From: a virus
IMG/VR virus record: IMGVR_UViG_3300042341_000008
Location: 1 to 23,040 of that record
Reading direction: 5' to 3' (one strand)
Length of the DNA stretch: 23,040 nucleotides
In this document: in pieces, positions 1-23,040 of the stretch
Layout: each line of letters opens with the position of its first letter
Position numbering within the stretch: position 1 is the first letter of the stretch
Made by a program: the position numbers and the translations under genes
Notes under the pieces: model-generated
What the model saw: the letters and a program-made list of their open reading frames with translations, nothing else
Databases searched by the model: none
Told to the model about the DNA's origin: nothing

Positions 1-3000
1 ACAGCAGACCTTCTACGTGGAGACCGCGTTGATGGAACAATAGATTTAATTAATAAAACAGTTGCTGGTGAAACAACACAGTTGACGCCAGTTATGAATT
101 TTTACAAAGATAATGATGTCCCAACTCTTTTAGCACGTCCAGAGTTTAAGGATAATCCTGCTGGAGTAGTTGCAGCAAACGTAGTTGCTGGTCGGTCTTT
201 TGAACAACAAGGACTTATCATGCGCGTGGGTATTGGCGACAAGACAGCAATTGCTGAACTTGAAGCAAAGCACCCAGCAACATTTGCTGAACTTTTACGC
301 CAAGAAGGTATCTTTGATACGCTTGAAGCGCGTAATCCTTTTGCATCTACTAAACTCCCAGAGCATGATATGCTTAAGGGAAGAATAGTTGAAGCAGAAG
401 ATGTAATCAAGGCCGAAATTAAAGACCTTCGTGGGCAATATTCATGGCTAAACAAAGCACTTAAACTAGATAGTGCATTGCAAGATAGAGGAACTTCTCG
501 TTTTGCATGGGTTGAAAAGTTTCGCAATGACGTTGCTATGCAGCGTTCTATCAATAAACTCGAAGGTGGAGTTGACGATGTAACCGTTCGTGAAACAAAG
601 GTTGGCGAAGCAATTCAAAAAGTCTACCAACGTAATGGTTCATCTGTCGTTGTTCGCACAATCCAACGTGGTATTGCTGGTATTGAACGTGGACTAGATG
701 ATGCTCCACACGCAACAGTTAACTTTAATGATAACCTACAGAGTATATCTCGCGTCCGTTCAACAATGCGAGCATCTATCAATAAAAGAGTTCTTCCGCC
801 ACTAGAGGCACGTGAACTTTACAACTCTTTTGCTGTTGCTAAAACAGAGACTGAAAAACTTGCAGTTATTAAAAAGATTGAAGAACGAGTATTTGAACAA
901 GTAGCGAATAAATACAATATTCCTGCTAGTATCAAGGATTTGGTTCTTGATAATTATGTGGCCTTAACTCGCAAAAATCAAGGGAAAGCCAAGGAGGCAA
1001 ACTCCGAAGGCAACGCTTTCATGATTGAAGATGGCGAAGTAATCAAGGACCCACAACTTATCTCACAGTTGGCAAATGGTTCTTACTTGCCAGATGTAGA
1101 ACTTATTGATAAAGCATTTGCTCGTTATGCGAAGAAGCGTGGTGCAGAAGCATCCCTTCCAGTCAATGCTGCAATTGTTGGCAAAACAGTTCTAGATGAA
1201 TTCAACTCTATCTGGAGAACATTTACTCTTGCTAGAACAGGTTTTCCAATCAACATTATTCGCGACTCTACTCTTCGCACATGGGGAGATGGAGTTCTTC
1301 TATACTCATTGATGAATCTATCAAAGTCTGGCGTAGATGCCATGCTTGGTGCTCCAGCAAAGATGTCAGAAATGCGTCAATGGTCTAATAAGATTACAAA
1401 TCGCGAGAGCAATCTAACAAAGATTCGCAATGATATTAAGTTATACGACAACTCAATTAAGGAAGCAGAACGCGGACTTAAGAGTTTCAAGTATGACCCA
1501 CTTAAGCCACCTAAAGAGATGCCAGATGATTTAGTGCGCACACTTGCATACTTAAAAGAGTCTAAAGACATGCTCTCAGAGTTGCGTCGCCAAGAGAATG
1601 CTATCGTAAAGAACATTCCTTCTAAGGTTGTTGGCCCAGACAAGATTAGCATTGATGGCTACGACTTCCCAGCGGCCCTTTCAGGGCGCTTTGGTGAGAT
1701 GGCTATGGCTAAACTCAAAGGTAAAGATGATATCCGTGCATTAACTGCATCTGTTCGTCAACTTGAAATGGCATCAGTCCGCCGTGACCGTAATGGTGGA
1801 TATGCATTAAAGGCTGTAGACAACGAAGATATGCATCTGCGTTCATGGGACAGTTTGCTAAATAATACACTTCGCAACGATGAAGTTAGCCGAAAGATTA
1901 TGGAACTTCGCCTAAAGGGCGTAGATAGTGCTAAGATAGAGACAGAAGTTGCATCTTGGATTCGCAGCAATGGCTCTAGAGACCTATTTGAGCGCTTTGG
2001 ATACGATGCTGACTTTAGAACACAGATGAAAATGTCTGATGCTAAGGTTATCTACCAAAAGGCAAATGCTGCAATTAACCAATTCGCTCCAGACATCCGA
2101 CTACAAAAGATGATTATGGAAGATAGAGTTAATATTCTTGACTTGAAGAAGATGTTTCCAGACATTGAGTCACGTCCAGATGTAATATCTGACCTAGCAC
2201 TTGATTTAACTGGTCAAAGTAACCTAGTTCGCTCATTTTCTGACTTATCCAAGAGAGCGGTAGCATCATTAGCAACATGGCTACCATCAAAACTATCTTA
2301 CAACCCATATTATCAAGCACAGTATGAACTAAAGTTGCAAAGCATGATTGCTGTTGCCAACAGTCAGGGTCGTATTCTTAAACTATCCGACAAGGCTCAG
2401 TTTGAATCAGTTGCTCGCGACTATGCAATGAATCAATTCCGTGCAAAGATTAACGCATTCAACCGCGATATGAACTATCATGGATTAATTGATTATCTAT
2501 TTGCATTCTTCCCTGCGGTAGTTGAACAATATCGTGCTTATGGCCGTATTGCTATGGAACGCCCAGAATTTCCAATGCAAATTTTTCAAATGAGTCAAAT
2601 TCCAAACCGTCTTGGACAGGTTCAAACCGACCAATATGGCAACGAATATACAGAAGTTACACTTCCAATCTTGGGAATCAAGGGTCGCATGTCTACCGAC
2701 TGGTGGAACGCAATCAACCCTACTGGTGGAACAGTTCTTTCTGCTAGTCCATTTGCAACTGCTGCTTATAATGAAATTTCTAAAAGCAAGAAATTGCCTA
2801 AGATGATTAATGACTTGATTCTTCCATTTGGAACTCAGGCTAATTCAGCAGGCGCTCTTACTCCAAGCACAATTCGTCGAGGAGTTCAAGCAATTCAAGC
2901 AACCATTCTAAGAAATGGCGAGCAATTCAACAAAGATGTTGATATGTTTATGGCTATGAGGCGCAAAGATTTTAGAGATGAAAATGGCGTAGACCCTTCT

Positions 3001-3984
3001 GGAACAGATTTAAGTAATATACAGAATGATTCAAAGAATGATGCTGTGACATTATCTGTAGTTCGTGCTCTTGGTGCTGGAATTCTTCCATCTCAGCCAC
3101 GTTATGTTACTCCGCTTGAAAAGTATGCTGACTTACTTGGTAAGTATACTAAAGAATTCGGCGCTGAGGGAACTGAGAAGTTCGTTAACGACTACCCAGA
3201 ACTTTACATGCTTGCTGATAAATTAACAGACACTACATCTGGCATCCGTGCTGATGATACTGCTGTTGCTTTAGTCAAGAAGAATGGCAAGACTGTTGCT
3301 AAGATGGTTGCCAATATTGACAAGGGTAACTTGCGCGTGCTTGGTGCTGTATTTAATGATGATGAGTATGCATTTTCTAGTTCTGCTAGAGCATATCTTA
3401 CAACTAACAACATACCAGGAACAAGCAAGCGATTCCAGACAGAAGCAGATGCATTAGACATCGCTACCAGTTCTACCGTCAACAAGGGTTGGCGTGAGTG
3501 GAACAAGATGATTAAAGTTGTCAAGCAAACTATCTTGGATGATGGCAAGAATCCCAACGCAGGCTATGGCAAGAGCGTCTTGGATGTCTACAAGAAGAGT
3601 TTTGAAGACAGAATGAAGACAGAGAATAATCTCTGGTGGAATGATAAGAACGGCAAGAACTTTTCAAGTAGTAAGAACAATACCATTGACGTGCTAACCA
3701 TTGCCGCTAATACTCCAGAACTATGGAAAGATTTAGCAAAGCAACCACGTTGGCATAGTATTGTAGATTACTTAAACTTCCGCTATCACGTAAAAGAAGC
3801 ACTTGAGACACAAGGAACTTCAATTACCTCTGACAAGGCGGTAAATATCAAGCAACAAGTTGATGCTTATGTAGCGCAACTTATGTCACAAGATATCAAC
3901 TTTGAGGATTTCTATAATAGATATCTTGATGGAGATACATTTGATTATGTTCACGAGGAAGTTGTTAAGGGGAAAATTAAGTGA
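1..3984 (+). CDS. Giant virion-associated protein, 5' partial
   Basis: The frame is open from base 1, so the true start lies upstream; an internal TTG at 82 is not needed. At least 1327 residues are visible. Counting from base 1, residues about 411-425 contain ARTGFPINIIRDSTL, which recalls the NPxFxxRNxxRD-type segment of large phage polyvalent or internal virion proteins. A charged, probably coiled-coil stretch follows at about 460-545. A second hydrophobic/aromatic patch (FFPAVVEQYRAYGR) starts near residue 836, followed by a Pro/Gly-rich part (INPTGGTVLSASPF). No signal peptide or Walker motif was seen. It sits just upstream of the scaffold and capsid genes, the usual place for portal-proximal or ejected proteins. 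An internal or ejection protein is the best guess. The family resemblance is from memory and the function is unproven. The stop overlaps the next gene by four bases (GTGA). Confidence 0.85.
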   Translation, partial: TADLLRGDRVDGTIDLINKTVAGETTQLTPVMNFYKDNDVPTLLARPEFKDNPAGVVAANVVAGRSFEQQGLIMRVGIGDKTAIAELEAKHPATFAELLRQEGIFDTLEARNPFASTKLPEHDMLKGRIVEAEDVIKAEIKDLRGQYSWLNKALKLDSALQDRGTSRFAWVEKFRNDVAMQRSINKLEGGVDDVTVRETKVGEAIQKVYQRNGSSVVVRTIQRGIAGIERGLDDAPHATVNFNDNLQSISRVRSTMRASINKRVLPPLEARELYNSFAVAKTETEKLAVIKKIEERVFEQVANKYNIPASIKDLVLDNYVALTRKNQGKAKEANSEGNAFMIEDGEVIKDPQLISQLANGSYLPDVELIDKAFARYAKKRGAEASLPVNAAIVGKTVLDEFNSIWRTFTLARTGFPINIIRDSTLRTWGDGVLLYSLMNLSKSGVDAMLGAPAKMSEMRQWSNKITNRESNLTKIRNDIKLYDNSIKEAERGLKSFKYDPLKPPKEMPDDLVRTLAYLKESKDMLSELRRQENAIVKNIPSKVVGPDKISIDGYDFPAALSGRFGEMAMAKLKGKDDIRALTASVRQLEMASVRRDRNGGYALKAVDNEDMHLRSWDSLLNNTLRNDEVSRKIMELRLKGVDSAKIETEVASWIRSNGSRDLFERFGYDADFRTQMKMSDAKVIYQKANAAINQFAPDIRLQKMIMEDRVNILDLKKMFPDIESRPDVISDLALDLTGQSNLVRSFSDLSKRAVASLATWLPSKLSYNPYYQAQYELKLQSMIAVANSQGRILKLSDKAQFESVARDYAMNQFRAKINAFNRDMNYHGLIDYLFAFFPAVVEQYRAYGRIAMERPEFPMQIFQMSQIPNRLGQVQTDQYGNEYTEVTLPILGIKGRMSTDWWNAINPTGGTVLSASPFATAAYNEISKSKKLPKMINDLILPFGTQANSAGALTPSTIRRGVQAIQATILRNGEQFNKDVDMFMAMRRKDFRDENGVDPSGTDLSNIQNDSKNDAVTLSVVRALGAGILPSQPRYVTPLEKYADLLGKYTKEFGAEGTEKFVNDYPELYMLADKLTDTTSGIRADDTAVALVKKNGKTVAKMVANIDKGNLRVLGAVFNDDEYAFSSSARAYLTTNNIPGTSKRFQTEADALDIATSSTVNKGWREWNKMIKVVKQTILDDGKNPNAGYGKSVLDVYKKSFEDRMKTENNLWWNDKNGKNFSSSKNNTIDVLTIAANTPELWKDLAKQPRWHSIVDYLNFRYHVKEALETQGTSITSDKAVNIKQQVDAYVAQLMSQDINFEDFYNRYLDGDTFDYVHEEVVKGKIK

Positions 3985-4781
3985 GTATGACTAATCCACA
4001 ACCGCAGGTAGGCCCTGGCAAGTTTAAGCCAACCAAGGCTCCTTCAAAGGTTCCTACAACTACCAATCCTCTACCTAAGTTGCCAGTCCCTACTGCAACA
4101 CCAACTGCTGCGGATTCAACTTTAGTTGCTAAGATTAACAAAAGTCTTGCAGATAAAGGATTACCACAAATTAATGTTGAAGCAGTTGCGCCTCTGTCAC
4201 TGCTACAAACCGTTGCCAAAGACCCTGTTAGAATAGCAGTGATTGGCAAAATGTTAAAAGCAAGAGGTAAAACAGTAGGAGCCTCAAAAGAAGCAATTCA
4301 AAATTTATTTGCAACAGAGCCAGAACTTATAAAAATTGCTGCTGATGCTGGCAATGACTATAATAAGTTAGTTTCGCTCCTTAACGCAGACTTTATTCCA
4401 GAACTTGGAAAGAAAGAAGCGGCTCCAGCATTTACTGGTCCTTCACGTAGCATCTATAAGTATACAGATGATGACCTTGATTTGCTCATTAAGAACGTAT
4501 ACCAAACTGCTGCTATGCGTCTTCCTAGTGCAGAAGAACTTACAAAGGAACGCGCAAAGATTCGTCCAGAACTTGAAAAAGGAACTGTTTCTACAACTAA
4601 GTTTGTCAAGAACGCTAAGGGTGTAATGGAACAAGTTACCGTTCAAGAGGGTGGACCAACTAAAGAAGCAGTTGCCACAAGTATTGAAGAGCGACTAAAA
4701 CAACAGAATCCAGATGATATTGACCGTGCAGCACGCATCGGTTTTTCTAGTTGGATATCACAGAATGCAGCGGGTGCGTAA
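3981..4781 (+). CDS. Virion-region protein with Pro/Thr-rich N-terminus
   Basis: A 266-residue protein starting at GTG 3981, which overlaps the previous stop as GTGA. AAGGGG at 3967-3972 is a well-placed ribosome binding site; an ATG at 3987 is a possible alternative start. Residues about 1-45 are rich in Pro, Thr and Lys and probably disordered. The remainder is mostly helical. The C-terminal half (SRSIYKYTDDDLDLLIKN, then RLPSAEELTKER and a Gly-Gly-containing segment) resembles, from memory, a structural protein found next to LysM-type proteins in actinophages. No catalytic motif is visible. Tight coupling to its neighbours suggests that it is made in the same amounts and is part of the portal-proximal or internal virion set. 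Function unknown. Confidence 0.85.
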   Translation: MSMTNPQPQVGPGKFKPTKAPSKVPTTTNPLPKLPVPTATPTAADSTLVAKINKSLADKGLPQINVEAVAPLSLLQTVAKDPVRIAVIGKMLKARGKTVGASKEAIQNLFATEPELIKIAADAGNDYNKLVSLLNADFIPELGKKEAAPAFTGPSRSIYKYTDDDLDLLIKNVYQTAAMRLPSAEELTKERAKIRPELEKGTVSTTKFVKNAKGVMEQVTVQEGGPTKEAVATSIEERLKQQNPDDIDRAARIGFSSWISQNAAGA

Positions 4782-5644
4782 TGGCAGAACCAACTGGCGT
4801 AGAATCGGCAGCAGAATATGGTATCAGTGAGGCGTTACTAGCCGCACATCCAGAACTTAGAGCAGTATATGAACTATTCAAAGTCAGTAATACTGGTGCA
4901 GCCCTTGAGGCATTATACAAGACAGACTACTACAGAAACATGTCTTCTACTGTCAAGGCACGCGATAAGCAAAAATTAGAGCAACCACAAGTATACGCTG
5001 ATAGTGTTCAGAAATATAAACTTGCTGCTCAGAAGCGTCTTGTAAATACTGGCATTAAAATTGATACAGCAACATTTGAAGCGTTGGTAAACAATGCATA
5101 TGCTAAGGGCATGTCAGATGACCAACTGGACCAGGCTATTGCAGCATCTGGCAAGATTACAGGTTTTGGTGGAAATATCCTTGGGGATACAACCACGCTT
5201 AAGTCTTATGCATCTTCATACGGTGTAAATACTCTTTTGAATGATGCATATTGGACAAGTAAGCAAAATGCACTGTTCCAAGGAACTGTTACCACAGAAG
5301 ATATCCAAAAGGAAATCCGTGACCTATCAGCAAGCGCATTTCCAGCGTATGCTGATGGAATTGCTAATGGCCTAAGCATAGCATCTCAAGCATCAAATGT
5401 TATTACATCTTATGCAACCTTCTTAGAAGTAGACCCAGAAACAGTTGACTTTAACAATCCTACTGTTCGTAAGATTACACAGTATGTTGACCCAGTAACT
5501 GGCAAGCCAGCGAAGATGCCACAATGGATGGTTGAGAAGACTATTAAGAGTGACCCAGCATGGGGCTTTACAAAGAATGGTCAAAAGACTATTGATGATT
5601 TAACACTTAAAGTTGCAACCGATATGTTTGGAGGGGCGCGATAA
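4781..5644 (+). CDS. Helical virion-region protein of unknown function
   Basis: A 287-residue protein. ATG 4781 is chosen because it overlaps the preceding TAA as TAATG, the arrangement used repeatedly in this operon. A TTG 30 bases upstream would only add ten residues inside the previous gene. It is predicted mostly helical, with local patterns such as ALEALYKTDYYRNM and ALVNNAYAKGMSDDQLDQAI. These recall, from memory, helical repeats of actinophage structural proteins made of short L..T.YY and G.S.D.L units. A similar short pattern (LQETPEYQTRF) occurs in the next gene, so the two may be distantly related. No signal peptide, membrane segment or catalytic motif was seen. Likely a structural or internal virion component by position. 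Function unknown. Confidence 0.85.
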   Translation: MAEPTGVESAAEYGISEALLAAHPELRAVYELFKVSNTGAALEALYKTDYYRNMSSTVKARDKQKLEQPQVYADSVQKYKLAAQKRLVNTGIKIDTATFEALVNNAYAKGMSDDQLDQAIAASGKITGFGGNILGDTTTLKSYASSYGVNTLLNDAYWTSKQNALFQGTVTTEDIQKEIRDLSASAFPAYADGIANGLSIASQASNVITSYATFLEVDPETVDFNNPTVRKITQYVDPVTGKPAKMPQWMVEKTIKSDPAWGFTKNGQKTIDDLTLKVATDMFGGAR

Positions 5645-7113
5645 TGGCAGCACCAGTTGCAAAGCCAGTTAATGGCGTCGTAAAAGTTCAACCAGGAAAT
5701 ACTGTTGCACAAATTGCAAAGGCAAACGGACTTACAACTAAAGAAGTCCTTGCTCTAAACCCAGCACTTACAAGCAATCCTAAGTATGATGGTGGAAATA
5801 CAGTTTTCTCTGGAACTCAAATCCGTGTTGAACCTAAAACGACAACACCATCAAGCAGTTCAACTTTTACATCAGATAAAGCAAAGTTTGATGCAGACCA
5901 ACGCGCAGCAGAAGCAGCGGCCGCAAAAGCGGCAGCAGATAAAGCCGCAGCAGACAAATTGGCAGCAGATGCTAAAACAGCCGCAGATGCTAAAGCGGCG
6001 GCAGACGCACAAGCGGCTGCTATTAAAGCAGCAGCGGATGCAGCAGCGGCACAGGCTACAGCAATTGCTAAAGCAGAGGCCGAAAGAATAGCGGCAGAAC
6101 AGGCTATAGCGAATGCAAGAAATGCAGCAGAGTTAGCGGCAGCACAAGCAGCGTTAGCAGCAGCAGGGGCGTCAGCAAGAGCGGCAGAAGCATCAGGCAC
6201 TGGAAATATTAATACTTCTACAACTCTTAAAACACCGACTGTAGCAGAAACATCAGTAGCAACTGCTGGGGCAACAGTTCTTAGCGCCGCAGATAAAGCA
6301 AGACTTGATGCTCTTGAAGTAATGAAGGCTCGCTTTAAGCAATATGGACTTGAAACTTTAGTTGAAAAGATTCGTCAATTGGCTATCGAAGGTGCATCTG
6401 AGTCGACAATTACTCTACAACTTCAAGAGACTCCTGAATACCAAACACGCTTTAAGGCTAACACTGTTCGTGCAAAGAACAACCTTGCTGTGCTTTCGCC
6501 AGCAGAATACCTTGCTGTAGAAGATTCATATCGTCAGACACTTCGTGCCTATGGATTAAAGCAATTTGATACAGATGAATATGTTAGCCAATTTATCGCT
6601 AACGATGTATCACCAACAGAACTTTCTAGCCGTGTTCAATTGGCTGTGCAACGTGTGCAGAATGCTGACCCAGCGGTTAGCAAGACACTCCGTGATTACT
6701 ACGGTATTGGTCAAGCAGACTTGGTTGCATACACATTGGACCCAGCAACACAGTTTAAGAAGATTGAACGTCAAGTGCAAGCAGCAGAGATTGGCACAGC
6801 AGCACGTATCCAGGGTCTTGAAACTGGTGTCGGTGTAGCAGAACAACTCGCAGCACAAGGCGTTACTCAAGCAGAAGCCCAAAAGGGTTATGCAACAATC
6901 GCAGATATTCTTCCAACCGCAGAGAAGTTAAGCGCCATTTATGGTTCAACTCTTGAAGGTTATAATCAATCAACTGCAGAGCAAGAGGTATTTAATACTT
7001 TAGCATCTGCACAGAGAGCACGTCAAAAGTTGACTGCTCGTGAAGTCGCACAGTTCGGTGGAACTTCTGGAGTCAGTAAGACTTCATTATCCACAGGCAG
7101 CGGACAAATATAG
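5644..7113 (+). CDS. LysM-domain virion protein with Ala-rich coiled coil
   Basis: A 489-residue protein whose ATG overlaps the previous TAA. Residues about 12-63 form a LysM peptidoglycan-binding domain (VKVQPGNTVAQIAKANGL, then LNPAL and a GTQIRV ending). Residues about 80-190 are an Ala/Lys/Glu-rich stretch with long AAAKAAADK-like runs, a probable helical stalk. Residues about 220-489 form a helical domain (TPEYQTRF, LSPAEYLAVEDSY, TAAEIG-like and LTAREVAQFGG segments) that resembles a conserved actinophage domain from memory. No glycosidase or peptidase motif is visible, so it probably binds the cell wall rather than cutting it. Lying upstream of scaffold and capsid, it could be an internal protein that meets peptidoglycan during DNA entry. 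It ends the first gene block; a 117-base gap follows. Confidence 0.9.
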   Translation: MAAPVAKPVNGVVKVQPGNTVAQIAKANGLTTKEVLALNPALTSNPKYDGGNTVFSGTQIRVEPKTTTPSSSSTFTSDKAKFDADQRAAEAAAAKAAADKAAADKLAADAKTAADAKAAADAQAAAIKAAADAAAAQATAIAKAEAERIAAEQAIANARNAAELAAAQAALAAAGASARAAEASGTGNINTSTTLKTPTVAETSVATAGATVLSAADKARLDALEVMKARFKQYGLETLVEKIRQLAIEGASESTITLQLQETPEYQTRFKANTVRAKNNLAVLSPAEYLAVEDSYRQTLRAYGLKQFDTDEYVSQFIANDVSPTELSSRVQLAVQRVQNADPAVSKTLRDYYGIGQADLVAYTLDPATQFKKIERQVQAAEIGTAARIQGLETGVGVAEQLAAQGVTQAEAQKGYATIADILPTAEKLSAIYGSTLEGYNQSTAEQEVFNTLASAQRARQKLTAREVAQFGGTSGVSKTSLSTGSGQI

Positions 7114-7230
7114 AATCCTGAACGGACCCATCGGCCCCGTCAGCGTATTAGACCGATAGCAAGAGCCAGCCTATTTCCCCGAATAGTTACTGCGGCTTGC
7201 GAACTACAACGAATAGAAGGGTGGGTTGCT
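7114..7230 (+). promoter_or_regulatory. Candidate structured RNA leader before the scaffold gene
   Basis: This 117-base gap is unusually long for the operon and looks more GC-rich than its surroundings. Two nested foldings can be drawn by hand. ATCGG (7130-7134) pairs with CCGAT (7153-7157). A longer arm then pairs GCAA (7159-7162) with TTGC (7197-7200) and GCC (7165-7167) with GGC (7194-7196), leaving a two-base bulge, and is capped by CTATT (7171-7175) pairing with AATAG (7182-7186) around TCCCCG. The ribosome binding site AAGGG (7217-7221) lies just downstream. It could be a translational control element, a processing site or a conserved phage RNA. No covariation evidence is available. Confidence 0.4.
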
Positions 7231-7704
7231 ATGAGCAACAACTACTGGGATGAAGAAGACGATAACGATGACGTTATCACAGGAACCGAAACTGAAAGTG
7301 ACTTGCAAAAGAAGTTACGTAAAAAGATTCGGGCCGACGAAAAGCGCATCAAAGAACTCGAAGAAAAACTTGGTAATTTTACTAAGATTGACAAAGAGCG
7401 AACCGTCAAAGAAGTCCTAGAAAAGCAAGGTGTAAACGCTAAGGCTGCAAGACTAATCCTCAAAGATTTAGAAGACGTTAACGAAGAGTCAGTTAATAAC
7501 TGGCTTGAAGAAAACGGCGAACTCTTTGGTTATAGTCCAACTGAGGCTTCACCTGCAAATAGTGAAGAAAACCGTGCTGCTATACGTAAGCAGGACAATC
7601 TCACTGCGGGTGCAATAACACCTGACCGAGGCGAAGATATGGAAATGAGAATCGACCAAGCGCAAAGCACGGAAGAACTCGAACGTATTCTCTTCTCACA
7701 ATAA
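7231..7704 (+). CDS. Capsid scaffold-like protein
   Basis: A 157-residue, strongly charged protein directly upstream of the major capsid gene. The start is ATG 7231 with AAGGG nine bases upstream. Residues 1-20 are very acidic (DEEDDNDD). Residues about 23-60 are Lys/Glu-rich and probably coiled-coil (LQKKLRKKIRADEKRIKELEEKL), and the C-terminal part is acidic and helical, ending EELERILFSQ. Small size, high charge, a coiled coil and position before the coat gene are all typical of phage scaffolding proteins, which guide procapsid assembly and then leave or are degraded. No protease motif is present. The assignment rests on context and composition, not on a recognised sequence signature. Confidence 0.75.
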   Translation: MSNNYWDEEDDNDDVITGTETESDLQKKLRKKIRADEKRIKELEEKLGNFTKIDKERTVKEVLEKQGVNAKAARLILKDLEDVNEESVNNWLEENGELFGYSPTEASPANSEENRAAIRKQDNLTAGAITPDRGEDMEMRIDQAQSTEELERILFSQ

Positions 7705-7718
7705 ATCATAGTTTCTAA

Positions 7719-7735
7719 ATTACCTTGGAGGTAAT
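7719..7735 (+). promoter_or_regulatory. Hairpin over the capsid gene ribosome binding site
   Basis: ATTACC (7719-7724) and GGTAAT (7730-7735) form a perfect six-pair stem around the five-base loop TTGGA. The Shine-Dalgarno sequence GGAGGT (7727-7732) is partly in the loop and partly in the right arm. It sits six bases before the TTG start at 7739 and starts 15 bases after the scaffold stop. The fold may tune capsid translation or couple it to scaffold translation. The structure is predicted by eye only. Confidence 0.45.
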
Positions 7736-7738
7736 AAC

Positions 7739-8692
7739 TTGGCTACAAATTTCACATCAACAGACTCAGCATCGCTGGGTGGAGTTGCTGGTAGCGCAGG
7801 TCTAGTTCAGAAGGCATACGATAAGTTTATCGAATTTGCTCTTCGTGACGAACCACTAATTCGTTCAGTAGCAGACAAGCGTCCAGTAGCACCAACAAAC
7901 AACGGTAACGTTGTTGTCCTACAGAAGTATGCAGACCTAGCAAACGCTACAACAGCGCTTACAGAGTCTACAGACATCGACGGCGTAACAATCGGAACAC
8001 CTACATCTGTGACTATCACAATGCAGGAATTCGGTAACGCCACAACCAACACACGTGCTCTCAAGTTGTTCTCATTGAACAATGTTGACCCAGACATCGT
8101 GACACTTATGGCTCGCAACCAGGCAGATTCAATCGACGCACTTGCTATGACAGCACTTCGCGGCGGAACAAACGTAATCTACTCAGGTTCAACAGCAACA
8201 ACAACCGCTACAGTTACAGCAGCAGCAACATTGTCAACAGCCAATATTGGCCGTGCAGTTGCTAAATTGCGTGGTAACAAGGCATCAGGCAAGCGTGGTC
8301 AAGACTACTGGGCTGGAATTCACCCAGACGTAGCACACGACCTAATGCTTGAAGCAACATCAGCAGGATGGGTTGTTCCTAACGCATACGGTATTTCACA
8401 AGACCGTATCTGGGCTGGAGAAATTGGCCGCTATAAGGGTGCATACTTCATTGAATCACCACGTCTATACGTGGCAACTGATGGAGCATCATCTGCGAAG
8501 GTATACCGCACAATCGTTGCTGGTAAGCAAGCACTTGCAGAGGCAGTGGCAGAAGAGCCACACACAGTTATCGGTCCAGTTACCGATAAGTTGAACCGTT
8601 TCCGTCCAATCGGATGGTATGGCGTTCTAGGTTTCGCACGTTTCCGTGAAGAAGCACTATTCCGCATCGAATCAGGTTCATCAATCGCTTAG
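7739..8692 (+). CDS. Major capsid protein, N4-gp56 family
   Basis: A 317-residue protein starting at TTG 7739 behind a strong GGAGGT. It builds the icosahedral shell of the head. The sequence matches the N4-gp56-type coat family (HK97 fold) as I recall it: an N-terminal helical segment (YDKFIEFALRDEPLIRSVAD), a beta-rich middle with LTESTDIDG and TITMQEFGNAT, the conserved helix ADSIDALAMTAL near residues 128-140, the IHPDVAHDLM segment near residue 195, and the closing RFREEALFRIESGSSI. Length is close to the usual value for the family. It follows the scaffold gene and is followed by a hairpin. A TTG start for the most abundant virion protein is notable but is supported by the ribosome site and by the fit of the N-terminus. 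Confidence 0.93.
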   Translation: MATNFTSTDSASLGGVAGSAGLVQKAYDKFIEFALRDEPLIRSVADKRPVAPTNNGNVVVLQKYADLANATTALTESTDIDGVTIGTPTSVTITMQEFGNATTNTRALKLFSLNNVDPDIVTLMARNQADSIDALAMTALRGGTNVIYSGSTATTTATVTAAATLSTANIGRAVAKLRGNKASGKRGQDYWAGIHPDVAHDLMLEATSAGWVVPNAYGISQDRIWAGEIGRYKGAYFIESPRLYVATDGASSAKVYRTIVAGKQALAEAVAEEPHTVIGPVTDKLNRFRPIGWYGVLGFARFREEALFRIESGSSIA

Positions 8693-8707
8693 TTGATTGA
8701 AGGTAGG

Positions 8708-8730
8708 CCAGGGGCTTCGGCTCCTGGTTT
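8708..8730 (+). terminator. UUCG-loop hairpin after the capsid gene
   Basis: CCAGGGGC (8708-8715) pairs with GCTCCTGG (8720-8727), including one G-U pair, around a TTCG tetraloop. Only three T follow, so it is a weak intrinsic terminator or, more likely, a partial terminator or a 3'-end stabiliser that raises capsid mRNA over downstream genes. The next gene starts 26 bases later. Confidence 0.6.
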
Positions 8731-8755
8731 ACATTGAGTTCACTAAGGAGAACTA

Positions 8756-9025
8756 ATGGCAACTTATATATTCAGGACTCCATACGTGGAGGAAGGTCCT
8801 ACAGGACAACATCGCCTATTTTACTTTTTCAAGTTAAGACAAGGTATAACGGTAACTAGAACTGGTTCAACATTTAGAACTGGACGTTACTTTACGCAAG
8901 ACCAACTAGATGAAGTTGATGAATACTGGTTAGGTGGTCATGAATCATCTGTATCAGAAGCAACGAAGGCAGCATTAATTGCTGGCGGAATTGGCGTAAC
9001 AGAGGCAAACTTTACAGTAGAGTAG
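8756..9025 (+). CDS. Small head-region protein of unknown function
   Basis: An 89-residue protein starting at ATG 8756 with AAGGAG (8745-8750) upstream. The first half is beta-like and aromatic (MATYIFRTPYVEEGP, RLFYFFKLRQGITV) and the second half helical (TQDQLDEVDEYWLGGHE, SEATKAALIAGGIGV). No membrane segment, Cys cluster or catalytic motif was seen. It directly follows the major capsid gene, where phages often encode head-completion or decoration proteins. I recall similar small proteins in the same position in environmental phage contigs, but no function is known to me. It is cotranscribed with the capsid gene unless the hairpin upstream stops most transcripts. Confidence 0.8.
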   Translation: MATYIFRTPYVEEGPTGQHRLFYFFKLRQGITVTRTGSTFRTGRYFTQDQLDEVDEYWLGGHESSVSEATKAALIAGGIGVTEANFTVE

Positions 9026-9032
9026 GGACACA

Positions 9033-9482
9033 ATGAACTGCGACCATATCAGCAAAGTTGTTAAAGATGGTTATAATTTAATAGATGGACAGATGTATTC
9101 AACAGTTCTTATCTGGGGATGCACCAAATGTGATGCAACTTCAACAGAACCTCTATATGATATGAACGCATCGTTTGGAACCAAAGAACCTTGTAAAGAA
9201 AATTGTGACTGTTTTGGCTGTAAGGCTAGAGGATTACAAATGAATACAGGGGATGCAGGCAGACCCGTTGGCAAGAAGGAATGGGAAGGTCGGTTAAAGT
9301 TTTATAAGGATGCTAGAAATCAAGGTATCCAACCAGCAGGAACGCAGAGACTTCAAGTTGAAGCGGCATACAAAGCAAGCGAAACATTGGGTAAAGCATA
9401 CGATGCTGGAACAATGGGTGTAAGAGCAGACAAAGTTACGAAATCCGTAGCAGCAGTCATGAAAGAAACTGGAGCAGCATAA
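9033..9482 (+). CDS. Cys-rich zinc-ribbon-like protein
   Basis: A 149-residue protein starting at ATG 9033, seven bases after the previous stop, with an AGGG ribosome site. The N-terminal half carries possible metal ligands: Cys3-x-His5 with Cys30-x2-Cys33, spaced like a zinc ribbon, and a second dense group Cys54, Cys58, Cys60, Cys63. The C-terminal half (KKEWEGRLKFYKDARNQGI, then ETLGKAYDAG) is helical and basic. It lies among head genes, so a structural zinc-binding head protein or a host-directed factor is possible. No enzyme motif was found. The metal binding is inferred from residue spacing only, and the function is unknown. Confidence 0.8.
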   Translation: MNCDHISKVVKDGYNLIDGQMYSTVLIWGCTKCDATSTEPLYDMNASFGTKEPCKENCDCFGCKARGLQMNTGDAGRPVGKKEWEGRLKFYKDARNQGIQPAGTQRLQVEAAYKASETLGKAYDAGTMGVRADKVTKSVAAVMKETGAA

Positions 9483-9604
9483 TGATGAAGAAAAAAGCAG
9501 GCAAGATGGCAGCAATGATGATGGAAATGCCTATGGCTAAAAAGAAGGTTGCAAAGAAGACCGCTAAGAAGGCTATGCCAAAGAAGATGGGCAAGAAGAA
9601 GTAA
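9482..9604 (+). CDS. Tiny Lys/Met-rich basic protein 1
   Basis: A 40-residue open frame starting at ATG 9482, which overlaps the previous TAA as TAATG; a second ATG follows at 9485. About 17 of 40 residues are Lys and nine are Met, with a run of AKK units ending PKKMGKKK. The composition resembles short histone-tail-like or nucleic-acid-binding peptides. It lies between two real genes with one-base overlaps on both sides, which is strong evidence that it is translated even though it is very short. It may neutralise packaged DNA or bind the capsid interior; that is inference. Confidence 0.7.
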   Translation: MMKKKAGKMAAMMMEMPMAKKKVAKKTAKKAMPKKMGKKK

Positions 9605-9735
9605 TGCCAAAGGTAGGTATGAAAGAATTTGCCTACACTGCAAAGGGTATGGCTATGGCAAAGATGGAAGCCAAGAAGACTGGCAAGAAAATGGTAGTTA
9701 AGAAAACTGTTAAGAAGTCAAGAAAGAAGAAATAA
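9604..9735 (+). CDS. Tiny Lys-rich basic protein 2
   Basis: A 43-residue open frame whose ATG overlaps the TAA of the previous gene, with its stop directly abutting the next ATG at 9736. The first part is mixed (MPKVGMKEFAYTAKGMAMAK) and the second half is strongly basic (KKTGKKMVVKKTVKK, then SRKKK). It shares the Lys-pair style of its upstream neighbour, so the two may be diverged duplicates. Gapless packing between neighbours supports translation. Likely a nucleic-acid- or capsid-associated peptide, but this is inferred only from composition and position. Confidence 0.68.
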   Translation: MPKVGMKEFAYTAKGMAMAKMEAKKTGKKMVVKKTVKKSRKKK

Positions 9736-9993
9736 ATGGCTGACCCAAGACTAAAGCGAGCGGGAGTATCTGGTTTTAATAAGCCAAAGCGCACGCCTTC
9801 ACACCCAAAGAAGTCACACGTAGTTGTGGCTAAAGAGGGAAGCAAGGTAAAGACTATTCGCTTTGGTCAGCAGGGTGTTACTGGAGACAGGAAACCCACT
9901 GCACGACAGGCTTCATTCAAAGCACGTCACGCAAAAAACATTGCAAAAGGTAAGATGTCGGCTGCTTATTGGGCTGACAAAGTTAAGTGGTAA
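9736..9993 (+). CDS. Basic conserved phage protein ending AYWADKVKW
   Basis: An 85-residue protein, very basic and without acidic clusters. It has an N-terminal segment (ADPRLKRAGVSGFNKPKRTP), a central part (HVVVAKEGSKVKTIRFGQQG) and a C-terminal part (SFKARHAKNIAKGKMSAAYW). The ending and the KARHAKNIAKG segment match a protein I recall as recurring in uncultured aquatic phage genomes near the head genes; it has no known function to my knowledge. It starts immediately after the preceding stop and is the third Lys/Arg-rich gene in a row. DNA or RNA binding is plausible. Twenty bases separate it from the glycosyltransferase. Confidence 0.82.
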   Translation: MADPRLKRAGVSGFNKPKRTPSHPKKSHVVVAKEGSKVKTIRFGQQGVTGDRKPTARQASFKARHAKNIAKGKMSAAYWADKVKW

Positions 9994-10013
9994 TTTAACT
10001 AAGGCAGGGGACA

Positions 10014-10694
10014 ATGAAGGATACTTTGGCTATCGCCTGGTGCGATAATGGTATGGTAGATGGCAAGTTCATGCAAGGCGTTACTGATGTAATGCTACAT
10101 GGAGGCGCTAATGTAGTAACAACGCTCCGTAGTTCTGGTAATCAAATTGGCAGACAGCGTGAGACTGTAGCAAAATACTGGTATGAAAACAATAAATCTG
10201 AATGGCTACTATGGGTAGACTCAGATGTTGTAATATCACCAGATGCGTTTAAGAAACTCTGGGATAAAAGAGATGTTGAGAAGCATCCAATCCTAACTGG
10301 AGTCTACTTTACAACAGATACACCAGAAGAACCACTCATGATTCCAATGCCAACACTCTTTGAGTTCTTGGTAAAGGAAGACGAAGTAGCAATTAAGCGC
10401 ATGCATCCACTACCTAAGGATAAGTTCCTTAAGGTTGGAGCCGCAGGCATGGGGTTTGTGTTGATGCACAGAAGTGTAATCACCCGAATCCTAGAAGTAT
10501 TACCTAACACACCGCTGTTTACAGAGGTTGGAGTTGGGAAGCAGTTCATGGGAGAAGATATATTCTTCTTCTCATTGTGTGATAGGGCTGATATTCCAGT
10601 CTGGTGTGACACATCTGCAACAGTTCCACATATGAAACGCTTTTCATTCGATGTTAATTACTACGATGCGTTCGTAGGAGACAAGAGGAAATAA
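10014..10694 (+). CDS. GT-A fold glycosyltransferase
   Basis: A 226-residue protein starting at ATG 10014 behind AGGGG. It has the marks of a GT-A (GT2-like) glycosyltransferase, which transfers sugars from nucleotide-sugar donors. The LLWVDSDVVI segment carries a DxD-type metal and donor motif (Asp69-Ser-Asp71). VGAAGMGFVLMHR (141-153) resembles the acceptor-side Gly-rich segment. GED (180-182) is the usual place of the catalytic base, and His206 near the end could complete the metal site. It has no signal peptide or membrane segment. It lies between head and tail-connector genes, so it may glycosylate virion proteins or modify host surface sugars or DNA; the sequence does not decide. Its stop overlaps the next ATG (TAATG). 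Confidence 0.85.
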   Translation: MKDTLAIAWCDNGMVDGKFMQGVTDVMLHGGANVVTTLRSSGNQIGRQRETVAKYWYENNKSEWLLWVDSDVVISPDAFKKLWDKRDVEKHPILTGVYFTTDTPEEPLMIPMPTLFEFLVKEDEVAIKRMHPLPKDKFLKVGAAGMGFVLMHRSVITRILEVLPNTPLFTEVGVGKQFMGEDIFFFSLCDRADIPVWCDTSATVPHMKRFSFDVNYYDAFVGDKRK

Positions 10695-11617
10695 TGACAA
10701 CTACGCTGGCCAATATGATTGATGAGGTTCAGGTCAACCTTGCTGGATATACATTCCAACAGGACCGTTCGACATACCTTAAAACTGCAGTCACAACAAC
10801 TACTTCATCATCCGCATCACCATTGGTCCTATCTCTCGGTTCTACCGACTCAGTAGGTAAAGGCGTAGTCGAAATTGACGAAGAACTAATGTGGGTAGAT
10901 TCCTATGACCGTGTTGCAAATACTGCAACTGTTGCTCCATACGGTCGCGGATATCTAGGAACAACTGCTGCAACCCATACCGCAGACACTAAGGTTGCTA
11001 TTGCCCCAACATTTCCTCGCTTTAACATTAAGCGTGCTATTAATGATACAATCCGTTCTCTTGGCGCGAATATCTTTGCAGTAAAGACGACAACATTTAC
11101 ATTCAATGCCGCTCAATCTACATATGCATTCAATAACTTAAACATTAAAAACATTATTAGCCTAACCTGGGAAGCCATTGGTCCTACACAGGAATGGGTT
11201 CCAATTCGTCGTTGGGACTTTGACTCTGTAGCAGATGTAGATACATTCGGCGCAGGAGCGCAAACAGTAACACTTGGTGAGGCTCCAATTCCAGGACGCA
11301 CTGTAAAGGTTGTGTATGCAACTGACCCAGTAGCGTTTAGCACGAATGCTCAAGATTATGTTACACAGACAGGACTTCCAGAATCAACTCGGGACGTAGT
11401 TATTCTTGGTGCATCATATCGTCTACTTGCTTATCTAGACCCAGCACGTGCGGCTCAAACAAGCCCACAGGCTGATGAGACAGACAGCAAGCGGCCATAT
11501 GGTTCATCACAGTCTGCTACAAAGCAACTATATGCACTATATACACAGCGCCTTAACGAAGAAACTAAAGCGCAACAACAAAACTACCCACCACGAGTTC
11601 ATTTCTCACGCCGATAG
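10694..11617 (+). CDS. Head-tail adaptor or connector-like protein
   Basis: A 307-residue protein translationally coupled to the glycosyltransferase. The N-terminus (TTLANMIDEVQVNLAGYTF) is helical. It is followed by a beta-rich insert (residues about 35-105) in which EIDEELMWVDSYD and YGRGYLGTTAATHTADTKV resemble the N-terminal module of the tail fibre gene that follows. Then come a FNIKRAINDTIRSLG helix and a beta region, and it ends with a helix and the phrase YPPRVHFSRR. The helix-beta-helix layout and the position between head and tail genes fit an adaptor ring joining portal and tail in short-tailed phages. This is a context-based call. The ending resembles that of similar proteins in actinophage contigs from memory. 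Confidence 0.72.
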   Translation: MTTTLANMIDEVQVNLAGYTFQQDRSTYLKTAVTTTTSSSASPLVLSLGSTDSVGKGVVEIDEELMWVDSYDRVANTATVAPYGRGYLGTTAATHTADTKVAIAPTFPRFNIKRAINDTIRSLGANIFAVKTTTFTFNAAQSTYAFNNLNIKNIISLTWEAIGPTQEWVPIRRWDFDSVADVDTFGAGAQTVTLGEAPIPGRTVKVVYATDPVAFSTNAQDYVTQTGLPESTRDVVILGASYRLLAYLDPARAAQTSPQADETDSKRPYGSSQSATKQLYALYTQRLNEETKAQQQNYPPRVHFSRR

Positions 11618-11625
11618 GAACCTGA

Positions 11626-13305
11626 ATGACAATTAGAAAATACTCATCCCGCTCTCAGCAAACAACGCTGTCAGCAGGACTTACATCAAGCGCAACAACC
11701 GCTAGCATTGTATCAGGAACAACCCTTGCTGGTGGTGTAACAATCTCTGCCGGTGAAACATTTACAGTCGTAATTGACCCAGATACAGCGCTCGAAGAAA
11801 TTGTAGATGTAACCGCTAGAGATGGCAATACATTAACAATCGTTCGTGCAATTGATGGTTCTACTGGTCAAGCGCACTCAGCAGGTGCAGTCGTAAAGCA
11901 CATGGCGATTGGTCGCGATTATCGTGAATCTAATGAGCACATTGAAAATACAACTACTGCACATGGAATTACCCTTGCTAACCTAGTTAAGACTACAGAT
12001 ACTGGCACAGTAACTAGTGCTATGATTGCTAACGATTCTATCGTAAATGCTGATATTAACGCAAGTGCTGCTATCGCAGATACCAAGTTGGGAACCATCT
12101 CAACATCTGGCAAAGTAGCAAATACAGCAACTACTGCAACATCTGCAAATACCAACTCTGCGATTGTCGCAAGAGATGGCTCAGGAAACTTTAGTGCTAA
12201 TCAAATTACTGCAGCAAAGGTGACTGGTTTATCAACACCATCTGCAGACTCTGATGCCGCTCCAAAAACTTATGTAGATTCAATTTTAGGTTCTGCAACC
12301 AGCGCTGCAACTAGCGCAACAGCAGCAGCAAACTCTGCAACAGCGGCTGCATCAAGTGCAACAAGCGCTGCTTCTTCTGCTTCATCTGCTACATCTTCTG
12401 CTAGCACAGCAACTACACAGGCTACAAACGCTGCAAGTTCTGCATCGGCAGCATCAACATCTGCATCTAATGCATCTTCATCTGCCACTTCGGCTACAGC
12501 ATCAGCATCAACTGCTACGACACAGGCAACTAACGCTTCAAACTCTGCCACCGCTGCAGCATCTAGCGCTTCTGCTGCATCAACTTCTGCTACAAACGCA
12601 GCATCTAGTGCTACCGCAGCAGCGGGTTCAGCAACTAGCGCAGCAGCCTCCTTAGCAACCGTAAATGACCAAGTTGGTGCGGGTCTTGTAAGAGATATGG
12701 GTAGCATTACAACCTCTGATACTACAACTGGTGACTGGGTTGACTTAAGCGACGTATCTGCGCAAGCCGCAGCCAGCGCAACTGATTCTGCAGCATCTGC
12801 AATTCTTGCCAACGACTGGGCCACAAAGACATCAGGCACTGTAGCGGGTGGAGAATATTCTGCTAAATATCATGCTACTGCAGCAAATACATCTGCTACT
12901 AACGCAGCGTCATCCGCAAGCGCAGCAGCAACTAGTGCTACTAATGCAGCAGCATCTCTTGATTCTTTTGACGATAGATACCTTGGAGCAAAAGCATCTG
13001 CTCCTAGCGTAGACAACGATGGTAACGCTCTATTAACTGGAGCACTTTATTTCAATTCAACAACTCCTGGTATGTATGTCTGGACAGGTTCAGCCTGGAC
13101 AGTTATGGCAACTAGTGGGGACGTTGAATCAGTAACAGCAGGAACAGGTCTTAGCGGTGGAGGAACAAGTGGCGATATTACTGTCTCACTTAATACTTCT
13201 AGCGTCTATGTTGTTCCAAGCCAGAGTGGAAACAATGGCAAGTTCTTAACCACAGACGGAAGTGCCGCTTCGTGGGTCAGCATATCAGATTGGGGAACAC
13301 TCTAA
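11626..13305 (+). CDS. Tail fibre with Ala/Ser/Thr coiled-coil shaft
   Basis: A 559-residue protein starting at ATG 11626 with AGGAA upstream. Residues about 1-110 form a virion-attachment module (VIDPDTALEEIVDVTARDG, IVRAIDGSTGQAHSAGA, HIENTTTAHGITL) also typical of actinophage fibres. A TSAMIANDSIVNADINASAA segment, a common fibre shaft repeat, follows. Residues about 222-345 are almost only Ala, Ser, Thr and Asn in SATSAA-like units, a probable trimeric coiled coil, and contain a 35-residue (105-bp) internal duplication. A second Ala/Ser stretch lies near residues 420-445 after NDWATKTSG. The tip includes YFNSTTPGMYVWTGSAWTVM and ends WGTL. It should bind the host surface. The next gene overlaps its stop. 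Confidence 0.88.
   Translation: MTIRKYSSRSQQTTLSAGLTSSATTASIVSGTTLAGGVTISAGETFTVVIDPDTALEEIVDVTARDGNTLTIVRAIDGSTGQAHSAGAVVKHMAIGRDYRESNEHIENTTTAHGITLANLVKTTDTGTVTSAMIANDSIVNADINASAAIADTKLGTISTSGKVANTATTATSANTNSAIVARDGSGNFSANQITAAKVTGLSTPSADSDAAPKTYVDSILGSATSAATSATAAANSATAAASSATSAASSASSATSSASTATTQATNAASSASAASTSASNASSSATSATASASTATTQATNASNSATAAASSASAASTSATNAASSATAAAGSATSAAASLATVNDQVGAGLVRDMGSITTSDTTTGDWVDLSDVSAQAAASATDSAASAILANDWATKTSGTVAGGEYSAKYHATAANTSATNAASSASAAATSATNAAASLDSFDDRYLGAKASAPSVDNDGNALLTGALYFNSTTPGMYVWTGSAWTVMATSGDVESVTAGTGLSGGGTSGDITVSLNTSSVYVVPSQSGNNGKFLTTDGSAASWVSISDWGTL
12403..12612 (+). repeat. 105-bp tandem duplication in fibre shaft
   Basis: Two adjacent 35-residue units each begin with STATTQATNA, at 12403 and 12508. 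The 105-base spacing equals five heptads, so the copy keeps coiled-coil register. The DNA of the two copies has diverged at many third positions, which points to an old duplication. Confidence 0.6.
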
Positions 13306-13760
13306 TGAGTTTCGCATTCCAACGCCGTAGAGGCACAACTTCTCAGCACTCTTCCTTCACTGGTCTTAATGCTGAACTAACAGTAGATACCGACAAGAAG
13401 ACCGTAGTGGTCCATGACGGTTCAACCGCAGGTGGAGTCCCACTTGCTAAAGAGCGTCCAGCATTTAACGCGCAAACAGGAACAACATACACACTTGTTG
13501 CTACTGATGCAAGCAAAGTAGTTACAGCATCTAACGCTGGGGCAATTACAATTACAGTCCCACCATCAGTGTATGTGGCTGGAGATATTATTACTGTAGT
13601 TCAAACTGGAGCAGGTCAAGTAACATTTGCCGAAGGTTCAGGAGTTACTATCAACTCTGTTGGAACTGCCGATGCACCAAAGATTCGTGCTCAATATGCT
13701 GCCGCTCAGGTTATTTGTGTAGCATCTAACTCATTCGTAATTGTAGGGGATATTAACTAA
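13305..13760 (+). CDS. Tail-associated protein with Mtd-N-like module
   Basis: A 151-residue protein. ATG 13305 is chosen because it overlaps the fibre stop (TAATG); an upstream start at 13272 would lie inside the fibre gene. The N-terminus (FQRRRGTTSQHSSFTGLNAE, then LTVDTDKKTVVVHDGSTAGG) matches the short attachment module seen at the start of many phage tail-spike and tropism proteins (Mtd N-terminal-like). It anchors a receptor-binding protein to the virion. Residues about 60-151 form a small beta domain (TVPPSVYVAGDIITVVQTG, FAEGSGVTINS) like those at the ends of fibres. It probably sits on the tail next to the fibre. No enzyme motif was seen. Confidence 0.8.
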   Translation: MSFAFQRRRGTTSQHSSFTGLNAELTVDTDKKTVVVHDGSTAGGVPLAKERPAFNAQTGTTYTLVATDASKVVTASNAGAITITVPPSVYVAGDIITVVQTGAGQVTFAEGSGVTINSVGTADAPKIRAQYAAAQVICVASNSFVIVGDIN

Positions 13761-14341
13761 TGACACCACTGCTAACTGGAGTTTTTGCCTCGCAGATTAG
13801 CGGGCGTTTAAATCCTTTTCAACCTATAAGTGCTTACGATGCGCTTGGAACAATAACTGTTCCTAGCGGTGGAGTATCAAGTATTACTTTTGCTGGTATT
13901 CCACAGACTGGTTATAGCCATTTACAAGTTCGTGCTACTGCAAAAAGCACATTAAATTCTAATGCTTCTAGTGCGCTTGTTATGCAACTTAACGGAAATA
14001 CAACTATTAGCAATTACACCACTCATTTATTAGATGGTAATGGTTCTTCTGTATCACCTTATGGTGCAACTAGTGACTACCCACAAGGTTCAATTGCAAA
14101 CAATACTGTTGCTTCAACCATTTTTGGTGTTTCTGTATTTGATATTTTAGACTATTCAAATACTAACAAACATAAAACTATTCGTATTATTGGTGGTAAC
14201 GATAACAATGGAAGTGGACTAATTAGAGTTAGTTCTGGTGGTTTTTTTGCTAATACAAACTCTGTAACTAGTATTACACTATCAACCCCTTCGGCTAATC
14301 TTGCTGAATATTCATCTTTTGCACTTTATGGAGTTAAATAA
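13760..14341 (+). CDS. Adhesin-type beta-sandwich protein, short paralog
   Basis: A 193-residue protein coupled to its neighbours by one-base overlaps on both sides. After a short N-terminal tail (SGRLNPFQPISAYDALG) it has a beta-rich domain with the phrases VSSITFAGIPQTGYSHLQV, LDGNGSS, LDYSNTNKHKTIRI and a closing SSFALYGVK. The same phrases recur in the two following genes (SVTFSSIPQT, LSGNGST, MNYSNTNINKT, FNLYGIAA), so the three proteins are paralogs. This one stops where the others continue into a polyglycine domain. It is likely a tail tip or receptor-binding component. No homology beyond this group is claimed. Confidence 0.8.
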   Translation: MTPLLTGVFASQISGRLNPFQPISAYDALGTITVPSGGVSSITFAGIPQTGYSHLQVRATAKSTLNSNASSALVMQLNGNTTISNYTTHLLDGNGSSVSPYGATSDYPQGSIANNTVASTIFGVSVFDILDYSNTNKHKTIRIIGGNDNNGSGLIRVSSGGFFANTNSVTSITLSTPSANLAEYSSFALYGVK

Positions 14342-15666
14342 TGGCAACTAATACTTATGTAGCATTACAAACGCAAACCCTTACTTCTTCTGCTGCTTCG
14401 GTAACATTTAGTTCTATTCCACAAACTTATACTGATTTAATTATTGTTGCTCAAATAAAAGGGACAGCAAACACATATCTTAATCTTCGCTTTAATGGAG
14501 ATACTGGTTCTAATTATTCAAGAACTGTATTAAGTGGTAATGGTTCAACTGCAACATCAGAACGCCGCACTAACGCTACTGTAATAAATACAGACTATAA
14601 TGAAACAATTGAAACAAATTTTAATTATGTAAATATAATGCAGATTATGAATTATTCAAACACTAATATAAATAAAACTGTTCTTTGTAGACCAAACAAT
14701 GCAGCATCTGGGTCAGGTGCTACCGTTGGATTATGGCGAAACACTGCTGCAATAACAAGTGTTAGTTTAGTATCAAATAATAATTCATTTGATTCAGGTT
14801 CAACTTTTAATTTGTATGGCATAGCCGCTGATGTTGCTAACCCAACTACGGCTAAAGCCACAGGTGGAACAATTACCTATGGCGTTGAATATACTTATCA
14901 CACCTTTACTTCATCAGGAACATTTACTCCAAACCAAGCATTAACCTGTGACTACTTAGTAGTTGCTGGTGGTGCAGGTGGCGGAGGCTGGCTTGGCGGA
15001 GGTGGTGGTGCGGGAGGATTCCGTTCAACTGTTGATGCAACTGGTGGAGGCGGTGCTCTTGAAAATCCTTTATCTTTAAGTGCTACTGGTTACACAGTTA
15101 CAGTTGGAGCAGGCGGAGCAGGTGGACCTTATTCAAACCCATCTACTTCTACACAAGGAAGCGACTCAGTGTTTTCAACTATCACATCTTTAGGTGGCGG
15201 TAGGGCTGGCGGTATTCCTGCTACTGCTTATTCAGGTGGCTCAGGCGGTGGTGCTGGTGGTGCGTTAGCAAATAACACTGGTGCTGCAGGAACATCAGGA
15301 CAAGGATTTGCTGGTGGAAATACCTATGTATCTGATTATGGTGCAGCAGGCGGTGGTGGTGCTGGCGGTGCTGGTTTTAATACGCGTGGTGGAAACGGAA
15401 GCAACACTGGTCGTGGTGGAGATGGCGGTCTAGGAGTTACAACAACTATTGCAGGTTCTATTGCTACTTATGCAGGAGGCGGTGGAGGACACGGCGCTAC
15501 TGCAGGTGGTGTAGGAGCAGCAGGTGGTGGTAACGGCGTAAGCGGTTACACAGGTTCACCAGGTGGTTCAGCAAGTGCTAACACAGGCTCAGGTGGTGGT
15601 GGTGGTCGTGATAGCGCAGGTGGTGCTGGCGGTTCAGGCATTGTTATTATTAGATATGCAAACTAA
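14341..15666 (+). CDS. Adhesin with polyglycine C-terminal domain, paralog 2
   Basis: A 441-residue protein whose ATG overlaps the previous TAA. Residues about 1-160 are the beta-sandwich module shared with the genes on both sides. A linker (TYHTFTSSGTFTPNQALTCD) leads into YLVVAGG, after which residues about 205-441 are extremely Gly-rich, with many GGGG and GGAGG runs split by short Ser/Thr/Ala segments, ending GIVIIRYAN. This arrangement is common in aquatic phage adhesins. By analogy with T-even-type gp38 adhesins it may fold as packed polyglycine II helices bearing receptor-binding loops. Such tips are usually variable between related phages and set host range. The 20-base DNA phrase coding SSGTFTP recurs in the next gene. 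Confidence 0.85.
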   Translation: MATNTYVALQTQTLTSSAASVTFSSIPQTYTDLIIVAQIKGTANTYLNLRFNGDTGSNYSRTVLSGNGSTATSERRTNATVINTDYNETIETNFNYVNIMQIMNYSNTNINKTVLCRPNNAASGSGATVGLWRNTAAITSVSLVSNNNSFDSGSTFNLYGIAADVANPTTAKATGGTITYGVEYTYHTFTSSGTFTPNQALTCDYLVVAGGAGGGGWLGGGGGAGGFRSTVDATGGGGALENPLSLSATGYTVTVGAGGAGGPYSNPSTSTQGSDSVFSTITSLGGGRAGGIPATAYSGGSGGGAGGALANNTGAAGTSGQGFAGGNTYVSDYGAAGGGGAGGAGFNTRGGNGSNTGRGGDGGLGVTTTIAGSIATYAGGGGGHGATAGGVGAAGGGNGVSGYTGSPGGSASANTGSGGGGGRDSAGGAGGSGIVIIRYAN

Positions 15667-15676
15667 GGAGAAATAG

Positions 15677-17047
15677 ATGCCATCAAATTATGTATTACTG
15701 CGTAAGGTAACCCTTAGCACAAGCGCTGCTTCTGTTACATTTTCTAGCATACCAACGACTGGTTATACCGATTTAAAATTGGTATGGAGTTCGCGTTCAA
15801 GTGCAGACAACTTAGATATGGGTATTGCTTTTAATGGTTCTGGCGCAAGCAGTTCTAGAATTTTATGGGTAACAACTGGCGGTAGTGTTATATCTGAGGC
15901 TAATAATTATGCTTATTATGTAATGAACCCATCTGGTTCAACGGCAAATACTTTTAGCAATGGTGAATTGTATATACCAAACTATACTAGTTCAATTAAT
16001 AAATCTTTTAGCGTTGATATGGCAACCGAAAACAACGCATCTACTGGAACAAGATTTGGTATTGAAGCAGGATTGATTACAAGCACAACAGCCATATCTT
16101 CAATAGCCATTTCGCCCAATGCTGGTAATTTTGTAGCCAACTCAGAGTTTTCTTTATACGGCATAGCAGCCGTAGGAACCGAGCCAGTTATTTCTCCTTT
16201 TGCTACAGGTGGCGATAGCGTTACCAACGATGGCACATACTGGATTCATACCTTCTTGTCATCAGGAACATTTACTCCTGGTAAAAACTTAACTTGTGAC
16301 TACCTTGTAGTTGCAGGTGGTGGTGGTATGGGCGTTTCAGGTGCTGGTGCTGGTGGGCTTCGCTCAACTGTTACAGCAACTGGTGGTGGTGGTAGTTTAG
16401 AGTCTCCTTTATCACTTACTTCTTCAACCGCTTATCCAGTAATTATTGGCGCTGGTGGCGCTGGTAGTCCAGATGGACAAATTGCAATGGGTTCACAAGG
16501 TTCAAATTCAATTTTTCATAATATAGTTTCTTTAGGTGGAGGGCGTGGAAGTAAAGATATAGGTCCAAGCAGGTCGGATGGTATATCTGGTGGTTCTGGT
16601 TCAGGTGGATTTGTGGGTGGCGCTTTAACTAATCCTGGAGTAGGACAAGGTGGTTCTGGCACAACAGGTCAAGGTTATGCAGGCGGTAACTCTGGTCCTC
16701 ACGCTGATGCAACTTCATCAGGCGGAGGTGGCGGAGGCGCTGGTGCAGTAGGAGGCACTCCATCTACTGCTAATACAAATGCTCCTGGTGGTAATGGTGT
16801 TGCAGTAAGTATTACTGGTTCATCTGTTACCTATGCAGGTGGTGGCGGTAGTGGTATTTATGGAAATGGAACTGCTGCTGCTGGTGGAACTGGTGGAGGT
16901 GGTGCTGGTGCAACAGGTAATGCTGCTGGTTCATCTGGAACACCTAACACAGGTGGTGGTGCAGGTGCTGCTTACTCAGAAGCATACAGATATGCTGCTT
17001 ATTCTGGCGGTTCAGGTGTTGTTATAATTCGTTATCCAATGGTGTAA
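15677..17047 (+). CDS. Adhesin with polyglycine C-terminal domain, paralog 3
   Basis: A 456-residue protein starting at ATG 15677 behind AAGGAG (15665-15670), which overlaps the previous stop. It repeats the design of the preceding gene: a beta-sandwich module (SAASVTFSSIPTTGYTDLKL to EFSLYGIAAVG), the same linker (TFLSSGTFTPGKNLTCDYLV), then a Gly-rich domain with GGGG and GAGG runs ending GVVIIRYPMV. The Gly-rich loops differ from those of its neighbour while the frame is conserved, as expected of receptor-binding tips. It is probably the second of two alternative or combined host-recognition proteins. A very similar ribosome site (AAAGGAGAAATAAATG) precedes the next gene. Confidence 0.85.
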   Translation: MPSNYVLLRKVTLSTSAASVTFSSIPTTGYTDLKLVWSSRSSADNLDMGIAFNGSGASSSRILWVTTGGSVISEANNYAYYVMNPSGSTANTFSNGELYIPNYTSSINKSFSVDMATENNASTGTRFGIEAGLITSTTAISSIAISPNAGNFVANSEFSLYGIAAVGTEPVISPFATGGDSVTNDGTYWIHTFLSSGTFTPGKNLTCDYLVVAGGGGMGVSGAGAGGLRSTVTATGGGGSLESPLSLTSSTAYPVIIGAGGAGSPDGQIAMGSQGSNSIFHNIVSLGGGRGSKDIGPSRSDGISGGSGSGGFVGGALTNPGVGQGGSGTTGQGYAGGNSGPHADATSSGGGGGGAGAVGGTPSTANTNAPGGNGVAVSITGSSVTYAGGGGSGIYGNGTAAAGGTGGGGAGATGNAAGSSGTPNTGGGAGAAYSEAYRYAAYSGGSGVVIIRYPMV

Positions 17048-17058
17048 AGGAGAAATAA

Positions 17059-17394
17059 ATGTCGCATTGGGCAGAGATAGATGAGAACAAAATTGTTCTT
17101 AGAGTGCTAGTTGGCAACAACAACTCAGCAGATGAAGGCGAATCCTTTATGAATTCGCTAGGCGGAACTTGGGTAAAGACAAGTTACAATGGCAATATCC
17201 GCAAGAACTTTGCTGGTATTGGATACTCATATGATGAGGCTCGTGATGCTTTTATTGCACCTAAGCCATATGCATCTTGGGTATTAAATGAAGATACTTG
17301 CATATGGGAAGCACCAATTGCATATCCAACGGATGGTGTTATGTATGCTTGGGATGAAGAAACTACAGACTGGAAGGCTATCGTAAATGACTGA
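17059..17394 (+). CDS. Small conserved tail-fibre-region protein
   Basis: A 111-residue protein starting at ATG 17059, six bases after AAAGGAG. It begins SHWAEIDENKIVLRVLVGNN and contains TWVKTSYNGNIRKNFAGIG, followed by YSYDEARDAFIAPKPYASW, and it ends with a Trp-rich segment. This is a protein I recall as widespread in cyanophages, pelagiphages and other aquatic phages, nearly always next to fibre genes. Its function is not known to me; a fibre-associated or chaperone-like role fits the context. The residue pattern is compact and mixed beta, with no membrane segment or catalytic triad evident. The next gene overlaps it by eight bases. Confidence 0.85.
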   Translation: MSHWAEIDENKIVLRVLVGNNNSADEGESFMNSLGGTWVKTSYNGNIRKNFAGIGYSYDEARDAFIAPKPYASWVLNEDTCIWEAPIAYPTDGVMYAWDEETTDWKAIVND

Positions 17395-17620
17395 TACACC
17401 TAAGAAACTAATCGTGGACATTGCTAAAGGCACACACGAATACGTTGACCTAACTCCTGCAGAGATTGCAGAGCGTGACCAATTGGCTGCTCAAGCAGCA
17501 GAAGCACAGGCTGCACGTGAAGTAGAAGAACAAGCAAAGGCTGATGCTAAGTTAGCAGCGCAGGCAAAGTTGGCTGCACTAGGACTAACTGGAGCAGAAG
17601 TTTCTGCAATTACTGAATAA
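17387..17620 (+). CDS. Small helical fibre-region protein
   Basis: A 77-residue protein starting at ATG 17387, eight bases inside the previous gene. The N-terminus (PKKLIVDIAKGTHEYVDLTP) is followed by AEIAERDQLAAQAAEAQAA and a long Ala/Lys/Glu helix, ending LAALGLTGAEVSAITE. Short proteins with a DLTPEE-type turn, an Ala-rich helix and a final AALGLT segment commonly follow fibre genes in marine and freshwater phages, possibly as assembly factors. The role here is inferred from that recurrent context. A 68-base gap follows, containing only a weak inverted repeat. Confidence 0.78.
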   Translation: MTDTPKKLIVDIAKGTHEYVDLTPAEIAERDQLAAQAAEAQAAREVEEQAKADAKLAAQAKLAALGLTGAEVSAITE

Positions 17621-17688
17621 GTAAAATAATTATCCCTGAGCATGGATTAAAACTGCTCAACTAATTTTCTATGTAACGGAGGTGTGCC

Positions 17689-19662
17689 TTGGCGGGTAGA
17701 GATATTACCGAAGAGATTGCAGTCCCCATTGGTATTGGGTCTACTGGTTCTGTTTGGCAGAATACAGATATTGCTTACGACGTAGCACTTGGTGGTATGC
17801 CGTTTATTTATGCAACCAATGACGCACGCCCACACATCCGTCAAACAGCATCTTTCAAGAAGCAACAGTTTGATAACGCAACTGAACCAGGCGAGCAATC
17901 ACTTGAAGGTTGGTGGATTCGTTCACAGATGTCATTCCATTCTGGCTCTGGCATTAAGTTCTATGACCCTGCGACTACCGATGAGGTTGGCCACTACCGT
18001 TTTGCTGATAGCAAAGGTGTAAACGTATGGAATAAAGGACAAGCAACTTTACTCAAGTCTTGCACTTCTACTCACCTTACAACTGGACCTATTGCATCCA
18101 ATGGTGTAACACAACAACACCTACGTTCAATCAAGTGGGGTAGCACCAAGGGTGTATTACTGCTAGATGAGTATGATGTTGATAAAATTGCAGCAGATGG
18201 AACAGTAACTCACTTTGTTGACTACAATGCGGGAACAGATGCACCAGTATACGCTATATGCGACGATGGAACTTTTGCATTTTGGATTACAAACACAGCA
18301 ACCAAAAAGACTGTTTACAAGAAGCCATTGACTGGTTCTTCTGCGTCAGGCGCAGATATAGTAACCATGTTTGATGAAGTGGGTTTAGTAACTAACGCAA
18401 CAATGGAATACGTAAAAGACCGTATTGTAATGTGCGCTAACAACAAAGTATATGAGTTTGCAACCTCAGCGGTAGCAATGCCAACGGCAGTTTACACGCA
18501 CCCAACAACCAGCCATGTCTACACATCGGTGGCTGCATCAGGTCCTGCTATTTATATCTCTGGCTACAATGGTATACAGTCGACTATTCAGAAGTTTACA
18601 CTGTCAACCTCTGGAATAATGCCAACTCTTACATCAGCAGTTGTCGCAGCAGAATTTCCTGTTGGTGAAATCGTTCACAAAATTCACTATTACCTTGGCT
18701 ACATGATGATTGGAACCAACAAAGGTATCCGAGTAGCGGCAGTATCTGACCAAGATGGTTCACTTAATTACGGTCCACTTATTGTTGAAACAACTCAACC
18801 TTGCTACGACTTTGCATCTCGTGACCGTTTTGTATGGTGTGCTACATCAGTTGCTGGTGAGCCTGGCGTTATTCGCATTGACCTATCAAATCAGTTGGAA
18901 CCTTTAAGATTTGCCTATGCAAATGACTTATACATTGATGGCGTTTCTGGTCATAAGACAACTGCTTGTGCTTTTGTTGGCAATGACGACCCAACAGTAA
19001 CAGATAGACTTGTATTCTGCACAGCAAATAACGGAACAACAGATGGAACAATTTACATTGAAGATGCTACTACTCTCCGTGCAACAGGTTATCTAACCAC
19101 TGGGGCTATTCGTTATGGAACATTAGAACCTAAGAACTTTAAGCGCCTTCTTGCTCGTGGTGATTACACCTACGGCTCAATGATTCTTGAGACTGTAGAT
19201 AAAAATGGAACAGAGTATGACCACATTACATATAGTGGAAACGTTGAGCCAGTTGAAGTCACAACATCTCAACCAGAAGTAGCACAAGAATATGTATCAT
19301 ATAAATTTGTTCTTGCTAATCACGAAGCAGATACAACAAAGGGACCAATCTTTAAGGGATACCAAGCGAAGGCTACAATTGCTACACCACGCCAGCGTGT
19401 TATCCAGTTCTATGTTTACAACATGGATACAGAGACAGACAGATATAACGTAGAATTCGGGTATGATGGTCGCGCTATTGAGCGACTGGCACAACTCGAA
19501 GATATTGAACAAGACGGCGACATTGTTATTTGGCAAGACCTGAATACCAAAGAATCTCGCCAAGTGCAAATCGAAAGTATCCAATACATCAAGGTAACAC
19601 CACCAGATAAAGAATCATCTGGAAACGGTGGTATCCTGCAAATTACGGTTAGGACAGTATAA
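17689..19662 (+). CDS. Tail nozzle-like protein
   Basis: A 657-residue protein starting at TTG 17689, six bases after a strong GGAGG (17678-17682). It is the second TTG start in this window. It is almost entirely beta-rich. The N-terminus (GRDITEEIAVPIGIGSTGSV, then MPFIYATNDARPHIRQTASF) leads into a long middle with repeated blade-like units (YAICDDGTFAFWI, MEYVKDRIVMCANNKVYEF, AIYISGYNGIQSTIQKF, DRFVWCATSVAGEPGVIRID) suggesting a beta-propeller. A C-terminal beta domain ends ILQITVRTV. Size, fold and position after the fibres fit a T7 gp12-like nozzle, the lower part of a short tail. The fold is inferred from sequence rhythm; no catalytic motif was seen. Confidence 0.78.
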   Translation: MAGRDITEEIAVPIGIGSTGSVWQNTDIAYDVALGGMPFIYATNDARPHIRQTASFKKQQFDNATEPGEQSLEGWWIRSQMSFHSGSGIKFYDPATTDEVGHYRFADSKGVNVWNKGQATLLKSCTSTHLTTGPIASNGVTQQHLRSIKWGSTKGVLLLDEYDVDKIAADGTVTHFVDYNAGTDAPVYAICDDGTFAFWITNTATKKTVYKKPLTGSSASGADIVTMFDEVGLVTNATMEYVKDRIVMCANNKVYEFATSAVAMPTAVYTHPTTSHVYTSVAASGPAIYISGYNGIQSTIQKFTLSTSGIMPTLTSAVVAAEFPVGEIVHKIHYYLGYMMIGTNKGIRVAAVSDQDGSLNYGPLIVETTQPCYDFASRDRFVWCATSVAGEPGVIRIDLSNQLEPLRFAYANDLYIDGVSGHKTTACAFVGNDDPTVTDRLVFCTANNGTTDGTIYIEDATTLRATGYLTTGAIRYGTLEPKNFKRLLARGDYTYGSMILETVDKNGTEYDHITYSGNVEPVEVTTSQPEVAQEYVSYKFVLANHEADTTKGPIFKGYQAKATIATPRQRVIQFYVYNMDTETDRYNVEFGYDGRAIERLAQLEDIEQDGDIVIWQDLNTKESRQVQIESIQYIKVTPPDKESSGNGGILQITVRTV

Positions 19663-19865
19663 TGACTTACACAAATTGGGCTTCGCTTATCGTTGCCATA
19701 ACTGCTATCGTCACAGCGTTTGCTGGGTCGGTAAGATGGCTTGTTAAGCATTACCTGTATGAGTTGAAACCCAATTCTGGTAGTTCATTAAAAGACTCAG
19801 TAATTAGATTAGAAGAAAAGGTTGAAATTCTATATCAGATATTGATAAAGAAAGGCTCAGAGTGA
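19662..19865 (+). CDS. Small membrane protein, lysis-cassette
   Basis: A 67-residue protein overlapping the nozzle stop (TAATG) and the endolysin start (GTGA). Residues about 5-26 (NWASLIVAITAIVTAFAGSV) form one membrane segment, followed by a short basic stretch with RWLVKHYLYELK and a C-terminal coiled-coil-like helix (LKDSVIRLEEKVEILYQILI). One transmembrane helix with a charged cytoplasmic tail, directly before the endolysin, fits an accessory holin, antiholin or spanin-like lysis protein. The true holin is more likely the two-helix gene after the endolysin. The call depends on topology and neighbours. Confidence 0.78.
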   Translation: MTYTNWASLIVAITAIVTAFAGSVRWLVKHYLYELKPNSGSSLKDSVIRLEEKVEILYQILIKKGSE

Positions 19866-20416
19866 CACAGTTAGAGAAGTTTCTAGAAGTAGCAACAAAA
19901 GAAATCGGAACAGTCGAAGAGGGCAATAACCTTACAAAGTATGGGAAGTTCACAAAGCACAACGGCCAGCCTTGGTGTGGGTCATTTGTTATGTGGTGCG
20001 CCAATGAAGTAAAATTAAAAATTCCAAACGTAGTCTACACTCCCGCAGGGGTCGCAGGATTTCAAGGTCTTGGAAATTGGTCTAATGCATCAACTGCCAA
20101 GCCTAAGCCAGGGGATATTGTATTCTTTGACTTCATCGAAGGTGGCAATCCAGTAGAGCATGTAGGTATTGTTGTAAAAGATAACCTAGACGGAACCGTT
20201 ACAACAATTGAGGGTAACACTTCTCCAGAGCGCAAAGCCAAAGGCTCGCAAGCCAATGGTGGGGAAGTTGCACTTCGTATCCGCGCCTACAAGAAAAACA
20301 ATAAACGTAAACTTACTCCCTACATTGTAGGTTTTGGTAGGCCTAAGTTTGCTAAAGAAGTAATATACAAGACTGCAGATGCCGCTAGGTCTGCTTCTAT
20401 AAAGGAGAAAAAATGA
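19862..20416 (+). CDS. CHAP-domain endolysin
   Basis: A 184-residue protein starting at GTG 19862, overlapping the previous stop as GTGA; AAAGG at 19851 is the ribosome site. It should cut peptidoglycan peptide bonds to lyse the host. The catalytic Cys39 lies in QPWCGSFVMWC, the His100 in VEHVGIV, and Glu117/Asn119 in TIEGNTS, in the order and spacing of CHAP amidase/endopeptidases. KPKPGDIVFFDF is the usual CHAP strand before the His. Residues about 150-184 are a short basic tail; no recognisable wall-binding domain follows, unlike many actinophage endolysins. There is no signal peptide, so export depends on the holin. It lies in the middle of a three-gene lysis cassette. Confidence 0.9.
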   Translation: MTQLEKFLEVATKEIGTVEEGNNLTKYGKFTKHNGQPWCGSFVMWCANEVKLKIPNVVYTPAGVAGFQGLGNWSNASTAKPKPGDIVFFDFIEGGNPVEHVGIVVKDNLDGTVTTIEGNTSPERKAKGSQANGGEVALRIRAYKKNNKRKLTPYIVGFGRPKFAKEVIYKTADAARSASIKEKK

Positions 20417-20622
20417 AGAATCTATTTAACATAAGCGAAAAAGATGTATCGGCAGTGAAGTCCTACCTGCGTGCTCTTTTAGCAGCAGGAATCACTATGG
20501 GCATTGCCCTATTGACAGACCTACGTCCAGAGTATGCAGTTCTAATTGGCGCATTGGCCGCACCGTTGGCTAAATGGGCTGATAAGAATGAAAAGCAATA
20601 CGGACGAGGCTCCGAAGAATAG
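20413..20622 (+). CDS. Two-helix holin
   Basis: A 69-residue protein whose ATG overlaps the endolysin stop (ATGA) and has AAGGAG (20402-20407) upstream. Two hydrophobic segments lie at about residues 20-36 (RALLAAGITMGIALLTDL) and 41-54 (YAVLIGALAAPLAKW), separated by a short LRPE turn, followed by a charged C-terminus (DKNEKQYGRGSEE). Small size, two membrane helices, a charged tail and position after the endolysin fit a class II-type holin that opens the membrane to the endolysin. It is the last gene of the rightward late block; a strong terminator follows. Confidence 0.85.
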   Translation: MKNLFNISEKDVSAVKSYLRALLAAGITMGIALLTDLRPEYAVLIGALAAPLAKWADKNEKQYGRGSEE

Positions 20623-20631
20623 TCTTAAAAC

Positions 20632-20646
20632 GGGCTTAAAAGGCCC
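20632..20646 (+). terminator. Short GC hairpin downstream of the holin
   Basis: GGGC (20632-20635) pairs with GCCC (20643-20646) around an A-rich loop of seven bases, about ten bases after the holin stop. It is weak alone and has no T-run. It may stabilise the 3' end of the late transcript, with the larger stem at 20651 doing the termination. Confidence 0.3.
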
Positions 20647-20650
20647 TTAG

Positions 20651-20709
20651 AACGACGAAACCCCCTTACCTTAGTAAATATACTAGGGCGAGGGGGTCTT
20701 TTGTCGTTT
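20651..20709. terminator. Large stem, probable bidirectional terminator
   Basis: AACGAC (20651-20656) pairs with GTCGTT (20703-20708). Inside it, AAACCCCCT (20658-20666) pairs with AGGGGGT and the T-run (20691-20701, with a bulge), and an inner arm pairs CCTTAGTA (20669-20676) with TACTAGGG (20681-20688) around AATA. A TCTTTT run follows the G-run on the plus strand, and TTTCGTCGTT follows on the minus strand. It lies between the ends of the convergent holin gene and the leftward gene at 20717, so it should end both transcripts. Confidence 0.85.
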
Positions 20710-20716
20710 CTAGAGG

Positions 20717-20887
20717 TTAATCTTCTTCGTATTCCTCAAACTCAAGGTCTTCCAGATGGTCCAAAAGTAGTTGGATTTCTTTCTTTCGCTTCTTTACACG
20801 CCACTCATCAATCACGGCTGTAATGATATTAACCGAAAATAGGCCAACTGATGAGCCAAAGAATACAGCCCAGAATGTATTTGACAT
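20717..20887 (-). CDS. Leftward single-pass membrane protein, 56 codons
   Basis: This is the only supported minus-strand gene. ATG at 20887-20885 has AAGGAG eight bases upstream (plus-strand CTCCTT, 20892-20897), and the stop is TAA at 20719-20717. The product is 56 residues. Residues about 4-25 are hydrophobic (NTFWAVFFGSSVGLFSVNII), followed by DEWRVKKRKKEIQ and an acidic C-terminus (DLEFEEYEED). One membrane segment with a basic then acidic cytoplasmic tail is expected. It has its own strong promoter (20968-20995) and ends at the bidirectional terminator. Candidate roles are a superinfection-exclusion, immunity or lysis-timing peptide. It resembles no named family known to me. Confidence 0.72.
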   Translation of the reverse strand: MSNTFWAVFFGSSVGLFSVNIITAVIDEWRVKKRKKEIQLLLDHLEDLEFEEYEED

Positions 20888-20926
20888 AGAACTCCTTCGA
20901 TATTATAATATATATATTAACATATC

Positions 20927-20950
20927 ATATAAGGCCAAAGGCCTTTATAT
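20927..20950 (-). promoter_or_regulatory. Hairpin in the leader of the leftward gene
   Basis: AAGGCC (20931-20936) pairs with GGCCTT (20940-20945) around AAA, extended by ATAT/ATAT pairs beyond a one-base bulge. It lies in the roughly 74-base leader expected for the leftward transcript, 40 bases before the start codon. It may stabilise the mRNA or attenuate it. Confidence 0.4.
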
Positions 20951-20967
20951 AATTACTTACATAATTA

Positions 20968-20995
20968 ATTATACTCATAAATTTTAGAATGTCAA
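20968..20995 (-). promoter_or_regulatory. Leftward sigma-70 promoter
   Basis: Read on the minus strand, TTGACA (20995-20990) and TATAAT (20973-20968) are both perfect consensus boxes, separated by 16 bases. The expected start is near 20961, giving a leader of about 74 bases before the 56-codon gene. Its -35 box is the left end of the palindrome at 20990-21015. Confidence 0.8.
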
Positions 20996-21015
20996 ATAGT
21001 TATAACTAATTGACA
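20990..21015. promoter_or_regulatory. Palindromic operator between divergent promoters
   Basis: A 26-bp inverted repeat: outer arms TGTCAA and TTGACA flank the perfect 12-base palindrome TAGTTATAACTA (20997-21008). Only the A/A pair at 20996 and 21009 breaks the symmetry. The two outer arms are the -35 boxes of the two divergent promoters, so a dimeric repressor bound here would block both. The binding protein is not identified in this window. Confidence 0.7.
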
Positions 21016-21038
21016 GTAACCCAACTGGTCTGTATACT
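21010..21038 (+). promoter_or_regulatory. Rightward sigma-70 promoter, probable leaderless start
   Basis: TTGACA (21010-21015) and TATACT (21033-21038) are separated by exactly 17 bases. A transcription start seven bases after the -10 box falls at 21045, the A of the ATG of the exonuclease gene. There is no Shine-Dalgarno sequence before that ATG, so the mRNA is probably leaderless, a common mode in actinobacteria. Confidence 0.85.
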
Positions 21039-21044
21039 ACCAAC

Positions 21045-21236
21045 ATGGCTATCGAACTAGAAGACTACACATTACCTGAGCATATGTCCTATTCGGCATT
21101 CTCAACATACCTAACCTGTGGCTACCAATACTACCTCGGACGACTCCTCAACAAGGAGGAAGCACCTTCGGTGTGGTCAGTTGGTGGCTCTGCATTTCAC
21201 CTTGCTTGTGAAAACTACGACAAGGAGACATTATGA
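21045..21236 (+). CDS. Cas4/RecB-like exonuclease, N-terminal half
   Basis: A 63-residue chain starting at ATG 21045, directly at the predicted transcription start. LEDYTLPEHMSYSAFSTYLT matches the SxSxxxxYxxCxxxYYL opening of RecB/AddB/Cas4-type PD-(D/E)XK exonucleases. Cys25 in TCGYQYYL is the expected first ligand of a 4Fe-4S cluster, and GSAFH (His52) is nuclease motif I. It stops at TGA 21234-21236, where full-length relatives, as I recall them, continue into the part encoded by the next gene. The nuclease degrades or resects DNA ends in replication and recombination. The split may be a natural two-subunit design or a frameshift. Confidence 0.75.
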   Translation: MAIELEDYTLPEHMSYSAFSTYLTCGYQYYLGRLLNKEEAPSVWSVGGSAFHLACENYDKETL

Positions 21237-21847
21237 CCCAAGTGCAAGAACTATGGAGTCAAGCATGGACCGAGTGCAAGGGAGACCTTGACCTAACCAA
21301 TGCTCGTGTTGGTGGTCGTGCTACTAAGGCTAATCCAAACAAAGAAGACGTTAATTTCTGGCAAGGTCAGGGACCTAAGTGGGTAGAGGGTTACATCGCT
21401 TGGCGTGAACTGAATAAAGACTGGAAGATTTGGCGAGCGCCAGACGGCAATCCAGGCATCGAACTTGCTCTAACACCTGTTGTTGCAGGAGTCCCAGTCA
21501 AGATGATTATTGACCGTGTATTTGAGGTCAACGGGCAACTCGTTATCTGCGACCTTAAAACATCCCAGCAGACTCCATCTAGCAGTCTCCAACTTGGCTT
21601 CTATAAACTCGGCATCGAACAGACGTTCGGAGTCGAAGTTAAGTGGGGAAATTACTATATGGCACGTGGTAACTCAACGTCAGATATGGTAGACCTGTCA
21701 GAATACACTTACGACAAAATGGAATACCTAATAAAACAATTTGACACAGCACGCAAGGCTGGTATATTCTTGCCCAACACAAACAACTGTCAATATATGT
21801 GCGGGTTAACCGAGTATTGTCAGTTCTCTACTAAGAAGGATAAATAA
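21233..21847 (+). CDS. Cas4/RecB-like exonuclease, catalytic C-terminal part
   Basis: A 204-residue chain. Its ATG overlaps the previous TGA (ATGA) in the -1 frame, with AAGGAG (21222-21227) five bases upstream, so it can start independently. WQGQGPKWVEGYIAWRE precedes the nuclease core: Glu77, Asp94 in IDRVFEV, the DLK triad Asp107-x-Lys109, and Gln120/Tyr124 in LQLGFYKLG, matching PD-(D/E)XK motifs II-III and the QxxxY helix. The end carries Cys186-x3-Cys190-x5-Cys196, the three C-terminal ligands of the Fe-S cluster. Together with Cys25 and His52 of the preceding chain this makes a complete active site. The next gene overlaps its stop. Confidence 0.85.
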   Translation: MTQVQELWSQAWTECKGDLDLTNARVGGRATKANPNKEDVNFWQGQGPKWVEGYIAWRELNKDWKIWRAPDGNPGIELALTPVVAGVPVKMIIDRVFEVNGQLVICDLKTSQQTPSSSLQLGFYKLGIEQTFGVEVKWGNYYMARGNSTSDMVDLSEYTYDKMEYLIKQFDTARKAGIFLPNTNNCQYMCGLTEYCQFSTKKDK

Positions 21848-22251
21848 TGGCCGAAGACTGGAAGTTACAAGTATCGTATAAAACTTCGACTGGCGACATG
21901 ATTAACGTTCGTGCGCAAACAGCAGACGAACTAAGCGTATTACTAGAAGGCGTTGGCGACTATGCTACACAGATTGCTGCAACACAGCGCCTGCTTTCGG
22001 GGGTAAGCGTATTAGCCCCTTTATCGACATCGAGTTCCACAGGAAGCACTCCGCCTCCGCAATCCTCAACTCCGCCCCAGGCTCAGGCTCCATCAGGTAT
22101 GGGAGCGGGAACGCCAGCACAGGGTGGACCAACGTGCCAGCACGGACCTCGGAAATACAAGTCGGGAATCTCTCAAAAGACGGGAAACCCATACGCGATG
22201 TGGGTCTGTCCGATGCCTCAGGGCGCGGACCAATGCAAGCCAGTCAACTAG
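21847..22251 (+). CDS. Zinc-finger-like protein next to the exonuclease
   Basis: A 134-residue protein overlapping the previous stop (TAATG). Residues about 1-55 are a compact mixed domain (DWKLQVSYKTSTGDMINVRA, then DELSVLLEGVGDYATQI). Residues 56-95 are a Ser/Pro/Gly/Gln-rich linker, probably disordered. The C-terminus has Cys97-x-His99, Cys121 and Cys130, with the phrase HGPRKYKSG and WVCP, a probable zinc site. Similar proteins follow Cas4-like exonucleases in actinophages, as I recall. A DNA-binding or exonuclease-partner role is likely, but the linker-finger layout alone does not prove it. Confidence 0.8.
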   Translation: MAEDWKLQVSYKTSTGDMINVRAQTADELSVLLEGVGDYATQIAATQRLLSGVSVLAPLSTSSSTGSTPPPQSSTPPQAQAPSGMGAGTPAQGGPTCQHGPRKYKSGISQKTGNPYAMWVCPMPQGADQCKPVN

Positions 22252-22291
22252 AACAAGAGCAGTTTCCATTTTAACTAACTAGGGAGGACCA

Positions 22292-23040
22292 ATGCGCACA
22301 TTAGTGCGTTCAGTAGGACGCGCAAGTATTGGTGGAGAACCTTTACCTAGTTGTTTTAAGGCATTTGAAACGAACAAGATTATCATTCGTCGTTCAGAAG
22401 TTTCAATGTTTGCTGGCGCTCCAGGGGCAGGTAAATCAACACTTGCCCTAGCACTTGCACTCAAGACCAATGTGCCAACATTATACATATCTGCGGATAC
22501 TAATGCACACACAATGGCCATGAGATTGGCCTCCATGATTTCGGGGAAGAGTCAAGGAGATGTCGAACAGAAACTTAATACTGATGTTGGTTGGACTAAA
22601 GCAATCCTCCAAAAAGGAAGTCATATAGTCTGGTCGTTTGAATCTGCTCCAACTCTAGAAGATATTGTTGAAGAAGTGCAAGCATTCGAAGAACTTTGGG
22701 GATGCTCCCCATCGATGATTGTGCTTGATAATTTAATGGATGTTGCCACAGATGGTGGCGAAGAGTTCGCATCTATGCGGGCTATTATGAAGGAGTTGAA
22801 ATATCTTGCGAGAGCGACTAACGCTGCGATTGTGGTTCTACATCACACTTCGGAAGCAGTTCCTGGGAATCCTTGTCAGCCAAGAAGCGCCATACAAGGT
22901 AAGGTCTCTCAACTTCCTGCGCTTATATGCACACTCGGCACGGTTGGCACATCGATGGGCGTGGCATCAGTCAAAAATCGCTATGGAAGAGCCGACCAAA
23001 ACGGCACGCTCATGACATGGTTAGCATTCAATCCTGAATA
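22292..23040 (+). CDS. RecA-fold/DnaB-like ATPase, 3' partial
   Basis: An open frame from ATG 22292 to the right edge (249 codons seen). GGGAGG (22282-22287) is a strong ribosome site. GAPGAGKST (residues 42-50) is a Walker A, MIVLDN with Asp146 is a Walker B, and LHHTSE (His184-His185) resembles the sensor segment of DnaB/RadA-type ATPases. RYGRADQNGTL follows, where DnaB-type proteins carry the KNR-like arginine region. It should be a hexameric helicase or recombination ATPase acting in phage DNA replication with the exonuclease and zinc protein upstream. An N-terminal primase-binding domain is absent: the ATPase core begins almost at once. Confidence 0.85.
   Translation, partial: MRTLVRSVGRASIGGEPLPSCFKAFETNKIIIRRSEVSMFAGAPGAGKSTLALALALKTNVPTLYISADTNAHTMAMRLASMISGKSQGDVEQKLNTDVGWTKAILQKGSHIVWSFESAPTLEDIVEEVQAFEELWGCSPSMIVLDNLMDVATDGGEEFASMRAIMKELKYLARATNAAIVVLHHTSEAVPGNPCQPRSAIQGKVSQLPALICTLGTVGTSMGVASVKNRYGRADQNGTLMTWLAFNPE

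Follow-up and report, generated by a model that had tools for sequence, protein, structure and literature searches.

The virus record analysed here, referred to in its whole length as the window, comprises 23,040 bases with a GC content of 43%. It encodes a major capsid protein (phrog_1357), an endolysin, a PD-(D/E)XK nuclease, an L5 gp49-like protein and a DnaB-like helicase. In the phage collection, its closest kin are the cultured Planktophila phages LanE43-AprE7 (E7, OX376640) and LanE43-AprF5 (F5, OX376641), with an identity of 59% in the nuclease and 63% in the capsid protein. E7 and F5 have genomes of 39.1 and 38.9 kb and lysed their host, and whiB-like and sigma-70 genes were reported in them (PMC10202952). 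From this kinship we infer that the window phage infects freshwater actinobacteria, and it is probably lytic. The genome in the window is incomplete, and statements on genome-wide gene content rest on relatives; one of these, G001, is complete and has a 123-base terminal repeat.

Predicted divergent promoters, leader and split nuclease

The features of the region are as follows.

20652..20708, no strand assigned: probable terminator, a strong inverted repeat with a T-run, read from the sequence
20717..20887, minus strand: gene of 56 amino acids with a single hydrophobic segment and an acidic tail, also in 17 close relatives
20885..20973, minus strand: conserved leader module of the leftward gene (covariance model R1 and pair counts)
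20968..20973, minus strand: -10 box TATAAT of the predicted leftward promoter, 16-bp spacer; TATA[AC]T in relatives
20990..20995, minus strand: -35 box TTGACA of the predicted leftward promoter; consensus, found in relatives
20990..21015, no strand assigned: near-perfect palindrome TGTCAAATAGTTATAACTAATTGACA, 12 of 13 pairs, unique in the window
20996..21009, no strand assigned: 14-bp core ATAGTTATAACTAA, flanked by the -35 boxes; marked by low diversity in the near group of relatives and by dyad excess
21010..21015, plus strand: -35 box TTGACA of the predicted rightward promoter; conserved in relatives, or altered jointly with the partner box
21033..21038, plus strand: -10 box TATACT of the predicted rightward promoter, 17-bp spacer; 6-7 bases before the ATG in relatives
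21045..21236, plus strand: N-terminal part of a PD-(D/E)XK (Cas4-like) nuclease (Pfam PF12705, phrog_69)
21233..21847, plus strand: C-terminal part of the nuclease (PF12705; phrog_1870, E=1.7e-41), with an ATGA overlap with the first ORF

A preliminary description of this DNA had reported a 26-bp inverted repeat with a perfect 12-base core whose ends are the -35 boxes of two divergent consensus promoters. Both statements were confirmed: the sequence and coordinates of the repeat are exact, with 12 of 13 pairs formed, and the promoter pair recurs in relatives. The minus-strand promoter TTGACA-16-TATAAT matches the consensus at 12 of 12 positions and the plus-strand promoter TTGACA-17-TATACT at 11 of 12, and the ends of the palindrome are perfect -35 boxes of both, 14 bp apart. 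The hexamers of the two strands point apart with spacers in the 16-18 bp range of a divergent sigma-A promoter pair, and the arrangement recurs in relatives. The two are predicted to be strong primary-sigma promoters lying back to back, with predicted starts of transcription on either side. A third and perfect match, TTGACA-17-TATAAT at 20881-20909 on the plus strand, coincides in part with the start codon and the ribosome-binding site of the leftward gene; it also occurs in near relatives, is not found as such in the group B relatives described below, and may be a coincidence.

The centre of the palindrome is perfect over 12 bases, and the sole failed pair is 7/20 (A/A). It is the only 26-mer with at least 12 pairs in the whole window, where no other site lies within three mismatches of it. 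Under a first-order Markov model, 0.025 such palindromes are expected per window, and they arose in 0.2% of simulated 157-bp intergenic regions; the arrangement TGTCAA-14-TTGACA occurred in none of 4000 simulations. With both -35 boxes given, the core alone forms 6 of 7 pairs (p ~0.02-0.03). The self-complementarity of the core in the window sequence alone is thus mildly unusual, and the stronger case comes from relatives. The simulations, the core diversity and the shuffles led us to reject chance alone as the cause of the palindrome.

On the leftward side, the small membrane gene adjoins the endolysin and holin genes, and the probable terminator has the lysis genes on one side and the leftward gene on the other. 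In relatives the product of this gene has 49-56 amino acids and a KD maximum of 1.3-2.3. The leader module consists of the -10 box, a covarying stem (20951-20966), a GC hairpin (20931-20945), an AT-rich repeat, a ribosome-binding site and the ATG. RNAalifold returned no structure for the leader alignment, probably owing to alignment slips in the A+T-rich stretches, and pairing was assessed by pair counting instead. By this count the stem and the GC hairpin each contain three compensatory pairs, above shuffled and slid controls. Covariance model R1 found one strong copy (E <=7e-6) in each of the ten relatives from which longer stretches had been retrieved, and the leader had no match in Rfam. 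Because the first stem starts ahead of the expected transcription start, its role may lie in RNA or in DNA. The leader may merit a separate study.

On the rightward side, the -10 box is separated from the nuclease ATG (21045) by 6 bases, and in relatives where it could be placed the distance is 6-7 bases. Because of this spacing the rightward mRNA is probably leaderless, with the ATG at or beside the transcription start. The nuclease is also split in G001 (24505-25361), G003 (28687-29525) and E7 (L129 2311-3088); the two ORFs overlap by the 4-base ATGA in the window, G001 and G003, and by 17 bases in E7. Since the split is found in distant relatives too, it looks genuine and not like a sequencing error. 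Genes for a helicase and a primase neighbour the site, and the nuclease and gp49-like genes have mycobacteriophage relatives.

In E7 and F5, as in the window, a hairpin-rich A+T stretch lies between the lysis genes and the split nuclease. They differ from the window in having neither the small leftward gene nor the TTGACA palindrome. On the plus strand 5' of their nuclease (L129 2080-2320 in E7, L130 2090-2320 in F5) lie a promoter-like box TGTGTATAMT, hairpins and a long stem-loop, which in E7 has a fold z-score of -5.6. The leftward gene is reduced to an apparent ATG-TAA remnant. The covariance model did not support a reading of this region as the leader in reversed orientation.

The promoter pair and its core in relatives

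A search with the nuclease gave 192 encoding stretches, from which 80 loci were kept and 59 distinct intergenic regions were read. These comprise 29 regions with a TTGACA-type pair (group A), 20 of a second type (group B) and 10 others. In group B both -35 positions hold SCVACG-type hexamers with a 17-bp spacer on each side: CCAACG, CCGACG or CCCACG for the leftward promoter and GCGACG, GCAACG, GCCACG or, once, GCATCG for the rightward one, the last being an exception to SCVACG. The two boxes change jointly: among the regions read, none was seen to combine a TTGACA box with an SCVACG box. Group B members (L041, L047, L051, L055, L060 and others) have, between the -10 boxes and in place of the TTGACA pair, an exact or nearly exact inverted repeat CGTYG-5-CRACG, whose arms differ in step in some lineages (CGTTG/CAACG, CGTCG/CGACG).

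The distance between the two -10 boxes also falls into classes. It is always 49 bp in group B, 58-62 bp in group A (68 bp in two regions) and 58-59 or 68-71 bp in the others where it was measurable; distances of 50-57 or 63-67 bp did not occur among the regions read. The classes are suggestive of steps of one helical turn, counted over few independent lineages, since shared ancestry leaves fewer cases that count separately. In the nuclease tree group A occupies the deeper branches, while group B falls inside a well-supported subclade that also holds some group A members. From this placement the TTGACA pairs are probably ancestral and group B derived. The tree was built without the window sequence, which was placed near L018 by 92% protein identity.

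An altered phage sigma factor as the cause of the -35 change was not obvious, as sigma region 4 is near-identical in G001 and G007. A few other matches to SCVACG-type promoters were found in one group B genome, none of them convincing outside the divergent site. In 12 relatives searched, the pair occurred at most once per genome in the divergent region, and stray matches to a loose pattern did not exceed the reversed control. A degenerate palindrome pattern had no match in 84,980 species genomes, and a literature search on divergent phage promoters returned nothing.

Conservation of the core was assessed in a near group comprising 14 loci, of which 11 are distinct. There the core has a mean diversity of 0.12 and the boxes one of 0.07, compared with 0.51 for the left spacer and 0.39 for the right spacer, and four-fold sites of the nuclease diverge pairwise by 0.39-0.58 between the main lineages. 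Core diversity lies far below that of the spacers and four-fold sites, which argues that the 14-bp core is under selection in the near group. At most core positions A and T have not been swapped, despite the strong divergence of neutral sites. The four distinct near-group cores imply an ancestor ATAGTTATAACTAT that would make the 26-mer a perfect palindrome. Relative to this putative ancestor one pair is lost in the L024-type core, one in the L029-type, one in the window and two in L018.

Co-variation of the palindrome arms, to which the preliminary description had pointed, was not seen: the near-group variants are single unpaired substitutions, not compensated by changes in the other arm. The symmetry itself exceeds expectation. 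When the composition of the core halves was preserved in shuffles, 23 of 28 dyad pairs were observed in the four near-group cores against 10.6 expected (p<0.0001), and 28 of 45 against 21.1 (p=0.001) in the other cores with a spacing of at most 14 bp; these p values count related sequences as independent.

Outside the near group the TTGACA pair is retained with different core sequences and spacings of 12-22 bp. Within the same nuclease clade, both boxes of L042 flank a different core, and one box is missing from each of L023, L026 and L046, the last of which has an extended half-site on one side only. These deviations indicate that the core is a clade-level feature and not a family-wide operator. 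The expectation that the palindrome core would be conserved in relatives therefore has a mixed outcome: it holds for the near group, and in wider relatives and in L042 the boxes were kept and the core changed, with some self-complementarity surviving outside the near group.

Possible joint control of the two promoters

We consider the region to be a back-to-back pair of early promoters that is jointly controlled through the dyad, including the -35 boxes, and give this reading a probability of about 0.5. We rank it ahead of promoters acting alone, a replication origin and a lysogeny or lysis switch, in that order. From the rightward promoter the operon of nuclease, helicase and primase would be transcribed into a probably leaderless mRNA, and the leftward promoter would start the structured leader and the small membrane protein. 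RNA polymerases, or a symmetric protein on the dyad, would contact both promoters, and this shared contact would keep their relative helical position and -35 type in step. In group A, repression or mutual exclusion would be likeliest because both -35 boxes would lie under the bound protein. In group B, which lacks TTGACA, the site may serve an activator instead, or make a different contact with sigma.

A dyad-symmetric site overlapping both -35 boxes is a feature expected of the operator of a dimeric repressor. Consensus promoters, a core conserved beyond neutral expectation, dyad excess, -10 distances in separate classes, paired -35 types, a single copy per genome and the sigma and WhiB genes of relatives all speak for joint control. 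Against it, core sequence and length vary where both boxes are kept, which leaves no single operator shared by the family; no regulator was identified, near-group core substitutions are uncompensated and independent lineages are few. The earlier proposal that one bound dimer shuts off both promoters is accordingly retained in part: the conserved dyad makes a symmetric reader reasonable and the operator idea plausible in the near group, while the variation of the core elsewhere speaks against a family-wide operator.

The strongest competitor, which we regard as possible and less probable than joint control, needs no dedicated regulator. Two consensus -35 boxes would simply face outward from an A+T-rich stretch serving alpha-CTD or sigma/WhiB contacts, and the polymerases would at most hinder each other. 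It accounts well for the exact coincidence of the palindrome arms with the -35 boxes, for the persistence of the TTGACA pair with unrelated A+T-rich cores outside the near group, for the one-sided half-site of L046 and for the modest p value of the window core once the boxes are given. It accounts poorly for a near-group core in which A and T are mostly not interchanged, for a dyad excess that survives shuffles preserving half composition, and for the inverted repeat that group B retains without any TTGACA.

It is improbable that the site is a transcription-primed replication origin, at which the palindrome would bind an initiator or set the priming transcription. GC content over 120 bp reaches its genome-wide minimum here in G1, G2 and G3, and one of its lowest values in G8; the leader module is present in one strong copy per genome with hairpins showing compensatory changes, and the helicase and primase genes are adjacent. 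E7 and F5 also have an A+T-rich hairpin stretch here, in a similar layout on the other strand and without the small gene; however, the covariance model does not recognise this resemblance, the site has no GC-skew minimum, and A+T-rich promoter regions are common.

The arrangement is of a known kind, and its details are new. In phages lambda (PR/PRM) and P2 (Pe/Pc), divergent early promoters share an operator. Like these, the promoters described here are close and opposed, and one bound protein could affect both. Unlike them, the palindrome arms are the -35 boxes themselves, the site is single without a series of operators, there is no adjacent repressor gene, and the cultured relatives are lytic. 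The stoperators of mycobacteriophage L5 (cluster A), GGTGGMTGTCAAG, contain TGTCAA overlapping the -35 box. The likeness to the present site extends to the mycobacteriophage kin of the nuclease and gp49-like genes; the L5 sites, however, are asymmetric and repeated, and in our search at up to three mismatches the stoperator was not enriched (12 matches against 9.3 expected by chance).

The preliminary description had also seen a lysis-timing or superinfection switch here, and although the geometry would permit one CI-like dimer to silence both promoters in a lysogen or to delay lysis, and the small membrane gene adjoins the endolysin and holin genes, we find this very unlikely, given that neither an integrase nor a classical HTH repressor was among the matches listed for the scanned ORFs of the complete relative G001, that the site is single-copy without operator repeats or enrichment of L5 stoperators, that E7 and F5, cultured though more distant than the near group, lyse their host (PMC10202952) and lack both the palindrome and the membrane gene, and that a search of 84,980 species genomes of bacteria and archaea confirmed no nuclease relative, and therefore no sign of prophages was seen.

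For joint control, the site might be read by the phage WhiB or sigma factor, by a small phage protein without annotation, or by a host protein. Among the non-structural genes of G001 are a sigma factor (phrog_354, E=2e-15) and a WhiB (PF02467, E=3.5e-10), and relatives of both are present in all nine other genomes compared. The cognate HTH repressor gene envisaged in the preliminary description did not appear: no classical HTH repressor and no integrase were among the matches listed (25 of 31 and 25 of 37) for 25 mostly non-structural ORFs of G001. Two small genes of G001 (30869-31147 and 31171-31464), common only to G001-G004 and with no assigned function, are also candidate regulators. WhiB-type proteins bind region 4 of sigma-A, and WhiB7 contacts AT-rich DNA directly upstream of the -35 box (PMC10245118). 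Because the core sits where WhiB7 makes this contact, we take a reading of the core by the phage WhiB, by analogy, as a lead. Like WhiB7/sigma-A promoters, both -35 boxes have a conserved A+T-rich stretch directly upstream and the relatives encode WhiB; unlike in WhiB7, no AT-hook (RGRP) is visible in the phage WhiB.

The joint change of the -35 pair and the apparent movement of the spacing by whole helical turns suggest a stricter form of joint control, which is tentative and rather unlikely: the two promoters would have to share their -35 type and DNA face, with one symmetric complex reading both. Such a complex might perhaps consist of phage WhiB and sigma-A on each side.

The phage group has cultured members infecting 'Ca. 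Nanopelagicales', among the commonest freshwater bacterial orders. If joint control is true, the early switch of the whole group would be testable in a cultured phage-host system, and the relatives would offer a graded set of naturally paired promoters in which to study the coupling of divergent promoters. Even as an ordinary promoter pair, the site would indicate where early transcription of these phages likely starts, and that one early mRNA lacks a leader.

Two further observations were made outside the divergent region. A match TTGACA-18-TATACT lies on the minus strand of G001 (32867) and G003 (37207), where it precedes a small gene in the leftward cluster that holds whiB. In the window, the short ORF at 9482-9604 encodes a product very rich in lysine, alanine and methionine (MMKKKAGKMAAMMMEMPMAKKKVAKKTAKKAMPKKMGKKK), which is perhaps a DNA-binding peptide.
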